Shown here: positions 1 through 64,000 of the stretch, piece after piece
Numbering within the stretch: position 1 is the first letter of the stretch
Layout: each line of letters begins with the position of its first letter
Assembly: GCA_018646625.1 (NCBI GenBank)
Contig: JABGUJ010000001.1
Span: 535,265-599,264, forward strand
From: Candidatus Woesearchaeota archaeon
Lineage (GTDB): Archaea > Nanobdellota > Nanobdellia > Woesearchaeales > JABGUJ01
Direction: 5' to 3'
Length of the DNA stretch: 64,000 bases
The notes under the pieces: generated by a model
What the model was told of the DNA's origin: nothing
Database searches by the model: none
What the model saw: only the letters and a program-made list of their open reading frames with translations
Translations under genes and position numbers: made by a program

Positions 1-225
1 AGCAGAACATTAGTGGCAGTTGAAGTGGCTCCTGAAGATGTAGATCCTGCTGTTGTGTTTAAATTACCTGGTGAAGACGAACGACAATTTGTTATTGTAG
101 ATCCAATATCTTATGGACCTGAATCTGTAATTGGTACAAATCATCTAACTGAGATGCCTGATGAAAATATGCCTGCAGATCTAAATGCGCCTTATTATGT
201 GTTTATGATAACTCCAGAACCTTAA
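1..225 (+). CDS. 3' end of an unrecognised protein (truncated by window edge)
   Basis: The reading frame is open from base 1 to a TAA at 223-225 and gives about 74 C-terminal residues; a GTG at 13 is in frame but there is no ribosome site for it, so this is probably the tail of a longer gene. The visible part is Lys-poor and rich in Asp, Glu and Pro (ends ITPEP). I do not recognise a family. Its composition matches the unknown genes at 1868-4046. An inverted repeat follows directly at 226-245. Confidence 0.55.
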   Translation, partial: SRTLVAVEVAPEDVDPAVVFKLPGEDERQFVIVDPISYGPESVIGTNHLTEMPDENMPADLNAPYYVFMITPEP

Positions 226-245
226 GTGGTGCGACTTCGTACCAC
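226..245. promoter_or_regulatory. Inverted repeat upstream of TrmB gene
   Basis: GTGGTgCG....CGtACCAC is an interrupted dyad: 5-bp outer arms GTGGT/ACCAC plus an inner CG/CG. It starts at the base after the stop of the first gene and lies just upstream of the TATA-like box (about 250-259) for the TrmB gene at 280. It could be a regulator-binding site or the 3' hairpin of the preceding gene; no T-run follows directly, which favours an operator weakly. Confidence 0.4.
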
Positions 246-279
246 AATATTTTTATACCTTTATACTTATTAATATTCT

Positions 280-1008
280 ATGGATCAAAAACATCTAGAA
301 AGCACAGGATTAACCGCCGCAGAATCTAAAGTATATCTTATGCTTCTTGAACAAGGTGCCAGTCTAGCGGGAGTTATCTCGAGAAATACAGGAATACACC
401 GAAGATCCGTATACGACGCTATTGAAAGACTAGTACAGAAGGGGCTTGTTTCTTACATTAAACAAAACAACCGAAAATACTTTCAAGCAGCAAGCCCCGA
501 AAGATTCTTAGAAATATTAAAAGAAAAAGAAGAGAACATAAAGAGTGTTTTACCAGAACTAAAACTTTTACAGCAAATGTCCGAAGGTAAAAACGAAACT
601 CTATTCTTTAGAGGAAGAACCGCACTAAGTACCGTTTTTGATGATCAAATAGAGAAAGAAGAAGACATTCTTGTATTCGGAACAACCCTTAAGTCATTTG
701 ATTATATGAAATACTACTTCCCCCATTATGACCGGAAAAGGGTTGAAAAAAAGATCAAAGTTAAACTCATTCTCAACGAAGAAGATAGAGATTTATACCT
801 CAAACTTAAACCAAAATTAACTGAAGCAAGATTCGTACCAAAAGAAGTTGTATCTCAAGTTGCTACTAATGTCTATGGCAGAAATGTTGCCATCGTTAGC
901 TGGCGTTTAGACAAAAACGATCCCGTGGCATTAATCATTAGACAAGATGAAATATCGGAGAGCTATAGAAGTTACTTCAATTTCATATGGAAGAGTGCAA
1001 AAAAATGA
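280..1008 (+). CDS. TrmB-family transcriptional regulator (paralogue A)
   Basis: 242 residues. Residues about 8-75 form the TrmB winged helix-turn-helix (LTAAESKVYLMLLEQG, then GIHRRSVYDAIERLVQKGLVSY), followed by a short coiled linker (about 75-105) and a C-terminal PLD-like effector domain ending in FNFIWKSAKK, as in the other three TrmB proteins of this window. Members of this family bind DNA and sense small molecules. A TATA-like box at 250-259 about 26 bases before the ATG suggests a leaderless transcript. Unlike the other three paralogues it is not divergent from a binding-protein gene; it overlaps the lipid kinase gene by an ATGA junction, so the two are translationally coupled. Confidence 0.9.
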   Translation: MDQKHLESTGLTAAESKVYLMLLEQGASLAGVISRNTGIHRRSVYDAIERLVQKGLVSYIKQNNRKYFQAASPERFLEILKEKEENIKSVLPELKLLQQMSEGKNETLFFRGRTALSTVFDDQIEKEEDILVFGTTLKSFDYMKYYFPHYDRKRVEKKIKVKLILNEEDRDLYLKLKPKLTEARFVPKEVVSQVATNVYGRNVAIVSWRLDKNDPVALIIRQDEISESYRSYFNFIWKSAKK

Positions 1009-1865
1009 AATACCTTCTAATTCTAAATCCAAACGCAGGATCTTCTCATAATTTCCTCAAGAATATTTTTGATCACTTCAAAGGTCATCTACTAGAGATA
1101 AAGAACACAACCGCACCCAAAGATGCAACTAAATATGCAAAAGCCGCCAAAGGCAAATATGATGTTGTAATAGCAGCAGGCGGAGATGGAACTATTAATG
1201 AGGTTGTTAATGGTTTAGCTGGTTCAAAGAAGACAAAACTAGGTATTCTTCCTCTAGGAACTGAGAATGTTTTGGCAAAAGAACTACACGTTCCACTTAA
1301 ACCCGAAGAGGCAATTAAAAGAATTATCAAAGGTAAGTCGAAGAAGTTTGATTTAGGATTGGCTAATAAAAGGTATTTTACGATGGTTGCGGGCATTGGT
1401 TTTGATGCGCAAGTAGCTGCTGATGTTCCATCTGATCTTAAGAAATTATTAGGCTCTTATGCATATCATCTTACCGCCATTAGAACGTTTTTCACATTTA
1501 TTCCATCAGAAATGGAAATAAAACTTGATAATCAAAAAATGTTAAGAAAAGGTTACATGGTCGTAGTCGGAAACATAAAACGTTATGGTTGGATCTTAGA
1601 ATTAACAAAGCACGCAAAAGCTCAAGATGGATACTTAGATGTCTGTATATTCAAAAATAAAGATGTTTTTAACACAATGAAATATCTTGTATCTGCAACA
1701 ACCACAAAAAACATACCAGATTTACCAAATGTCGAGTATTTTAAGGTTAAACAACTAACAGTCAAATCCAAAAAACCTGTTCTTGCCCACGTCGACTGCG
1801 AAGTATTAGGTAAAACACCCATAAAAATAAAAGTAGTGCCAAAGGCACTAGAAATAATATATTAA
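1005..1865 (+). CDS. Diacylglycerol/lipid kinase-like protein (DAGKc, YegS family)
   Basis: 286 residues from the ATG at 1005, which overlaps the upstream stop as ATGA; a longer in-frame start at 987 lies inside the TrmB gene and is unlikely. The N-terminal DAGK catalytic domain is clear: ILNPNAGSS at about 5-13, VVIAAGGDGTINEVVNGL with the nucleotide-binding GGDGT, and GILPLGTENVLAKEL. The C-terminal half is the beta-rich lobe of the family. It probably phosphorylates a lipid or related hydroxyl substrate with ATP; in archaea the natural substrate could be an isoprenoid lipid intermediate, which is inference. Length fits the family. Confidence 0.88.
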   Translation: MKYLLILNPNAGSSHNFLKNIFDHFKGHLLEIKNTTAPKDATKYAKAAKGKYDVVIAAGGDGTINEVVNGLAGSKKTKLGILPLGTENVLAKELHVPLKPEEAIKRIIKGKSKKFDLGLANKRYFTMVAGIGFDAQVAADVPSDLKKLLGSYAYHLTAIRTFFTFIPSEMEIKLDNQKMLRKGYMVVVGNIKRYGWILELTKHAKAQDGYLDVCIFKNKDVFNTMKYLVSATTTKNIPDLPNVEYFKVKQLTVKSKKPVLAHVDCEVLGKTPIKIKVVPKALEIIY

Positions 1866-1867
1866 AT

Positions 1868-2950
1868 TTATTCTCTAGGTTTTGGTTGAGAACCATAAAT
1901 AGTCTCAAACATAACATATTGCGGACACTCTGGTCTTCTTTCACAACCAGGACACTTGTCCCTATACTTAGATTCCCAAGGATCTCCTTGACCTGTTGTT
2001 GCGCCAGCAAACAAATCAGCCATACTAAATCCCCTTGGTGGAACTCCTATATCATCAACTGGCAAATCACCGAGATCAAATACCGCAGCACCTACCAAGT
2101 CGCCAAACACATCATCAAATGACGCATGTTCAAAACTCATTGAAGAGCCATCTTCACCCACACCAACAATTCTGAACATAGAAGAGCCAAACTCTTCTGC
2201 CAGGCCTTGCATAAATGGATCGTAATCTCCACCTACTCGAGAATAAGCATACTTCAATACGTCAGATACATCAGCATAACGGGATGTATTTCTTACTACA
2301 TAAACATTTTGCTCAGGATGTTCTGCGGCAACTTGTGTTTTATCATTAAAGTACGTAGGCCTAAGTCCTGTCTCAATCGTGAACTGACCTTCTAAAACTC
2401 TCAGAGGGTTGCTAGTAATTTCATGAATTGCATCATCCTGTGCTTCATAGTATACTTTTACTGTAGTACTTCTAGGATCTTCAATTATTGGTTCGATTAC
2501 TGTTGATTTCATTATGGCTTGCAAAAAAGATCTTTTACTTCCTGCTGCGATAAGATATGGTGCACCCAACGATCTAACATCACTTTCTATTGCTTCTCCC
2601 AACCCAACACCTGCAAGATCTACTCTCTCTTGATCGGGATGATTTAGAACAGTTGGCGTAGTAGCAAAAGATTCTCCGCTAAATCCAACTGTACTTTCAA
2701 AAAGACCTTCATCTATCCAAACACCTCTCACGTCATTTTGTCCAGGGTTAAAATGAAATTCCACACCCAGATCTGAAACTTTAGCAGTTGCTTCTGCAAC
2801 CAACTCATCAAGACCGACCGCATTAAAACGAGTAACATTGGCTTTTGCCAATCTGACCGCTTCAAGAATTGTGTCAAGAGCATCATCTAACTTAGTAACA
2901 TAATCTGTATCTCTTGGATCAAAATCGGAGATTATAGGTAATTCTGTCAT
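1868..2950 (-). CDS. Unrecognised acidic protein with C-terminal Cys cluster
   Basis: 360 residues, no signal peptide or membrane segment. The protein is acidic and Lys-poor (I count 11 Lys). The last 40 residues hold four Cys spaced as CPGC-x4-RPEC-PQ (CxxC then C), a possible metal site near the C-terminus (about 334-343). An alternation of beta-like and helical stretches is seen, but no known motif. Its stop is 3 bases from the convergent lipid kinase gene. It lies 37 bases downstream of another large unknown gene (2988-4046) on the same strand and probably shares its transcript. The ribosome site GGGAGG lies about 7 bases before the ATG. Confidence 0.7.
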   Translation of the reverse strand: MTELPIISDFDPRDTDYVTKLDDALDTILEAVRLAKANVTRFNAVGLDELVAEATAKVSDLGVEFHFNPGQNDVRGVWIDEGLFESTVGFSGESFATTPTVLNHPDQERVDLAGVGLGEAIESDVRSLGAPYLIAAGSKRSFLQAIMKSTVIEPIIEDPRSTTVKVYYEAQDDAIHEITSNPLRVLEGQFTIETGLRPTYFNDKTQVAAEHPEQNVYVVRNTSRYADVSDVLKYAYSRVGGDYDPFMQGLAEEFGSSMFRIVGVGEDGSSMSFEHASFDDVFGDLVGAAVFDLGDLPVDDIGVPPRGFSMADLFAGATTGQGDPWESKYRDKCPGCERRPECPQYVMFETIYGSQPKPRE

Positions 2951-2987
2951 TTTCTACTTTCCTCCCAATAACTAAAAAATAAAAAAA

Positions 2988-4046
2988 TTAATTTGGATCT
3001 TCGACTTCAGAAAGATATGTGTTAATCACTCTTCCTAAGAATGAAGATGCTTTCAAATCACTATCTGCATATTCATCGAAAATCGATCCATCTGAAAAAC
3101 CATCAAGATTGTATTTATTAACAACTTGACCAATTCTTCCCAGCAAAGGCGCAACATTAATTGTTCCCGTTGTTGCCCCTTCTGCGGTTATAGCCCTATA
3201 TTGTGCATCTAAAGTATCCAGCTCGGCTAATCCTTCTTTTATCTGATCAACGCGTGTTCTTACTTGGTGACGCATAGAGATTTCTTTTATCGCTGCAGAT
3301 AAGACGGCATTCAAATCAGAATATTTAGATTCATTAGAGACATGATAATGTGAAACGTGATCCGCATAGAGTTCTCCATAAAATTGTTCAGGAGTCAAAA
3401 CATGTGCGTGGTTTTCCGCATTCCCTTCTCTTAAGTTTACAACATATGTAGATGAAGAATCAGTATCTAAGTCTGCGGTCACAACCATGTCCGCTACGTA
3501 TAATTTATCATCCAGTTGTATGTAAAGACGCGCATTATTTGAAGAATCGTCGGTAGGTAGTAAATGAGATACTCTTGTGGTTGCATTAACTGCGGCTACA
3601 TATTCTTGCCTTCTTTCTTGAAGAACTTCAGCCCTCGCTTCTAAAGGTGCGAGACCTTGAGCAATCTCCTGATTCGCTGCAGCTATAACAGTTTCAATAG
3701 TTTGGCTCTGGTCCGCTCTCATTGGCTCATTCATTCTGAGTGCATATGTGCCAGTTTCTGGTAGAGAAAATAGTCCGAAGAAAGGGATTAACTCTACAAA
3801 GTCTACAAACTCCCCGCGTATGTCTCTGTCTGCTAGCCTAATTTCTGCAGTTTCAAGCGCACAATTAAGAAGAAATTCTCCTTCTTCTAAAATATCTGTT
3901 TCTGTTCTTGCGATAAGTCTATCAGTAAATTCAATTCGAGAATCGACTTCATCCACAAACCTCGTTTTATGCGGATTTAATCCATCAAGTTTTCGTGGTA
4001 TGTCTATACTAGTCTCAGCATCTAATCTGGTTCCCAAATCAGTCAT
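2988..4046 (-). CDS. Unrecognised acidic protein, partly helical
   Basis: 352 residues, acidic, Lys-poor, without signal peptide. Residues about 110-160 and 255-290 look strongly helical (REVLQERRQEYVAAV type), so coiled-coil contacts are possible. A good ribosome site (AGGAGG) precedes the ATG and a TATA-like box lies near 4095-4105 on the minus strand. It is the first gene of a two-gene unit with 1868-2950. I recognise no family. The composition, shared with its partner and with the gene fragment at 1-225, differs from the Lys-rich neighbours. Confidence 0.68.
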   Translation of the reverse strand: MTDLGTRLDAETSIDIPRKLDGLNPHKTRFVDEVDSRIEFTDRLIARTETDILEEGEFLLNCALETAEIRLADRDIRGEFVDFVELIPFFGLFSLPETGTYALRMNEPMRADQSQTIETVIAAANQEIAQGLAPLEARAEVLQERRQEYVAAVNATTRVSHLLPTDDSSNNARLYIQLDDKLYVADMVVTADLDTDSSSTYVVNLREGNAENHAHVLTPEQFYGELYADHVSHYHVSNESKYSDLNAVLSAAIKEISMRHQVRTRVDQIKEGLAELDTLDAQYRAITAEGATTGTINVAPLLGRIGQVVNKYNLDGFSDGSIFDEYADSDLKASSFLGRVINTYLSEVEDPN

Positions 4047-4155
4047 ATATATCCCTCCTAATAGGTATTTCTTGGCAAAACCAGTTAATTATTAATATTT
4101 AAAAGTTTCTATGTTTGTAAGAATTCATAAGAATCAGGCACTAAAACCCCTTAAT

Positions 4156-5220
4156 TCAATATAAGACGAAAGACCCATTTTTCACTGTCTTAATCACGAT
4201 CTCTTTTCTAATGTCGCCAAAGGAATCAAATTTACTTAAACCGGTCACCCCTTCGTAAGTCAAGTTATACAATTCATCTTTTATACACGTAGAATCTTCC
4301 CCACATACTGATAAAACCAAAGAAATGATCTGAACACCATCATACATTAATGCTGCAAAACCCTCACTCATTCTACCATATTTCGCTTTATACTTTTCTT
4401 GATACACAACATTTAATGGATTATTAGACAACGGATCAAAATGGTAAGGATATACAACACCTTCTGCTGCAGAACCTGCAATCCTAATTAACTCCTCATT
4501 TTCCATAGTGGGTGTACCAAAAATTGTAAAATTCAATCCCAACTCTCTGGCCTGTTTCACCGCTAACCAATTATAATTAACATACAATAAAGCATCAACA
4601 TTGTACTGACTAACCTTCATCAACTCTGTGCGAAAATCATTTGCATCTGATTCAACAATCTCTTTAACCAAAACAGAACCATTAAAATTTCGTTCAAACT
4701 CGTCAACAAATCCATACCCGAAATCTGTATTGACTAAGATGATGCCTATATCATCAACCAAGGCAGATGAAGCTAACTTTTCTGCATAATAGAATGCATC
4801 TGGTTGAACTCTGAATACATAATCACCTGCATAACGTATTTTTGGTGAGACTGCAGAAGCTAATATGACTGTTTTACTTTTTTCTGCAATGGGAGCCATA
4901 GCCAAAACATCGCTTGAGCACCAATCCCCTAAAACAACAGAAACTCCATTAACATAAACTAATTTATTCATCGCAGTCGCCGCAGTCGCAGGTATACATT
5001 GACTATCTTCATATAATATTTTTAATTTAGAATCTCTTTTAGAATTTATTTCCTCAACAGCAAGATCTATTGCTTCTTTTATGTATTCTCCATATTGTGC
5101 GGATGTGCCGGATAAAGGAAGAATTGCTCCTATTTCAACATAATCTTCTTTTACAACCTGTCCACTAATACTGCATCCAACAATCAGAGCCAAAGCTAAC
5201 GCCAAAACAAAAATTCTCAT
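4156..5220 (-). CDS. Substrate-binding lipoprotein, Leu/Ile/Val-type (orphan)
   Basis: 354 residues from the ATG at 5220, which has GGTGG eight bases upstream; an in-frame TTG at 5235 is less likely. The signal sequence ends in a lipobox (LIVGC), then the type-I periplasmic-binding fold of LivJ-like proteins: VEIGAILPLSGTSAQYGE, AIDLAVEEIN, LKILYEDSQC and GDWCSSDVLAMAPIAEK. It would be anchored outside the cell membrane and bind an amino acid or similar solute. Paired Cys residues (C-x-C in the N-lobe) may form disulfides. No LivHMGF permease or ATPase gene is nearby; instead the divergent neighbour is a TrmB regulator. Paralogues are at 12413, 43603 and 56075. Confidence 0.9.
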   Translation of the reverse strand: MRIFVLALALALIVGCSISGQVVKEDYVEIGAILPLSGTSAQYGEYIKEAIDLAVEEINSKRDSKLKILYEDSQCIPATAATAMNKLVYVNGVSVVLGDWCSSDVLAMAPIAEKSKTVILASAVSPKIRYAGDYVFRVQPDAFYYAEKLASSALVDDIGIILVNTDFGYGFVDEFERNFNGSVLVKEIVESDANDFRTELMKVSQYNVDALLYVNYNWLAVKQARELGLNFTIFGTPTMENEELIRIAGSAAEGVVYPYHFDPLSNNPLNVVYQEKYKAKYGRMSEGFAALMYDGVQIISLVLSVCGEDSTCIKDELYNLTYEGVTGLSKFDSFGDIRKEIVIKTVKNGSFVLY

Positions 5221-5264
5221 CTCTACCACCAACAAAAGATATAAAAAACCAATATTTAAATATC

Positions 5265-5286
5265 TGTAGTCCTATATAAGACTACA
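5265..5286. promoter_or_regulatory. Perfect 7-bp inverted repeat between TrmB and binding-protein genes
   Basis: Arms TGTAGTC and GACTACA (5265-5271 and 5280-5286) are separated by eight bases containing CTATATAA. The repeat ends two bases before the ATG of the TrmB gene at 5289 and covers its likely transcription start, since the AT-rich box at 5250-5262 lies 26-30 bases before the ATG. A protein bound here would block trmB and could act on the divergent promoter. The half-site TGTAGTCCT recurs in the divergon at 12331-12351. Confidence 0.65.
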
Positions 5287-5288
5287 AA

Positions 5289-6020
5289 ATGAGATCCGAA
5301 TTAGAACTTTTAGGATTAACGGAAGGAGAATCTAAAGTCTATCTTGCATTATTAGAGCTTGGTTCTAGTCTAGCTGGGCCAATTATAAAGAAAACCAAAC
5401 TACATCGAGCAACAACATACCAAATCTTACAAAGACTTACAGAAAAAGGGTTAGTATCATTCACTATAATGAAAGGTAAAAGACATTTTGAGGCTGCCGA
5501 TCCTGAACAATTCTCAAGACAACTAAAAGAAAAGCAAGACATCTTATCACAGATCCTGCCTGAACTAAAATTAAAGAAATCATTAGCAAAACAATCGCAA
5601 GAAATTACTGTCTACCAAGGAAGAAATGGAATTAAAACAGTATGTGGACATATAATTAAGCGGCTCTCGCCAGGAGGGACATACTATGATTTTGGAGTTT
5701 CAGGGCTGTTCAGAGATATAATGAAAGAGTACTGGGATAAATGGCAAACTATGAAACAGAAGAACAACATCAAAGCAAAAGTTATATTCAATGAATCCAT
5801 AAGGAAAAACAAATATCTACTACAAGACATAAAAAACACATCATACAAGTTTGTACCGGATGAATTCTATTCTTCTACTGACACAATGATATTGGATGAC
5901 ACTATCATATTATTCATATGGACAGGACAACCGCCTTTAGCTGTAATGATAAAGAACAAAGAAAATGCTGAAGGTTACAAAAGACAATTTAACCTTATGT
6001 GGAAAAATGCAAAAAAATAA
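5289..6020 (+). CDS. TrmB-family transcriptional regulator (paralogue B)
   Basis: 243 residues. N-terminal winged helix (LGLTEGESKVYLALLELGSS, then HRATTYQILQRLTEKGLVSF) at about 7-62, helical linker to about 105, then the PLD-like effector domain starting ITVYQGRNGIKTV and ending FNLMWKNAKK. Divergent from the binding-protein gene at 4156-5220 with 68 bases between the ATGs. An inverted repeat ends two bases before its ATG, suggesting autoregulation. The mRNA is probably leaderless. By position it is likely the dedicated regulator of the binding protein; the ligand is unknown. Confidence 0.9.
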   Translation: MRSELELLGLTEGESKVYLALLELGSSLAGPIIKKTKLHRATTYQILQRLTEKGLVSFTIMKGKRHFEAADPEQFSRQLKEKQDILSQILPELKLKKSLAKQSQEITVYQGRNGIKTVCGHIIKRLSPGGTYYDFGVSGLFRDIMKEYWDKWQTMKQKNNIKAKVIFNESIRKNKYLLQDIKNTSYKFVPDEFYSSTDTMILDDTIILFIWTGQPPLAVMIKNKENAEGYKRQFNLMWKNAKK

Positions 6021-6027
6021 AGGGTGT

Positions 6028-6600
6028 TTAACCCTCGATAATAGATTTTAACAACTGTACTAAAAGCTGCTTAATTCTGCTTCTCTCTTCTTTCATTTGA
6101 GAGCTAACTTCTTTAAGTTGTGCAACTTGCTCTTCAATTACCTGTTCCTTCTCTTCAACTGTAGAGTTAAGATAATTTATGGTATCAAGTTGATTATCTA
6201 TTTGCGCTTGTTTCTGATTAATATCAATAGTCAATCCGCTTAACTCATCTAATTTTTCTTGTGCTTCAATCTTATTCATGCTTCCAGAACATACTTCTAC
6301 TGGCACGGTTTTTATCTCTGCATCACACATTTGCGGCGCTTTGCTAGCATGCACAATCAAATAAACAAACAGAACAATTATTACAAAACTAAGAGCCCAG
6401 ATTAGTGGCTTAGAAGAACTTTCTTTCTTCACAACCTCAATTCTCTTTACCGGCTCATGTTGTTTTCTATATTCGTTCGCAACTGAGTTAATTAAGTGAG
6501 CGTCATGCCCGTGTTGCTTCAACTGTTGTTTAAGATAACCAAGATTAAAACCCTTTTTTATTCCTCTATCGAAATAACGCTTAATTTTTTCTTCCATCAT
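6028..6600 (-). CDS. Single-pass membrane protein with coiled coil
   Basis: 190 residues from the ATG at 6600, chosen because it overlaps the upstream stop as ATGA; a start 39 bases earlier lies inside the upstream gene. Residues about 1-45 form a basic domain with the pattern Y..RGIKKGF..GYLKQQLKQHGHD, then a transmembrane helix at about 65-85 (PLIWALSFVIIVLFVYLIV) and an external Glu/Gln-rich coiled coil at about 115-185. Two Cys flank the start of the coil (MCDAE, EVCSG). Such N-terminal domains followed by one membrane helix recur in DPANN genomes; function unknown. It is the last gene of a minus-strand run starting near 8811. Confidence 0.7.
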   Translation of the reverse strand: MMEEKIKRYFDRGIKKGFNLGYLKQQLKQHGHDAHLINSVANEYRKQHEPVKRIEVVKKESSSKPLIWALSFVIIVLFVYLIVHASKAPQMCDAEIKTVPVEVCSGSMNKIEAQEKLDELSGLTIDINQKQAQIDNQLDTINYLNSTVEEKEQVIEEQVAQLKEVSSQMKEERSRIKQLLVQLLKSIIEG

Positions 6601-7055
6601 TTTGTGATCTCCAAGACCTCTTTTTGAGTAGTTTGACACACAGATTCTGACAAGCTTTTAAGACCATCTTTGATCTTTTGACCTTCAGATATCTGGTCAT
6701 GAGTTTGAGGGAAAACAATCCACTTTTTCTCAGTTTTTGAAAACGGATTAACGAAATATAAACTAAAATGCCTGCCTATCCCTACTATCTCTTTCCAGTG
6801 GGTAAGTGCATATTTAAAGTTTTCTTCGGTATTGTACACAACTAAACTAGAATGATCTGTTATCTTCTTCAAATCTTTAATCAAAGATACATCATCGAGG
6901 AACGGTTCTATGTGATATTTATGATCTTTATGTTTAAATTTCACATCTAATCCATACTTTTCTTCAGTGATTTTAGAAATCTGTCTCATAACAAGATCTT
7001 TATTTTCAAGAAAACGCTTAAGCCAATCCCTAAGATATTCTCCTTCTTTGTTTAT
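6597..7055 (-). CDS. Unrecognised small protein; probable AUA start
   Basis: The frame yields 152 residues if translation starts at an ATA at 7055. The first ATG is at 6989, but it has no ribosome site, and the in-frame extension reads as good protein (EYLRDWLKRFLENKDLV). A strong GAGGTGAGG element sits five bases before the ATA. The protein is soluble, mixed alpha/beta, with VNPFSKTEKKWIVFPQTH in its C-terminal half. No catalytic motif is seen. Its end overlaps the next gene by ATGA. I do not recognise a named family. Confidence 0.65.
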   Translation of the reverse strand: MNKEGEYLRDWLKRFLENKDLVMRQISKITEEKYGLDVKFKHKDHKYHIEPFLDDVSLIKDLKKITDHSSLVVYNTEENFKYALTHWKEIVGIGRHFSLYFVNPFSKTEKKWIVFPQTHDQISEGQKIKDGLKSLSESVCQTTQKEVLEITK

Positions 7056-7082
7056 GGTACCTCACCTCTAATGAGAAAAGAA

Positions 7083-7631
7083 CTAATTTGGTTTAAATAC
7101 TTTACGAACAACTTCCTTGACTTTGGCCATAACTCTCCAGCCACCATACTCACCAAACTTAACATCATGGCATGCGCCCCAAGGATCTGCATATATCCAT
7201 TTCTTCCCTACTTTAACATGTAAAAATTGATGTATGCTCGGGCCACAAATACTGTGTGTATTCACTATCTCATCTTCCTTAAACATTCCACTTTTAACCA
7301 ACATAACCCTAAGAAGAAAACTTAATACCGTACATGCTAAAACCCCTTTATGGTGCCATATTTTGTGGGTATCTCTCCAAAAGTTTCTATGAAAATAAAG
7401 AAATGCACCCATAAATTTACTTTCATATCTATCAACAACAAATTCATAAGCACCTTTCAGAAAAGCCTCTTTTGTTTTATACTTCTTCTTTAATGCACTA
7501 ATCTGTTTCATCATCTCAGCAGGAATCTCATCAGGAACAGGCTCATATCTCAAGTGAGGCATAACTAATCGAGAAGCACCAAACATTATCACAAAGTATA
7601 GTATAGCCAGCCAAAGAATAAACTCAATCAT
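7083..7631 (-). CDS. Membrane-anchored transglutaminase-like protein
   Basis: 182 residues. One N-terminal membrane helix at about 3-20, then a domain with a Cys-His-Asp arrangement typical of the transglutaminase/NlpC-like fold: HKGVLACTVLSFLLR with Cys100, SIHQFLHVKVGKKWIYADPWG with His134 or His138 and Asp149. The order Cys, His, Asp followed by Pro-Trp-Gly is the classic transglutaminase-core layout; archaeal members are usually cysteine proteases or ligases of unknown substrate. The ATG overlaps the stop of the upstream gene (ATGA). Confidence 0.72.
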   Translation of the reverse strand: MIEFILWLAILYFVIMFGASRLVMPHLRYEPVPDEIPAEMMKQISALKKKYKTKEAFLKGAYEFVVDRYESKFMGAFLYFHRNFWRDTHKIWHHKGVLACTVLSFLLRVMLVKSGMFKEDEIVNTHSICGPSIHQFLHVKVGKKWIYADPWGACHDVKFGEYGGWRVMAKVKEVVRKVFKPN

Positions 7632-8056
7632 TTTTTTTGTATTGGTGGTAGGGCCACGATCTTACCATCAAGTTCCACAACCTTGTAGTCTTTGTATTTT
7701 TCCTTAGTCTCATCTAGATTTAGTTTAGAAAGTAGAAAGGGATTATTGTACTCATCAAATATAACTCTCTCGAAATCTGCATTAAGAAATTTCTCCATAG
7801 CAGAAAGTCTGATGTTAAATTCTCTAACTCGTACTATATCCTCTTTAAGATTTTCAGGGTCAATTTTCCGATATGGCTTAACAAGATTATACTTATCTCT
7901 AACATCCCATACAAAACATTCCCAGTACTCTCCAGATTTAACATCTGCTTTGGAACCTTTATGAATGAAATTAACTCTTTTCTTGAAAAATGCAACTAGT
8001 TGAGCATCCTCACCGGATTTAGAATTTCGCTCAAACTTTAAAATCAAATTAACCAA
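7628..8056 (-). CDS. Unrecognised soluble protein
   Basis: 142 residues starting at a TTG (8056) that has GGGGTGAG about 9 bases upstream; there is no ATG near the start. It contains a charged helical centre (about 70-100) and a C-terminal beta-like segment DYKVVELDGKIVALPP. No known motif. It is translationally coupled to the transglutaminase-like gene, whose ATG overlaps its stop, so the two may work together. Confidence 0.65.
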   Translation of the reverse strand: MVNLILKFERNSKSGEDAQLVAFFKKRVNFIHKGSKADVKSGEYWECFVWDVRDKYNLVKPYRKIDPENLKEDIVRVREFNIRLSAMEKFLNADFERVIFDEYNNPFLLSKLNLDETKEKYKDYKVVELDGKIVALPPIQKK

Positions 8057-8118
8057 CGGTCTCTCACCCCATCTAGAACTCTATTTATTTCCTTTATTAA
8101 TCTTTCGCTTATAAGCCC

Positions 8119-8811
8119 TTAACCTAGGAAATTCCAGAGGCTAGTGATTATGAACATATATATTATAATCCCCATAAGGAAGAACTCTACTTTTCCTTTT
8201 CTATACTTGGGAATGATATCTCTCACTACAATAAACAAAAGTGCACCACCCATAAAGCCCAATAAAGAGAAAAACATCTGTCTTGATACTGGCAGCATTA
8301 TAGCCAACAATACTCCAATCATGGTTGCACACGCTTCGAAGGTAACCTTAACTTTGCTTTTCTTTACTTTAATCTCTGGGATTCTTATCATGGTTGTGTG
8401 AAGAAGAATAGGTATGAAGAAAACTAATCCGGCATAGAAATTTTGCTTACTAATATTCAATATAATTACACCAATGATTATATGATACAGAAACATTGCA
8501 ATATCATGAACAAACGCAACCTCTCTTCTTAATTTGTGCGGCGGGGCGTGCTGATAAACATATTTCTCTGCAATGTGCAACAACGAAAACCCGAGCAAGA
8601 CATAAACAAATATTAATCTCTCAGGTATCAACCTCAATCTAGTAACTCCTATAACAAAATCAGGAAGAAGAACAAGAAACAAATAAGTAACGGCCATTCC
8701 TGCAGCAAATGAAATGAGCTCGGTCTTGAACTTAAATTTATACATAGAAAACTTATCCGCTAAGACTTGCAAGACTCCAATAATTGCCGCGTATAGTATA
8801 GGAAGATACAT
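8119..8811 (-). CDS. ZIP-like multi-pass membrane protein without the metal ligands
   Basis: 230 residues with seven or eight predicted membrane helices. The spacing and short motifs resemble ZIP metal transporters: SFAAGMAVTYLFLVLLPD as helix 2, and GFMGGALLFIVVRDIIPKYRKG as a ZIP-like helix 5. The conserved helix 4 motif HxxxDG and the helix 5 HxxxE are not present; only HDIAMFLYHII carries His residues. It may be a relative that no longer carries zinc. It starts a minus-strand series of small genes, four bases after the preceding secreted-protein gene. Confidence 0.6.
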   Translation of the reverse strand: MYLPILYAAIIGVLQVLADKFSMYKFKFKTELISFAAGMAVTYLFLVLLPDFVIGVTRLRLIPERLIFVYVLLGFSLLHIAEKYVYQHAPPHKLRREVAFVHDIAMFLYHIIIGVIILNISKQNFYAGLVFFIPILLHTTMIRIPEIKVKKSKVKVTFEACATMIGVLLAIMLPVSRQMFFSLLGFMGGALLFIVVRDIIPKYRKGKVEFFLMGIIIYMFIITSLWNFLG

Positions 8812-8814
8812 CTT

Positions 8815-9204
8815 TTATGACACTGGGTAGATATCTGTCTTAGGATGATTGGCTTTCCAAGATTCTAAACTTGTTTGCTCAACATTAAGCTTTTCTCCAC
8901 TGTTGTAAACACTAACCTTTACTTTACCGGTAAGAGATTTTTCAATTACAACAATTTCTCCACCTAGAAGTTTTGCAATCTTTCCTGAAAACTCGCTTTG
9001 AACAATTGCCAGATGATAACCGTTGTGACTCACACCTGCTACTTCCCCATTCTTTTCTCCCATTTCAAATGGTAGGATATTTTTAAATGTAGGTTCAGCT
9101 ACGGCCTCTTCACTCACAGTAATCTCTCCTGCAGTTATCAATATAGGGATAACAATTGCCAATACAAAAAAGAGAACCCTAAAATCCGCATGATTGCGTA
9201 CTAT
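8815..9204 (-). CDS. Small secreted protein; start uncertain (AUA or frameshift)
   Basis: The first conventional in-frame start is a TTG at 9162 with no ribosome site. The frame remains open upstream to an ATA at 9204, which has GAGGTGG five bases before it and would give the basic start I-V-R-N-H followed by a hydrophobic signal segment (VLFFVLAIVIPILITA). Alternatively an ATG at about 9191 in another frame could join through the T6 run if one base were wrong. The mature part (about 95 residues) is Lys/Val/Gly rich, with KIAKLLGGEIVVIEKSLTGKVKVSVYN suggesting beta structure. Function unknown. Confidence 0.55.
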   Translation of the reverse strand: MVRNHADFRVLFFVLAIVIPILITAGEITVSEEAVAEPTFKNILPFEMGEKNGEVAGVSHNGYHLAIVQSEFSGKIAKLLGGEIVVIEKSLTGKVKVSVYNSGEKLNVEQTSLESWKANHPKTDIYPVS

Positions 9205-9285
9205 TCAAACCACCTCTTTTCTTATATGATCTAAGGGGCGTTTATACCTTTATAAACTTAACTGATTTTAGCTAGTAAAACCGTT

Positions 9286-9939
9286 CTAGTGGTGTTTTCC
9301 AGAGTTCAGATGTTTATCTTTGTACACATAGTACGAATAAACCATTGTGGCAATAACAATTGCAATCAAAGGTACAACAAACAGTAGCACAAAGTACTTT
9401 GGAAATAGTAATGTTAACAGAATAAACAAAGAATATGCCCTCATCAGCAATCCGCCAAGCTTATGTGTTTTTGTCCACACATAATCTGAACTTAACGTCC
9501 ACGGAGTTCTAATTCCAATAAAATAATTTCTTTTACACAGCCTCAAAAAACCACCAAGATAAAAGAAAAGAACAGACAAAGCCGGAATCAACACATAGTT
9601 TATGTTAATATGTACTCCAAAATTTGGTAGCAACGTCACTGCATACATAAACGCAAGAAACACAATAAACAATACTTGAAAATCAACAAAATGTTCTTGA
9701 AACATCCTTATATTTTTTTTATATATTGCAATCCGTGGAATAAACCAGAATATGGCATAGATAATCAGAGTAATCACCGGAAACAAATATAATGCAATAT
9801 ACTTAGATCCATATGCATCTACTTCTCCTTGAGAATTCCAGTGCGTTGGAACTTCATTCTCTAATACAGGTGTAAGAAATATTGCCCCTATAAACATCGC
9901 AACAATAATAACGATAGGGATGACTTCTTTAATATTCAT
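9286..9939 (-). CDS. SdpI/DUF1648-family membrane protein
   Basis: 217 residues with six predicted membrane helices. The N-terminal DUF1648 signature is clear (VPTHWNSQGEVDAYGSK at about 32-48), and the SdpI-like C-terminal part carries RNYFIGIRTPWTLSSDYVWTKTHKLGG at about 137-163. In Bacillus, SdpI gives immunity to the SdpC toxin and acts in signalling; in archaea the role is unknown. It lies between two monocistronic-looking units on the minus strand. Confidence 0.85.
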   Translation of the reverse strand: MNIKEVIPIVIIVAMFIGAIFLTPVLENEVPTHWNSQGEVDAYGSKYIALYLFPVITLIIYAIFWFIPRIAIYKKNIRMFQEHFVDFQVLFIVFLAFMYAVTLLPNFGVHININYVLIPALSVLFFYLGGFLRLCKRNYFIGIRTPWTLSSDYVWTKTHKLGGLLMRAYSLFILLTLLFPKYFVLLFVVPLIAIVIATMVYSYYVYKDKHLNSGKHH

Positions 9940-9970
9940 AAAACTCTCAAACCTCTCTGAGCTTATAAAA

Positions 9971-10456
9971 TTATCTTATCTCTAGCTTAGTAATCCACTT
10001 TATTCTTGCATCGCCAAGCAATGCTAAAGGAAATCCCTCAACTTTTGGCAAAGGTATCCGATTTTTCATATAAATCAACAAACTTCTTCTACAGTCCACT
10101 ATTAATTTGGATCTTTTACTGCCATCGGCACAATGAAACACCACTCTCTTTGCACCTTTTTTCAAACCAACTTGCTTAAGCACTTCTGCGACAGTAGTTC
10201 CTCGCCATTTAATTTTATTGACAGATTGATCAACAAACTTCATCGCCCTTATTTTCTCATAATTAAACGATTTTGCTTCTTTGATTTTCCCACACACTTC
10301 TAGAGAATATTTATGAAGCATTATCTTAGGATAATCGCCTTCTTCTCTCTCATACTTTGTTTTTTCGGGAACAACTTTACTCTTCAAACCACTAAAGAGT
10401 TCGAATATATTCACAAACAAATTATTTATTGCCGAGAGAACAGAACTAACACTCAT
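9971..10456 (-). CDS. Degenerate molybdopterin-oxidoreductase-fold protein
   Basis: 161 residues. Residues about 50-161 match the sulfite-oxidase-type molybdopterin-binding fold: LEVCGKIKEAKSFNYEKI, KWRGTTVAEVLKQVGLKKGAKRVVFHCADG and IPLPKVEGFPLALLGDARIKWITKLEI. The cysteine that ligates molybdenum in the family should lie between the helix and the KWRG segment; this stretch (MKFVDQSVNKI) has none, so cofactor binding is doubtful. The N-terminus has one hydrophobic segment. The start overlaps the NAD kinase stop (ATGA), so the two are coupled. Confidence 0.6.
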   Translation of the reverse strand: MSVSSVLSAINNLFVNIFELFSGLKSKVVPEKTKYEREEGDYPKIMLHKYSLEVCGKIKEAKSFNYEKIRAMKFVDQSVNKIKWRGTTVAEVLKQVGLKKGAKRVVFHCADGSKRSKLIVDCRRSLLIYMKNRIPLPKVEGFPLALLGDARIKWITKLEIR

Positions 10457-11148
10457 TTTGGAAAAAGAATCCTTGCTTTATCTTTACTTACCTTAATTTC
10501 AACAACATCTCCATCCTTAATTCTATGTTTTTTTGCATTGTTATCTGATGTCATGAAACCCGGTACACGAGTAACTTTAACTTTAATCTTCTGACGTTCA
10601 TTAAGAATTAAAGGTTTGATTAATTTAGTAGTATTATTGAAAGCAATTCCGACCCCTTTGCTAAACTTCTTTCGAGTTATTGAATGAAAATAGGCAGTAC
10701 TTCCAAACGGTGTGGCAACAATCAACCCATCACCTATTGCGTCTTTCTCAACTAACTTGCCATCGACATAAACACTAAATCTTAACGCACCCGGCATAAT
10801 GTTATGGAGCTGAACTTCATTCAATCCAATACAATGAGCTTTCCTTTTACCCACTATCTTACCTTCAATCTTAATTAAATCTTTAAAACCATACTTTCCT
10901 GTAGATAACGCCTTGAGTACATTACATATTGTACTACCTGGAGCACACGTATTACAAATCTGACTTCGTTTTATTGCAATCTTTGGAACTCTTGGATATT
11001 TGTGTTCTCCTAATAGCAGAGTGCCATCTCCCCCATAACAAATAACTGCCTCAGGATTTCTTCTAACTAGACTAAAGCCAAAATCCTTAACAGTACTTTC
11101 AATTTTTTTAGAGTGTTGGCCAATTATTGCCACTTTCTTTATCTTCAT
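10453..11148 (-). CDS. nadK: NAD kinase
   Basis: 231 residues from ATG 11148 (a GTG two codons earlier is possible). It phosphorylates NAD to NADP with ATP. Family motifs are present: VICYGGDGTLLLGEH (GGDGT at about 40), GLNEV, and the donor-site segment IGDGLIVATPFGSTAYFHS. It is shorter than many NAD kinases but has the complete core. It is followed, with a 4-base overlap, by the molybdopterin-fold gene. Confidence 0.88.
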   Translation of the reverse strand: MKIKKVAIIGQHSKKIESTVKDFGFSLVRRNPEAVICYGGDGTLLLGEHKYPRVPKIAIKRSQICNTCAPGSTICNVLKALSTGKYGFKDLIKIEGKIVGKRKAHCIGLNEVQLHNIMPGALRFSVYVDGKLVEKDAIGDGLIVATPFGSTAYFHSITRKKFSKGVGIAFNNTTKLIKPLILNERQKIKVKVTRVPGFMTSDNNAKKHRIKDGDVVEIKVSKDKARILFPK

Positions 11149-11183
11149 ACTCACTAACCTACGATCAACAGTTTTAAAGCTTT

Positions 11184-12296
11184 TTATTCAGATGCATGTT
11201 TCCATGAATCTTTAAAATGTTGTATGTGTTGTTTCACTACCTCTTCATCTTCTACGAGTAATGTTTTCAACTCTTGTGAAGAATAGTATGTCACAGACAT
11301 CTTCGTTCCACATATGAAATAAGTAGCTGGTCCACAAACATATGGTGGTAAAAATCTATACTGAAAATAAAACTCTTGGGATCTCCCTTTGCAATATTCT
11401 CGATTTGCTTTGCTATCATTATTTATGCTTAAAAATGAAAGTCCTTTCCTAACTCTCTCTGACTGCCACTTATCACCAACTTCTGCACCATATTGTTTGC
11501 GCAATCTTGTATCATATCCCATGTTTAATACTTCTTTACCTCCGCCTTCAAGAACTTCAAAGATTGCATATACAAAACCTTCTTTACCTGTAAATAATCT
11601 AGAATTTTGATTCCACAATAAATCGAATTGTTGACGAAATCCTTGTGCGAATTCTTTATTATCTATGAGAACACCAATCAACTCCTCTCCCCAGATAGAA
11701 AGTATTGCCTTATCGCCATACGAGTATGTTACTAGTGGACTTTTATATTCCTTTGACAAATATTTATACTCTGAACTCTCTGTTGGTTCAGTTCCTAAGG
11801 TGAACATTATCTTATGGTTAATTCCATGTTTCTTTACATCTCTAAAGTATTGCTTTGCAAACACAGGCATTTTCTCTCTCAATTGACCACCAGAACCAAA
11901 CAAACAAACTTCTTCTCCTGTTTTAATAATATCTCTATACAAATTTTTCATTCCTTCCGTTCCTTTGTAAACTTCAACTTGTGTTTTCTCCCTAGAAATC
12001 TCTTTTAGTTTTTTCAACTCATCAATATTATCTTCAATACGTTTTCTTTTCTCATCGATATAACCTAACAAGCTCTCAGGATCAGATGCTTGAAAATATT
12101 TTTTGTTACTTTTTTTAACATAACTAACTAGCCCTTTCTCTTTCAGCTTTTCCAAAGTATCGTAGATATGAGTTCTATGCTGGCCCGAAAACTCCGCTAA
12201 CCTGCTAACAGAGCAAGAACCATTTTTGAGCAAAGCTATGTAGATTATTGCTTCTCCATCTGACAATCCAATTTCTTTCAAAAAGCCTGTGTTCAT
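11184..12296 (-). CDS. TrmB-family regulator with duplicated effector domain (paralogue C)
   Basis: 370 residues from the ATG at 12296; an in-frame start 93 bases earlier would place the promoter inside the gene and is rejected. Winged helix at about 5-65 (IGLSDGEAIIYIALLKNG, HRTHIYDTLEKLKEKGLVSY), then two effector domains in tandem: one from VEVYKGTEGMKNL to QQFDLLWNQ (about 105-240), the second from FTGKEGFVYAIFEVL to HFKDSWKHASE (about 245-370). Both show the same begin-and-end pattern as the single domain of the paralogues. TATA-like box at 12317-12329 implies a leaderless mRNA. It is divergent from a binding-protein gene at 12413. Confidence 0.88.
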   Translation of the reverse strand: MNTGFLKEIGLSDGEAIIYIALLKNGSCSVSRLAEFSGQHRTHIYDTLEKLKEKGLVSYVKKSNKKYFQASDPESLLGYIDEKRKRIEDNIDELKKLKEISREKTQVEVYKGTEGMKNLYRDIIKTGEEVCLFGSGGQLREKMPVFAKQYFRDVKKHGINHKIMFTLGTEPTESSEYKYLSKEYKSPLVTYSYGDKAILSIWGEELIGVLIDNKEFAQGFRQQFDLLWNQNSRLFTGKEGFVYAIFEVLEGGGKEVLNMGYDTRLRKQYGAEVGDKWQSERVRKGLSFLSINNDSKANREYCKGRSQEFYFQYRFLPPYVCGPATYFICGTKMSVTYYSSQELKTLLVEDEEVVKQHIQHFKDSWKHASE

Positions 12297-12330
12297 AGTA
12301 TTATTAACACAGAAGCCATATTTAAGCCTT

Positions 12331-12351
12331 TTCGTCCGAATAAGGACTACA
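12331..12351. promoter_or_regulatory. Imperfect inverted repeat between divergent promoters
   Basis: GTCC (12334-12337) and GGAC (12344-12347) form the core of an imperfect dyad whose right part, AGGACTACA (12343-12351), is the reverse complement of TGTAGTCCT, also found in the operator at 5265. It lies between the minus-strand TATA-like box of the TrmB gene (12317-12329) and the plus-strand TATA-like box of the binding-protein gene (12353-12366), a good place for a regulator to act on both. Confidence 0.5.
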
Positions 12352-12412
12352 TAGATATATATAGATATTTTCGCTTGAAATACGTACAAAAAGGCGATTG
12401 TTGGAGGAAATA

Positions 12413-13558
12413 ATGAGATTAAAATTCATATTAGCGGTAGCTATACTAATATTAATTGTTGGGTGCGGTAGCAACACGATATCTGGTAAGGTAGTTCAAA
12501 AGCAAACATTAGAGCCAATAAAGATTGGTGCAATTCTTCCTTTATCTGGTGCTGCGTCTTTCATAGGAGAACCTGAACTTGATGGTATGATTCTTGCAGT
12601 TGAAGAAATAAATTCTGATGGGGGAATTAATGGGCGAGAACTAAAACTAATTGTTGAAGACTCACAAACTAATCCTGTGGCTGCAGTGAAAGCAGCAAAC
12701 AAACTAATTAATCTAGATAATGTAGATATTTTGTATGGGACAACAACGGGAGCTAGTGGTGCTGTTGCTCCTTTTGCTCAAGAGAGCAACACTGTGTTCA
12801 TATACGAATCAACAACTGTAAAGTTTGCGACAGAAAATGATTTGGTTTTCGGAACCTATCCTAATGCGTATGACTTCTGCAAACAAGCCGCTCTTTTAGC
12901 AATACAAGAAGGAAAGAAAAGACTTGCTTTGATTGCACTAAACTTTGATGCATCCTTCGACTGTAAACGAGGAATTGAAGATGCAACATCCAACACTGAC
13001 ACCACTCTTGTATTCTTACAAATGTATGAGATGGAAGAAAAAGATTTCAGAACAAATCTGATGAGAGTTAAAGAAGAGAACATTGATGGTTTGCTTCTAT
13101 ATTCTTACTCAAAGAATAATGTTCCTCTCTTCCAACAAGCATTAGATCTAAACATCAATACAACAATGATCTGTCCTTTATTAACTGCTAGCTGTCACGG
13201 TGTGGATGAGATTGATGCTCTGGCAAAGAACACCAAGATATTGGATGGTGCTTTAGGCACAAACATACCATTTGATTCCAAGTCTGATGACCCTAAAATG
13301 CGAGCATTTGTTAAAAGGTTTAAAGAAAGATTCAACAAAACTTTGGGCGTGGAAGAAGCATTCACTTACGATGATGTATATTTAATCAAAGAAGCTCTAA
13401 CCAAATGTACAGCATTATCGACGGAATGTATCAAAGAATCTCTGCTTTCTACAACATTGGATGGGATCAGTGGAGAAATTGTATTTGACAAAGACGGGGT
13501 TGCAACCAGAGACATAGCATTTGTTAAGTTTGAAAACAAAGAATGGGTTGGGTATTAA
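12413..13558 (+). CDS. Substrate-binding lipoprotein, Leu/Ile/Val-type (orphan)
   Basis: 381 residues from ATG 12413, with GGAGG six bases upstream; the in-frame TTG at 12398 overlaps that site. Signal peptide with lipobox (LIVGC), then the LivJ-like fold: IGAILPLSGAASFIGEPELDG, VEEINSDGGINGREL and VEDSQTNPVAAVKAANKLI. It would be lipid-anchored outside the cell and bind a small solute. No transport permease or ATPase gene adjoins it. Divergent partner is the double-effector TrmB protein. Confidence 0.9.
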   Translation: MRLKFILAVAILILIVGCGSNTISGKVVQKQTLEPIKIGAILPLSGAASFIGEPELDGMILAVEEINSDGGINGRELKLIVEDSQTNPVAAVKAANKLINLDNVDILYGTTTGASGAVAPFAQESNTVFIYESTTVKFATENDLVFGTYPNAYDFCKQAALLAIQEGKKRLALIALNFDASFDCKRGIEDATSNTDTTLVFLQMYEMEEKDFRTNLMRVKEENIDGLLLYSYSKNNVPLFQQALDLNINTTMICPLLTASCHGVDEIDALAKNTKILDGALGTNIPFDSKSDDPKMRAFVKRFKERFNKTLGVEEAFTYDDVYLIKEALTKCTALSTECIKESLLSTTLDGISGEIVFDKDGVATRDIAFVKFENKEWVGY

Positions 13559-13570
13559 GACTTAGTCTTT

Positions 13571-14209
13571 TTACCACTTTCTTTTACCAAATGCAGAATG
13601 TACGGTACATCCTCGTATCAATGAACTTTCGCTAAAAAGTGCACCAGGATATTGTGCTCTCATTTTACTTTGTAATTCTGGGGATAGACTCATAACATCT
13701 GTGATTAAACAAGTATCCTTAGCAAACAGATTTGACTCAAAATCTTCTTTACTAGAAATATATCCTCCGTGTGTGTAGTAAACAACACTATCGATAAGAG
13801 TAACTGCATTAACACCATCAAGAGTATCAATCAATCCTGGCTTTTCCGCCATATCTCTAACTGTTGTAGCTCTATCTTCAACACCAAAGTGATTCGCATT
13901 TGTTTGTAATAAGTCAAAGCATCCCTCTCTGTTATTATCTACTAAATAAACATGATCAATTCCATTAACATCATCATAGTGTTTCTGCAAGTAAAGTAAT
14001 GCCATAGGTACAACTGCATCTCCTGAAAACAAATCGGCAATAACTGCTCTCTCGGGTAAACTCCTAAGAACAAATTGTATCATTTCATTTCTCCAGGCTC
14101 TGGGTTCTGGCGCGACTTTTCTTCCAAGAAATTTATCTCTATTACCTTCGATCTCTCTATAGAATTCATCTAATCTGTGTTCCAATTCTTTTATTTCTAA
14201 TGTTACCAT
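13571..14209 (-). CDS. Class I SAM-dependent methyltransferase-like protein
   Basis: 212 residues. A Rossmann methyltransferase core begins with VIADLFSGDAVVPMALLYL (motif I region, about 55-73, with a modified glycine motif), followed by VYLVDNNREG (acidic residue binding the SAM ribose) and a later TLIDSVVYY strand. The substrate is not evident. It overlaps the Cys-rich gene upstream by seven bases and ends the operon of secreted proteins, so it may modify them or an envelope component; that is inference. Confidence 0.65.
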   Translation of the reverse strand: MVTLEIKELEHRLDEFYREIEGNRDKFLGRKVAPEPRAWRNEMIQFVLRSLPERAVIADLFSGDAVVPMALLYLQKHYDDVNGIDHVYLVDNNREGCFDLLQTNANHFGVEDRATTVRDMAEKPGLIDTLDGVNAVTLIDSVVYYTHGGYISSKEDFESNLFAKDTCLITDVMSLSPELQSKMRAQYPGALFSESSLIRGCTVHSAFGKRKW

Positions 14210-14493
14210 TTTTCAAACAGTACTTGATCGGGTCTTTCTGTTAGATCACCAAAACCTAGTAAATCGCAAAGATCTGCACCATCCATTGGTGCACACTCGA
14301 AATATCCTTGACAAGCTTCAGGACGATTATGATACTCATCACAAAAACCCAGCGAATCAAGATTAGGACATGCATTAACAATTCTACCACCAGGAAGAAC
14401 CAAGTCAACAACTTCTTGAGTCTCGGGGTGAGATCCACAACAGTAGGTAGTTTTAGTATAAATATTGCATTCTAAACAGTTACTTTCAGGCAT
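14203..14493 (-). CDS. Small Cys-rich YkgJ-like metal-binding protein
   Basis: 96 residues with nine or more Cys: CLECNIYTKTTYCC near the start and the pattern ACPNLDSLGFCDEYHNRPEACQGY in the middle. The latter, C-x-L...G-x-C-x2-Y-x2-RP-x2-C, is typical of the YkgJ (zinc- or iron-chelating, UPF0153) family. It is acidic and Lys-poor. It starts two bases after the last secreted-protein gene and overlaps the methyltransferase gene. Confidence 0.65.
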   Translation of the reverse strand: MPESNCLECNIYTKTTYCCGSHPETQEVVDLVLPGGRIVNACPNLDSLGFCDEYHNRPEACQGYFECAPMDGADLCDLLGFGDLTERPDQVLFEKW

Positions 14494-14495
14494 TT

Positions 14496-15011
14496 TTAAT
14501 ACCTATAACTTGGCCCGATAGAATCTCTTACCTGCACGTTATTAAATCGTCTATTGTAACGATGCATGTAATTACCTCTGTTATTGTTAGCAACAAATCC
14601 GGATACTCCTAATGATCCCTCTCTGCCATAACCTCTATTAGAATTTTGTCCTTGATAATTTTTAATATTAAATGTTCCATATCCTCTAGAGCCAAGAATG
14701 CCAACAGTACTTCTACCATCATTCAGCTTACTATTAAATCTCACAGAATAAGGGCTAGATCTGCCATAACCATAAGAACCCAAAACACCTTCTCTGCCAT
14801 AACCATGATTGGCTGCATTGTAATTCACCGCAACATAATTTAAGTTGTTTGCAGAAAACTTATGCGTATTAGTATGCAAGTTTCGAGCTTGATTATTCAT
14901 TCCTAGACGAAATTGAGAATTGCCTAACGCAACACTATTCATTCCGTAAGCAAAACTAAAAGTAGATAGAACTAAAAAAAACAGGGTTAAAAAAACAAAA
15001 ATCTTTTTCAT
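14496..15011 (-). CDS. Secreted Gly/Tyr/Asn/Arg-rich repeat protein (cluster member 5)
   Basis: 171 residues. Signal peptide of about 21 residues (MKKIFVFLTLFFLVLSTFSFA). The mature chain is low-complexity, Cys-free and basic, with at least three copies of a GYGR-x-G-x-LG motif (HGYGREGVLGSYGYGR, SRGYGTFN, RGYGREGSLGVSG) and a final run of aromatic-Arg pairs ending PSYRY. No known domain. It lies three bases after a related gene and is likely cotranscribed with it. A cell-surface or matrix role is inferred from export and composition only. Confidence 0.72.
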   Translation of the reverse strand: MKKIFVFLTLFFLVLSTFSFAYGMNSVALGNSQFRLGMNNQARNLHTNTHKFSANNLNYVAVNYNAANHGYGREGVLGSYGYGRSSPYSVRFNSKLNDGRSTVGILGSRGYGTFNIKNYQGQNSNRGYGREGSLGVSGFVANNNRGNYMHRYNRRFNNVQVRDSIGPSYRY

Positions 15012-15014
15012 CGT

Positions 15015-15428
15015 TTACCATCGACCGCCTAAGAAACCAGTGCCAGTTCTATAGAATCCACGAGTTCTAGGTGCAGGATTATAACTTTTTGCTCCAAATG
15101 ATCTGAAGTTTGCTCTTCCTGAATCGTAGTTTCTTTCTACTCCAGTCCATGCAAAGTCATTTTGTCTTGCTGGAACAGTATATCTTTTGTAACCGTCTCC
15201 ATATCTTCCCAAAAATGCGTGCCTTCCATAACCACTGTCCATACCGTAACCTACGTTCCAAGTATCGACTGGTCTTGCGTTGCCTGCGAATGGTGCTCCC
15301 ATAGTACCTTGTCTGCCCCAACCATTATTGTAACCATAACCTACGTTCCAAGTGTCGTAAGCTAGAGCAACAGTTGTGGTAACTAGCAAAAAGATAGCAG
15401 CCATAACAATTACCATTAGTTTTTTCAT
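15015..15428 (-). CDS. Secreted Gly/Tyr/Arg-rich repeat protein (cluster member 4)
   Basis: 137 residues, signal peptide to about residue 23 (ends VALA). The mature part has two copies of DTWNVGYG (residues about 25 and 55), each followed by a GWGR/GYGR-x-x-x-[LM]G element (GWGRQGTMG, GYGRHAFLG), then a basic aromatic tail. Cys-free. The motif links it to cluster member 5. Ribosome site GAGG lies upstream of the ATG. Function unknown. Confidence 0.72.
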   Translation of the reverse strand: MKKLMVIVMAAIFLLVTTTVALAYDTWNVGYGYNNGWGRQGTMGAPFAGNARPVDTWNVGYGMDSGYGRHAFLGRYGDGYKRYTVPARQNDFAWTGVERNYDSGRANFRSFGAKSYNPAPRTRGFYRTGTGFLGGRW

Positions 15429-15442
15429 TTTCTATTTCCTCC

Positions 15443-15814
15443 TCAAAATGCGTAACCATAATCAGTTGAATATACTCTGTTTCCCCATCTATCAAAGCCG
15501 AGAAATCTGTCGCTATTATAATTGTGAACTATTCCATACTGACTACCGTAGCCATAATTGCTACCAAATCTGTTATATCTGTAACCTCTGTAATGTGTTC
15601 CTCTGTTGAATTTTTTGTATGTAACTCTGTAATCATGTGCAACACCTGTATGCCCTGGCATTGGTGTTATTTCTCTTGCTTCATTGAATGTTCCTTTGTA
15701 AGTTCCAGGATAATACCAGTTCTCAGGAGAACTCTTATCAAATACAACGCCTGTTGCGAATACAGAACTACAAAGAAGAATCAACATTGCTAGCATTAAT
15801 ATTACTTTTTTCAT
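15443..15814 (-). CDS. Secreted Tyr/Arg/Gly/Asn-rich protein (cluster member 3)
   Basis: 123 residues with a signal peptide (MKKVILMLAMLILLCSSVFA). The mature chain is rich in Tyr, Arg, Asn and Gly: THYRGYRYNRFGSNYGYGSQYG and FLGFDRWGNRVYSTDYGYAF. No folded-domain signature. Its ATG is one base after the preceding gene stop, indicating an operon with members 2, 4 and 5. Confidence 0.72.
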   Translation of the reverse strand: MKKVILMLAMLILLCSSVFATGVVFDKSSPENWYYPGTYKGTFNEAREITPMPGHTGVAHDYRVTYKKFNRGTHYRGYRYNRFGSNYGYGSQYGIVHNYNSDRFLGFDRWGNRVYSTDYGYAF

Positions 15815-15815
15815 T

Positions 15816-16280
15816 TTACATCAACCTCTTTCCGTAATGACCGTAACGACTGAATGATGCACTGTATGCAACATCGTGTTTAACCATTCCAACACCTCTT
15901 GAATAAAAAGGCGAATTGAAAGTCCAAGGGTTTGTTCTTTTTCCAACCCAAGTTGGTCTTTTGAAATTGTTTTTCTCACCACCAAATCTGGTGTTGAATA
16001 AATGTGATCTTGAAAATTTTTCATAAGGTACAGGATCAAAATAATTTACGTAGCCAAAGTTTCTTTTATCATTAATTTGCTTCAACTTGTAAGCATCAAC
16101 TGTCCTTTGTCGTTCATTTGCATTGAAATCTTCAGGCAGTTGCTTGTAGATTTGCATGCTTTTGTGAACTGGTGAAAATTTAGGAGCAAAAACCACTCCC
16201 CCAACATTGTAAGCGAAGGCATATCCTGCCAAAACTAGCAAAAGAAGCCCTAAGATCATAAATCTGGCTATTCTTACCAT
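15816..16280 (-). CDS. Secreted basic aromatic-rich protein (cluster member 2)
   Basis: 154 residues from the ATG at 16280; an in-frame ATG 18 bases earlier would precede the likely transcription start, given the TATA-like box at 16308-16316. Signal peptide to about residue 25 (LVLAGYAFA). The mature part is rich in Arg, Lys, Phe, Tyr and Asn, ends SFSRYGHYGKRLM, and lacks Cys. First gene of the tightly spaced secreted-protein operon running down to the methyltransferase. Confidence 0.7.
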   Translation of the reverse strand: MVRIARFMILGLLLLVLAGYAFAYNVGGVVFAPKFSPVHKSMQIYKQLPEDFNANERQRTVDAYKLKQINDKRNFGYVNYFDPVPYEKFSRSHLFNTRFGGEKNNFKRPTWVGKRTNPWTFNSPFYSRGVGMVKHDVAYSASFSRYGHYGKRLM

Positions 16281-16296
16281 TTGTACATAATATAGC

Positions 16297-16308
16297 ACTA
16301 GAACTAGT
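16297..16308. promoter_or_regulatory. 12-bp palindrome at promoter of secreted-protein operon
   Basis: ACTAGAACTAGT is a dyad with 5-bp arms around an AA/TT centre. It lies between the TATA-like box (TTTAAAT at about 16308-16316, minus strand) and the ATG at 16280, so it covers the start region of the operon promoter and could bind a repressor. Confidence 0.4.
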
Positions 16309-16349
16309 ATTTAAATCTTTCTAAATTTGACCACTATTCAGTGACAAAC

Positions 16350-16685
16350 CTATCTGAAGTGGTATGTTCGGCTTATTGTTGGCCGATATGCGTGGGTAGG
16401 AGATCTCCAGGCGCCATAATTACCAGGCCTAAAATAAGTATAAGTTCTCGAGCCATACCAATCTCTATTATTCCCGCTATATCCCGAATAGAAGTTGTTT
16501 CTGTACATCCCTTCATAGGTGTTCCAACCAGGGCTGTAGCCTGCCATGTTTCTGTAATATCCATCATGATATTTAGCATTCTTAAAATTACCATAATCGA
16601 AATCATAGTAGAAAGCGCTTGAAACAGTAGATAAAGCACTAAACAATATCAACAAAATAACCAAGACTATTGTACCCTTTTTCAT
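16350..16685 (-). CDS. Secreted Tyr/Arg/Asn-rich protein (cluster member 1)
   Basis: 111 residues, signal peptide to about residue 24 (ends VSSA), then FYYDFDYGNFKNAKYHDGYYRN and a chain in which Tyr is the commonest residue together with Arg, Asn and Gly, ending RTYHFR. No Cys. A GGGGGG ribosome site is seven bases before the ATG. It is 52 bases upstream of member 2 promoter-side, so it is probably a separate transcript but the same type of protein. Confidence 0.7.
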   Translation of the reverse strand: MKKGTIVLVILLILFSALSTVSSAFYYDFDYGNFKNAKYHDGYYRNMAGYSPGWNTYEGMYRNNFYSGYSGNNRDWYGSRTYTYFRPGNYGAWRSPTHAYRPTISRTYHFR

Positions 16686-16769
16686 TTAGTCCCCCCTGAG
16701 TACACAAATGCCTTGAGAGTATTAAAGCTTTACTCTTCTATAGAATAATGAAAAGAAAAAAGAAAGAAA

Positions 16770-17123
16770 TTAAGCGTCTGCTAGTTGCTTAATTGTCTTC
16801 AAAGAAACAATTATTGCTGCTGGAGCTACAAACGTTACAATGTACTCCAAAATAGTTTGCAACACACCACCTAGGTTTGGTATAACCATATAGTTTGCTG
16901 CACTTGCAGTCATCAATGCAATAGCTGCAACCAAAAACTCAGTTGTTTCTCTTGCTGTTATGTTAAGAAGTCCGACGACGATACCCAACACAACTAAAAT
17001 AACTGTTACCGCAGATCTGATTGTTTCTGTTGTTGGAAATAAACCAATTATGATCGCTAACAATATACCAACTAGAAATGCGTAATGTCCTAGATTAGAT
17101 CTAGAGCTCTGTTTCTTAGCCAT
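16770..17123 (-). CDS. Small four-helix membrane protein
   Basis: 117 residues, a short basic N-terminus (MAKKQSSRSN) and four membrane helices at about 12-27, 37-55, 63-81 and 88-108. No polar catalytic motif. Similar small proteins are common in DPANN archaea but I know of no assigned function. Appears monocistronic. Confidence 0.7.
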   Translation of the reverse strand: MAKKQSSRSNLGHYAFLVGILLAIIIGLFPTTETIRSAVTVILVVLGIVVGLLNITARETTEFLVAAIALMTASAANYMVIPNLGGVLQTILEYIVTFVAPAAIIVSLKTIKQLADA

Positions 17124-17201
17124 TAAATCACCCCTTACTATTATACAACACTAGATAGAATTTCACTTTTTAAAGCTTGTGAAAAAAAGCCTCTAAAGCC
17201 C

Positions 17202-18311
17202 CTATAATACTGGATCCTTAAGACCATGCCCAGTTAATACACACACAACTTCGCCCTTCAAACCCAGTTTCAAAGCACCAGCATAACTTACTGCACCAGA
17301 TGGTTCAGCAAATATTCCTTCGGAGGCCAATAACTTTCTTGCACCAACAATTTCTTTATCTGTTACCGAAACTGCAAAACCTTTTGTATTGCGCAAAGCC
17401 TTCAAAGCTTTTTCACCATCAACAGGTCTGCCGCAACAAATAGCAGAAGCAACTGTCTTGGGTTTTTTAACTTCTTTTATTTCTGAATGATTATCAAATG
17501 CAGTAACTAATGGTGAACATCCTTTACCTTGCACCGCAACCAACCTTGGTAATTTTTTTATTAACCCAACTTTTTTTAGTTCTTCTAATGATTTATACAC
17601 GCCAGAAAATAAAGTTGCATTACCAACAGGAGTAACAATATAATCAGGCAGCATCCAGTTTAGTTGATCAACAATCTCGAACCCCACGCTTTTTTCTCCT
17701 TCACCTCTGTGAGGATAATCGCCAGACAAATAACATCCATACTTTTCTCTCATCTCTAATGTCTTGGTAACAGCATCTTCGTAAGTTCCATTAATTACTT
17801 TAACTTTAGCACCGTGTGCTCTTATCTGTGCTAACTTATTAGCTGGAGCGAACTTTGGAATGAAAATGTGTGCATTTATTCCCGCTCTTGCACAATATGC
17901 AGAAACACTTCCCCCCATATTACCTGTTGTTGCACATGCAACATCTTTAACACCCAGTTCTCGAGCTTTAGAAATCTCAATAGTGGTCCCTCTATCCTTA
18001 AATGCACCACTTAGGCTAATTCCTTCGTGCTTAAACATATAGCCTTTTGTTTTAACAGAATCAATTAAAGGAGTTCCTCCTTCTTTGAAGCTTACAATAT
18101 TACTCAAGTCTTCTGTAGGGTAAAACATCCAATACTTCCAATGATTAACCGGCTCATGAACAAAATTACTTTTGATTATCTTCTTCTTAACAACTTTATA
18201 ATCATATTCAATATCTAAACTCCCACCACATTTGGGACAGGAAAAGATAACACTATCATAAGAAAAAGTCCTCTTGCACACAACACATCTATACTGTTTT
18301 GGAACTGTCAT
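17202..18311 (-). CDS. thrC: Threonine synthase
   Basis: 369 residues. A PLP enzyme converting O-phosphohomoserine to threonine. It has the N-terminal zinc-ribbon-like motif of archaeal enzymes (CVVCKRTF, CPKCGGSL), GGTPLI at about 78-83, and the PLP-lysine segment SGAFKDRG (Lys105), followed by CATTGNMGGSVSAYCARAG for phosphate binding. The usual NPTGSFKDRG is changed to ISLSGAFKDRG, so a related PLP activity cannot be excluded. No other threonine pathway gene is nearby. Confidence 0.85.
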   Translation of the reverse strand: MTVPKQYRCVVCKRTFSYDSVIFSCPKCGGSLDIEYDYKVVKKKIIKSNFVHEPVNHWKYWMFYPTEDLSNIVSFKEGGTPLIDSVKTKGYMFKHEGISLSGAFKDRGTTIEISKARELGVKDVACATTGNMGGSVSAYCARAGINAHIFIPKFAPANKLAQIRAHGAKVKVINGTYEDAVTKTLEMREKYGCYLSGDYPHRGEGEKSVGFEIVDQLNWMLPDYIVTPVGNATLFSGVYKSLEELKKVGLIKKLPRLVAVQGKGCSPLVTAFDNHSEIKEVKKPKTVASAICCGRPVDGEKALKALRNTKGFAVSVTDKEIVGARKLLASEGIFAEPSGAVSYAGALKLGLKGEVVCVLTGHGLKDPVL

Positions 18312-18332
18312 ATTAGAAAAGAAAAAAAGAAA

Positions 18333-18734
18333 TTATTCAATCTGTTTATCCAGACTGAATTCTGCAGGTCCTTCCAAGGCCATAAACAACATAGCGCCAA
18401 ACAAACCAACATCTTTCCAGAACGCATGTAGTTCAAAGTATCCTGGTATGATATTCATGCTAGTCAAATATGCAGCAAATATTATGCCTAAGAATAAGCA
18501 AGCAGCTCCTGCCCATGCAGATATTCTTGTAAACAATCCAAGTATTAGGAATATACCAATTATAACCTGTAATAGTCCAATTACCCAAACCATGATGTCT
18601 GGAGGAATAAATGAGATTATTTTTTCAACAGGTGGTACAGAGTTTTTGAACAATTTTGAAACTCCTGCATAAACAAATACCAAACCTAAAAATAACCTTA
18701 GAATGAATCGAGCAGTGTTATCATAATCTCTCAT
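18333..18734 (-). CDS. DoxX-like membrane protein
   Basis: 133 residues, four membrane helices. LRLFLGLVFVYAGVSKLF at the N-terminus and GLLQVIIGIFLILGLFTRISAWAGA match the DoxX family, small membrane proteins linked to quinone-associated redox chemistry in some organisms. Its neighbour 18786-19205 is a more distant relative, suggesting a pair. Confidence 0.75.
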   Translation of the reverse strand: MRDYDNTARFILRLFLGLVFVYAGVSKLFKNSVPPVEKIISFIPPDIMVWVIGLLQVIIGIFLILGLFTRISAWAGAACLFLGIIFAAYLTSMNIIPGYFELHAFWKDVGLFGAMLFMALEGPAEFSLDKQIE

Positions 18735-18785
18735 TAACCTTCACCTCTTTTTAACAATATTAGCTTGATCCTTATATAAACCTTT

Positions 18786-19205
18786 TTACTTAAACAAGTT
18801 ATCCAGACTTAAGGGAATATCCTTCGCAGACGCTAAAACGAACGCCGCGGCCAATACAATAAAGTCTTTCACTAAGAAAGCACCTAGTGTACTCAAGTAA
18901 GGAAAACCAGTTTTGAAAGATTCAACCAAAAACAAAGACACCAAACCAATAACTGAAATAACTATGGCAACTATTGCGGCAACCTTTGTAAAAAAGCCAA
19001 TAAAAAACATAACTGACAATAACAATGCAGCAACACCAACAATTAGAGACATTACACCTACGGCATTTATTCCAAATCCATTAACAAAAACACCTAAAGA
19101 GCTAGGATCTAATAAACTTATTAGCCCAAACCATAATGAAATGATTCCAAAACTAATTCTTAAGAAAAACATGCCGTACTTCTCACACCATTTACTGAAT
19201 GCCAT
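18786..19205 (-). CDS. DoxX-like membrane protein (divergent)
   Basis: 139 residues from ATG 19205; a TTG three codons earlier is less likely, and a TATA-like box at about 19228-19238 fits a very short leader. Four membrane helices in the DoxX layout (FFLRISFGIISLWFGLISLLDPSS, MFFIGFFTKVAAIVAIVI). It is the upstream partner of the DoxX gene at 18333-18734 with 51 bases between them. Confidence 0.65.
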   Translation of the reverse strand: MAFSKWCEKYGMFFLRISFGIISLWFGLISLLDPSSLGVFVNGFGINAVGVMSLIVGVAALLLSVMFFIGFFTKVAAIVAIVISVIGLVSLFLVESFKTGFPYLSTLGAFLVKDFIVLAAAFVLASAKDIPLSLDNLFK

Positions 19206-19247
19206 CTTAACCAAAATGTCCCAAAAATACTATATAAACCTATTGAT

Positions 19248-20015
19248 TTAGATTATCGAGACATCTGCCTTAATTACACTCTCAATTCCTAGTTTTATGT
19301 AATTATCTCTTCTAAAATCTAGTCCCGAATCGATATCCAAAGGTACGCTTATTGCCAGAGTATCTCCGCCAGCAACATTTTGCATAATTCTTACATTGAT
19401 CTTTTGCTTCTCGAGATGCAAATCTTTTTCTTTTCCATCAACCGAAACAATATTCTCATATCTATCAAACTCTATGATTGCATCAGTATATGTTGCACCT
19501 GGAGGAACTTCCGCTTGAGAAATTATCAAAGGTGTGCCATCGATGAGCTTAACAATCTTGCCACCAGATCCTCTATCTATCAATGATCTTTCTTTCCCTA
19601 ATGAATTTCTAACAGTGATTTCTTTAATATTTAGTATAACATAGTCAACCAGACTTAGCATAGGACTAATCTCAAGCTGAGCAAAGGCTTTTATCGAAGA
19701 TGGTGCTTGTTTATCTGGACTAACAATGTTAAACGGAACTTTCTCTTCAGTATAAATCTCAATATCAACTTCGTCCTCGCTTTCAATTACTTCAGCTTCC
19801 GCAACCTTTGTGGTTCCATTATAAACATCTTCTGGCTTTTCAATTATTACAACAGGTTCTTCTTCTTCCTGCACAATTTCATCTACGGGTTGTTCTACAA
19901 CAACTTCCATAACTTCATTACTCTCAACAGGTTCATTAACGGAATATTCTTCCACTCCGCCACACCCTACCATAAAAATAATTAAAACAATAATTGCAAT
20001 CAATAATTTTTTCAT
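19248..20015 (-). CDS. Lipoprotein with DUF4382-like domain
   Basis: 255 residues. Signal peptide with lipobox (FMVGC, Cys at about 18), then a Glu/Val-rich linker (about 20-90) and a beta-rich domain: LVDYVILNIKEITVRNS, GTPLIISQAEVPPGATYTDAIIEFD. The pattern of a strand, a GxxxL-type turn and the VPPGxYTxA element resembles DUF4382, found in secreted bacterial and archaeal lipoproteins of unknown role. It starts 15 bases after the PolB stop on the same strand. Confidence 0.7.
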   Translation of the reverse strand: MKKLLIAIIVLIIFMVGCGGVEEYSVNEPVESNEVMEVVVEQPVDEIVQEEEEPVVIIEKPEDVYNGTTKVAEAEVIESEDEVDIEIYTEEKVPFNIVSPDKQAPSSIKAFAQLEISPMLSLVDYVILNIKEITVRNSLGKERSLIDRGSGGKIVKLIDGTPLIISQAEVPPGATYTDAIIEFDRYENIVSVDGKEKDLHLEKQKINVRIMQNVAGGDTLAISVPLDIDSGLDFRRDNYIKLGIESVIKADVSII

Positions 20016-20030
20016 ACTCTTCGACCTCCA

Positions 20031-22355
20031 TTAAAATTGAAATAAACTTTTTTGTTGACTTCCTCTTACAACATCATCAAAACTCTGATGAAGCAACGAT
20101 AACAACGTGTCAGCTATCGGTTTTATTTGTTTTTCAACATAATGATCATAATCTAAAGGACTTGTGTGTTTCTGGATAGGCTCCGGCCCATTAACAGTAA
20201 TATAATAACTGATTTTTCTACTCTCCAATTTATCTAACATCCTGGCTGCCTTAACATGTGGAGGTGTAGTTTTAACATATTCATCCAAATCTTTTGTCAA
20301 CGACTTACTATATACTAATAAATCGTCATACTGTCCTGATCTCAAATCTTTAACATATTCTGAAATAAACCCCATTATTTCCTTATCCTTAAAGAACAAG
20401 TTAAACAATTGGAACTGGAATTTCTTTGCGGCTTCTGTCCAATCACTTCTAACAAACTCCATACCCACAATCTCTAGTTTCTCTTTTCCTTTATTATCAA
20501 CACGCAACCCGGCATATCTTTTCTTTGCGCCATGAGCTGTTCCTCTAACAGTAGGCATGATGAATTTCTTGTAAACCTTTTCAAACTCTAATTCCATCAT
20601 ATTTTCTCTACAGTATTCATTGGTTACAAATTTAGAATAAAAGTCATTGATATAATTCTGAAGTTCAAGACCTACCGCAAATGCTGAATCACTATCTTTA
20701 GTTTTAGAATCTACAAAGATAGAATCAGTATCTCCATATATGACGTCATATCCTTTCTCTTTTATTTTCTCTGAAGTTAGTTTATTCAAGAACTGACCAA
20801 AGTGAGTTATGGCATTAGCAATCTCTAGATTATAAAATCTGCATGACGGATTAGCCAACACGCCGAAGAACGAGTTCATCAATATCTTTATAGCAAATCT
20901 TGCCAACTCATTACCTTTCTTCCTTGCTTCATCTCTTTGCTTCCACAATACATCAATGATATCTGGCATTAATCCATCTGCATTCTTAAAAAAAGCACCA
21001 TTTGGTGATTGAACAAATTTCTTTTTATCATAATCTCCTACAGGTTTATCTACGACATAAGACGCAGGATCAATGTTAAACGACCTAATTATACTGGGAT
21101 ATAGACTCTTAAAATCCAGAACCAATAGATAGTCATACACTCCAGGCTTGGAATCCATAACAAAGCCACCAGTTATTCGTTCTTCTCTTTCATTATATTT
21201 TGCAGAAGGACAAACAATTCCCTTGGACCGCGCCTCAATCAAATAGACATAGTCTAAACTTGCTACTGATGCCCCGACCCTATCAAGTGGCATCCCCGTC
21301 AACAAACTTCGTTGTATTGTGAGTTGCAATGCATCGCTCTTGTATATTACATCATACGCCAACACCGAATCTTTAAGATTATAGTCTGCGAGAGATTTCT
21401 TATCTTCCTTATACAATGTTTGAATTTCTTCATGTCTTGCATCCCCTACCAATAACTTTTCATCGCCTAAGAAAAACTTTGCAGCAGTATTAAGTTTATA
21501 ATTATCTAATTTAATAAATGAATTCTTCAGTAAAGCAATTCCATCTAATACTTGTCTTCCACAAATATCTGCTTTCGATTCTCTAAAAAATGAAGTTTGA
21601 ACAATTAATTTCGAATCTCTATCGTTTCTTCCAAACTTAAATGGTATTTTATGATGGTGCATCTTGTTTCTGATAACATCAAAATCGAATCCAATAACAT
21701 TCCATCCTGTTATTATATCTGGATCCTTTTCCACTACTCGAGAAACAAACGCTTCCAACATTTTTTTCTCATTATCAAAACAGCTAACACCTTCACCACT
21801 TTCTTTGCTAACCATCAAAACTTCTTCATATCCTTCTATATACAAAGAGATACAAAAAATGTTGTGTGCTTTAGAGTCAGTCTCAATATCATACGATAAT
21901 ACTTTAAGATTCTCAGGAGTATAGTCACATCCATTGATCTTGGGGTCTACATATATTCTATCTACTTTTTCACCTGAAGAATACTCTCCCTCGATATTTA
22001 CACTGCCTTTAACCCCATTATCCATCATAAATCTATAGGCAAATCTAATGTCTGCTTCAAAGGTCTTAATTCCTTGATCTTCAAAATGCTCTCTAACTGT
22101 AGGAACATCTTTGGGGATATCGGTAACGAGCTTAACAACCGGTTCACCATCATAATCCACTAAAGAAACATCTTCGTGATCTAATCGATGAATTTTCGAA
22201 GCCCGATCAAGATCTTTCTTTAGAATAAAGAAATACGGCCGAAAAGAACTAATCGTAAGAAAACTTTCTCCATTCTCAAGTCTACCAAACAAATGAACCT
22301 TTGCTTTACCATTCTCAATTTGGTATGTCGGGTAAACAACAAATCCTTTAACCAT
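20031..22355 (-). CDS. polB: DNA polymerase, family B
   Basis: 774 residues, the replicative B-type polymerase with proofreading. Exonuclease motifs: VLSYDIETD, GWNVIGFDFD and YNLKDSVLAYD. Polymerase motifs: A as LDFKSLYPSI, B as KILMNSFFGVL (Phe replaces the common Tyr), C as YGDTDSIF. The C-terminus, QQKSLFQF, is a PCNA-interaction (PIP) motif; PCNA is encoded at 26019. No intein. Probably a single gene with its own promoter near 22375. Confidence 0.96.
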   Translation of the reverse strand: MVKGFVVYPTYQIENGKAKVHLFGRLENGESFLTISSFRPYFFILKKDLDRASKIHRLDHEDVSLVDYDGEPVVKLVTDIPKDVPTVREHFEDQGIKTFEADIRFAYRFMMDNGVKGSVNIEGEYSSGEKVDRIYVDPKINGCDYTPENLKVLSYDIETDSKAHNIFCISLYIEGYEEVLMVSKESGEGVSCFDNEKKMLEAFVSRVVEKDPDIITGWNVIGFDFDVIRNKMHHHKIPFKFGRNDRDSKLIVQTSFFRESKADICGRQVLDGIALLKNSFIKLDNYKLNTAAKFFLGDEKLLVGDARHEEIQTLYKEDKKSLADYNLKDSVLAYDVIYKSDALQLTIQRSLLTGMPLDRVGASVASLDYVYLIEARSKGIVCPSAKYNEREERITGGFVMDSKPGVYDYLLVLDFKSLYPSIIRSFNIDPASYVVDKPVGDYDKKKFVQSPNGAFFKNADGLMPDIIDVLWKQRDEARKKGNELARFAIKILMNSFFGVLANPSCRFYNLEIANAITHFGQFLNKLTSEKIKEKGYDVIYGDTDSIFVDSKTKDSDSAFAVGLELQNYINDFYSKFVTNEYCRENMMELEFEKVYKKFIMPTVRGTAHGAKKRYAGLRVDNKGKEKLEIVGMEFVRSDWTEAAKKFQFQLFNLFFKDKEIMGFISEYVKDLRSGQYDDLLVYSKSLTKDLDEYVKTTPPHVKAARMLDKLESRKISYYITVNGPEPIQKHTSPLDYDHYVEKQIKPIADTLLSLLHQSFDDVVRGSQQKSLFQF

Positions 22356-22395
22356 ATCTAAGAAATCCTCTTCAACATATTTAAAGCTTGCCTGA

Positions 22396-23730
22396 CTATT
22401 GAGCCACTGGTTGAGCTTGAGGTTGAATCGCGCCGCTTTCCAAATTCTCTTGTAACTGCTTTAATTCTTTAAACTTCTTAAAGAGCTTATCTGGTTTTTT
22501 CATACCGCCCACTTTATCAGTCAGATATTCTTTATCTTCCTCGGTAATCCATCCTCGTTCTAGAAGGTCATCTACTTTTTTCTTATAGGCCGTTATGAAC
22601 TTATCTCTACAGCCTGCAATAAATGTCAGATAATATGAAGTGAGTTCTTGATCAATACTTGGTTTAACATCGGGTATCTTTCCATATGCAGCTGCTGCAT
22701 CTACACACATTTTCGCGGCCTCATCTGCAAATTTTGTTCCAACTTTAATTGTGGTATGGACTATGGGAATCAATATTGCATCAAAAAGTATGAATGCGAA
22801 CACGGAGGCAATCGCACCGCCCGCCACTCTGAAGAATATGCCTGTCATTATCATCAAAGGCCCTGCAATGATCATCAATAAAGTCCAGAAAATATTATAA
22901 TTAAATTCTTCGGCAGCAATCCAATATATTATAATTATTATAACTGCAATAGCTGCCAATATTAGAAAAACAACAGGAATACAAAGCAACCTACCAACTG
23001 TGCTGCATGCAGTCCCAACAAGTCTCATACCCATTGCAACACCGCGTTTAAACATAATCTCTAATTCATGTATCATTCGTAATGATTTATTTGTGATCTC
23101 TTTACCAATCTCGTTAATCTTTCCCTTAACTTCGTCTTCTATTTTCTTAAGTTGCTTTTTAGCTTCTTGTCTCTCAGACCGACCCATCTTAGCTTTAATT
23201 CTTTCCCAAATACCTACAGGCAACTCAATCGCTTCTAATTTTTCATGATCTTCAACAGCTTTCTTGAACTTGTCCATGTTTTTCATTTCAATCTTAAACG
23301 CATTCCCTATTGCATAATACTTCAAAGCCCTCTCAGATTTGATGGCTGTTACATCTTCTGGTTCCATAAATTTATCTGCAATATTCTCCGGAATTATCTT
23401 CTTAGAAAAAACACTTATTGGAAACAACGCGACTGGTGGAAACGCAGCTATAAACCCGAACTTAATGAAACCCAGTGTTGCCGGTAATGCGTTTCTTGAA
23501 TTTTTTTTCATAGCATAAACAAAGAAACAAGCACCTCCCGCAAAGCTAACTAATGGCACACCCAAGTACAAAGTAATCGCAGCCACAATTACTCCGAGAA
23601 GTATCTCGACTATAATAGTTCCGCGACCCATTGCTTTAATGTGGGATTTTCCTTTTTCGATTGCTAACAGAATGTGCTTTATCTTAACTTCTTTAAGATA
23701 TTCTTTGTAGTCCTTTAGGCTGTCTGCCAT
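22396..23730 (-). CDS. Large multi-pass membrane protein, unknown
   Basis: 444 residues. Hydrophobic segments at about 38-75, 95-125, 235-265, 270-300 and 305-330; the rest is charged, with a helical cytosolic stretch (about 140-225, SERQEAKKQLKKIEDEVKGKI) and a C-terminal coil ending in a Gln/Ala/Pro tail. No recognised family. It lies 40 bases upstream of polB on the same strand. Confidence 0.62.
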   Translation of the reverse strand: MADSLKDYKEYLKEVKIKHILLAIEKGKSHIKAMGRGTIIVEILLGVIVAAITLYLGVPLVSFAGGACFFVYAMKKNSRNALPATLGFIKFGFIAAFPPVALFPISVFSKKIIPENIADKFMEPEDVTAIKSERALKYYAIGNAFKIEMKNMDKFKKAVEDHEKLEAIELPVGIWERIKAKMGRSERQEAKKQLKKIEDEVKGKINEIGKEITNKSLRMIHELEIMFKRGVAMGMRLVGTACSTVGRLLCIPVVFLILAAIAVIIIIIYWIAAEEFNYNIFWTLLMIIAGPLMIMTGIFFRVAGGAIASVFAFILFDAILIPIVHTTIKVGTKFADEAAKMCVDAAAAYGKIPDVKPSIDQELTSYYLTFIAGCRDKFITAYKKKVDDLLERGWITEEDKEYLTDKVGGMKKPDKLFKKFKELKQLQENLESGAIQPQAQPVAQ

Positions 23731-23767
23731 CTTTTAATAAAATAAAGTAAATAAAAATAAGAAAAAA

Positions 23768-24100
23768 TTATTTCTTCTTTTTGCCTCTTTTCAATGCAAT
23801 ACTTAAACCTGCACCGATAGCCGCACCAACTGCTGCGCCAATTAAAGCTGCTTGTTCAGGATGCTTTGCAACATATTTTTTTGCTTTCTTTTCTGCTGCC
23901 ATAAATTTCTTCTTTGCATCTTTCAAAGCCTTATTTGCTTTTTTCTTCATTGCTGCAAGCTCTTTACTAGTTTTGGCAGACCTTTTTACTGCTTTTCTCT
24001 TGACTGGCTTCCTCTTAGCAACTTTCTTTTTAGCGGGAGCTTTCCTTTTAGGTGCTGCTTTTCGTTTTGGAGCACACCTTTTTGCAGTTTTTTTCTTCAT
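23768..24100 (-). CDS. Histone-H1-like Lys/Ala/Pro-rich protein with glycine-zipper C-terminus
   Basis: 110 residues from ATG 24100, which has GAGGTGAT just upstream; a start 42 bases earlier lacks a site. Residues 1-50 are a repetitive KKKAAPKRKA-type tail; about 50-80 is a basic helix; about 85-105 is a hydrophobic glycine zipper (LIGAAVGAAIGAGLSIAL) followed by RGKKKK. The tail resembles H1-like DNA-binding proteins, while the C-terminus resembles DUF883/ElaB membrane-anchoring helices. DNA binding, membrane attachment or both are possible. Confidence 0.65.
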   Translation of the reverse strand: MKKKTAKRCAPKRKAAPKRKAPAKKKVAKRKPVKRKAVKRSAKTSKELAAMKKKANKALKDAKKKFMAAEKKAKKYVAKHPEQAALIGAAVGAAIGAGLSIALKRGKKKK

Positions 24101-24210
24101 AATATCACCTCTGGAATTATGCTCTTTAACCTGATTTGGCACTATTTAAACCTTTTCAAACAGAATGGGCAATTACTAAGACTTATATACTTTGGTAAGA
24201 ACAGGTGACG

Positions 24211-24723
24211 ATGAGATTCGCTTGTAACAAAACAGATCCGAAATGTAAACAGTGTGCTGAATGTTGCAAATTTAGAGACAAACCGGTTCTAACAGATGAT
24301 GAAGATTTTAATCTTAGAGAGGCAATGTTCAATAAATCTAAAGTAATCTACTTATTTCCTATGTCTCGTTACACGATATCCTTAACAGAAACCGAGAAAC
24401 TCATATTAGAAAAAGAAGCAGACAAACAAGAAATTAAATTAAAGATTCTTCCCAAGAAATCATTCTACGATGAAGAAAAAGACAAAGTATATGTTTTAGA
24501 CTATTTTCTAGATTATGAAATTTGTCCATTTCTAAAAGAGAATAAATGTAACATATATTCATTACGTCCAGAGGTGTGCAAACTATTTCCACTTAAATCT
24601 CCAAATATGAAAAAAGATGTTGACGATTTTCTAACCGCACACCCAGTACATAATACCCTTTCATTCAAAGAATCAATAAAAAAAGTAAAAGAAAAATTAA
24701 ATCCACAATCCAAAAGCATTTAA
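24211..24723 (+). CDS. YkgJ-family zinc/iron-chelating domain protein
   Basis: 171 residues from ATG 24211 (AGGTGA upstream). Cys pattern CKQCAECCKF at the N-terminus and CPFLKENKCNIYSLRPEVCKLFPL in the C-terminal half match the YkgJ family, which binds zinc or iron-sulfur through eight Cys. Function is not established for the family. The promoter TATA-like box (TTATATAC) lies at 24182-24190. Confidence 0.8.
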   Translation: MRFACNKTDPKCKQCAECCKFRDKPVLTDDEDFNLREAMFNKSKVIYLFPMSRYTISLTETEKLILEKEADKQEIKLKILPKKSFYDEEKDKVYVLDYFLDYEICPFLKENKCNIYSLRPEVCKLFPLKSPNMKKDVDDFLTAHPVHNTLSFKESIKKVKEKLNPQSKSI

Positions 24724-24746
24724 ACTAATCTTACAACAATTACTAT

Positions 24747-25394
24747 ATGGCATCAGTAAACATGACCGCTGCACAATTAACACTTGCGAACTTCTCATTA
24801 GGTGAGTATTTTGATAGCATCAAACTGTTACTGATATTCGTAGTTGGAATAGTAATCTACGCATTTTTCATCTTCAAATTCTATAGATTCTTGGCAAGAA
24901 GAGATATCCTTGAATTAAAACTACACAAACACCATAAAGGATTCAGTGGATTCATGGAACGGGTTGCTGCATTGGTATTGTATTTAGTAGAAAACATTCT
25001 ATTGGCGCCATTACTAATATTCTTCTGGTTTGCAGTATTGTCTGTATTATTACTTTTATTAACTAAAAGTCCAAATCCTGAATCTATTCTATTAATCTCG
25101 GCGGCATTAGTAGCAGCAGTAAGAATCACATCATACTATAGTGAGAATTTATCACAAGATCTTGCAAAGATGATACCTTTTGCTTTGCTTGGTGTATTCA
25201 TCTCAGAAGTTTCATTTACAACTTTAGCATTTCCTTTAGAAACCTTTAAACAAATACCATCACTTTGGCAATCATTGCTATACTATTTGATCTTTGTAAT
25301 TATGATTGAAGTTGTGATGAGAATCTTAAGAACATTGCTTGGACTAATAATTATATCAAATGTACCAAAAAAAGAAGATGACGAAAAAAACTAA
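24747..25394 (+). CDS. Multi-pass membrane protein, unknown
   Basis: 215 residues with five membrane helices (about 22-45, 75-110, 113-128, 140-165, 175-205). A basic cytosolic loop (RRDILELKLHKHHKGFSG) lies after the first. No recognised family. Its end overlaps the CDP-alcohol phosphatidyltransferase gene by 17 bases, so the two are coupled and may both act in membrane lipid or envelope biology. Confidence 0.65.
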   Translation: MASVNMTAAQLTLANFSLGEYFDSIKLLLIFVVGIVIYAFFIFKFYRFLARRDILELKLHKHHKGFSGFMERVAALVLYLVENILLAPLLIFFWFAVLSVLLLLLTKSPNPESILLISAALVAAVRITSYYSENLSQDLAKMIPFALLGVFISEVSFTTLAFPLETFKQIPSLWQSLLYYLIFVIMIEVVMRILRTLLGLIIISNVPKKEDDEKN

Positions 25395-26001
25395 AGACGA
25401 AGATTGTGCAGACTGCTGGTCACCTTCCGAAAGAAAGATAAAAGCTTTTTTCGAATTTACGAAGAAAGTATTATTTTATCCCGTGGTTGTTCTGCTAGTT
25501 AAATTAGGCGTCACTGCAAATATGGTTAGTTATTTCTCGGCTTTTGTTGGTTTAGTTGCCACAGTTTATTTATGGTACGACTTAAGAATTGCAGCCATAC
25601 TATTATTGGTTTCTCTTGCAATAGATGGCATTGATGGTTCTGTAGCCAGGGCATCAAAAAAGAAAAGTCTTAGAGGGTCGATAACTGATTGTTTCTGTGA
25701 CCAATTTGCGATCTCTGCTACAACTATAGGATTCATAGCTTTAGGACTTGTCGATCCAGTTATAGGTGCACTATATCTTGTGGTTTATCCTACCGTTATT
25801 GCTTTTTCAATCATCAGGAATATAATTAAAAAACCCGCTTCTTATGTACTAAGACCGAGAATAATAGTATTTGCGGTGTTTTGGTTATACGTAATTACTT
25901 CCTTAAACATATTCAATTATGTGATATTGCCGTTGTCGCTTATTCTACTTTACCAAGTAATAAGAGATTTTTATGTTTTAAGGGCACATCTAAAAAACTA
26001 A
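25378..26001 (+). CDS. CDP-alcohol phosphatidyltransferase
   Basis: 207 residues from ATG 25378 (an earlier in-frame ATG at 25360 lies deeper in the upstream gene). Signature D-x2-DG-x2-AR-x8-G-x3-D-x3-D is complete: Asp83, Asp86-Gly87, Ala90-Arg91, Gly100, Asp104, Asp108. The enzyme transfers a phosphoryl-lipid or phosphoryl-headgroup from a CDP-alcohol in membrane phospholipid synthesis; which alcohol is used cannot be read. A CADCW motif near the N-terminus is unusual. Several membrane helices follow. Confidence 0.9.
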   Translation: MTKKTKDEDCADCWSPSERKIKAFFEFTKKVLFYPVVVLLVKLGVTANMVSYFSAFVGLVATVYLWYDLRIAAILLLVSLAIDGIDGSVARASKKKSLRGSITDCFCDQFAISATTIGFIALGLVDPVIGALYLVVYPTVIAFSIIRNIIKKPASYVLRPRIIVFAVFWLYVITSLNIFNYVILPLSLILLYQVIRDFYVLRAHLKN

Positions 26002-26018
26002 AAAAAAGAAGAATAAAA

Positions 26019-26762
26019 TTAATCGTTTTCTACTCGAGGAGCAAGTATAAAACTCAACAACACTTTATCCATAGCCTTATACTCTAGCTTTAACGGATAG
26101 TCTTTGTTAAATTGTATAGACACATTGCTACTTAGCTTACTTCCAGTAACCATTTTCTTAAGATATTCAATTGAATACTTGGCCTTAAGTTCCTCAGAAG
26201 AGTCGCTGTTAACTTTTGTATCTTCATTATCTTCAATCTCAACTTTGGCTTTAGACAAGTCACCTTCTGCAGCAATCGTAAGTTTACCTTTCATTGCTTT
26301 GAATGCAACACTCTCTCCGACAACATCTACATCATCAACTGCTTCACTAAGCGTGCTTGAAGTAGTAGAAACTGTAACTGGAAATTGTAGATCTGGGATT
26401 CTTTGATCTTTATCTTCTAGTTCAATAATTGGAATGTAGAATGTTCTAGTGGATGTTGACTTAAGTTGTATCTTTAACTTAGATTCTTCAACTTCCAATG
26501 AAATAGTATCATTCGGTTTAGCTCTCTTAAGAATCATTTTAAGATTACTCAAATTAATACCAATTTCAGTATCGCCTTCTACAGAATATTCGCTAAACGC
26601 ACTCGATAACAATTTGAATATGACCATTGCAACGTTTGCAGGGTCCATTGCTACAAGCTCAACTGCGTTAGATGTAACTTTGAATCTTGCTTCATTTACA
26701 AGTTCTGAAATAACTGAAATGCTCTCTTTTAAGTACTTAGGCTCTGCTAATGTGAGTTTCAT
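26019..26762 (-). CDS. pcn: PCNA sliding clamp
   Basis: 247 residues, the trimeric DNA clamp. Family features: LAEPKYLKESISVISELVNEARFKV at the start, VELVAMDPANVAMVIFKL at about 36-53, and the C-terminal KLEYKAMDKVLLSFILAPR. The interdomain connector and two repeated clamp folds have normal length. Likely partners here are PolB (PIP motif QQKSLFQF) and the microprotein at 28216 (QKSLFDF). Single gene, convergent with 25378. Confidence 0.95.
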   Translation of the reverse strand: MKLTLAEPKYLKESISVISELVNEARFKVTSNAVELVAMDPANVAMVIFKLLSSAFSEYSVEGDTEIGINLSNLKMILKRAKPNDTISLEVEESKLKIQLKSTSTRTFYIPIIELEDKDQRIPDLQFPVTVSTTSSTLSEAVDDVDVVGESVAFKAMKGKLTIAAEGDLSKAKVEIEDNEDTKVNSDSSEELKAKYSIEYLKKMVTGSKLSSNVSIQFNKDYPLKLEYKAMDKVLLSFILAPRVEND

Positions 26763-26885
26763 AACTATCCCCCTTTTCAGATCGATACAAATAGCATTAC
26801 TCAGCTAGTTTATAAGCTTTATGGTGATACGCACCTAGTACCTAAATTAACGGCCTACACGCGATCTAAAGAAACTGCTTAAAAA

Positions 26886-28214
26886 TCATTCAAAACTTAT
26901 TCTTTGCCCGTTTTTCATTAAATGGACACTTTCTCCCTGAACATATCCTTCCTCAACAGCTAGATTACACATTGCAACTGCTTTTTCATCAGCACAGTGC
27001 GCAGGAATTATGTGATTTGGTTTTAACATGTTAACTAAATCTCTCAAATCTTCTCTTGATGCGTGCCCTGAAACATGAATATCTTTGAATACTCTTACGT
27101 GTCTATTTTTCAAAGCGTCTTCTAATATTTTTCTGTCTGCAACATGAACAGGACTAGGAATGATTTGACTAGAAAATATAACATGATCTCCCGATCTTAG
27201 CTTAAAATCAAATTGATCTCTTGCCAATCTTGAAAGTACTGCCTTCTTTTCACCTTGGTGTCCCGTAACTACAATAAGATATTTTTCAGGATGTTTAAGG
27301 TTCTTGAAAGCCTTCCTCATCTTATGAGCGAATCTATATATTTTCACATCTTTACTAAAATCAATAACATTTGCTTCTTCACCCGCACTAACATATTTTG
27401 CAAGTGACCTTCCAAACAACAAAACCTTTCTGTCCATCTTCTTTCCAAAAGAAATTATGGATTTTAATCTTGCCAAGTGAGACGCAAATGTTGTGATAAC
27501 AATTGCCTTACCTTCACTTTCTGTTCCCATTAAAACATCTTGCAACATATCTCTAGCAACTTGCTCTGATGGCGTTTTTCTCTCGGCTTTCGCATAAATA
27601 GAATCTACAATTAAACAAACAACCCCATCTTTGCCAACTTGTTTTATTTTCTCAAAGTTTGGTTTTTTACCGAGTACAGGATAACTATCAAACTTGAAGT
27701 CATTTGCATATACGACCGTCCCGTAAGGTGTATGTATCGCCACCATCACAGTCTGCGGAGTAGAGTGAGTCATGTTGATAAAATCAATACTAATCTTATC
27801 ACTTATTTTATAAGAAGAATTTGGATGAAGTTCAACAATATCATTTTTAATCTTTTTTTTATCATCTCTTAAGATGGTACGCAGTACTGCACTTGCAAAT
27901 GGCGTACAAATTATTGGCGCATTATATTTACTTGACAAATAAGGTAACGCTCCAATGTGATCCAAATGAGCGTGGGTAGGAATAATTGCTACAACTTTTT
28001 TCCTCCAGTCCTCAATATGTCTTATATCTGGTACTGCCCCTATGTTTAGTAATCTTTTTGCACTTATGTTTTTAACATCTGCATCGTCAACTTCCACTAT
28101 ATACTTATCTAGCAACAAACCCATGTCCATCACTACAACTTCATCATCAACCTTTATGGCGGTACAATTTCTTCCAATTTCATCATATCCACCAACAGTA
28201 CATATCTCAATCAT
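26886..28214 (-). CDS. rnj: Archaeal RNase J (beta-CASP metallo-beta-lactamase)
   Basis: 442 residues from ATG 28214. A metallo-beta-lactamase domain with GGYDEIGRNCTAI, the zinc motif HAHLDH at about 81-86 and later MTHSTPQTV and YANDFKFD, followed by the beta-CASP domain (IVVTGHQGEKKAVLSRLA) and the C-terminal HVSGHASREDLRDL and IIPAHCADEKA zinc/catalytic elements. It is a 5'-3' exoribonuclease in archaeal RNA decay. Its ATG is one base past the stop of the PIP-box microprotein gene, so both share a transcript that probably begins near the tRNA-Leu gene. Confidence 0.92.
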   Translation of the reverse strand: MIEICTVGGYDEIGRNCTAIKVDDEVVVMDMGLLLDKYIVEVDDADVKNISAKRLLNIGAVPDIRHIEDWRKKVVAIIPTHAHLDHIGALPYLSSKYNAPIICTPFASAVLRTILRDDKKKIKNDIVELHPNSSYKISDKISIDFINMTHSTPQTVMVAIHTPYGTVVYANDFKFDSYPVLGKKPNFEKIKQVGKDGVVCLIVDSIYAKAERKTPSEQVARDMLQDVLMGTESEGKAIVITTFASHLARLKSIISFGKKMDRKVLLFGRSLAKYVSAGEEANVIDFSKDVKIYRFAHKMRKAFKNLKHPEKYLIVVTGHQGEKKAVLSRLARDQFDFKLRSGDHVIFSSQIIPSPVHVADRKILEDALKNRHVRVFKDIHVSGHASREDLRDLVNMLKPNHIIPAHCADEKAVAMCNLAVEEGYVQGESVHLMKNGQRISFE

Positions 28215-28215
28215 T

Positions 28216-28365
28216 TTAGAAATCAAACAAAGACTTTTGTCTATCCTCTACCAATTTCTTTGCTTCTTGATACGTTAATCTTTGTTCATTCATCATTTTT
28301 CTTATCTGGTCATCCTGTTCTCTCTCTGAATCTCTTTGCTTTTGCCACTGATCTACATCTTCCAT
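28216..28365 (-). CDS. Microprotein with C-terminal PCNA-binding (PIP) motif
   Basis: 49 residues, ATG at 28365, stop at 28216-28218, followed one base later by the aRNase J start. The chain is a charged helix (Gln, Glu, Asp, Arg, Lys rich) ending DRQKSLFDF. That ending matches the PolB C-terminus QQKSLFQF and the PIP consensus Q-x-x-hydrophobic-x-x-aromatic. The frame stays open upstream almost to the tRNA 3' end, so a longer form with a non-ATG start is possible. No homologue is known to me. Confidence 0.55.
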   Translation of the reverse strand: MEDVDQWQKQRDSEREQDDQIRKMMNEQRLTYQEAKKLVEDRQKSLFDF

Positions 28366-28458
28366 GAAACCCTGACATTTAGCTTCAATTAAATAGTTTT
28401 CTAAAGAAAAAATGAGGGGGCAGGGATTCGAACCCTAGTAGGCACTAAGCCAACAGAT

Positions 28459-28510
28459 GACCCACGGAATGCATCATTGATCCCCATAAGAGACCTCATC
28501 ACTCGAATGA
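28459..28510 (-). other. tRNA intron 2 (canonical position 37/38), 52 bases
   Basis: A bulge-helix-bulge site is visible: central helix CUCA/UGGG, three-base bulges AGU and UCA, cut after the second base of each (AG^U, UC^A), with the anticodon stem as the outer helix. This gives the loop CUCAAGA exactly. Confidence 0.75.
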
Positions 28511-28517
28511 CTTGAGT

Positions 28518-28550
28518 TTGGACTCATTTAGTACCTAGGCACCAAACGAA
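28518..28550 (-). other. tRNA intron 1 (within anticodon stem, 30/31), 33 bases
   Basis: Central helix GGAC/GUCC, bulges AGU and AAA cut after the second base (AG^U, AA^A), and an inner helix UCGUUU/AAAUGA of six pairs including one G-U. Removal joins ACAG to ACUCAAG and completes the anticodon stem ACAGA/UCUGU. Confidence 0.72.
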
Positions 28551-28636
28551 CTGTCCCGTTTGGCCACTCCGGCACCCCCTCGTACAAACTACCTTCCAGA
28601 ATCTACATGTATTTTAAAAAGCTTTCTATGCACTAT

Positions 28637-29005
28637 TTACTTCCTACTTAAAGAATTCAGCTTCTCTTCAATCGCATCAAGCTCTTGCTCCAGTCTTGTC
28701 AAGTCCCCTTTGGGCTTGGCTTTCGCATGATGTGATTTCTTTGCACCTTTTTTCACAGGTTTACTAACTGCAACAATTGGTTCCTTTACTTTCGGCAGAT
28801 GTTTCTTTAGATTAGAATTAAGAGTTCTAATTTCGCTCATTATTTTTTTCAACTCTAAATTTTTCTCTACAATTGCAACCCTTGTTCTTTTTAACCCTTC
28901 AAGAGCTTGCAAAGATGTAACAGTATCTCTAAGATTTTCCAACACGCCTCTTCTAATTTCGTGTTGATTCTCTATCTGTATGAAATAAGTATCTTCTCCG
29001 CTCAT
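28637..29005 (-). CDS. Coiled-coil protein, member of a three-gene family
   Basis: 122 residues. Residues about 5-70 form a helical domain beginning DTYFIQIENQHEIRRGVLENL; a Lys/Ala/Pro linker follows (about 75-100), then a short coil (LEQELDAIEEKLNSL). The first domain resembles those of the two upstream genes (IFVKIDEYKDVLDV and LFVKASEHEECIRDI). No known function. The ATG is two bases after the upstream stop region, so the trio is an operon. Confidence 0.68.
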   Translation of the reverse strand: MSGEDTYFIQIENQHEIRRGVLENLRDTVTSLQALEGLKRTRVAIVEKNLELKKIMSEIRTLNSNLKKHLPKVKEPIVAVSKPVKKGAKKSHHAKAKPKGDLTRLEQELDAIEEKLNSLSRK

Positions 29006-29007
29006 TT

Positions 29008-29229
29008 TTATGGTTTAAACAAGGTTGCATCAATTGAATTAACTCTAGTTTCTATTTCTGCAACTTTTTCTTTCCAGCTTTCCACTTCTGTTGATTCTTG
29101 TGCTCTCAAATCATCAAGCTCTCCCAAAACAACTTTAGCGTCGCCTATCTTCTTTTTGATGAGACTAATAACATCTAACACGTCCTTATACTCATCGATC
29201 TTAACAAAAATTGGTTGATTGTCCTCCAT
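29008..29229 (-). CDS. Small coiled-coil protein, member of a three-gene family
   Basis: 73 residues from ATG 29229, placed after the GGGTGA ribosome site formed by the end of the upstream gene; a start nine bases earlier overlaps that site. It consists only of the shared domain: QPIFVKIDEYKDVLDVISLIKKK and a long helix ending IDATLFKP. It is translationally close to both neighbours. Probably forms a coiled-coil complex with them. Confidence 0.68.
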   Translation of the reverse strand: MEDNQPIFVKIDEYKDVLDVISLIKKKIGDAKVVLGELDDLRAQESTEVESWKEKVAEIETRVNSIDATLFKP

Positions 29230-29234
29230 GCGTT

Positions 29235-30212
29235 TCACCCTTCGAATACTGTTTTATCTATAAACACTAGTTTTCTTTCAATATCTTCCATTGTCTTTTT
29301 GAATTTCTCAAAAGTGGAATCCTTTAAGTTTTTAATTTCTGATAGCCTTAGAGATTTTTCTTCTCCTTGGTCTGCAAGAATATTAATCTCCTCGATGTCT
29401 CTTATACATTCTTCATGCTCACTTGCTTTAACAAACAAACATTCAGGAGTTCTTATCGCTCTACTAATCGGTTCTTCTTCAATTATTTCTGCTTTTAATT
29501 TTGCAGGTTCTTCCTTATATGCTTCACTCATTCCCCCAATGTATGGTTCGGCAGGAACATCTTCAACATCTAATGGAGGTAATTTATCTGGAACAAATTC
29601 TACATTTTCACTAGCAGATTGAGGAGTATTATCTTCTTCTCCTTCGAAAACAGGAACAGGAGGAGCATCTAAATCATCTTCATGACTAACAGGTTGAACC
29701 GGTGCTTGTTCCATCACGGGTTCTTGCATTTCCTCAACTGGCGGTGGTGCTACAGGTTCTTCTTCCGCCACAGGCATAGGAGGTAACTCTGGCTCGTCAG
29801 TCACAGGTTCATAACTAGGTAATGGTTGTGCTACACCATCCTCCTCAAACTCTGGAGGTGGAGGTAAATCTTGAATTTCAGAAACATCAGGACTTGCTGA
29901 AGAAAACCCGCCCATCTCTGGCATTTCTTCATCATGTGCGCCAGGTGCTAGAGGCATTTCAGGTAACTCGGGGAATTGAGGTCCACCATAATCTCCTGCT
30001 GCTGGCTGAGGAGCCTCAGGCATAGGAGGTAAATCGTTTTGTAATTCATCTGGTAAAGGTGGAATGTCAGGTTGTTCCAAGTTAGAAGGAAGGGGCGGGA
30101 TCAATGGTTCATCAACAGCATTAGGAGGAACTGCAGATTGGGTTGCGAGGTTTCCCGCAGGTGGGATACCTACTTTGCCTGTTTTTGGCTTTAGAAGGTC
30201 CTTTATACCCAT
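29235..30212 (-). CDS. Pro-rich protein with C-terminal coiled-coil domain
   Basis: 325 residues. About 240 residues are disordered, with many PPLP, PPMP and LPPPPE elements and acidic spacers, after a short basic start (MGIKDLLKPKTGK). The last 75 residues are the helical family domain: TPECLFVKASEHEECIRDIEEI to FIDKTVFEG. The Pro motifs could bind a partner domain. First gene of the three-gene unit, with GGGGTGG before the ATG and a TATA-like box near 30238-30246. Confidence 0.72.
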   Translation of the reverse strand: MGIKDLLKPKTGKVGIPPAGNLATQSAVPPNAVDEPLIPPLPSNLEQPDIPPLPDELQNDLPPMPEAPQPAAGDYGGPQFPELPEMPLAPGAHDEEMPEMGGFSSASPDVSEIQDLPPPPEFEEDGVAQPLPSYEPVTDEPELPPMPVAEEEPVAPPPVEEMQEPVMEQAPVQPVSHEDDLDAPPVPVFEGEEDNTPQSASENVEFVPDKLPPLDVEDVPAEPYIGGMSEAYKEEPAKLKAEIIEEEPISRAIRTPECLFVKASEHEECIRDIEEINILADQGEEKSLRLSEIKNLKDSTFEKFKKTMEDIERKLVFIDKTVFEG

Positions 30213-30314
30213 TAACTTACCACCCCTTTTTTTTAGTATTTAAACAGACGTCATTATTTAAACCTTGTTGAGTATTCGCGAGTGAGAATTAGTGGATTTT
30301 GCTAGTACGGGAGC

Positions 30315-30600
30315 TCATTCGGTGAAACTAAAGAAGCATAGCACACCTGTATCCCTCTTTAGTTGGATACTCTCCTTCTGTACATCCAAAACATGCTCTT
30401 TCAGTAACGCCAATTCCACTTCGTAATCCTTCGGGAGTTTGATAAATAATGTGCACTTTACCTTTTTTACTTTGTTTATATTTTTCAGGGTGACTATCTT
30501 TGCAATTTCATCATCATCAAAAAACGTGTTTCTAATTTCTTTGTATTCTAAACTAACCTCGCTTTTATCTTATGAAATTAAATACTGTGTGGATTTCTAT
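30315..30600 (-). pseudogene. Decayed or frameshifted small ORF
   Basis: On the minus strand the translation looks protein-like in pieces of different frames: EIHTVFNFIR (from 30598), then KSEVSLEYKEIRN...DDDEIAKIVTLKN (from 30569), then after an A6 run GKVHIIYQTPEGLRSGIGV-TERACFGCTEGEYPT (stop at 30328). No start codon opens any long frame. The ending CFGCTEGEYPT resembles the C-terminus of PurF-type amidotransferases (CLACLTGEYPT), but the rest does not. It fills most of the otherwise gene-free 30213-30650. A gene ruined by two frameshifts, or a sequencing error, would explain it. Confidence 0.35.
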
Positions 30601-30618
30601 TCTGCAAACTTATGTATA

Positions 30619-30630
30619 GGTTTATAAACC
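30619..30630. promoter_or_regulatory. Symmetric TATA element upstream of radical SAM gene
   Basis: GGTTTATAAACC is a perfect 12-bp palindrome centred 26-27 bases before the ATG at 30651, so it is most simply a TATA box for a leaderless transcript. Its symmetry would also allow a divergent promoter toward the decayed ORF. Confidence 0.5.
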
Positions 30631-30650
30631 TCCATTACTGAACGAATTAC

Positions 30651-31517
30651 ATGAAAGAGGCAATGTTTTGGGAAATAATGCATGGCGAACTAAAGTGCTT
30701 GCTTTGCCCCAAAAACTGTGCAATACCTTTAGATCAAACAGGGTTTTGTAAAGCCAGGAAAAACATAGACGGAAAACTCTATTCTTTAGTCTTCTCACAT
30801 CCTACTTCGCTCGCGGTAGATCCAATTGAGAAAAAGCCTCTGGCGCATTTTATGCCTGGAACAAAAACGTTTTCATTCTCAACGGTGGGTTGCAATTTAG
30901 GTTGCATGTTCTGCCAGAATTGGGAAATTGCGAGAGCCTCACCGGATGATAGACCTAAACGAACAATTTCTCCAGAAAAAATAGTTGAATTGGCGATTGA
31001 GAATAACTGCGACAGCATCTCTTACACCTATGTTGAACCAACAATATTCTACGAATATGTGTATGAAACTGCTATGCTTGCACACGAAAAAGGATTAAAG
31101 AACGTAATGGTTACCAATGGATACATAAATCGAGATCCTGTGAGAAAACTTTACAAGTATATAGATGCAGTTAACATAGACATAAAATCATTCAGCGAAG
31201 ACTTCTATAAACAATATTGTGCCGCATCATTAGCTCCAGTTCTAAAAACAATACGGGAAATAAAAAGAATGAAAACAGTTCATATAGAATTAACTAATTT
31301 AATCATTCCTGGATTGAACGACAACGAAGAAGAAATAAAGCAAATGTGCGAATGGATTAAAGAAAAAATTGGTGAGAAAACTCCGTTACACTTCTCGCGT
31401 TTCTTTCCACATCACAAAATGAAAGATAAAGAACCGACGCCTAAAGAAACTCTATTGAAAGCCAAAGAAATTGCGGAAACTGCTGGTTTAGAACGAGTAC
31501 AGCTAGGAAACATATAG
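30651..31517 (+). CDS. amrS: Radical SAM enzyme of the AmmeMemoRadiSam type, C-terminally short
   Basis: 288 residues. N-terminal Cys pairs (CLLCPKNCAI, TGFCKARKN) and the radical SAM cluster motif CNLGCMFC (Cys81, 85, 88) followed by QNWEIA match the AmrS/COG1180 family. Substrate is unknown in the family; partners Memo and AMMECR1 are not in this window. The usual C-terminal segment with a further CP-x-C motif after LGN is absent: the gene stops at QLGNI. Leaderless promoter at 30619-30630. Confidence 0.85.
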   Translation: MKEAMFWEIMHGELKCLLCPKNCAIPLDQTGFCKARKNIDGKLYSLVFSHPTSLAVDPIEKKPLAHFMPGTKTFSFSTVGCNLGCMFCQNWEIARASPDDRPKRTISPEKIVELAIENNCDSISYTYVEPTIFYEYVYETAMLAHEKGLKNVMVTNGYINRDPVRKLYKYIDAVNIDIKSFSEDFYKQYCAASLAPVLKTIREIKRMKTVHIELTNLIIPGLNDNEEEIKQMCEWIKEKIGEKTPLHFSRFFPHHKMKDKEPTPKETLLKAKEIAETAGLERVQLGNI

Positions 31518-31664
31518 AATTTCTCGGATTTTTTCGCAAAATATTCAAATAGCTAAGCGCAGCTAAATTTCATCCAACAGTTCACTACATACTTACAATC
31601 TTAAAAAAATCTTTTCGCTCTCCAACCAGTTAACCTTTTCTAAATAAAACAAACATCTTTCCTT

Positions 31665-33329
31665 ATGGTTCGGTGCTTGTTACTCGCTATGGTTGTCCTG
31701 GCACTAATCCACTCTCTACCAGTATCTGGCAACGTTGTGATAAATGAGATTTTCTACAACGCCCCAGGCTCTGACAACAACAAAGAGTTCGTTGAACTTT
31801 ACGCTCACAACATGCCTTTGCTGGTAGATTTTACAATCATGGACGCCTCTTCTGAAGATACTCTTCTTCCAATAAGATTAACAAATTCAAGCTATGCACT
31901 CATAGTGGAAGACGGATTTATTTATGACAACATCTCCGCTTCGATATACTCCGCAGGCGCCACCATTGGAAACAACCTTGATAACTCTGGAGACATACTA
32001 ACTCTTTTTACTCCGCAAGGAAACATTGTCACGACTGAAATCTATAATTCAACTTATGCAAATGGTAACGGATTCTCATTAGAACGAATAAACGACATTT
32101 TTCTAGAAAGTTTGGTTGTTGGAGGCACACCCGGAAAACCTAACAGCGCACTCGTTCCAACCAATCACAAATGTAGTTTGCAGATTTTAACACCTAAACA
32201 AATCATTGACAAAAACGATAAATTAACCTTTTCTTTCAGAACCAACACCAACAATTTCATAATTGTATATTGGATTGAAGATCTATTTGGAACGATTCTT
32301 AAAAACAAAATAAATACAACCAACACCAACAAGAAATCGTACACTCCAAAACTTGATGAATCACAAAATGAAAAGACGCTTGTAATAAAATCAACTTTAA
32401 ACACCAACTTTTGCAACACCTCTGCGTCTGAATTAGTTGTAGTAATAGGAAAAGAACAAAATTGCTCGTCTTTATCTATTGATGAAATAAACCTTGGCGC
32501 TGACGAAAAAGCGCGCTTTGGAGAAACTCTCGCAGTAGAACTTTCATTCTGTACAACAAAGACAAATCAAAAAATAAATCTTTGGTTAGAAGATAAAGAA
32601 AACAAAATAAGCCAAGATTCATCAATAAAATTAACAGATCACTTTACACAAGGAACTATTAAGTTTCCAATCTCTATAAAACCCAATTGCAATCATAAGT
32701 TTGAACCAAAGACATATTCTCTCATTGCGAAAGGATTTAACAAAGAGACAACAAGATCTGTGATTGTTGATGAAAATCTAGACTGTCTAAAAACCAAAAT
32801 CAATCCTAAACAAACCAGAAAACAACTAAAATATTTCCACACCAACTCTATATCACAAACAAACAATTCTTTCAACATAACCACCATATTAGAAAACGAA
32901 AACAAACCACACAACTTCACTATTTCTTCATATATTTACAGAGGTTCTAAGAAATATGCTCAAACACAACCAAACACAATTATGCTAGACTCCGAAGAAC
33001 ACGAGATAATTACTCACAACTTAAACATATCAAACATACCTTCTGGCGATTACAAACTCAGAACCCGCATTCTGAAAGATAATCTCAAAACACCCTATTA
33101 CTTAACACAAAATCTGACCATTCACAAACCTAAGAAAAAACAACCTGCAAAAATAACTACGCTGGCCACAAAAGCACTTAATCTTTCAAGAAATTCAACA
33201 ACTTTCCTTTCAAAGGGTCTAAAAGTATACTCCAAAGCGCCTTACATTATTGCATTTTTCGCATTATTTTCTACAAGCATTCTGGCATTTAGGGGCCCTA
33301 GAGAAGCCATATTTCATAAAATCCGATAG
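31665..33329 (+). CDS. Secreted lamin-tail-domain protein with C-terminal membrane anchor
   Basis: 554 residues. Signal peptide to about residue 22 (PVSG), then a lamin-tail domain: NVVINEIFYNAPGSDNNKEFVELY, TIMDASSEDTLLPI, GFSLERIND and GGTPGKPNSA. The middle (about 170-500) is made of beta-rich, Asn/Thr/Lys-rich repeats with scattered Cys. A hydrophobic helix near the end (APYIIAFFALFSTSILAF) anchors the protein, leaving RGPREAIFHKIR inside. Likely a cell-surface protein. Many Asn-x-Ser/Thr sites could be glycosylated. Confidence 0.82.
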   Translation: MVRCLLLAMVVLALIHSLPVSGNVVINEIFYNAPGSDNNKEFVELYAHNMPLLVDFTIMDASSEDTLLPIRLTNSSYALIVEDGFIYDNISASIYSAGATIGNNLDNSGDILTLFTPQGNIVTTEIYNSTYANGNGFSLERINDIFLESLVVGGTPGKPNSALVPTNHKCSLQILTPKQIIDKNDKLTFSFRTNTNNFIIVYWIEDLFGTILKNKINTTNTNKKSYTPKLDESQNEKTLVIKSTLNTNFCNTSASELVVVIGKEQNCSSLSIDEINLGADEKARFGETLAVELSFCTTKTNQKINLWLEDKENKISQDSSIKLTDHFTQGTIKFPISIKPNCNHKFEPKTYSLIAKGFNKETTRSVIVDENLDCLKTKINPKQTRKQLKYFHTNSISQTNNSFNITTILENENKPHNFTISSYIYRGSKKYAQTQPNTIMLDSEEHEIITHNLNISNIPSGDYKLRTRILKDNLKTPYYLTQNLTIHKPKKKQPAKITTLATKALNLSRNSTTFLSKGLKVYSKAPYIIAFFALFSTSILAFRGPREAIFHKIR

Positions 33330-33360
33330 ATTTAAAAATAACTATTTTATCAATTGAAAC

Positions 33361-34038
33361 ATGTCTATATTAAAAGAGAAATTAAGCTCTGCATTCAAGA
33401 AAAAGGAAGATAAAGAGCCAGAAGAGCGAGAACTTACTAATTCTGAACTTATTGAAGAAAAGGTTGCACACGGTGCAGTTTTAGTACGACTCATTTTTCA
33501 AATGGTTGGAGGTCCTAAAGAATACATTGAAGACCTTGCCAAGAAACATCTTGATCTTATTGAACAACATCCAGAATATAAAGTAATGAAACGAGAAGAA
33601 GAACCTATAGAAGACGCTGATGATGACATGTTCTCAACTATGGCTGAGATGGAAATACTTTTCAAAAATGTGCGAGAGGTAATGTTTTTCGTACTTGATC
33701 ACAAACCCTCTTCTATTGAGATTATAGAACCTGAGAAATTTACATTTCATGCAGGAGACTTTTCAACTTTATTCAACGATCTTCAAGCTAAACTACACAC
33801 ATTAGATGTTATGGTGAAAAATACCAGCGCTAAGAACAAGATACTAGAGACAAACGCCACACTTTTACTAAGAAACAACATCCTGATATGTATAAAGCAT
33901 TCGGAAGGATTAACCCAAGACGAACTTTCTAAAGCAACAGGTATTCCAAACGAACAACTAAAACCATTCCTTGAAAAACTCATAGTTCAAAATCTAGTAG
34001 AAGATAAAGACAAGAAATATAAACTTGTCAAAAAATAA
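33361..34038 (+). CDS. Conserved-type protein with C-terminal winged helix
   Basis: 225 residues, charged and helical; the C-terminal 60 residues read as a winged helix (CIKHSEGLTQDELSKATGIPNEQLKPFLEKLIVQNLVEDKDKKYKL). No catalytic motif. It lies 21 bases before scpB and may be part of the chromosome-segregation unit, but it does not look like ScpA. Function unknown. A TATA-like box near 33328-33337 suggests it starts the transcript. Confidence 0.65.
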   Translation: MSILKEKLSSAFKKKEDKEPEERELTNSELIEEKVAHGAVLVRLIFQMVGGPKEYIEDLAKKHLDLIEQHPEYKVMKREEEPIEDADDDMFSTMAEMEILFKNVREVMFFVLDHKPSSIEIIEPEKFTFHAGDFSTLFNDLQAKLHTLDVMVKNTSAKNKILETNATLLLRNNILICIKHSEGLTQDELSKATGIPNEQLKPFLEKLIVQNLVEDKDKKYKLVKK

Positions 34039-34059
34039 TTAGATGAACGGTGGTTCATT

Positions 34060-35169
34060 TTGGTTGATATACGAAAAGAGGTTGAAGCAATTCTATTTAT
34101 TAAAGGAGATTCCGTCACAGTAGACGACCTAGCGAAGCTTTTGAAGGTCAAAAATAAAGACGTAATAAGTGAAACAATAAAGGACATAAAACGCGATCTT
34201 GATTCCAGAGATTCTACAATTACCTTAGTAGAGACCCACAAAGGTTGGAAAATGGGTTTGAAGAACGATTATGTTCATGTTGCAAAGAATGTTTCTGTTG
34301 ACACAGAATTATCCAAATCATTGATGGAGACTTTAGCGGTGATTGCTTGGAAGCAACCAGCAACCCAATCTGACATAATAAAGGTTAGAACAAACAAAGC
34401 ATACGATGAAGTAAAACAACTTCTAGAAATGGGATTTATACAAAAAGAACGTTTTGGAAGAACATACCTTATCAGAGTAACACAAAAGTTCTTTGATTAT
34501 TTTGATTTACCTAAACAAGAAAATGTAAAAGATCTTTTCAAAGATGTAAAAGGGCTGGAAGCATTACAAAAAGATGACGTCGAGGAGAAAAGACTTCTTG
34601 CTGAAGAATTAGGTCCTGACGCTGTAGGCATTAAAACATATGGTTCAATATCTACGCCTAATGAAATAAAAAAAGCAGAACAACTTATTGGAGAACACTT
34701 GGGCAACCTTGAAGTTTTTGACGAACCTATGCGAGAACAAGAAGAAGTTCAGATGCCTGAAGTTATCACTTACAATACTGAATCCGGATCTGGAGAAGAA
34801 CCGGAAGTTGAGAATCAAGAAGTTGAACAATCTTCTTCAGAACCTAATCAAGAACCTACTTTCAATTCACAGGCCAAACCTGTACAGGATGATACGCCTG
34901 AAGATGGTTTAACTGATTTATTTAGGAAAACTGCTGAAGATGTTGAAGATTTGCCGCAGATTAATTTATCTGAACCAAGAAAACCATTACAGGAAGAACC
35001 TGAAGAAGAGCTTAAAGAAGAACCTGATACTGCTGAAATAGATGATAATGAAGGAAAAGTTAAAAAAGAGGAAGAACCTAATGAACACGGTGATCTGAGC
35101 ACTCCTGTACATTCGGAGCCCGAAGATCATGGGGACCTTCCAAAAGAAGACCCTAACGGTGATGTATAA
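34060..35169 (+). CDS. scpB: ScpB-like segregation and condensation protein with acidic tail
   Basis: 369 residues starting at TTG 34060, six bases after GGTGG. Residues about 1-165 form the two winged helices of ScpB: VEAILFIKGDSVTVDDLAKLLKV, then LSKSLMETLAVIAWKQPATQSDIIKVR and GFIQKERFGRTYLIRVTQKFFDYF. ScpB binds SMC through ScpA in chromosome condensation. The remaining 200 residues are a disordered Glu/Pro-rich acidic extension that is not part of the family. The next gene starts at the base after its stop. Confidence 0.87.
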   Translation: MVDIRKEVEAILFIKGDSVTVDDLAKLLKVKNKDVISETIKDIKRDLDSRDSTITLVETHKGWKMGLKNDYVHVAKNVSVDTELSKSLMETLAVIAWKQPATQSDIIKVRTNKAYDEVKQLLEMGFIQKERFGRTYLIRVTQKFFDYFDLPKQENVKDLFKDVKGLEALQKDDVEEKRLLAEELGPDAVGIKTYGSISTPNEIKKAEQLIGEHLGNLEVFDEPMREQEEVQMPEVITYNTESGSGEEPEVENQEVEQSSSEPNQEPTFNSQAKPVQDDTPEDGLTDLFRKTAEDVEDLPQINLSEPRKPLQEEPEEELKEEPDTAEIDDNEGKVKKEEEPNEHGDLSTPVHSEPEDHGDLPKEDPNGDV

Positions 35170-36057
35170 ATGGCAAAAAAAGACCTTTTCAACGATCTAT
35201 TCGACCAATTAAAGAAAGGGGTTGAAAAAGAAAAGGGCGAAAAGGCCAATAAAGATTCTAAAGAACCCATCAACAAGGACCCTACTTTAAACATTAGGCT
35301 TGGTGCTTGCTATTTTCTTTACTTCATAATTGTTCTTTACATTACTATTAGTGCAAAAGAAAGTATAGGCAATGTTGCGATTGGATTCAGTGCTTCACTA
35401 TTAAGTTTGATTATATTTACAATATTAGTATTAAGAATCAACAAAAGAATTCTTGAACATTTTATAATTACAATTGTTGCAACAACCGTAATATTCTTCT
35501 TAGGTTTAAGAGAAATTGCAACGGGCATGGACATTCCGCAACTTGCTGTACTAAACTTAGCAATATCTTTTTTCTTCATATTGATATTATTAATTCATGT
35601 TCCTAAATCTGATGAAGAAAATCCTGAAGATGAAGATGGTGTATTAGTTGAACCGGAAGTAAGAGAAAACGTAGACTATTCATCCGATTATTCTTTTGCG
35701 CCGACTCACAACGTCGAGCATCAACATGTTCAATATGTTCGTCATAAAAAAACAAAAAAGAAACCTAAGAAAGCAAATAAACACCCACACATTGAAGATC
35801 TTAGAACTTCTGAAAGTTCGCATTTAGATATTGAAGACTTGAGGTTGGATGCTCAGCCTGGTGAGTTTGATATGGCTGTGCCTGAACAATTCACAACATC
35901 TAAAGAAAGATATTTTGCAAAAATTGCGGGAACAAAATATCACGAACCTGGCTGTATGATTGGAGAAAAAATTGCAGAGCAAGATAGAATTTGGTTCTCA
36001 TCAAAAGAAGAAGCAGAAGATCAAGGATTAACACCTTGTAGAATTTGCGTACCCTAA
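35170..36057 (+). CDS. Membrane protein with C-terminal Ada-like zinc-binding motif
   Basis: 295 residues. A charged N-terminus, four hydrophobic segments between about 40 and 140, a His/Lys-rich linker (HKKTKKKPKKANKHPHIEDL) and a C-terminal domain AKIAGTKYHEPGCMIGEKI...WFSSKEEAEDQGLTPCRICVP. The pattern YH-x-P-x-C ... F-x-S-x2-EA-x2-G-x3-C-x2-C is the Ada metal-binding signature, normally with four ligands; here His/Cys and CxxC supply them. It directly follows scpB. Confidence 0.7.
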   Translation: MAKKDLFNDLFDQLKKGVEKEKGEKANKDSKEPINKDPTLNIRLGACYFLYFIIVLYITISAKESIGNVAIGFSASLLSLIIFTILVLRINKRILEHFIITIVATTVIFFLGLREIATGMDIPQLAVLNLAISFFFILILLIHVPKSDEENPEDEDGVLVEPEVRENVDYSSDYSFAPTHNVEHQHVQYVRHKKTKKKPKKANKHPHIEDLRTSESSHLDIEDLRLDAQPGEFDMAVPEQFTTSKERYFAKIAGTKYHEPGCMIGEKIAEQDRIWFSSKEEAEDQGLTPCRICVP

Positions 36058-36059
36058 AG

Positions 36060-36200
36060 ATGTTTCTAGTAATGTGTCCAAACTGTGGAAACAAAATGAA
36101 AACTAACCCCATTTCTAAGATAGTATCTGATAAAAGAAAGAGATGTGTTTATTGCGGAAAATCATTCAAAATCAGGGATCATATTCTCAAAGACCTATAA
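36060..36200 (+). CDS. Zinc-ribbon microprotein
   Basis: 46 residues, ATG at 36060 three bases after the upstream stop, TAA at 36198. Two Cys pairs, CPNCG and CVYCGK, about 27 residues apart, form a zinc ribbon; the rest is basic (SDKRKRC, FKIRDHILKDL). It could bind nucleic acid or a protein. It is last in the 33361-36200 unit. Confidence 0.65.
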   Translation: MFLVMCPNCGNKMKTNPISKIVSDKRKRCVYCGKSFKIRDHILKDL

Positions 36201-36284
36201 TTCTGCCAAGATTCAGTAACTCCTCTATATGACGCCAATTTTAGCTCCTGTTCTTGCCGTTTTCGGAACACTGAAGTGCCCGAA

Positions 36285-36323
36285 TTATTAACGCAGGGGG
36301 CCCCTACTGCCCCTAATTAATAA
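36285..36323. promoter_or_regulatory. Large dyad upstream of the gyrA TATA box
   Basis: Outer arms TTATTAA and TTAATAA (36285-36291, 36317-36323) flank a GC-rich core with a second pair, GGGGC/GCCCC. It lies just before the TATA-like box TTTATAAA at 36329-36336. It may be a regulatory site or the terminator of the 33361-36200 unit. The 36201-36425 gap holds no ORF; besides this it contains a leader of about 60 bases with a small TTGAGG/CCTCAA repeat. Confidence 0.4.
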
Positions 36324-36425
36324 CAACATTTATAAATGGACTCGTCTTTTTCAGATATAGTTTGAGGCTAATTCTATCCTCAATGATCGACTGCAATTAG
36401 AATTAAAACTAGTGATTATATCAAA

Positions 36426-38891
36426 ATGGAAGAACCAACACAACCAAACGAGCCAGGAGTTGACGAATCTAGCGATAGAGTCTCTAACGTGCTTGTAGAA
36501 GGCGTTATGCAAAAGTCCTTTTTAGACTATGCTATGGCAGTTATTGTGTCTCGAGCTCTTCCTGATGTGCGTGATGGATTAAAGCCAGTACACAGAAGAA
36601 TTCTATATTCCATGCATGATTCTGGTTTTTTACACAACAAACCATTCAAAAAATCCGCAAGAATTGTGGGTGACGTGTTAGGTAGATACCACCCTCATGG
36701 TGATACTGCTGTTTATGATAGCATGGTGAGAATGGCTCAAGATTTTTCATTACGTTATCCTATGATTGATGGTCAGGGTAACTTCGGTAGTGTTGATGGT
36801 GACAATGCAGCTGCAATGAGATATACTGAAGCACGTTTATCAAAATTCGCCGAACAACTCATGATTGATATTAAGAAGAATACTGTTGACTTTCAACCAA
36901 ACTTTGATGGTTCATTAAAGGAACCAATAGTTATTCCATCTAAAGCACCAAGTCTTTTACTTAACGGTTCATCCGGTATTGCTGTTGGTATGGCGACAAA
37001 CATTCCGCCACATAACTTAGTCGAAGTTTGCGACGGTATTACTGAATTTATAGACAATCCCGAAATTACAATTGAAGAACTTAACAAACATATCAAAGGT
37101 CCTGACTTTCCAACTGGTGCAGAGATTCAAGGTACTGGCGGAATACGAAACGCATATGCAACAGGACGAGGAAAAGTAAAAGTCAAAGCGGTAATGGATG
37201 TTGAAGAAATCAAAGGTAAACAAAGACTTATTGTTAATGAGATTCCTTACATGGTTAACAAAGCCATGCTTATAGAACAAGTTGCAAATTGTGTCAAAGA
37301 GAAAAAGATAACGGGCATTTCTGATATACGGGATGAGTCCGATAGAGATGGAATGCGTATCGTCATTGAACTAAAGAAAGACGCAAACCCGACTGTTATC
37401 ATAAATCAACTTTACAGTTATACTAGAATGAGAGTTACCTTCGGTATGAATATGGTTGCTCTTGTTAATAACGTTCCTAAGACTCTTAATCTAAAAGAGA
37501 TGGTGCACTACTTTGTAGAACACCGAAGAGAAGTCATAAAACGAAGAACACAATTTGATTTAACTAAAGCTGAAGAACGTGTACACATTCTTGAAGGATT
37601 GATCGTTGCTTTAGATAACATTGATCAGATTATTCAGAAAATCAAAAAGTCGACAGATACTGCTGCAGCAATGAGCATGTTAGTTGCAGACTATTCATTA
37701 ACCGAACCACAATCAAAAGCAATACTTGAGATGCGTTTACAGAAATTATCATCACTTGAACAAGATTCAATCAGAGCTGAACATACTTCATTACTTGAAG
37801 TTATCTCAAACTTAAAATCTATCCTTGATTCTGAAGACAAAGTTAGCGACATGATCAAAGCAGATTTAGCAGAGATAAAAGATTCTTATGGTGATAACAG
37901 AAGAACAGAGATTTCAATTGGAGACGAACAAGATGAGGAAGTAGACATTGGTTCTTTAATTGAAGAAGAAGAAGTTGTAGTCACCATCTCACACCGAGGT
38001 TACATTAAGAGAGCTCCTCTTCAACAGTATAAACAACAACAACGTGGCGGCAGAGGAATCATTGCAGCTAAAAGCAAAGATGAAGATTTTATAGAATCAC
38101 TGTTCACATCATCCACTCACTCTTACATTTTATTTTTTACAAACAAAGGTCAAGTATATTGGAAAAAAGTATACGAGATTCCCGAAGGATCAAGACAAGC
38201 AGCGGGTAAAGCTATTATCAATCTTATCAGAATAGAACGAGATGAGAAAATAACTGCATTTGTTCCAGTTAAAGAATTTAGCAAAGATCAGTTCCTTGTT
38301 CTTGCAACAAAGCGAGGTATTGTCAAGAAAACAGCATTATCTGAATATTCTCGACCAAGAAAAGGTGGCATTATTGCAATCAACTTAGAAGATGAAGATC
38401 AATTAATTGGTGCAAGGATCACAGACGGTACCAGAAACATTATGATTTCTACTAAGAACGGTTTGGCAATTAGATTTGACGAAAAAAACGCCAGAGCGAT
38501 AGGTAGAACTTCTAAAGGTGTTAAGGGTATTGAACTTAAAGGGGATGATGAAGCTGTAAGTATGCTAATCCCAGATGAAAATCAAAAAATACTAACCATT
38601 ACTGAAAACGGATATGGTAAAAGAACTGATGTTGAAGAGTACAGAATTATCGGCAGAGCCGGAAAAGGTGTGATAAATATACAATGTTCCGATAGAAACG
38701 GCGATGTTGTTGCAGTGAAAGCAGTAAACGACGCAGATGATGTTATGTTCATAAGCCAAAACGGAATCATGATCCGAACACCAGTACAAGGAATTTCAAC
38801 AATTGGAAGAAACACTCAAGGAGTACGATTAATGAAACTTGGATCTGATGATAAGGTAGTTGCTTCCGCAATTATTGTAACAGATGATTAA
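36426..38891 (+). CDS. gyrA: DNA gyrase subunit A (bacterial type)
   Basis: 821 residues. It forms the DNA-cleaving part of gyrase, which adds negative supercoils with GyrB and ATP. The catalytic tyrosine is Tyr133 in [12 protein letters not shown]; also [29 protein letters not shown] and QPNFDGS. The C-terminal beta-pinwheel has six repeats, and the GyrA-box is present as QQQRGGRGI, marking gyrase rather than topoisomerase IV. Gyrase in archaea is of bacterial origin. gyrB is not adjacent. It is convergent with the gene at 38888. Confidence 0.95.
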
Positions 38892-39376
38892 CTAATATCT
38901 CTAATTCTGCCTACCAAAATAGAATGTTTATCGTTTAATTGATGCAATACTGTTCTTGCCATCTCATCAAACGCATAAGTTTTATCTCTACTTTCTTTTG
39001 CATGAAATTTCAACACAACATCAATATTTTCATCAATGATATCTCCTGCATCTCTTAACTTAGCTAATGATCCTAAGATTTCAGTATAATGTCTTACTGT
39101 TTCATGATCTCGGTCATTTTGCATTTTGTATATGGTTTCATCTAAATCATCAACTAATGGTTTAGTTATTTTTTGAAATCTACTCACATCACAATGCAAA
39201 ACATACAACAACTGAAGAACGGATCTATTGATTAGTATATCTTCTGGAAGTCTGTCTCCATAGTTATACTTCTCAACTAAATGATTTACCCATCCTCTTT
39301 CTTTATCTGTTAAAAGAGTTGCAAACTCATAGTTCTTGAAAATATTCTGCCATTTAAGTTTCCTAATGCTGATCAT
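38888..39376 (-). CDS. Unrecognised helical protein
   Basis: 162 residues, soluble, almost entirely helical by composition (many Leu, Asp, Glu, Arg). It starts [13 protein letters not shown] and contains [27 protein letters not shown]. No motif recognised. The stop overlaps that of gyrA by four bases, convergent. Its promoter region (39377-39410) may overlap that of the divergent RNA methylase. Confidence 0.62.
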
Positions 39377-39473
39377 GGAACTATTATAACCCTTGATTTA
39401 TTTAAAATTTGCCATTATGGCCTCTCTACCCCTAAACAGAGTATTTATAAATCCCTTAAAATCTCGCAATTCT

Positions 39474-40583
39474 ATGTATGGATTCACAATTGTACCAAGA
39501 AAGCTAGAACCTCAAGCTAAGACTGAGGTAGACAGTATTCTAAATACGACTTCTGAGCCAATTGGTGATGGTGTTGTCAAATTTCCAATTAAAGATCTAA
39601 AAGAACTTTGTAAACTAAGTTACTTATCGCAATCCGCATACAGAGTATTATTCTATTTAGGGGAATTCAAATTTAAAAACCTAAAAGATCTTGAAGAAAA
39701 AGCAAAAGAGATAGATTTCTCTGAGTTTGTTAAACCAAACAAAACATTTGCAGTCAGATGTAAACATGTAACTGAAGTTCCTTCTTCCAGAGAGATTGAA
39801 CATCTTATTGGATCCCACATAAATGGCAAAGTGAATCTTGACAAACCGGATATTCCAATTTTAGCATATATTTGTGAAGATCGTTGTTACATCGGTGTAG
39901 ATTTCAGCGGAGATCTTGGGAGAAGAGAATACAGAATATTTACTCACTCAAGTGCTATGGCTGGACCTGTAGCTTTTTGTTTAAACGTACTTGCGGGTTT
40001 CAAAAAAGGAGATACATTACTTGATCCTTTTGTTGGCTGTGGTACTATTCCAATTGAAGCTGCACTTCATGCATCAAAATTCTCGGTTAATCATTTTCAA
40101 AAAGACAAATTCAAATTTTCTAAGATTATTGATGGTGTGGATGAAGATTTTCTAGAAAATCTTGATAAAGAATCAAAACTTCCAGAAAAACAAACGATCT
40201 TTGGATATGATCATCTTTTACGTCATGTTACTGCAGCTAAAAAGAATGCCAAGATTGCAGGAATTCTTAAAACAGTCTACATTTCAAAAGTTAGCACTGA
40301 ATGGCTTGACGCGAAGTTCAAGAAAGGCCAAGTAGATATGATTGTAACCGATCCGCCTCAAGTATCTAGACAGGTAAATCCCAAAGATGCTGAGAAGATT
40401 TTGGATGAATTTTTCTATCAATGTGCTTATGTTTTGAACAAAGACGGATGTGTTGTTTTATCCTTACATTCTACTGATAAAGTGGTAGAAAAAGCCGAGA
40501 AACACAACTTCAAACTAGAACTAAAACAAGAATATTACCAAGGAAAACAAAAGCACTTTGCTCTTAAGTTTAAAAAATCATAA
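39474..40583 (+). CDS. THUMP-domain RNA (guanine-N2) methyltransferase, Trm14/RlmL type
   Basis: 369 residues from ATG 39474, where the TATA-like box TATTTATAAA (39442-39451) gives a leaderless start; a start at 39393 would lie upstream of it. N-terminal THUMP-like region (about 1-150), then a Rossmann methylase: LLDPFVGCGTIPIEAALHA, a YDHLLRHVTAAKKNAKIAG element and the catalytic MIVTDPPQ. The DPF-x-GCGT and D-P-P motifs fit N2-guanine tRNA/rRNA methylases. The usual N/D-PP-Y/F has Gln in place of the aromatic residue, so activity may differ. Confidence 0.82.
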   Translation: MYGFTIVPRKLEPQAKTEVDSILNTTSEPIGDGVVKFPIKDLKELCKLSYLSQSAYRVLFYLGEFKFKNLKDLEEKAKEIDFSEFVKPNKTFAVRCKHVTEVPSSREIEHLIGSHINGKVNLDKPDIPILAYICEDRCYIGVDFSGDLGRREYRIFTHSSAMAGPVAFCLNVLAGFKKGDTLLDPFVGCGTIPIEAALHASKFSVNHFQKDKFKFSKIIDGVDEDFLENLDKESKLPEKQTIFGYDHLLRHVTAAKKNAKIAGILKTVYISKVSTEWLDAKFKKGQVDMIVTDPPQVSRQVNPKDAEKILDEFFYQCAYVLNKDGCVVLSLHSTDKVVEKAEKHNFKLELKQEYYQGKQKHFALKFKKS

Positions 40584-40632
40584 AGCTTAAATACCTATTT
40601 TCTCTGAATTCATTAAAAGGGGTGATCATAGC

Positions 40633-40968
40633 TTGTCTTTAAAGGCCAGAGTACCAAATGCATTTGAAAAGATAATTCTTGTTGTAGGTATATTCATTAT
40701 CTTCATAGGTTACTTGATGATTCATCAAGAGGTTATCAGCACAGGCTTTAATTGGGACGCTATCCAAACAATTCTTATGTGGTTATTCCTTATCGCCGTA
40801 ATCATACTTTTGGCGGTTAATGAAAACATGAAAGAAGAGCTAATCTTAATTTCTCAATATCAACTTCAAGAACTTAAGTTGCTTGCGAGAGAAGAAAAGA
40901 AAGATCTAACTCTCAACGAAAAAGAGATCAAACTCCTCAAGAGCATTGCAAAAAAGAAAAGGCTGTGA
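40633..40968 (+). CDS. Small two-helix membrane protein
   Basis: 111 residues starting at TTG 40633, eight bases after GGGGTG. Two membrane helices (about 12-33, 45-62) and a C-terminal Lys/Glu-rich helix (ELKLLAREEKKDLTLNEKEIKLLKSI). No family recognised. It is convergent with the RNase P RNA gene. Confidence 0.65.
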   Translation: MSLKARVPNAFEKIILVVGIFIIFIGYLMIHQEVISTGFNWDAIQTILMWLFLIAVIILLAVNENMKEELILISQYQLQELKLLAREEKKDLTLNEKEIKLLKSIAKKKRL

Positions 40969-40983
40969 TTTCTATTAAAAAAA

Positions 40984-41303
40984 TGGTGTAGAGTTAGATA
41001 AGCCACCTTCTGTGCTACCCAAAACATTATCCTGTAATGTCGATGGTAGTTGTTGACATTCTACTTAGCGTCTCAAAGGACTTGCACAAGCAAGGGCTCA
41101 CCGTTTCATCCATTCCATGAAAAACGTCAGGAGGTTAACTCAAAACAGTCGCCTGTTTCTTCGCATCCATCATCCTAAATCATGGTGGTCTCGTTTCTGA
41201 GTGGTTGCCGTCCCTTTCAGGACCTTCCTTCCGAAAGTTGCTACGATAGTGGGTGGACTTTCCTCAGCACAAGCCGGGAGTCAACTCTAACCACTACACC
41301 GCC
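40984..41303 (-). ncRNA. rnpB: RNase P RNA
   Basis: About 320 bases on the minus strand. The 5' conserved core GAGGAAAGUCC (P4 region, near 41255-41265) and the 3' conserved ACAGAAGGUGGCUUAU pair across the molecule, and the ends GGUGUAG.../...CUACACC form P1. A T-run follows the 3' end. A TATA-like element (GTTATTTAAACC read on the minus strand) lies about 25 bases before the 5' end. It is the catalytic RNA that matures tRNA 5' ends. Exact termini are estimated. Confidence 0.92.
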
Positions 41304-41401
41304 TTCTTTGCTAATCAAGGGGTTTAAATAACTTCCTATTTACAACCGCCCAGTGGCGATTTAAAGTAAGATTTAAATATTAATTATCAACTTTCCAGAA
41401 C

Positions 41402-42811
41402 ATGCAAACGCATGATTTGGGGGAACTATTAGAACGAAAACCTGCTGATATTAGCATAAGCGATCTTCTAGGAGAACATGCCAAACAACACCCAATACGT
41501 TGTGGGGACATACATTACATTAAACTTCCAGGTCTGGAAGAAGAAAAAAGAAGGCTTCTTCATCCACTTCAAACTGGCGGGTACAATTGGAGCGAGTTTT
41601 CAGGTCCATTTGTTAATACCCGTGGATCAACTTTCAATTGGGTTTGTGTTTCTAAAGATCACGAAACAGTATATGCGAAAGCACCCGGTTTGATGAGATT
41701 ACAAAGAATAAAACAACTTAGCATTCTTGCAAATCCTATGTTGGCTCCAACTGAACAATGTTGTCATGATTTGATTTTTACACACACTAGAGAAGAACAT
41801 AGCCAACTAGCTGCGGCTTACGCAGAAACAATGATGCGTCTTAGCGGTAGATCTGATGATGATACAAAGAAAGTGGTGGTTGCGGCTTTACTTCACGACG
41901 TTGCAACTGTTGCGGGTGGTGACGCTATGAAAATGGTTGCGCCAAAGGAACTTGATGAAGAGATGCTTGCAGAACGAGTTCTAAAACGAGATCCTGTTTT
42001 GCCTTTTTTACAAGAAGAAAAACTTGATCCTGATGAGATACTTGCAATAATTAAGAATGAAGGTCTACTTGGTAAAGTGTTGGACTTAGTTGATAGATTA
42101 TCTTACACTGCACTAGATTCATTTCATTTTTGTGATTTGTATGACTTAGAAGATGAAGCTGTATCTGAATGGCCTGAACACATCCGTCACTATCATACCA
42201 AAGGAAAAGCCGCCGCCGACATTATGTACGCAAATCCTAATTTATTTGACTTCATTTTTTCATTTAGAGTTACCGATGAAGGGATTTGTTGCCAAGACCC
42301 TGATTCTTTAGGTAAATTCTTAGAACTAAGAGCAGTAATGCATCGCGATCTTTACATGGACGCTTTTGCTCATATATCTGAAGTTTTTCTTTCACCTTTC
42401 TGCGAGCACATCTATGAGAAGAAAGGGGTTGAGTGGTTACTTGAAGCCGATAATCGAGAACTCTATGATGAAGTTGCAGGGGTTGTAAGACGGAATTCTG
42501 GATTGGATGTAACCCCATGGATGGAAGGTTTACTTCGCAATTATGATGTTTGTGTGGATGAACTATCAACGGATGATGATGTTACTGTTTTCAAACGAAA
42601 ACTTATGCGACAAGGGAGAGTTGCGATAAAAGAATTAGATTTCAGAAGAGGATTCAACTCAAATACAAATCTTTTAGTTTGCACAGATGACAACGCAATA
42701 CCTTTCTATGTTGAACAACCAGAAGTTGCACAACGCATAGAACAAATAGTTGATCAGGTAAGAACAATCAGAGTTTATCACGCGCGACCTTACTTCAAAT
42801 CATTTCTTTGA
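41402..42811 (+). CDS. HD-domain phosphohydrolase
   Basis: 469 residues. GLMRLQRIKQLSI then FTHTREEHSQLAAAYAE (His133), VAALLHDVAT (His165-Asp166) and VLDLVDRLSYT (Asp231) give the H..HD..D metal set in the order found in dGTPase/SAMHD1-like HD proteins. The C-terminal half is unassigned. Substrate could be a nucleotide. It is Lys-poor. TATA-like box near 41370-41378 precedes the ATG. The last 12 bases overlap the convergent TrmB gene. Confidence 0.8.
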   Translation: MQTHDLGELLERKPADISISDLLGEHAKQHPIRCGDIHYIKLPGLEEEKRRLLHPLQTGGYNWSEFSGPFVNTRGSTFNWVCVSKDHETVYAKAPGLMRLQRIKQLSILANPMLAPTEQCCHDLIFTHTREEHSQLAAAYAETMMRLSGRSDDDTKKVVVAALLHDVATVAGGDAMKMVAPKELDEEMLAERVLKRDPVLPFLQEEKLDPDEILAIIKNEGLLGKVLDLVDRLSYTALDSFHFCDLYDLEDEAVSEWPEHIRHYHTKGKAAADIMYANPNLFDFIFSFRVTDEGICCQDPDSLGKFLELRAVMHRDLYMDAFAHISEVFLSPFCEHIYEKKGVEWLLEADNRELYDEVAGVVRRNSGLDVTPWMEGLLRNYDVCVDELSTDDDVTVFKRKLMRQGRVAIKELDFRRGFNSNTNLLVCTDDNAIPFYVEQPEVAQRIEQIVDQVRTIRVYHARPYFKSFL

Positions 42812-43522
42812 AACTTTCCAAATATTCCAGAACATCTGTCGATACTGTTCTGCTATAACTTTGGACTCTATCAGAAATCCTGTTGGCGCATCATTCCAAG
42901 AAATTATTAGTATTTTGTTTCTAAATATTCCCATATTAGGTGGTAAAGGAAAATCTGCATACCTTGGTTCAATATAATCAAATTCTCCATATAATCCTCG
43001 TTTGTACGACGGCACAACCCCGTACACTTTTAGTCCCATCTCTTGTCTTTTCTTATCATATTGCAAGTAAATTTTACCTACTGCTTCATCATACTCTTTT
43101 TCTTCTCCACCAAAAAACAAAAACTCATCACCTTTTTCTCCGTCAGAGATAAATGCTTGCAACATTGACTTTATTCCGCTTAATCCTTTATACACTTCCG
43201 ACTCTTCTTTATCTTCTGCTAGCCTTCTCTTTAATTCAAGTTCTGGAAGAATATTTTCTACTCTTCTCTCTCTGTCTTTTAGAATTTCTAATAAAAACTT
43301 TGGATCCGTTGCGGTGTAATGTTTTATTTTTCCTTTTTTTACAAACTTAATTAGTCCTTTCTCCAACAAAGTATTCAAGCAAGTATGTACGGTGGAGCTT
43401 TGTAACTTAGATTTCTCAATCACTCTGCCAACCTTTGATGTTCCAATTTCCAATAATGTCAAGTAGACTTTAGTTTCTCCTTTCGACAAACCAATTTCTT
43501 CAAACAACGCCTCATCAATCAT
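42800..43522 (-). CDS. TrmB-family transcriptional regulator (paralogue D)
   Basis: 240 residues from ATG 43522; a TTG three codons earlier falls inside the operator repeat. Winged helix at about 7-60 (IGLSKGETKVYLTLLEIGTS, SSTVHTCLNTLLEKGLIKF), helical linker, then the effector domain from SEVYKGLSGIKSML to MFWNIWKVSKK. A TATA-like box at 43545-43556 puts the transcription start at or near the ATG, with an inverted repeat in between. Divergent from the binding-protein gene at 43603. Confidence 0.9.
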   Translation of the reverse strand: MIDEALFEEIGLSKGETKVYLTLLEIGTSKVGRVIEKSKLQSSTVHTCLNTLLEKGLIKFVKKGKIKHYTATDPKFLLEILKDRERRVENILPELELKRRLAEDKEESEVYKGLSGIKSMLQAFISDGEKGDEFLFFGGEEKEYDEAVGKIYLQYDKKRQEMGLKVYGVVPSYKRGLYGEFDYIEPRYADFPLPPNMGIFRNKILIISWNDAPTGFLIESKVIAEQYRQMFWNIWKVSKK

Positions 43523-43542
43523 ACTCTCCAATACTGGAGAGT
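43523..43542. promoter_or_regulatory. Perfect 7-bp inverted repeat at TrmB start
   Basis: ACTCTCC (43523-43529) and GGAGAGT (43536-43542) around AATACT. The repeat abuts the ATG of the TrmB gene and ends next to its TATA-like box. It is the third such element beside a TrmB/binding-protein pair, but its arms differ from those at 5265 and 12331. Confidence 0.65.
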
Positions 43543-43602
43543 TATTATTTAAATTTATCTGATGATTTTAGCATATTGGGTATTTAGGCAGGAGGCGCTA
43601 AG

Positions 43603-44712
43603 ATGAGGTATTTATTAATTATTATAGCTTTAGCTCTATTAATCACAGGCTGTGGCTCACAACAAATCACTGCACAAGTTACTAAAGAACCAGTTTACAA
43701 GATTGGTATTCTCGGACCATTTGCAGGACCAACTGCAAGGTATGGTGAAGCAATGGATGCCGGTTATCAATTGGCTCTTGAAGATCTTAAAGATTCTGGA
43801 ATCAACTTCAAATTAATCTATGAAGATTCTCACTGCGATAATAAATACGCAAAAACCGCTGCAGAAAAACTAATTGCATTAGATAAAGTTGACATTCTTT
43901 TAGGTCCATATTGTGATGGTACTAACTTGGTCGCATCTCAGTCTGAAGAATATCATAATAAAGTGATGCTTTCTCCGGTTGGTGTTAGCAGACAACATGC
44001 TGGTTTAGGTGAAACGTTCTTCAGATTACAACCATCAAATGAAGTTGAGATACAAACATTAGTTAACTATATCTTCGACAAAACACAACACAGAAACTTT
44101 GTCATAGTTTATTTAAACAACAACTTTGGTTTTGAATATCGTGATGTTTTTAATGAACTTGTCGACGAGAACAATGGAAAAATCATATTTGAGGAAGGCT
44201 ACGAATTATTAGATTCTGACTTCCGAACTACAATAACAAAAATAAAAGCATCTGAAGCTGATGCGATATTTTTTGTGAGTTCCGATTTTCAGGCAGCACA
44301 ATTCATTAAACAAGTTAGAGAACAACAGTTTAGCATTCCGATTTACAGTACAGTTAATTCTCAAAGTGTAAAAATAATTGACATCGCAGGACAAGCAGCT
44401 GAAAATTTAACCTTTGCATTCAACGATGACACCAACTTAACAGAAAAACAAATAGAATTTTACTCTAGGTTAAAACAAAATAATTATCGGCTAACTGGAT
44501 TCGTTGAAGCTAATGCTTACGATGCGTTACATCTGGCTGTTGATGCACTAAAGGAATGTGGTTCAAACATGCAATGTCAGAGCAATTTCTTCAACTCCAT
44601 TAGCAACTACTCTGGTGCTTCTGGCAACATAGATTTATCTTCAGGAGATATAAGAAGAAACATGGTTGTTAAGAGTTACAGAGCCGGAGAATTCATAAAA
44701 GTGGCGAATTAG
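43603..44712 (+). CDS. Substrate-binding lipoprotein, Leu/Ile/Val-type (orphan)
   Basis: 369 residues. Lipobox LITGC at about residue 17, then KIGILGPFAGPTARYGEAMDAG, FKLIYEDSHCD and LGPYCDGTNLVASQSEEY of the LivJ-like fold. GGAGG lies nine bases before the ATG. Paired Cys in each lobe suggest disulfides outside the cell. No transport partner gene is adjacent. Divergent from TrmB paralogue D with 80 bases between the ATGs. Confidence 0.9.
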   Translation: MRYLLIIIALALLITGCGSQQITAQVTKEPVYKIGILGPFAGPTARYGEAMDAGYQLALEDLKDSGINFKLIYEDSHCDNKYAKTAAEKLIALDKVDILLGPYCDGTNLVASQSEEYHNKVMLSPVGVSRQHAGLGETFFRLQPSNEVEIQTLVNYIFDKTQHRNFVIVYLNNNFGFEYRDVFNELVDENNGKIIFEEGYELLDSDFRTTITKIKASEADAIFFVSSDFQAAQFIKQVREQQFSIPIYSTVNSQSVKIIDIAGQAAENLTFAFNDDTNLTEKQIEFYSRLKQNNYRLTGFVEANAYDALHLAVDALKECGSNMQCQSNFFNSISNYSGASGNIDLSSGDIRRNMVVKSYRAGEFIKVAN

Positions 44713-44726
44713 CTCCTGTCGAGATA

Positions 44727-44742
44727 GTCACTTATAAGTGAC
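44727..44742. promoter_or_regulatory. 16-bp perfect palindrome
   Basis: GTCACTTATAAGTGAC is fully symmetric. It lies 14 bases after the binding-protein stop and about 12 bases upstream of the TATA-like box (ACTTTATAAGC, 44753-44763) of the next gene. It could be an operator for 44787 or a hairpin at the 3' end of 43603; no T-run follows. Confidence 0.5.
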
Positions 44743-44786
44743 AAAAGAGCAAAACTTTATAAGCAACCTCTCTTTCTTTTTAGTAT

Positions 44787-45941
44787 ATGATTACTAGAAA
44801 TCGTACGTTGGCTGCAGGAGTTTTGGTGACTTTGGCATTAGCTGCTGCAATGGGTGGTTCTAAGAAAGATGAAGATACAACTGTGGCGCAAGAACCAAAA
44901 CTAGAAGATCTTGCAAGAATTTCTTCAGGCTGTTCTGGCAATCCTTTGAAAGGTGTTGTAGTATCTGAACCAAAACCAGATGCAGGTGTTGCAAGATTTA
45001 TTGATTTTCTAAATGTAACTGAAGAACTCGGATTAGAATATTTGAAAACAGATTACGGTAGAGATCTTTTCAATGAAGCCTGGGATCCTGATAATGATTC
45101 TTTTGCAAGTGAATCCCTTTTAGATTATGTCGGAGAACAGATTTGTGGAATCCATGACACACTTGGTTCTGATGTTGCAAGACAAGTTTATGATACTTTT
45201 ATGGCTGCGGGAGAAGAACGCATATCTGCGGGTGCATACTTTAATCATACTAGAAAATTATTTTCTTTAACAAAATGTTTTACACCTGAGGAAAGATGGG
45301 ATATTCACGTCGATGAGATAATTCGAGATGAGGGAGAATTACCTGCGAATTTTGGTGAAAACTTCAGCGGATTACTAACAGACATTGTTAAACAACTTGA
45401 TCCTGAAACACAAAGGCACGCAATACGTGAAGCATGTAACCAATATCCTCTAATATTTACAGAGCCCTATACAACAGATACTATTGAGCTTGATGGAGTT
45501 TTGCAAGAATTTACTGAAGATCATACTTCAAAAGGATTTCTTTGTAGAAATATTCTCGGTGAACTACCTTACGAATTTGCTGAGGCGGTTGATTATGTTA
45601 ATCAAGATCCGAACGGTCCTGATTTTTTAGGACTAGCATTTAGTGTGATGGATGTTGCAAAACTAGAAGGGGCTATTGCAACAACTGCAACCAATGGTGG
45701 CGATATTGAAAAGGCAATAGCACAATATCAAAAAGCAAGAACAGAATTTGCAAAAACTGCCGCCGATGCAATCTGTGAAGCATACGCAAATAATCCTGAA
45801 TACACTCCAAAGGATTATATTAAGATATTTTTTGCGAATGTGAGATCTGTAGCTGGATCGATGTACAATACCCAAAACTCCGCAAGAGATTCAAATATTG
45901 CGGCCGGAAGCTTAGTAAATTCTCAATGTGGGCCAGAATAG
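44787..45941 (+). CDS. Secreted acidic protein, unknown
   Basis: 384 residues. An N-terminal hydrophobic segment (LAAGVLVTLALAAAMGG) after a basic start is a signal peptide or anchor. The mature chain is acidic and Lys-poor (16 Lys), with about eight Cys spread out (SSGCSGN, EQICGIHD, TKCFTPEERWDIHVD, REACNQY), consistent with disulfides. No domain recognised. TATA-like box 44753-44763 gives an almost leaderless mRNA. Confidence 0.62.
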   Translation: MITRNRTLAAGVLVTLALAAAMGGSKKDEDTTVAQEPKLEDLARISSGCSGNPLKGVVVSEPKPDAGVARFIDFLNVTEELGLEYLKTDYGRDLFNEAWDPDNDSFASESLLDYVGEQICGIHDTLGSDVARQVYDTFMAAGEERISAGAYFNHTRKLFSLTKCFTPEERWDIHVDEIIRDEGELPANFGENFSGLLTDIVKQLDPETQRHAIREACNQYPLIFTEPYTTDTIELDGVLQEFTEDHTSKGFLCRNILGELPYEFAEAVDYVNQDPNGPDFLGLAFSVMDVAKLEGAIATTATNGGDIEKAIAQYQKARTEFAKTAADAICEAYANNPEYTPKDYIKIFFANVRSVAGSMYNTQNSARDSNIAAGSLVNSQCGPE

Positions 45942-45992
45942 GTTATTTTCTAGATAGTAAGCTTTTTATATTCTAAACTTTCAGAGACCCTT

Positions 45993-46169
45993 ATGGCAAA
46001 AGACAACAAGATATCAATGCCTTCAAGCGGCGGTGGCTTAGTTAGATACTTCGACGAATCCGTATCTAAAATAAGACTAAAGCCAGGTTATGTTATAATT
46101 ATGGTGGCTATACTTGTTGTAATTGAACTTCTACTTCACTGGCAAGGTAATAGCATTCTAGGAATCTAA
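45993..46169 (+). CDS. secG: Preprotein translocase subunit Sec61beta (SecG)
   Basis: 58 residues, ATG at 45993, TAA at 46167. The archaeal Sec61beta signature is clear: ISMPSSGGGLVRYFDES before a single membrane helix (about 33-53, YVIIMVAILVVIELLLHW). It is the small tail-anchored subunit of the SecYE-beta protein channel. TATA-like box TTTTTATATT at 45963-45971. Confidence 0.92.
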   Translation: MAKDNKISMPSSGGGLVRYFDESVSKIRLKPGYVIIMVAILVVIELLLHWQGNSILGI

Positions 46170-46217
46170 GTTATCTAAGAAATCTTTTTATACAACTACA
46201 CTAATCAACAACCTACA

Positions 46218-46562
46218 ATGATACCAGGAATGAATCCGAGGAAGATGCAACAGATGATGAAGAAGATGGGTGTAGCCCAGCAAGACATAGAGGCTACGAG
46301 AGTAATCATCGAAACTCCCGAAAAAAACCTAATCATTGATGAACCTCAAGTTGCTAAAGTTAACATGATGGGTCAAGAAACATTACAAGTATCTGGACAA
46401 ATTAGAGAAGAGGAAAAAGACACAACTCCTGAGTTGAGCGAAGATGATATTAAAACACTGATGGAGCAAGCGAATGTTTCTGAAGAAATTGCTAGAAAAG
46501 CATTAGAGCTTACAAAGGGCGATATTGCTGAAGCGATCATGGGATTAACCGATGATAGCTAA
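46218..46562 (+). CDS. nac: Nascent polypeptide-associated complex protein (NAC)
   Basis: 114 residues. MIPGMNPRKMQQMMKKMG start, then the NAC beta domain (VIIETPEKNLIIDEPQVAKVNMMGQETLQVSG, about 27-58) and a C-terminal UBA domain (LSEDDIKTLMEQANVSEEIARKALELTKGDIAEAIMGL). It binds nascent chains at the ribosome exit. Located beside sec61beta, both acting on newly made proteins. Confidence 0.93.
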   Translation: MIPGMNPRKMQQMMKKMGVAQQDIEATRVIIETPEKNLIIDEPQVAKVNMMGQETLQVSGQIREEEKDTTPELSEDDIKTLMEQANVSEEIARKALELTKGDIAEAIMGLTDDS

Positions 46563-46596
46563 ACATTTATAAACCTTGAAATCTAATAGTATATTA

Positions 46597-47079
46597 ATGG
46601 ATAAAATCCTAGAACAGCGTGAAAGAGCATTAAAAAGCCTTAGAGCTGCGGATTATTTACTCTCACAGAATTTCTCTGTTTTCAAAGATCCTAAGATATT
46701 AGTTAGTGCCTTAGAAGACATATTCAACTGTGCTGCCAGTACAATGACTGCATATCTCTTATTCAAACGCAAAAACCACAAAGTTGAACCATTTCAAGAC
46801 AACTTTGAATCGAAGCACAGAGTCTTTGAAGCAAACATCACTGACGACCTGAAACAACATCTTATGTTCATAAACGGATTAAAGAAGTTGATTGAATTTC
46901 ACAAAGAAAGTCCTGTTGAATTTAGAAAAAAAGCTGAATTTGTGATGTGTTCTGATGGCTATAAAAACATAGAAAAACTGACGCCAGAGCTTCTGAAAGG
47001 CCAAATATCGAAGGCAAAACTATTTATAGAAGATGTATTCTTCCTCATAGATAATCCCGGGGTAAAACAGCATGGATGA
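46597..47079 (+). CDS. Helical protein, possibly HEPN-like (pair member 1)
   Basis: 160 residues from ATG 46597, placed about 28 bases after the TATA-like box (CATTTATAAACC, 46563-46574); an in-frame TTG at 46576 is too close to it. All-helical: ERALKSLRAADYLLSQNFSVFKDPKI then HLMFINGLKKLIEFHKESPVEFRKKAEFVMC. The layout resembles HEPN-type four-helix proteins, but the R-x4-6-H catalytic motif is not evident. It overlaps the next gene by eight bases; the two are probably partners. Confidence 0.62.
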   Translation: MDKILEQRERALKSLRAADYLLSQNFSVFKDPKILVSALEDIFNCAASTMTAYLLFKRKNHKVEPFQDNFESKHRVFEANITDDLKQHLMFINGLKKLIEFHKESPVEFRKKAEFVMCSDGYKNIEKLTPELLKGQISKAKLFIEDVFFLIDNPGVKQHG

Positions 47080-47533
47080 AGACTTTATCAAAGACGCCAA
47101 GGAAGAACTAAAGCGCGCTGATCACTTAATCTACGTGAGTCTAAAGTACACGAGAACTGTTGACATCATAAAACATATTATCGAGAGATTCATCAATTTC
47201 ATAGATATTCTTTTTGAAGCGATTCTTACAATGGAACAAGAAGAGAATAAAATTCCAGATATTCCTGCCGCGCCTGCTGCGAGAGCCAATTTAATAAAAA
47301 AACAATTTCACGATGATTCTTTTCTAGTTGGAATGGCTAATTTCTATCTTAAACTTAGATTGATTAACAGAGCTTCTTTTGAACGAGATCAAGAATTTAG
47401 AAGGCACGTTAAAATGACCGCACACCTTGATTCCGAGGAGAAGATTGAGATTAATATTGACATTATAACAGATTATTTTAAAAAGATGAAAGAGTTCATG
47501 GAATATGTCGAACAGAAGTTCGAACAAACATAA
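47072..47533 (+). CDS. Helical protein, possibly HEPN-like (pair member 2)
   Basis: 153 residues, all-helical: AKEELKRADHLIYVSLKYTRTVDIIKHIIERFINFIDILFEAIL at the start, then FYLKLRLINRASFERDQEFRRHVKMTAHLD. Similar in size and layout to pair member 1, and coupled to it by overlap. Ends 17 bases before the MinD-like gene. Function unknown. Confidence 0.62.
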   Translation: MDEDFIKDAKEELKRADHLIYVSLKYTRTVDIIKHIIERFINFIDILFEAILTMEQEENKIPDIPAAPAARANLIKKQFHDDSFLVGMANFYLKLRLINRASFERDQEFRRHVKMTAHLDSEEKIEINIDIITDYFKKMKEFMEYVEQKFEQT

Positions 47534-47550
47534 CTCAAAAGGGGTGTCTA

Positions 47551-48339
47551 ATGACTAAGTTCGTTGCCATCATATCTGGCAAAGGTGGCGTTGGAAAAAC
47601 AACTTCTGCAATTAATCTTGCAACTGCTCTCTCTAGTTTTGGAAGAGATGTTCTTGTTCTTGATGCAAACTTAAAAACTCCTAATGTGAATCTTCATTTG
47701 GGTTCGCCCAACACACCTATAACTTTACACGATGCTCTTCAAGGAAAATATCATGTTACTGACGCGGCGTATCTTCATCCGTCTGGATTAAAAGTTATAC
47801 CTGCATCTTTGGCTTTGGAAAAAGTTGATTCTGTTGAACCTGCAAAACTTGCAGAAATTCTTTTAGACTTAGAAGGCGCTTGTGAAGCAGTATTCTTAGA
47901 TACCAAAACAGGAATTGATGAAGATGTAGAACACGCTATTCGTGCAGCCGATGAGGCCATTGTTGTAACTAATCCTGATCTACCTTCCGTAACTGATGCT
48001 TTGAAAGCAATAAGACTTGCAGACAAAGTCGGAGTAAATGTGGTTGGAGTAATAGTAAATAGATTCAAGAATGATTCTTTTGATATGAGTTTAGATAACA
48101 TACGAGACTTGCTCAACAAACCCATCATAGGCGTAGTGCCTGAAGATGACAATGTTAGAAAATCTATTGCTGTAAGACATCCTGTTGTATACACTCATCC
48201 TGATTCAAAAGCTTCTGTTGCATTCAAAGAACTTGCTGCAAAACTTTCAGGTCAAAAATATGTTCATTCAATAAAAGATAGTAAAGATACTCCTAGTAAA
48301 CTTCATCAAGTTCTAAAAAAACTGGGGTTAAACAAATAA
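47551..48339 (+). CDS. MinD/ParA-family P-loop ATPase
   Basis: 262 residues. Deviant Walker A motif GKGGVGKTT at about 9-17, LVLDANLKTPN as switch region and VFLDTKTG as Walker B. MinD-like proteins act in spatial organisation or partitioning; archaeal copies often have no MinC/MinE. A C-terminal basic tail (HQVLKKLGLNK) could aid membrane contact. GGGGTG lies four bases before the ATG, and the next gene starts two bases after its stop. Confidence 0.9.
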   Translation: MTKFVAIISGKGGVGKTTSAINLATALSSFGRDVLVLDANLKTPNVNLHLGSPNTPITLHDALQGKYHVTDAAYLHPSGLKVIPASLALEKVDSVEPAKLAEILLDLEGACEAVFLDTKTGIDEDVEHAIRAADEAIVVTNPDLPSVTDALKAIRLADKVGVNVVGVIVNRFKNDSFDMSLDNIRDLLNKPIIGVVPEDDNVRKSIAVRHPVVYTHPDSKASVAFKELAAKLSGQKYVHSIKDSKDTPSKLHQVLKKLGLNK

Positions 48340-48340
48340 A

Positions 48341-48934
48341 ATGCCTGCAACACTACAACAAAGGTTAAAAGAAAAAGGTTGGTCTGATGACGAAGTAGAT
48401 AATGCGTTAAACATAATCTACTCTCCTGAGAAACAAGAGAAACACGCAGTTTTCACAGAATTCTCATCACCATTAGTATATTGGTCTTTACTGGTTGTAG
48501 CAATTATTGGAAACTTCATAGCGTCTGTTGTATTAATTCCTATAATGTTGTTTTTAACAAAGTTTCAACTTTACACGGTAATATTTATTCTAGCAATATC
48601 TTTTGGTGCATTTTTCAATTTATTACTAAAAGACATTGAACATGTAGATTACAAACACCATATAATGGGTGGTGTATTTATTCCAGCAATTGCTTTCATC
48701 AATGTATATGTAATTGTAAATTTGGCAAACACATTGAATGATAATGTTTTTAGTACATTGTTCTCTGGAAATGGAATCATACACCAAAGCCCTATCCTTA
48801 TTACAATAATTTATGTGATTGGTTTCATCATACCCTACATTGCTTACAAAACTACTGATCTTCTAAAGAATCATCGCGCTGAACTATTAACTGGGGTGCT
48901 CAGGGTAAGACAACTCTTCCAGCACGCCAAATAA
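48341..48934 (+). CDS. Multi-pass membrane protein, unknown
   Basis: 197 residues. An N-terminal helix of the type found in DPANN proteins (LQQRLKEKGWSDDEVDNALNII), then five membrane helices (about 45-75, 78-97, 105-128, 148-165). Coupled to the MinD-like gene, so it might be its membrane partner; that is inference. Confidence 0.65.
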   Translation: MPATLQQRLKEKGWSDDEVDNALNIIYSPEKQEKHAVFTEFSSPLVYWSLLVVAIIGNFIASVVLIPIMLFLTKFQLYTVIFILAISFGAFFNLLLKDIEHVDYKHHIMGGVFIPAIAFINVYVIVNLANTLNDNVFSTLFSGNGIIHQSPILITIIYVIGFIIPYIAYKTTDLLKNHRAELLTGVLRVRQLFQHAK

Positions 48935-48987
48935 TCACTTACAAGGCAAAGCTTATTAATCCCCTATTTATTCTCAAACACGTTTTT

Positions 48988-49060
48988 GACGGCTATGGTG
49001 TATCGGCTAGCATTGAGGTCTGTGGAACCTTAGGGCCGGGTTCAACTCCCGGTAGCCGTC
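48988..49060 (+). tRNA. tRNA-His(GUG)
   Basis: With G at position -1 (48988) paired to C73 (49060), acceptor ACGGCUA/UAGCCGU, anticodon stem GAGGU/ACCUU and loop CUGUGGA with anticodon GUG. The encoded G-1:C73 pair is the identity element of tRNA-His. T-loop GGGCCGGGUUCAACUCCCGG is normal. A T-run follows at 49066. TATA-like box TTATTAAT near 48952. Confidence 0.92.
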
Positions 49061-49111
49061 CTTCGTTTTTCTACCCACCAAAACCTTTATAAATGACCTC
49101 AAAATCCAAGC

Positions 49112-49210
49112 ATCTAACATTGGCCCGAGTTCATTCGTGAGCGTCGATAGGGTTGGAAAAGCACTTTTCAACTTCTATATGTCCAATATTTACTATCAGA
49201 GGTCACATTT
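49112..49210 (+). promoter_or_regulatory. Leader of the ribosomal operon with hairpin
   Basis: TATA-like box CCTTTATAAA at 49084-49093 places the start near 49112-49118, giving an untranslated leader of about 95 bases before rpsM. It contains a hairpin at 49152-49172 (GTTG-AAAA / TTTTCAAC with one bulged G) and a GAGGTC ribosome site at 49199. It may mediate feedback by a ribosomal protein. Confidence 0.4.
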
Positions 49211-49678
49211 ATGTCCGAGGAAAAACTAAAACCAATTATTCGAGTTGTTAGCACAGATATCAAGGGAGATAAAAAGCTAGCAGATGCTCTTAGAAAAATA
49301 AAAGGAATTGGTATGTGCTATGCAAACGCTGTTTGCAGTGCTGCAGGTATCGATAAGAACCGAAAAGCAGGATCTCTTTCTGATGATGAAGTTAAGAGAT
49401 TAGAAGCTGCAATCAAAAAGCCTCTTGATCACAATCTTCCTAGCTGGATGGTTAACAGAAGAAAAGACATGGAAACTGGTGAGGATATGCACATTCTAAC
49501 AAGTGACCTTACATTCATTCAATCTAACGATATCAAATTATTACAAAGTGTAAAGTGTAACATTGGTTTAAGACACGCATGGAGATTACCTGTGCGAGGC
49601 CAAAGAACACAATCAAACTTTAGAAAGAACAAAGGTAAAGTTTCAATTGCTAACAAAAGAAAGGTAATGAAACACTAA
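49211..49678 (+). CDS. rps13: Ribosomal protein S13 (uS13)
   Basis: 155 residues. Small-subunit head protein. IIRVVSTDIKGDKKLADALRKIKGIGMCYANAV is the N-terminal helix-two-turns-helix part, and GLRHAWRLPVRGQRTQSNFRKNKG the conserved basic tail. First coding gene of the archaeal S13-S4-S11-RpoD operon. Confidence 0.96.
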   Translation: MSEEKLKPIIRVVSTDIKGDKKLADALRKIKGIGMCYANAVCSAAGIDKNRKAGSLSDDEVKRLEAAIKKPLDHNLPSWMVNRRKDMETGEDMHILTSDLTFIQSNDIKLLQSVKCNIGLRHAWRLPVRGQRTQSNFRKNKGKVSIANKRKVMKH

Positions 49679-49685
49679 TTGAAAA

Positions 49686-50372
49686 ATGGGAGATCCAAGA
49701 AAATTTAGGAAACAGTATTCAGGACCAAGCCATCCTTGGAATAAGGATAGACTTGAAGAAGAGTCTGGTCTTGTAAAAGAATTTGGCTTGAAAAACAAAA
49801 CCGAAGTATACAGATCACGATCTCTACTATCTAGATTCAAAAATACTGCAAAGAAATTAATTGCATCTAATACTGGGCAGGCAGATGTTGAAAGAGAACA
49901 ACTTATGTCTAGATTACAATCACTAGGAATCATTAACGCTGGAGCACAAACTGATGATGTTCTATCTTTAGAGCTAAAAGATCTAATGGAAAGAAGATTA
50001 CAAACAAGACTCTTAAGACAAAATCTTGCAAGAAGTGTAAAACAAGCAAGACAAATGATCACACACGGTCACATTACTGTTAGTGGTAAAACAATCACAT
50101 CACCTTCATACTTAGTTACTGTTAGTGAAGATGTTGCACTAGGTTTTGCAAACAATTCTAATTTTGTAGACCCTGAACATCCAGAAAGACTAACTGACGA
50201 GAAAAAAGAAGAAGTTAAAGACGAAAAAAGAGCTAAAGCAACAGAGAAGCGAGAAGAAAAGAAAGCTGCAGAGAAAAAAGAAGCTCCTAAAGTCAAGAAA
50301 GCAGAGAAAAAAGAAGAAGTCAAAGAAGAAACTAAGAAAGAACCAGAAGCAAAAGCTGAGGAGAAAAAATAA
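49686..50372 (+). CDS. rps4: Ribosomal protein S4 (uS4) with Lys/Glu-rich C-terminal extension
   Basis: 228 residues. The S4 core (about 1-170) has [21 protein letters not shown], and the S4 RNA-binding domain [40 protein letters not shown]. The last 55 residues are an added tail of Lys, Glu and Ala repeats ([19 protein letters not shown]). Starts eight bases after rps13. Confidence 0.95.
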
Positions 50373-50374
50373 AA

Positions 50375-51136
50375 ATGGCTGAAGAACAAAAAGAAGCTCC
50401 AAAAGAGGAAGTTAAGAAAACTACTACTGAGGCAGCTCCTAAAACTGAAACTAAGCCGGCTCCAACAACTACTGCTCCGAAAGAAGAAGTTAAGAAAACT
50501 ACTACTGAGGCAGCTCCTAAAACTGAAACTAAACCTGCTTCAACAACTACTGCTCCTAAACCTGGCGCACCTTCAACAAGTGCACCAAGACCAAGCACAC
50601 CAAGACCTGCATACGCTGGTAGACCTTCAGGTCCAAGACCTGCATACGCTGGTAGATCATCAGGAGGCCAAGGTGGCTATCGTGGAAAACCTAATAACAG
50701 ATCATCAGGTTCAAGATATGGTCGAAATGAACACATGAATCAAAGACAAAACATTAAGTGGGGCGTAGCTCACATCTTTGCATCATATAATAATACTATA
50801 ATTCACATTACTGACGTTACTGGAACTGAAAGTATTGCAAGAACTTCAGGAGGACAAGTTGTTAAAGCACACAGACTAGAAAGTTCTCCTACTGCGGCTA
50901 TGGCAGCAGCCAAAAAAGCAGCTGAAATTGCAAAAGAAAAAGGTATCAACGGTATTCACGTTAAAATTAAAGCACCTGGAGGTCATAACGGACCTAACAA
51001 TCCAGGGCCTGGAGCTCAAGCAGCGGTTAGAGCATTGTCCCGAATGGGCATGAGAATCGGCATCATAGAAGATGTTACTCCTATCCCTCACGATAGCTGT
51101 CGTAAGAAAGGCGGTAAAAGAGGAAGGAGAGTATAA
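50375..51136 (+). CDS. rps11: Ribosomal protein S11 (uS11) with long N-terminal extension
   Basis: 253 residues, about twice the usual length. The S11 core is at about 125-253 ([61 protein letters not shown]). The first 120 residues are a low-complexity extension with a perfect-type 26-residue tandem repeat at about 10-61 and a second repeat RPAYAGR at about 75-95. An internal start at ATG 50734 ([11 protein letters not shown]) could give the normal core, but it has no obvious ribosome site. Confidence 0.94.
50402..50557 (+). repeat. 78-bp tandem duplication inside rps11
   Basis: Two adjacent 78-base units (50402-50479 and 50480-50557) encode [20 protein letters not shown][P/PS]TTTAP twice, differing at one residue (P to S) and a few silent bases. 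The low number of differences points to a recent in-frame duplication. Confidence 0.85.
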
Positions 51137-51147
51137 AGAGGTAGAAA

Positions 51148-51948
51148 ATGGAAGTCTCTGTGCTTGAAGAAAACAAAAAACAAAACGTTTTATCCTTATC
51201 TATTAAGGGTAGCACTCCTGCATTTGTAAATGCACTTAGGAGAACAATTGTTGACGAAGTTCCAACTATGGCTATTGACACAGTTGAGTTTCAACAAAAC
51301 TCATCTATCCTTTACGACGAAATGGTCGCTCACAGACTTGGACTAGTTCCATTAAAGACTGACCTTAAATCATATTCAATGCCTGACGAGCAATCAGAAG
51401 ATGGCGAGTTCAGAGCACAATTTCACGTTAAACTTCACTTAAAGTCAAAAAACGTTGGGGATGTATTATCTGGCGAAATGAAATCAGATGATCCCAAGAT
51501 CGTTCCGGTCTTCGACAATCTTCCAATTGTAAGACTTGCAAAAGGTAAAGATAATCAAGAACTTGAGTTCACAGCTGTTGCTAAACTAGGAAAAGGAAAG
51601 CAACATATGAAGTGGGCGCCAGGTCATGTAACTTTCAAGTACCAACCTAAAGTTGATGTTTCAAAAGTTTCAGACAACGCAGAAGACGTGGCAAAATCAT
51701 GCCCAGTTAATGTACTTGTTCACAAATCAGGAAAACTTTCAGTTGACCCAAAAAAAGAAAATGATTGCACACTTTGTGGAGCATGTGTTGATGTATCCGA
51801 AGGCGTAGCAAAACTAAACGAGTCAAATACTGATTTCATATTTAATGTCGAGTCTTGGGGACAACTCAAACCGACAGAAATGGTGTCCCAGGCAATAGAT
51901 ATCTTCGACAAAAAGCTCGATGATTTTGCTGAGACTCTCAAGGCATAG
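51148..51948 (+). CDS. rpoD: RNA polymerase subunit D (Rpo3)
   Basis: 266 residues. The alpha-like assembly subunit: LSIKGSTPAFVNALRRTIVDEVPTMAID at the start, HRLGLVPLKTD, and a C-terminal dimerisation helix. An inserted domain at about 180-220 carries four Cys (SCPVNVLV...DCTLCGACVDV), the iron-sulfur cluster site found in many archaeal D subunits. GGTAG lies before the ATG. Confidence 0.95.
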   Translation: MEVSVLEENKKQNVLSLSIKGSTPAFVNALRRTIVDEVPTMAIDTVEFQQNSSILYDEMVAHRLGLVPLKTDLKSYSMPDEQSEDGEFRAQFHVKLHLKSKNVGDVLSGEMKSDDPKIVPVFDNLPIVRLAKGKDNQELEFTAVAKLGKGKQHMKWAPGHVTFKYQPKVDVSKVSDNAEDVAKSCPVNVLVHKSGKLSVDPKKENDCTLCGACVDVSEGVAKLNESNTDFIFNVESWGQLKPTEMVSQAIDIFDKKLDDFAETLKA

Positions 51949-51958
51949 AACCCACAAC

Positions 51959-52042
51959 GTGGGGGTGCCGGAGTGGTCAAACGGGCACGGTTGAGGGCCG
52001 TGTGGCTTAGTGCCTGCGCGAGTTCAAACCTCGTCCCCCACA
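51959..52042 (+). tRNA. tRNA-Leu(GAG)
   Basis: 84 bases, acceptor GUGGGGG/CCCCCAC, anticodon stem CACGG/CCGUG with loop UUGAGGG (anticodon GAG), long variable arm, T-loop UUCAAAC, discriminator A. No intron. It lies 10 bases after rpoD and 31 before rpl18e and is probably transcribed in the operon and cut out. A tRNA-Leu directly before L18e-L13-S9 is also known from Haloarcula. Confidence 0.93.
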
Positions 52043-52073
52043 TTACATTCACAAAAATCAAAACAACAGAAAG

Positions 52074-52439
52074 ATGGTAAAAAGAACCGGAACAACAAAT
52101 ATCCATTTGAAAGGATTAATTGACATGCTTAAGAAGCAGTCTCTTGAACAAGACGTGGCTATTTGGAAAAGGATTGCAAAAGATCTTGAAAAGCCAACTA
52201 GGCAAAGACGAGTTGTTAACCTTTCGAAAATAAATCGTTACGTAAAAGAGAACGAGACTATTGTAGTTCCAGGAAAAGTTCTTGGTGCTGGTGCTTTAGA
52301 CAAAAAAGTTGTTGTTGCTGCTTGGGATTTCTCAGGCCAAGCTAAAGACATGATCAAAAGTTCAAACGGATCATGCATGACTATTTTCGAATTAATGAAA
52401 AAGAATCCTAAAGGCGAAAAAATTAGGATAATGGGATAA
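52074..52439 (+). CDS. rpl18e: Ribosomal protein L18e (eL18)
   Basis: 121 residues. Large-subunit protein. KRTGTTNIHLKGLIDMLKKQS start and VVPGKVLGAGALDKKVVVAAWDFSGQAKD are typical. Two bases before rpl13. Confidence 0.94.
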   Translation: MVKRTGTTNIHLKGLIDMLKKQSLEQDVAIWKRIAKDLEKPTRQRRVVNLSKINRYVKENETIVVPGKVLGAGALDKKVVVAAWDFSGQAKDMIKSSNGSCMTIFELMKKNPKGEKIRIMG

Positions 52440-52441
52440 AA

Positions 52442-52861
52442 ATGATTGTAGACGCATCTGATTTAATAGTGGGAAGATTTGCAACAGTAGTTGCGAAGAA
52501 AGCTTTACTAGGAGAAAAAATAGACATTGTCAATTGTGATAAAGCTGTTTTAACTGGAACTAAAGCTAATGTTCTTGCTAAATATCAGAGAAAAAGAAGC
52601 ATGGGTACTCCTGCAAAAGGTCCATTTTTTCCAAAAATGCCTGATAGATTCGTAAGAAGAGTAATTAGAGGTATGTTGCCATACAAACTAAACAAAGGTT
52701 CTGATGCATACAAAAGAATCATGTGCTACATTGGAGTTCCTGAAGAATTTGAGGGTAAAACTTTCGAAACAGTTAAAGAGGCAAACATTTCAAAACTTCC
52801 TAATCTTAAATATATTAAAGTTGGAGAAATCTGCAAATTACTAGGTGCTAAACATGAGTAA
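52442..52861 (+). CDS. rpl13: Ribosomal protein L13 (uL13)
   Basis: 139 residues. VDASDLIVGRFATVVAKKALLGE, NCDKAVLTG and FVRRVIRGMLPYK are the family motifs. Its last codons overlap the start of rps9 (ATGAGTAA). Confidence 0.95.
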   Translation: MIVDASDLIVGRFATVVAKKALLGEKIDIVNCDKAVLTGTKANVLAKYQRKRSMGTPAKGPFFPKMPDRFVRRVIRGMLPYKLNKGSDAYKRIMCYIGVPEEFEGKTFETVKEANISKLPNLKYIKVGEICKLLGAKHE

Positions 52862-53258
52862 GAAGAAAGACGTAATTACAACATCCGGTACAAGAAAGAG
52901 AGCAATAGCTAGAGCCTCCTTAAAGAAAGGTACTGGTATGATTCGAATTAACGATAAAAGCCTAGACTTCGTAGAGCCTCACTTTTGTCAAATGAAAATC
53001 AAAGAACCGTTAATACTTGCAGGAGATGTTGCAAAAACTGTTAACATAACTGTTAAAGTGCACGGCGGTGGTTCTGTATCACAATCTGATGCTGCTAGAG
53101 TGGCAATCTCAAGAGCGCTTGCTGAATTTGAGCCAAAACTTAAAGGATGCTTCCAAGATTACGACAGAAATCTATTAGTTGCTGACGTAAGAAGAAAAGA
53201 GAAGTGTAAACCTAACGACTCGAAAGCGAGAGCAAAAAGGCAGAAATCATACAGATAG
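52854..53258 (+). CDS. rps9: Ribosomal protein S9 (uS9)
   Basis: 134 residues from ATG 52854, inside the end of rpl13. TTSGTRKRAIARASLKKGTG at the start, GGGSVSQSDAARVAISRAL in the middle, and the basic C-terminus KARAKRQKSYR that reaches the P-site tRNA. Confidence 0.95.
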   Translation: MSKKKDVITTSGTRKRAIARASLKKGTGMIRINDKSLDFVEPHFCQMKIKEPLILAGDVAKTVNITVKVHGGGSVSQSDAARVAISRALAEFEPKLKGCFQDYDRNLLVADVRRKEKCKPNDSKARAKRQKSYR

Positions 53259-53269
53259 AGGAATAAAAA

Positions 53270-53467
53270 ATGATTATACCAGTAAGATGCTTCAGCTGCG
53301 GAAAACCAGTAGCACACCTTTGGGCAGAATTCAACGAAAGAGTTAACAAAGGCGAAGATCGAGGTAAAGTTATGGATAGCCTCGGTATGAAACGATATTG
53401 CTGTAGAGCTTTGTTCTTAGGTCATGTTGACTTAATCGATACAACTTCAAAGTTCAAGAAATTTTAA
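53270..53467 (+). CDS. rpoN: RNA polymerase subunit N (Rpo10)
   Basis: 65 residues, full length. MIIPVRCFSCGKPVAHLW has the first two Cys of the zinc site and RYCCRALFLGHVDLID the other two. It contacts Rpo3, encoded in the same operon. Confidence 0.96.
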   Translation: MIIPVRCFSCGKPVAHLWAEFNERVNKGEDRGKVMDSLGMKRYCCRALFLGHVDLIDTTSKFKKF

Positions 53468-53502
53468 TTTTATTATTTTATCATACTTAGGGGGTGTGCC
53501 TA

Positions 53503-54933
53503 ATAATCCGAAAGGGACTATCTTACGACGATGTTCTTCTTGTACCTAAAAGAACTAGATTAAGATCTAGATCACACGTTGATTTAAGAACCAAACTTAC
53601 AAAAAACATACGTCTAAACGTGCCACTTGTTTCTGCAAATATGGATACTGTCACCGAACACAAGCTAGCTATTGCCTTAGCACTTCACGGAGGTATTGGT
53701 GTGATTCATCAATTCATGTCAAAATTAGATCAGGCAAGTGAAGTAAGAAAAGTTAAGCGAAGTATGAACAATATTATTGATACTCCTTATTCCGTTCCTG
53801 AGACAAATACGCTAAAAGATGCGTTAGATCTTATGGAGACTAAACAAATCTCCGGGATTCTTGTTGTAAATTCTAATTTCAAGCTATCGGGAATATTGAC
53901 GAGTCGGGACTTATTATTCCAAGAAGATTTAACAAAAACAGTTGCTGAAGTAATGACATCAAGAGAAAAGTTGATTACCGGTTCAAAAACAACAACTGTG
54001 GAAGATGCGAAGAAAATATTTAAACAACAGAAGATAGAAAAATTACCTTTGGTAGATGGCGAAGATAGAATTGTGGGTTTAATTACTCTTGCTGATATGA
54101 AAAAACAAGAGCTCTACCCTAGTGCTTTAAGAGATGAAGGCGGAAGATTGATGGTCGCAGCTGCAGTCGGGGTGAAATCAGGATTTCTAGAACGAGCCGA
54201 AATGCTTTTAGAAGCGGGTGCGGATGTTATTGTGGTAGATATTGCACATGGTCACAGTGACTTAGCTATAAATACTATTACAGAAATAAAAAGTCACTTT
54301 CCTAATGCCGAGATACTTGCAGGTAATATTGCAACTGGCGACGCAGCGAGAGAGCTCATTGAAGCGGGCGCGGATGGTTTAAAGATTGGAGTTGGTCCAG
54401 GCGCATCTTGCAAAACTAGGGTTGTTGCTGGAGCGGGAGTGCCACAAATAACTGCAATAATAGATTGCTTTAAAGTTGCGAGAGAATACAATATACCAAT
54501 ATGTGCGGACGGTGGTCTGAAGGAATCGGGAGATATTGCTAAAGCAGTTGCTGCGGGTGCACATTCGATAATGTCTGGAGCTTTTTTTGCGGGCACGGCA
54601 GAAACCCCTGGAAGAATTATTCTTCGAGATGGACGGCGTTTTAAACAATATAGAGGATCTGCATCTGTCGCCGCCAACATATCGCGTAAAATGCGTGAGA
54701 AGAACAACACTAAAATTTCTGATTACATTCCCGAAGGTGTCGAAATGTACAAACCATACAAGGGACCGGTTAGTGAAACAATAAAATATCTTCTAGGTGG
54801 TCTAAGATCCGGCATGAGTTATTGTGGTGCGTCGAACGTCGAAGAGTGTCATAAAAATGCCGAGTTTATTGAAATGACTTCTATGGGTTACAAAGAAAGT
54901 CGCCCACATGGGCTAAGTAATCAATCTTATTAG
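53503..54933 (+). CDS. guaB: IMP dehydrogenase; probable AUA start
   Basis: 476 residues if read from ATA 53503 (IRKGLSYDDVLLVP, where homologues begin M-I-R/K); the in-frame GTG at 53494 is part of the GGGGTG ribosome site itself. The enzyme oxidises IMP to XMP in GMP synthesis. Core: SANMDTVTEHKLAIALALHGG, two CBS domains at about 90-210, catalytic loop GVGPGASCKTR with the active Cys, and ICADGGLKESGDIAKA, GSASVAA. Follows the ribosomal operon by 36 bases. Confidence 0.93.
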   Translation: MIRKGLSYDDVLLVPKRTRLRSRSHVDLRTKLTKNIRLNVPLVSANMDTVTEHKLAIALALHGGIGVIHQFMSKLDQASEVRKVKRSMNNIIDTPYSVPETNTLKDALDLMETKQISGILVVNSNFKLSGILTSRDLLFQEDLTKTVAEVMTSREKLITGSKTTTVEDAKKIFKQQKIEKLPLVDGEDRIVGLITLADMKKQELYPSALRDEGGRLMVAAAVGVKSGFLERAEMLLEAGADVIVVDIAHGHSDLAINTITEIKSHFPNAEILAGNIATGDAARELIEAGADGLKIGVGPGASCKTRVVAGAGVPQITAIIDCFKVAREYNIPICADGGLKESGDIAKAVAAGAHSIMSGAFFAGTAETPGRIILRDGRRFKQYRGSASVAANISRKMREKNNTKISDYIPEGVEMYKPYKGPVSETIKYLLGGLRSGMSYCGASNVEECHKNAEFIEMTSMGYKESRPHGLSNQSY

Positions 54934-54937
54934 AATT

Positions 54938-55894
54938 TTAATCAGGTATATAGTTTAGAATGTGGAATGTTGAGAATCCGAAGTAATCAACATCATCTAC
55001 TGCTTCTTTAAACTCCATCTTTATCTCATCAATCAGTTTCAACAAGTGTTGTAGATCTTTTACTATCACTTCCATCTCGAAGTTGGCACCGCCTATAGAT
55101 TTGTTAATTTGATATATATTCTTGTGTTGTCGACAGAACTCAAATAATCTCTTATTATCTTTTGTTGAACTTAACTCTAAATCTACTCTGTATCCTTCAT
55201 AACCTAATTTTCCTTGATTCAATCCGATTTTATATCCGCAAATAATCTTTCTTTCCTCGAGCTTCTTGATTCTCGCTCTAACAGTATCTGCACTCACACC
55301 AACCGCTTTTGAGATTTCCATGCTTGATTTTCTTACCGCCGGTGCATACTCTTGTATTATCTCCCAATCAAGATCATCAACGTCTTCTGCAGAACCGTCA
55401 CCGTAAATTCTCATCACAACTTCTTCATTCGTCTCTACAAAAAAAGTTCTATTAAAATTATAGACTGGAGCATACACTGCCACATTATACTGTTTTATAT
55501 TTCCTTTATACTTTAACATCATTCCATCCCATATGTTATGAAACTCCATTATGTTCTTTACACCCAAGAATAATGCGTAGTCCCATTTACCGTGCATCGA
55601 TGTAATTGTCCAAACCTGTGGATACTCTTTTTTCAGAAACTCTACAAACAATTTTCCATCTTTCTCTGTCATGTTTCTAAATTTAATATACACCCTAAAT
55701 GAGAAATAACCTAACTTCGCCATGTCAACAATCGCATGATACCCTGTAATGATTCCTTCTTTTTCCAACCGCCTCATTCGATTTAACACAAACGGTTTTG
55801 ACCTGCTTAATTTCCGCGAAAGCTGTGTTAAACCTATATGAGAGTCCCTATCTACCTCATATAGAATTCGTTGATCGTATGAATCTAGCTGCAT
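54938..55894 (-). CDS. Double Lrp/AsnC-family regulator (tandem fusion)
   Basis: 318 residues, twice the usual length. First Lrp winged helix at about 5-55 (DQRILYEVDRDSHIGLTQLSRKL, NRMRRLEKEGIITGY), first RAM-like domain to about 155; second helix-turn-helix at about 172-222 (DWEIIQEYAPAVRKSSMEISKAV, VRARIKKLEERKIICGY), second RAM-like domain to the end. Lrp proteins respond to amino acids. It is divergent from an amino-acid-type binding-protein gene at 56075. TATA-like box at about 55918-55926. Confidence 0.88.
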   Translation of the reverse strand: MQLDSYDQRILYEVDRDSHIGLTQLSRKLSRSKPFVLNRMRRLEKEGIITGYHAIVDMAKLGYFSFRVYIKFRNMTEKDGKLFVEFLKKEYPQVWTITSMHGKWDYALFLGVKNIMEFHNIWDGMMLKYKGNIKQYNVAVYAPVYNFNRTFFVETNEEVVMRIYGDGSAEDVDDLDWEIIQEYAPAVRKSSMEISKAVGVSADTVRARIKKLEERKIICGYKIGLNQGKLGYEGYRVDLELSSTKDNKRLFEFCRQHKNIYQINKSIGGANFEMEVIVKDLQHLLKLIDEIKMEFKEAVDDVDYFGFSTFHILNYIPD

Positions 55895-56020
55895 GTTTTT
55901 AAATACTGCGTATACCTATTTAAATATTACCTTTAAAGTTAAAAATAACTCACCTTATGTTTTATATCTAAAAACTGCATTTTACTTCTTGTTGGTGGTT
56001 GGCATATTGTGAATTAGATC

Positions 56021-56048
56021 CAGAGCTAGGCAATTAGCGTTAGCTCTG
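56021..56048 (+). promoter_or_regulatory. 8-bp hairpin in the leader of the binding-protein gene
   Basis: CAGAGCTA (56021-56028) and TAGCTCTG (56041-56048) form a perfect stem with a 12-base loop, 10 bases before the GAGGTG ribosome site (about 56058-56063). It may be an RNA element or a regulator site. Confidence 0.5.
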
Positions 56049-56074
56049 TAATGACCGTTGAGGTGAAATGCAGA

Positions 56075-57226
56075 ATGAAAGAACAAAATTCAATTTTAGC
56101 AATCTTGGCTTTGCTAGTTATAGTTATGGTGATCGCAGGTTGTGGTTCAAAAACCATTGCTTCTAGTGCTGAGGTAGTAAAAGAAACAAAACAACCAATC
56201 AAAGTTGGCGTTATTTTGGCTTTGACTGGTGGTGCCGCAATGTATGGTAACCCTATGCTTGATGCAATGACTCTTGCAGCTGAAGAAATCAACAGCAAAG
56301 GTGGAATTGACGGAAGAGCAATAGAGTTTGTGGTCGAAGACGGACAATGTCAACCCACTCCTGCGGCAAACGCAGCACAAAAATTAGTAAACATGGACAA
56401 AGTAGAAGTTATTTTAGGAGGATTATGTTCTTCTGAAACATTAGCAGTTGCCCCTATAGTTGAAGCAGCACATGTAACATTATTATCTCCTTCATCCACT
56501 AGTCCTGCAATAACTAAAGCTGGAGATTTCATCTTTAGAGATATTGCATCAGATCTTGCTCAAGCAACTGTTGGTGCAAAGATGATGTATGATGCAGGAT
56601 TAAGAGAAGTTGCTGTCCTAGTTGTCAACGACGATTACGGTATAGGAATCAGAGATGCATTTGTATCACACTTTGAAAAGTTAGGTGGAACAGTAACTAC
56701 GACTGTAACTCTAGAAAAAGAAGGCAAGGACTACAGAACTGAGTTGATGAAAGTTAAAGATTCTGAGCCTGATGCATTTTATTTGGCGGCCTTCCCTAAA
56801 GAGGCGGGTCTTACTTTAAAACAATCTGCTGAAATTGGAATGGACGTTCCTGTGTTTGGAACTGAAGTACTAAATGATGGCTCTCTTGTAGAAGTTGCAG
56901 GAAATGCTGCAGACGGTTTAAAGATTACTGTGCCTGCCGCAGGAACTGGAAGTGTATACGCGGACTTCAAATCATCCTACAATACGAAGTTTGGAAGAGA
57001 TCCTGAAGCATATACAGCTGAAAGCTATGATGCAGTATTCCTTATTGCTGACGCATTAAAGAAAACTGACGGATCTGGTGAGAAGATAAAAGATGAACTT
57101 TATCAGACTAGATTTGTTGGTGCATCTGGGGTAATAGTCTTCAATGCAGATGGCGATCCAGTTGACAAAGAATATGATATTCTTGAACTAACCTCTGGAA
57201 CATTCGTTAACATTGGAAAAGTTTAA
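56075..57226 (+). CDS. Substrate-binding lipoprotein, Leu/Ile/Val-type (orphan)
   Basis: 383 residues from ATG 56075 (GAGGTG nine bases upstream); the ATG at 56051 lies next to the hairpin. Lipobox VIAGC, then VGVILALTGGAAMYGNPMLDAMTLAAEEINSKGGIDGR, VVEDGQCQPTPAANAAQKL and GGLCSSETLAVAPIVE. The most typical LivJ-like sequence of the four. No LivHMGF genes adjacent. Its 3' end has an intrinsic-type terminator. Confidence 0.92.
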   Translation: MKEQNSILAILALLVIVMVIAGCGSKTIASSAEVVKETKQPIKVGVILALTGGAAMYGNPMLDAMTLAAEEINSKGGIDGRAIEFVVEDGQCQPTPAANAAQKLVNMDKVEVILGGLCSSETLAVAPIVEAAHVTLLSPSSTSPAITKAGDFIFRDIASDLAQATVGAKMMYDAGLREVAVLVVNDDYGIGIRDAFVSHFEKLGGTVTTTVTLEKEGKDYRTELMKVKDSEPDAFYLAAFPKEAGLTLKQSAEIGMDVPVFGTEVLNDGSLVEVAGNAADGLKITVPAAGTGSVYADFKSSYNTKFGRDPEAYTAESYDAVFLIADALKKTDGSGEKIKDELYQTRFVGASGVIVFNADGDPVDKEYDILELTSGTFVNIGKV

Positions 57227-57263
57227 GCTTGCGGGCCAGTCCCCAAGCATTTTTTATTTTTTT
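57227..57263 (+). terminator. Stem-loop terminator with T-run
   Basis: Directly after the stop of the binding-protein gene: GCTTG...CAAGC with inner GGG/CCC, a five-base loop, then a T-rich tract (57250-57263). It separates the convergent uridine kinase gene. Confidence 0.75.
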
Positions 57264-57268
57264 AGAAT

Positions 57269-57922
57269 TCAAGCAGCTCTACGTACAACTAATTCTTCTA
57301 ACCTACCTTGGATTTGTGCTACTGCATCAGTAACATCTCCATCCCATACTAGGGGTAAATGAGCATACCGCGCAGAGGGTGCTACATACAAATGATGGCC
57401 TGGAATAACTGTTTCTTCAAATTGTCTTTCAATATCTTCCACCATCCTTCCTCTTTCATTCTGATCTCTGCGTTTACGTCTAGCTAAAGAAGTATCAAGA
57501 TCTGTATCTAAATAAAGCCTCAAGTCAAATGTATCTCTCAATCCATCATAACAAAATGGGAATAACCCTTCAACTACGATTATGTCTGTGGGGTGCATGG
57601 CTTCAGTGCGATGACTTCTGCTATGGGTATTAAAACAATAAACAGGCCTCATAACAGATTGTCCGCTTCGTAATGCTTCAAGATGTTCAAGAAGAAGAGG
57701 ATCCTCTATTGCATCTAGTTCATCATAGTTAACTCTAGTTCTCTCAATAGGGGTTAAGTCACTACGATCTCTATAGTAACTATCCATAGAAATTCTCAAG
57801 AAAGTTAAATCAATCCCTAATTTGGCCGCTATGTCAACAACAATAACACTACCTATTGTCTTCGCACAAGTGGTCTTTCCAGAACCAGTTCCCCCTGCCA
57901 ATCCAACAATTATCGGATCCAT
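57269..57922 (-). CDS. udk: Uridine kinase
   Basis: 217 residues. P-loop GLAGGTGSGKTT at about 7-18, RISMDSYYRDRSDLTPIERTRVNYDELDA and IIVVEGLFPFCYD match uridine/cytidine kinases, which make UMP/CMP from nucleosides. Very Lys-poor and Arg/Asp-rich, unlike the neighbours. The phosphoribulokinase branch of the superfamily is an alternative. Single gene. Confidence 0.85.
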   Translation of the reverse strand: MDPIIVGLAGGTGSGKTTCAKTIGSVIVVDIAAKLGIDLTFLRISMDSYYRDRSDLTPIERTRVNYDELDAIEDPLLLEHLEALRSGQSVMRPVYCFNTHSRSHRTEAMHPTDIIVVEGLFPFCYDGLRDTFDLRLYLDTDLDTSLARRKRRDQNERGRMVEDIERQFEETVIPGHHLYVAPSARYAHLPLVWDGDVTDAVAQIQGRLEELVVRRAA

Positions 57923-58038
57923 GATTCGCTAAAATAATTCACTTTTTTTATTGTTTTCGCATCTCTTTAAAACCAATAATTCTAATGGCACGAATCTTCT
58001 CAATAACCTTTAAATATTAATTATTCAAAGTTTCTTCT

Positions 58039-60723
58039 ATGGCTGATTTTGTAAAGATTCAAGAGAAATGGCAAAAAAAATGGGAAGAATCCAAGGTTTT
58101 TGAAGCCAAGGAAGAACCAGATAAAAAAAAGTTCTATTGCCTAGAGATGTTTCCATATCCTAGCGGTTGTCTTCACATGGGTCATGTTAGAAACTATTCT
58201 ATCGGAGATTCTTTTGCCAGATTCAAAAGAATGCGTGGATTCAGCGTACTTTACCCAATGGGTTATGATGCAATGGGTTTGCCAGCAGAAAACGCTGCAA
58301 TAAAGTCAAAAGTAGATCCTGGAGACTGGACTTACAAAAATATTGATGGTATTAAAGAACAACAAAAACTAATGGGTTTAAGCTATGATTGGAACCGCCA
58401 AGTAAACACTTGTGATCCTGAATATTACAAATGGAACCAGTGGTTTTTTCTTAAATTAATGGAAAAAGGTTTGGCTTACCGAAAAGGTGCTGAAGTTAAT
58501 TGGTGCCCTGATTGTAACACCGTTCTTGCTAATGAACAAGTTGAAGATGGGAGATGTTGGAGATGTAAACACGAAGTCCAACAGAGAGATCTTGAACAAT
58601 GGTTCTTTAAAATTCAAGATTATGCTGACCGACTTTTAGATGATATTGATAAGTTAGATGACTGGCCGGATAGAGTAAAGATCATGCAGAAGAACTGGAT
58701 AGGTCGAAGCTACGGTACTGAAATCTTCTTTAAAGTTAAAGACATGGATCTTACGATTTCAACATTTACTACTCGTCCTGATACTGTATATGGAATAACG
58801 TATCTCGTTTTTGCACCTGAACATTCAATCGTACAGAAATTAATCAAAGGCACAAAACATGAAGATAACGTTAATGAGTTTATCAAAAAAGTAAAGAAAC
58901 AAAGTAACATAGAAAGAACTGCAGAAGGAAAAGAAAAACACGGGGTTTTTACTGGAAGATATTTTGTTAATCCTGTGAATGGTGAAGAATTTCCTATTTG
59001 GGTTGCAGACTATGCATTAATGGACTATGGTACTGGCGCAGTAATGGCAGTTCCAACTCACGATCAAAGAGATTTTGATTTTGCAAAAAAATACGACTTA
59101 CCTATGAAATTAGTTATTTCTCCTGAAGCTTACGATATCAACGTTGAAAAGATGGCTCGAGCATATGTAGAAGAAGGTGTTTTGGTCAACTCCGAAGACT
59201 TTGATGGTATTAATAACAGAGAAGCAATAGATAAAATCTCAAAATTCTTAGAAGAAAAAGGATGGGGTAAACGCACGGTTAATTACAAGATAAGAGATTG
59301 GCTTATCTCTAGGCAAAGATATTGGGGCACTCCAATTCCTATAATATACTGTAAAGATTGTGGTATTGTTCCAGTACCTGAAGATCAATTACCTGTCATT
59401 CTGCCAAAGAATGTTAAATTTACTGGCGAAGGCAATCCTCTGGAAACTTGTGAAGAATTCATTCATACAACTTGTCCTAATTGTAAAAAACCTGCAACGC
59501 GAGAAACAGACACCATGGATACTTTTGTAGACAGTTCGTGGTATTTCTTAAGATACTGTTCTCCTCATGAAGATAGACTGCCTTTCAAGAAAGAAGATGC
59601 ACAATATTGGATGCCTGTTGATCAGTACATCGGTGGGATAGAACACGCAATCTTACACTTACTTTATGCTAGATTCTTTACTAAATTTGTAAAAGATCTG
59701 GGTTTAATAGAATTCGATGAACCGTTCAAAAGATTACTTTGCCAAGGAATGGTTATCAAAGATGGTGCTAAAATGTCTAAGTCCATTGGTAACACTGTTG
59801 ATCCTATGGAAATTATTGGTAAGTATGGTGCAGATACTGCAAGAGTGTTCATTCTTTTTGCAGCTTTACCTGAAAAAGAGCTGGACTGGAGCGACGAAGG
59901 TGTTGCAGCAATATACAAATTCCTCAACAGAGTTTTAAGATTGGTTGAAGATGATATAGATTCTCCTACTACTAAAGAACTTGCTAATCGAGATAAACAT
60001 ATGGTTGGCAAGATGCACAGAACAATAAAGAAAGTTACTGACTTGATTGAAGAATTTAAGTTAAGCCTTGCTATTGGTGTGTTGATGGATTACACTAACA
60101 AATTATACAAATATCGTGATGGTCAGATTAACAAAGAAGTATACGATAATGCAGTCAAAGCAATAATTCAACTTCTTTCACCGTTTGCACCACATGTTTG
60201 TGAAGAGATGTGGGAAATGATTGGCGAAAAAGAAATGTTATCTAAATCTTCATGGCCTGAATTTGATAAAACCATGATTGATGAAGAAGCAGAAGCGGCT
60301 GAAGAAATGGTTTCACAAACAATATCTGATATTGCGTCCGTTCTTAAACTTACAAATAAAGAATCTGCAAAAAAAGTCACTCTTTTTGTTGCAGACACTT
60401 GGAAATACAATTTCATGTCAACATTAAAAACGATTTTAGAAGAAACAAGAAATCCTGGAGAAATACTTGGAAAGATCATGGCTACAGATCTAAAGAAACA
60501 AGGACAACAAATTTCAAAAATGGTTCCCAAGTATGTTAAAGATCCTAGTAAGATTCCTGCTACCGTGCTAACTTTGGAAAAAGAATATGCTGCATTGGTT
60601 GAAGCCAAGGAAGCTATTGAATCTGAGTTCAAATGCGAAGTTAACATAGTGAAAGAATTAGAGTCAAAGGAAGCCAAAGCTCGGCAATCAATGCCATCAA
60701 AACCCGCTATTCTTGTCGAATGA
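58039..60723 (+). CDS. leuS: Leucyl-tRNA synthetase, bacterial-type core
   Basis: 894 residues. HMGH at 46-49 (class I HIGH motif), zinc ribbon CPDC...CWRC at about 157-178, editing domain with [19 protein letters not shown], and KMSKS at about 576-580. The domain order (zinc domain, editing insert) is bacterial. The final 170 residues (from about 740, [13 protein letters not shown] to [12 protein letters not shown]) look instead like the archaeal C-terminus. Acts on the two tRNA-Leu genes found here. Promoter TATA-like box at 58011-58019. Confidence 0.94.
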
Positions 60724-60761
60724 GCAAAACCTTTATAAATTAACAATTCTGGAGAATTATA

Positions 60762-60977
60762 ATGATAAACGAGCTAAATACTAAGAAATTGATGCCAAAG
60801 AGTGATCTACTCAAAGAACCTGAACATGGTACTGAGTTCTTGAAGGCGCATTCTAATCTTTTAGATTCTCTTGACTTAGCTGAAGGTGTTGCACCTCACT
60901 TAGAAAGAGAAATAAATAAGAGAGAATTGCTCAAGGAGTCTGACATCAAAGATAAGATTAAGACTCTATCAAAATAA
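60762..60977 (+). CDS. Small helical protein, unknown
   Basis: 71 residues with GGAG seven bases before the ATG. Charged, helical (HSNLLDSLDLAEGVAPHLEREINKRELL). It is coupled to the CNNM gene (nine bases before it). No family recognised. Confidence 0.6.
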   Translation: MINELNTKKLMPKSDLLKEPEHGTEFLKAHSNLLDSLDLAEGVAPHLEREINKRELLKESDIKDKIKTLSK

Positions 60978-60986
60978 GGGGTGTAA

Positions 60987-62219
60987 ATGAACGAGGTAAT
61001 AATACTCGTAGTGCTACTGGCTTTGTCGGCACTATTTTCTGGATCTGAGATCGCATTCTTTTCATTAAGCCACCTGAGAGTTAGATTTCTTATTGAAAAG
61101 AATGTTAAAGGGGCAAACGCCTTACAAAGGTTAAAGGCTAAACCAGAACATCTTCTAATAACTATACTCATTGGAAACAACGTTGTTAACATACTAGCAT
61201 CAGCGATGGCAACAGTTATTGCTATTGAAAGATTCAACAATATGGGTGTGGGTGTTGCAACTGGAGTAATGACATTCTTAATATTAATTTTTGGAGAGAT
61301 AACTCCTAAAGCATTTTCAACCCAACACGCAGAGAAAATAGCTCTAATGCTTTCTCCACCTATGAGAATCATTCAAATAATATTATATCCATTAATTTTC
61401 TTACTTAATGGAATAAACAAACTTCTAACTGGATTAATATCAAAACCATCTGATTCTCCACTAGTTACTGAAGACGAAATCAGAAACATCGTTACTGTTG
61501 GTGAAGAGCAAGGAGAGATAAAGAAGATTGAGAAAGAACTTATTCATAATGTATTCAAGTTTGATGAAATTGCGGTAAAGGATATTATGACTCCGCGGAA
61601 GGACATAGTTGCTATCGACATTGATTCGACAACTGAGGAGATTGTAAAAACCCTCTCTCAAACCAAAGTAACTCGAATTCCCGTTTACAAAGATGAATTA
61701 GATCACATTAAAGGAATCCTACGATCTAAGGATCTACTTGATTTCGTTAACAATAAGAACGAGATAAATTTAGTGAAATTAATAACCAAACCATTTATTG
61801 TTCCTGAAACCAGGATGATTGATTCTTTACTAAGAGAGTTTCAAAGACGAAAAGAACATTTAGCGGTTGTTGTAGATGAATATGGGTCCATAACCGGAAT
61901 AATTACTCTCGAAGATCTCTTGGAAGAAATTGTTGGAGATATCTATGACGAATTTGATGAGATTGAACATGATGTTATCAAAGTTAATGATAAATTAGCA
62001 ATCGTGGGCGGAAATGCAGATATTATAAAAGTAAATAAAAAGTTGGGATTATCAATAAAAGAAGGAAACGATTACAACACCATCGGAGGCTTCATTCTAA
62101 AAAAGATAGGGCACATACCTATGAATGGCGAAAGAATCGCATTTGATAAATTTGATTTAATCATAGAACGAACTTGTGATAATCACATTGAAGAATTAAA
62201 GATTATAAAGAAAGATTAA
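60987..62219 (+). CDS. CNNM/CorC-type membrane protein with CBS pair
   Basis: 410 residues. N-terminal CNNM domain with three membrane helices (LVVLLALSALFSGSEIAFFSLS, LITILIGNNVVNILASAMATV, ILIFGEITPKAFS), two CBS domains (about 200-320, with VKDIMTPRKDIVAIDI and HLAVVVDEYGSITGIITLEDLLEEIVGDI), and a CorC/HlyC C-terminal domain. The family is linked to Mg2+ or Na+ transport. GGGGTG precedes the ATG. Confidence 0.92.
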   Translation: MNEVIILVVLLALSALFSGSEIAFFSLSHLRVRFLIEKNVKGANALQRLKAKPEHLLITILIGNNVVNILASAMATVIAIERFNNMGVGVATGVMTFLILIFGEITPKAFSTQHAEKIALMLSPPMRIIQIILYPLIFLLNGINKLLTGLISKPSDSPLVTEDEIRNIVTVGEEQGEIKKIEKELIHNVFKFDEIAVKDIMTPRKDIVAIDIDSTTEEIVKTLSQTKVTRIPVYKDELDHIKGILRSKDLLDFVNNKNEINLVKLITKPFIVPETRMIDSLLREFQRRKEHLAVVVDEYGSITGIITLEDLLEEIVGDIYDEFDEIEHDVIKVNDKLAIVGGNADIIKVNKKLGLSIKEGNDYNTIGGFILKKIGHIPMNGERIAFDKFDLIIERTCDNHIEELKIIKKD

Positions 62220-62731
62220 GGAATTCTTGTTAAGCTACTAACTGTATAGTCCTCTTCATCACTTTTTGCTTCTATTTTTTCAGCATTGCCTTCATCTAAA
62301 TTCTCAGGTTCTTTTTTCTCAATCTTCACACCAATAAGATCTGCTTTGTCTTTGATCTTTTTAGACACAGAATCCATATCCTCTGGTTTCATCTGTTTAG
62401 GTTTCCATTGAAAATCTAAGCCATCTTTTTCTCGTCGAGCCAGAACATCCATTGTCGGACGTTTATTCATAAACAAAGCATTATTACATATGATGTTTGT
62501 TCCAACTTGTCCACCAAACATTTCAAATAACGCAGTTGCGGCATAAGATGCTGCATAAAACATTTCTTCTGATACTTCTTCTTCTACATCTTCTAGACAA
62601 TCATATTGTTTTTTTGTAAAGACTTTGAGGTGACCATTGGCTGCAGGTTTTTCAGGAAGGTAAATAATTATATCATCATCTTTGAACATGATGTTTTCCT
62701 TTTTCAGTCCATCAATAAATTCGTCGCTCAT
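62216..62731 (-). CDS. HIT-fold protein without the catalytic motif
   Basis: 171 residues. MFKDDDIIIYLPEKPAANGHLKVFTKKQYDCLEDV has the layout of the HIT N-terminal half, and GGQVGTNIICNN stands where the HxHxH motif would be, but without His. A charged acidic tail ends the protein (EAKSDEEDYTVSS). The start overlaps the stop of the other HIT gene (ATGA), so they likely form one complex. Confidence 0.62.
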   Translation of the reverse strand: MSDEFIDGLKKENIMFKDDDIIIYLPEKPAANGHLKVFTKKQYDCLEDVEEEVSEEMFYAASYAATALFEMFGGQVGTNIICNNALFMNKRPTMDVLARREKDGLDFQWKPKQMKPEDMDSVSKKIKDKADLIGVKIEKKEPENLDEGNAEKIEAKSDEEDYTVSSLTRIP

Positions 62732-63753
62732 TTGAATAAATTCTCTATTGTATCTAGATCTGCGCCACTATCTTCTTTCTTTTCCTGTACTTCCTTCTTC
62801 TTAGGAATTAATGCTGTAAGATCTTCTAATGTTAAATCTGCTAACATGTCTTTGTACTTGGATTTTCTCAACATTTCCAAAGCGCCTTCTGGATTAGATT
62901 CAATTGTAGCAACCAACTCAGGATTCTTTTCAATAATTTCACTTAACACTTCGAGTTTGGTTTTCTTAGGCTCTTGCTTTGGTTCTTCTTTTTTCTCCTC
63001 GACAACAGGCTCTTCCTTCTTCTCTGAACCTTGCTCGGCTTTAGGAGCTTCTTTCTTTCCGCCACCTAGTTCTGCAACTAGTTCATCAATATCAACTTCA
63101 GCAAATAAGGACTGCAGTTGAGGATTAGTTGGAATCATAGACTTGAATTTCTCAGTGTCTTCAAGTAATAATGTTTTAACTTGTGGATTTGCTTCAAGAA
63201 TTTGTAATATTTGATCTTTAGTTACTTTCTGCGGAGGCATCATATTATCTGGCAAAGGCTTTCCGATTCTTTGGAAATGATTTCTCATCATGATACTGAT
63301 ATTTTGTTTTAATGCGCCTCTAACTTTCTCGATCTCTTCTTCAGGAAGCTCACCAGGTTTAATACTAAAATTATCTAAACCATCACCTTCTTCCCTTGGA
63401 ATAATATGTAACATAAAATGCGTACTTTGTTGTCCGGCTGCATAACCATTAGCAACAAATATTGTAGTGCCTTGAGAAAGTAATGAACTCTTAACACATC
63501 CAGATAATTCTTTTGAAGTTTTAACTAAATCAACAAATGTTTCTGGAGGAATTAAAGGCATAATAGGATAATGTTCTTTTGGCATTAGTAAAATATGACC
63601 ATTAGTAGATGGATTAATATCTAGAACTCCGATTAATTTATCATTTTCAAAAACTTTCTTTGCAGGAATTTCACCTTTTACAATCTTACAAAAAGGACAA
63701 TTATCTTTCTGCTGTTCAAGAGCCTCTTTTTGTTCAGAACTTAATTCTACCAT
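62728..63753 (-). CDS. HIT-domain protein with extra C-terminal domains; catalytic His replaced
   Basis: 341 residues. HIT domain at about 15-125: CPFCKIVKGEIPAKKVFEND, STNGHILLMPKEHY, then QQSTHFMLHIIPR. In Hint proteins the motif is HxHxH with the middle His as nucleophile; here it is His112-Met114-His116, so hydrolase activity is unlikely. A Lys/Glu/Pro linker (about 235-265) leads to a helical end (KTKLEVLSEIIEKNPELVATI). The ATG lies about 11 bases past the SRP RNA 3' end. Confidence 0.75.
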   Translation of the reverse strand: MVELSSEQKEALEQQKDNCPFCKIVKGEIPAKKVFENDKLIGVLDINPSTNGHILLMPKEHYPIMPLIPPETFVDLVKTSKELSGCVKSSLLSQGTTIFVANGYAAGQQSTHFMLHIIPREEGDGLDNFSIKPGELPEEEIEKVRGALKQNISIMMRNHFQRIGKPLPDNMMPPQKVTKDQILQILEANPQVKTLLLEDTEKFKSMIPTNPQLQSLFAEVDIDELVAELGGGKKEAPKAEQGSEKKEEPVVEEKKEEPKQEPKKTKLEVLSEIIEKNPELVATIESNPEGALEMLRKSKYKDMLADLTLEDLTALIPKKKEVQEKKEDSGADLDTIENLFK

Positions 63754-63763
63754 TTTGAAAAAA

Positions 63764-64000
63764 GTGGGCAGGCACGCACTAAGATGGATACCAATAAAGA
63801 TACTGGCTTAATCTTGGCCTTTCCTCCATTCCGCTACCCTCGGAGCACCCATCCAATGGGTTAGGGCTGCTATGTTCCCATCCTGACCCAGTTCCCCAAA
63901 GAACCGATCCCCGAGGACAGAATTTCACCGTCCAGGTCAAGACCAATATTCCTTAAAGATGCCTCTCCTAGAGCTTCGACCCCTGCATAAAGTCCGTTTC
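63764..64000 (-). ncRNA. ffs: SRP (7S) RNA, 5' end outside the window
   Basis: On the minus strand the helix 8 core GUCAGG-AU-GGGAAC-AU-AGCAGCC is present (63865-63890 region), flanked by the helix 6/8 stems (GGGAACUGGG...). The 3' end CCUGCCC is followed by a T-run. The pairing 5' end must lie beyond 64000. It is the RNA scaffold of the signal recognition particle that binds SRP54 and SRP19. Confidence 0.88.

Follow-up and report, generated by a model that had tools for sequence, protein, structure and literature searches.

Our analysis suggests, with a probability of roughly 0.6, that in this archaeon a single LivHMGF importer serves many exchangeable receptors, each under its own regulation. 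A profile search of the genome (1,572,594 bases in four contigs, 96.4% complete) found 34 Peripla_BP_6 domains, all 34 above the cut-off, which we read as 32 receptor genes, two of them double. A lipobox export signal is present in 31 of the 32 under a lenient pattern, the focal gene included. Genome-wide, permeases of the LivH/LivM type (BPD_transp_2) are encoded by two adjacent genes at C2:450093-451787. As 32 receptor genes stand against one importer and 28 of them have a regulator of their own, the cell likely swaps receptors on a shared pump, and the receptors would take turns on it as the food changes.

The window, i.e., the whole stretch of 64,000 nucleotides that was analysed, contains four receptor genes. 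At 4156-6020, the first-pass annotation had described a LivJ-like lipoprotein gene and a divergent TrmB gene, and both are found there:

4156-5220, minus strand: module 1 receptor, a LivJ-type (type I) solute-binding lipoprotein of 354 aa with a lipobox (Peripla_BP_6, 7.9e-39).
5253-5262, no strand: TATTTAAATA, a TATA-like box that is its own reverse complement and is positioned for both genes, a putative promoter element (sequence and TATA scan).
5265-5286, no strand: palindrome TGTAGTC-CTATATAA-GACTACA (TGTAGTC-N8-GACTACA), the predicted TrmB operator (palindrome scoring).
5289-6020, plus strand: module 1 regulator, a TrmB-family protein of 243 aa (PF01978, 2.2e-13; model pLDDT 94.3; TrmBL2 and TrmB folds).

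The receptor scored 134.7 bits for Peripla_BP_6 (curated cut-off 31.7), with 3td9 as its closest solved structure (5.3e-30), and TrmB scored 50.3 bits for PF01978 (cut-off 25.6). The receptor start is most likely the ATG at 5220, giving 354 aa and the lipobox LIVGC, with a TTG at 5235 as the less likely choice. In the 68-bp gap between the two genes, the TATA scan puts the TATTTAAATA box at 34 bp from the start codon of TrmB and 40 bp from that of the receptor. The palindrome sits between this box and the trmB start, 4 bp upstream of the receptor TATA, and ends 2 bp before the TrmB ATG. It had been called a perfect inverted repeat, which is true of the outer 7-bp arms but not of position 8, where there is a mismatch; its score stands out from 60 shuffles (p = 0.016). 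Genome-wide, the pattern has a single exact match, and five more places match it with two mismatches, against two for a reversed control pattern. An operator common to the focal module and the liv cassette was looked for and not found: the cassette shows no copy of the focal palindrome. Among the open reading frames of the 64-kb window, no permease or ATPase lies near the receptor, as first noted, and no complete ABC import locus (permease plus ATPase) stands beside it.

Three further copies of the layout had been reported, at 11184-13558, at 42800-44712 and, in an Lrp version, at 54938-57226, and all three were found. Together with a solitary TrmB gene, the window thus also holds:

280-1008, plus strand: TrmB-family regulator without a receptor (PF01978, 2.7e-15; neighbour listing).
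11184-12296, minus strand: module 2 regulator, TrmB-family, 370 aa, with the C-terminal domain twice (PF01978, 3e-15).
12334-12347, no strand: GTCCGAATAAGGAC, a weak candidate for the module 2 operator, located 8 bp upstream of the receptor TATA (p = 0.39).
12413-13558, plus strand: module 2 receptor, LivJ-type lipoprotein, 381 aa (Peripla_BP_6, 4.5e-52).
42800-43522, minus strand: module 3 regulator, TrmB-family, 240 aa (PF01978, 2.3e-12).
43523-43542, no strand: ACTCTCCA-ATAC-TGGAGAGT, the predicted operator of module 3 (p = 0.016 and p = 0.005 in two palindrome tests).
43603-44712, plus strand: module 3 receptor, LivJ-type lipoprotein, 369 aa (Peripla_BP_6, 1.1e-39).
54938-55894, minus strand: module 4 regulator, Lrp/AsnC-type, 318 aa, with two HTH domains (HTH_AsnC-type, 4.7e-16, two stretches).
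56051-57226, plus strand: module 4 receptor, LivJ-type lipoprotein (Peripla_BP_6, 1.1e-55).

In the module 2 TrmB protein, the PLD-like effector domain is duplicated, the second match to the TrmB profile covering residues 230-369. Modules 1 and 3 have clear palindromes (p = 0.016 each), and the predicted operator of module 3 abuts the TrmB start and lies 5 bp upstream of the receptor TATA. In module 2 the signal is weaker and ambiguous, with p = 0.049 for one candidate and 0.39 for GTCCGAATAAGGAC, which is overlapped by a two-mismatch match to the module 1 pattern, and module 4 has no palindrome below p 0.05. Elsewhere in the window, five minus-strand reading frames in tandem at 14496-16685 encode small exported Gly-/Tyr-rich proteins.

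Across the genome, the pairing of receptor and regulator is far beyond chance. A divergent regulator lies directly upstream of 28 of the 32 receptor genes, compared with 10 of 244 other genes from the same loci, which had been chosen for holding receptors or TrmB genes. The regulators of the 28 comprise 20 of the TrmB family, which answers the call for further TrmB-receptor pairs, 5 of Lrp type and 3 AbrB/PhoU-like proteins. At C1:319503 a 90-aa reading frame separates the receptor from its TrmB gene, and three receptors (C2:31355, C2:141270 and C2:142556) have no regulator. The genome has 31 TrmB domains above the cut-off and 30 full-length TrmB genes, nine of which, including the one at 280-1008, lie apart from receptors. 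Three of these nine are divergent from genes for sodium:solute symporters (SSF) in the same one-regulator, one-uptake-gene layout (C2:122833-125025, C1:366780-369140 and C2:355030-357227), and symporters make up 3 of the 10 regulator-facing genes that are not receptors. This TrmB subfamily hence seems to go with uptake genes. Nine relatives of the same order yielded 59 receptor genes or fragments, and 29 of these are directly preceded by a divergent regulator (23 TrmB, 5 Lrp, 1 AbrB-like); of the others, one has a tandem TrmB gene, four lie at a contig edge and the remainder are arranged otherwise. Little pairing is seen in relatives G128 (0 of 5) and G026 (1 of 6).

LIV-type receptors of the Peripla_BP_6 family work with LivHM-type permeases, and a whole-genome search for livH, livM, livG and livF, as had been proposed, returned exactly one LivHMGF cassette for the 32 receptor genes, distant from the window. 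Thus, of the two options first put forward, a distant transporter does exist; that it is shared is our prediction. In the cassette, the LivH/LivM pair is accompanied by ATPases of the LivG and LivF types, a double receptor and an intervening HAD-type gene; the cassette faces an AbrB-domain regulator. Apart from it, the genome has one PF00528 match among other importer permeases, and ABC ATPase domains number 12 in all. With a single LivH/LivM pair in this assembly, it is excluded that each receptor has a complete ABC locus of its own. The orphan receptors would dock on the distant LivHM pair, as we propose by analogy with rhizobial BraC3.

Some features of the cassette deserve mention in their own right. 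The insert between livF and livG (C2:448602-449222) reads as a HAD-type phosphatase-like frame, its identity taken from the sequence. Double receptors in one polypeptide occur at C2:128843-131128 and, at the liv locus, C2:454885-457026; the liv-locus form recurs in relative G111 (C1:6632-8815). AbrB-type regulators also lie near liv-locus receptors in relatives G000, G053 and G111. LivH (C2:450918-451808) is closest, among the matches listed, to bacterial LivH, with 55% identity to a Bacillota record; the listed matches from named genomes are mostly bacterial (41-55% identity), with two archaeal records at 45%, and the gene may have been transferred from bacteria. In another archaeal record, Candidatus Ainarchaeum STA_60, one LivH is surrounded by four reading frames for LIV-type receptors.

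If the orphan receptors fed no transporter, they could act at the cell surface as sensors or scavengers, holding solutes or signalling via other membrane proteins; sensing was the second of the options first considered. We regard this as unlikely, and the distribution of receptors and permeases across the order speaks on both sides. Among 145 genomes, 29 have receptors and 18 a permease, and all 18 permease genomes have receptors, compared with 11 of the 127 without a permease (Fisher 8e-16, a statistic that ignores kinship). Conversely, these 11 of 29 receptor-bearing genomes, most with one receptor, have no LivHM permease found, which favors a role apart from transport; one of them, G128, has four receptor matches and is 88% complete. 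Fifteen of the 18 permease genomes have exactly two permease genes, i.e., one pair, the others being G025 with four, G084 with three and G127 with one. Receptor matches number 1 to 9 in the other genomes and 34 in our own, where the figure comes from the genome-wide profile search, the order survey having scored 13 of 36 own candidates. In G038, G007 and G084, liv genes and receptor-TrmB modules are intermingled or no more than a few kb apart, which argues against receptors that serve no transporter. So does the signalling repertoire: the genome has no chemoreceptor (MCP) domain in a search that matches 7 of 14 control genomes, and its HATPase_c matches are only 9, a number that also covers gyrase-type proteins. 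A sensing-only role is thus less well supported than a shared importer.

By their sequences, the receptors are old and diverse, with a median identity of 25% among the 21 TrmB-paired receptors of the genome. In LivJ, we take positions 79 (S), 102 (T) and 226 (E) to hold the amino and carboxyl groups of the amino acid. We read these positions from one MAFFT alignment to a Serratia LIV receptor at about 25% identity, so that individual positions are uncertain. The focal receptor has S, V and P there and does not keep the amino-acid set. All three (Ser, Thr, acidic) are kept in 6 of 34 domains, and the 28 that lack at least one are a point in favor of sensors or scavengers. Those that keep the set are 3 of 5 Lrp-paired domains, 1 of 21 TrmB-paired, 1 of 5 AbrB-paired and 1 of 3 others, Lrp-paired differing from TrmB-paired at p = 0.014. 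The module 4 receptor retains S79/T102/E226. However, the three Lrp-paired receptors that keep the positions are not independent, since they form one clade with the first liv-locus receptor, near bacterial liv-locus receptors. We predict that Lrp-paired receptors bind amino acids and that, because the amino-acid-binding positions have changed, most TrmB-paired ones bind other solutes; the ligands are probably not all amino acids. Apart from the binding site, 26 of the 32 receptors, e.g., those at 4156-5220 and 12413-13558, match a lenient motif, [TSI][GA]x[VIAPST][VITP], directly behind the lipobox cysteine (as in TGEVV and SGKVV), which may be an anchor or processing motif specific to the lineage.

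The focal regulator was modeled with high confidence (pLDDT 94.3, pTM 0.62) as a winged HTH, a helix and a PLD-like C-terminal domain, and the structure matches taken up from the VIA-align listing are of PLD-like, TrmB and winged-helix types. Its best Foldseek match is TrmBL2 (5bpd), and it also covers the PLD-like half of the TrmB effector domain, with residues 110-240 of 2f5t only. The sugar-binding lobe is absent from this coverage, and the profile search gave no PF11495 match, which fits a short TrmBL2-like layout of HTH and PLD-like domain without the lobe. With such a C-terminal domain, ligand sensing is not assured. The active-site signature of PLD enzymes, H-x-K, is not present in the sequence, so the protein is likely not an enzyme. 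Its nearest named relatives are labelled Nanoarchaeota, Woesearchaeota, Pacearchaeota or archaeon, and we assign the source organism to this group accordingly. Given the fold match to TrmBL2, described as an archaeal chromatin protein, and the missing lobe, the regulators might be general DNA- or chromatin-binding proteins that adjoin receptor genes by chance and sense no ligand. We consider this improbable: chance would hardly yield 28 pairs among 32 receptors, and the palindromes vary between modules, some being common only to a related module in another family (g16, g194, g267), which does not fit a nonspecific coat on the DNA.

Receptor choice by private regulators is further addressed by the palindromes. 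A simple scan served to locate the receptor TATA in each of the 21 TrmB modules, and the 34 bp preceding it were scored for palindromes against exact dinucleotide shuffles. Upstream of the TATA, 8 of 21 modules reach p <= 0.05 (combined p 6e-8), compared with 2 of 21 downstream (combined p = 0.17). In 12 of 21 own modules, 3-6 bp separate the end of the best palindrome from the TATA downstream of it (shuffled mean 4.9, p = 0.003); for the relatives, the same holds in 9 of 19 modules (shuffled mean 4.6, p = 0.027). In the relatives, upstream strength is weak (4 of 20, p = 0.026) and does not exceed that downstream (4 of 21, p = 0.002). Upstream segments shorter than 14 bp (own g111, relative r136) give a meaningless p of 0.010, and the upstream count for relatives went from 5 of 21 to 4 of 20 when r136 was dropped. 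Among the eight palindromes that are significant in our genome, five start at a distance of 0-5 bp from the TrmB start and three at 31-44 bp.

The palindromes differ from module to module. Half-sites are common to related modules of different families, i.e., CTACTA..TAGTAG to g16 and a G007 module, GTTGT..ACAAC to g194 and a G007 module and, by eye, CTCC-N6-GGAG to g39 and a G038 module. Similarity of the intergenic DNA follows that of the HTH (r = 0.17, p = 0.0012) over 21 own and 20 relatives' modules, three relatives with intergenic lengths of 0, 38 and 439 having been left out. The g39-G038 pair is the top HTH match, yet has the worst score in the DNA comparison because a start is misplaced. 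For TrmB-type sites, a position upstream of BRE/TATA has been reported to bring activation and one downstream repression (PMC4158304, in the part available). By this rule, a palindrome upstream of the receptor TATA would mean, in both palindrome layouts, that TrmB activates its receptor gene; each receptor would likely be switched on by its own regulator at the palindrome next to its promoter. If the palindrome reaches the trmB start, which is the case in modules 1 and 3, TrmB would repress its own gene as well.

The first-pass annotation had suggested a family of one-regulator, one-receptor units. The units stand, with 28 of 32 receptors paired. Duplication as whole units, which the word family implies, is not supported, given the weak agreement between the trees of receptors and regulators. 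Inside the genome, receptor and TrmB distances correlate with a Mantel r of 0.23 (p = 0.019), and over 44 pairs including relatives with r = 0.29 (p = 0.0005, shuffled inside genomes). In only 2 of the 21 own modules do receptor and TrmB point to the same module for their nearest paralogue; for 7 of 21, both genes have their nearest counterpart in one and the same module of a relative, where simple arithmetic would give about one. Between g39 and the G038 module, the two genes are 56% and 70% identical. The focal TrmB protein has its closest relatives (39-61% identity) in 12 other genomes, and in all 12 there is no receptor gene within about 1.5 kb of them. The regulator family changes at least 12 times on the receptor tree, which has 60 labelled tips, 16 of them not TrmB, as a raw count. 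Duplication of intact units as the main route is hence not supported, given the weak tree agreement, three regulator families and re-pairing. Some of the units seem to be conserved and others newly put together with different regulators, receptors and regulators having apparently been re-paired repeatedly, which argues for selection on a private regulator.

That receptors pass solutes to secondary carriers such as sodium:solute symporters is very unlikely, since no receptor gene adjoins a symporter in the fetched stretches and the receptor family is known as the partner of LivHM-type permeases, even though three SSF symporters are divergent from TrmB genes of the same kind and binding-protein-dependent secondary transport has a precedent in the TAXI-GltS carrier of Bordetella (PMC12344293, in the part available).

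On the strength of genome architecture, we thus favor the shared importer. A fuller form of this reading, a plug-in uptake with one ABC engine and about thirty interchangeable, ligand-diverse receptors, each with a private one-component regulator and a palindromic switch, has in our view about an even chance of being right. If so, a 1.57-Mb archaeal genome would spend 32 genes and about as many regulators on choosing the cargo of one importer, and the regulated step of nutrient uptake would be the choice of receptor rather than of transporter. An archaeon with a reduced genome would retune one importer by receptor exchange instead of keeping thirty transporters. The matched triples of receptor, regulator and operator would then be a ready set for ligand work and biosensors, and a lineage with only one candidate permease would allow the role of orphan binding proteins to be tested.

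Parts of this arrangement have counterparts in known systems. E. coli LivJ and LivK, two LIV receptors, share the LivHMGF permease; as here, there is more than one LIV receptor per permease, but only two, under bacterial regulation. Another counterpart is BraC3, an orphan LIV-type receptor that works with the rhizobial Bra membrane complex (PMC2978685), the same importer class; for the archaeal receptors, such a coupling is predicted from their co-occurrence with the permease. BraC3 is one extra receptor in a bacterium, for which the part of that report available mentions no dedicated regulator, as opposed to about thirty receptors in an archaeon. The Bug (TctC) proteins of Bordetella and its relatives include 76 TctC homologues in B. 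pertussis. There, too, binding-protein genes far exceed their membrane partners, and the authors suggest, in the part of the report available, partners common to several binding proteins and encoded elsewhere (PMC11452294). Bug proteins, however, belong to another binding-protein family and use a secondary (TTT) carrier; TctC is not among the Pfam matches of the four window receptors, which match Peripla_BP_6 instead. Moreover, one Bug cluster is tied to NadQ in the available part of that source, whereas nearly every archaeal receptor has a private divergent regulator. TrmB and TrmBL of Thermococcales and Halobacterium share the TrmB HTH, palindromic sites and, as predicted here, control of ABC receptor genes with position-dependent activation or repression, but, as far as the available part of the source goes, with a complete ABC operon and a sugar-binding lobe (PMC4158304), while here the receptor gene is alone and the lobe is missing. 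None of the papers listed in our literature search describes one importer with many receptors under private regulators. An excess of orphan receptors and the sharing of LIV permeases are thus known from Bug and BraC3; what appears new, as far as gene content tells, is the archaeal scale and the private regulator for each receptor.
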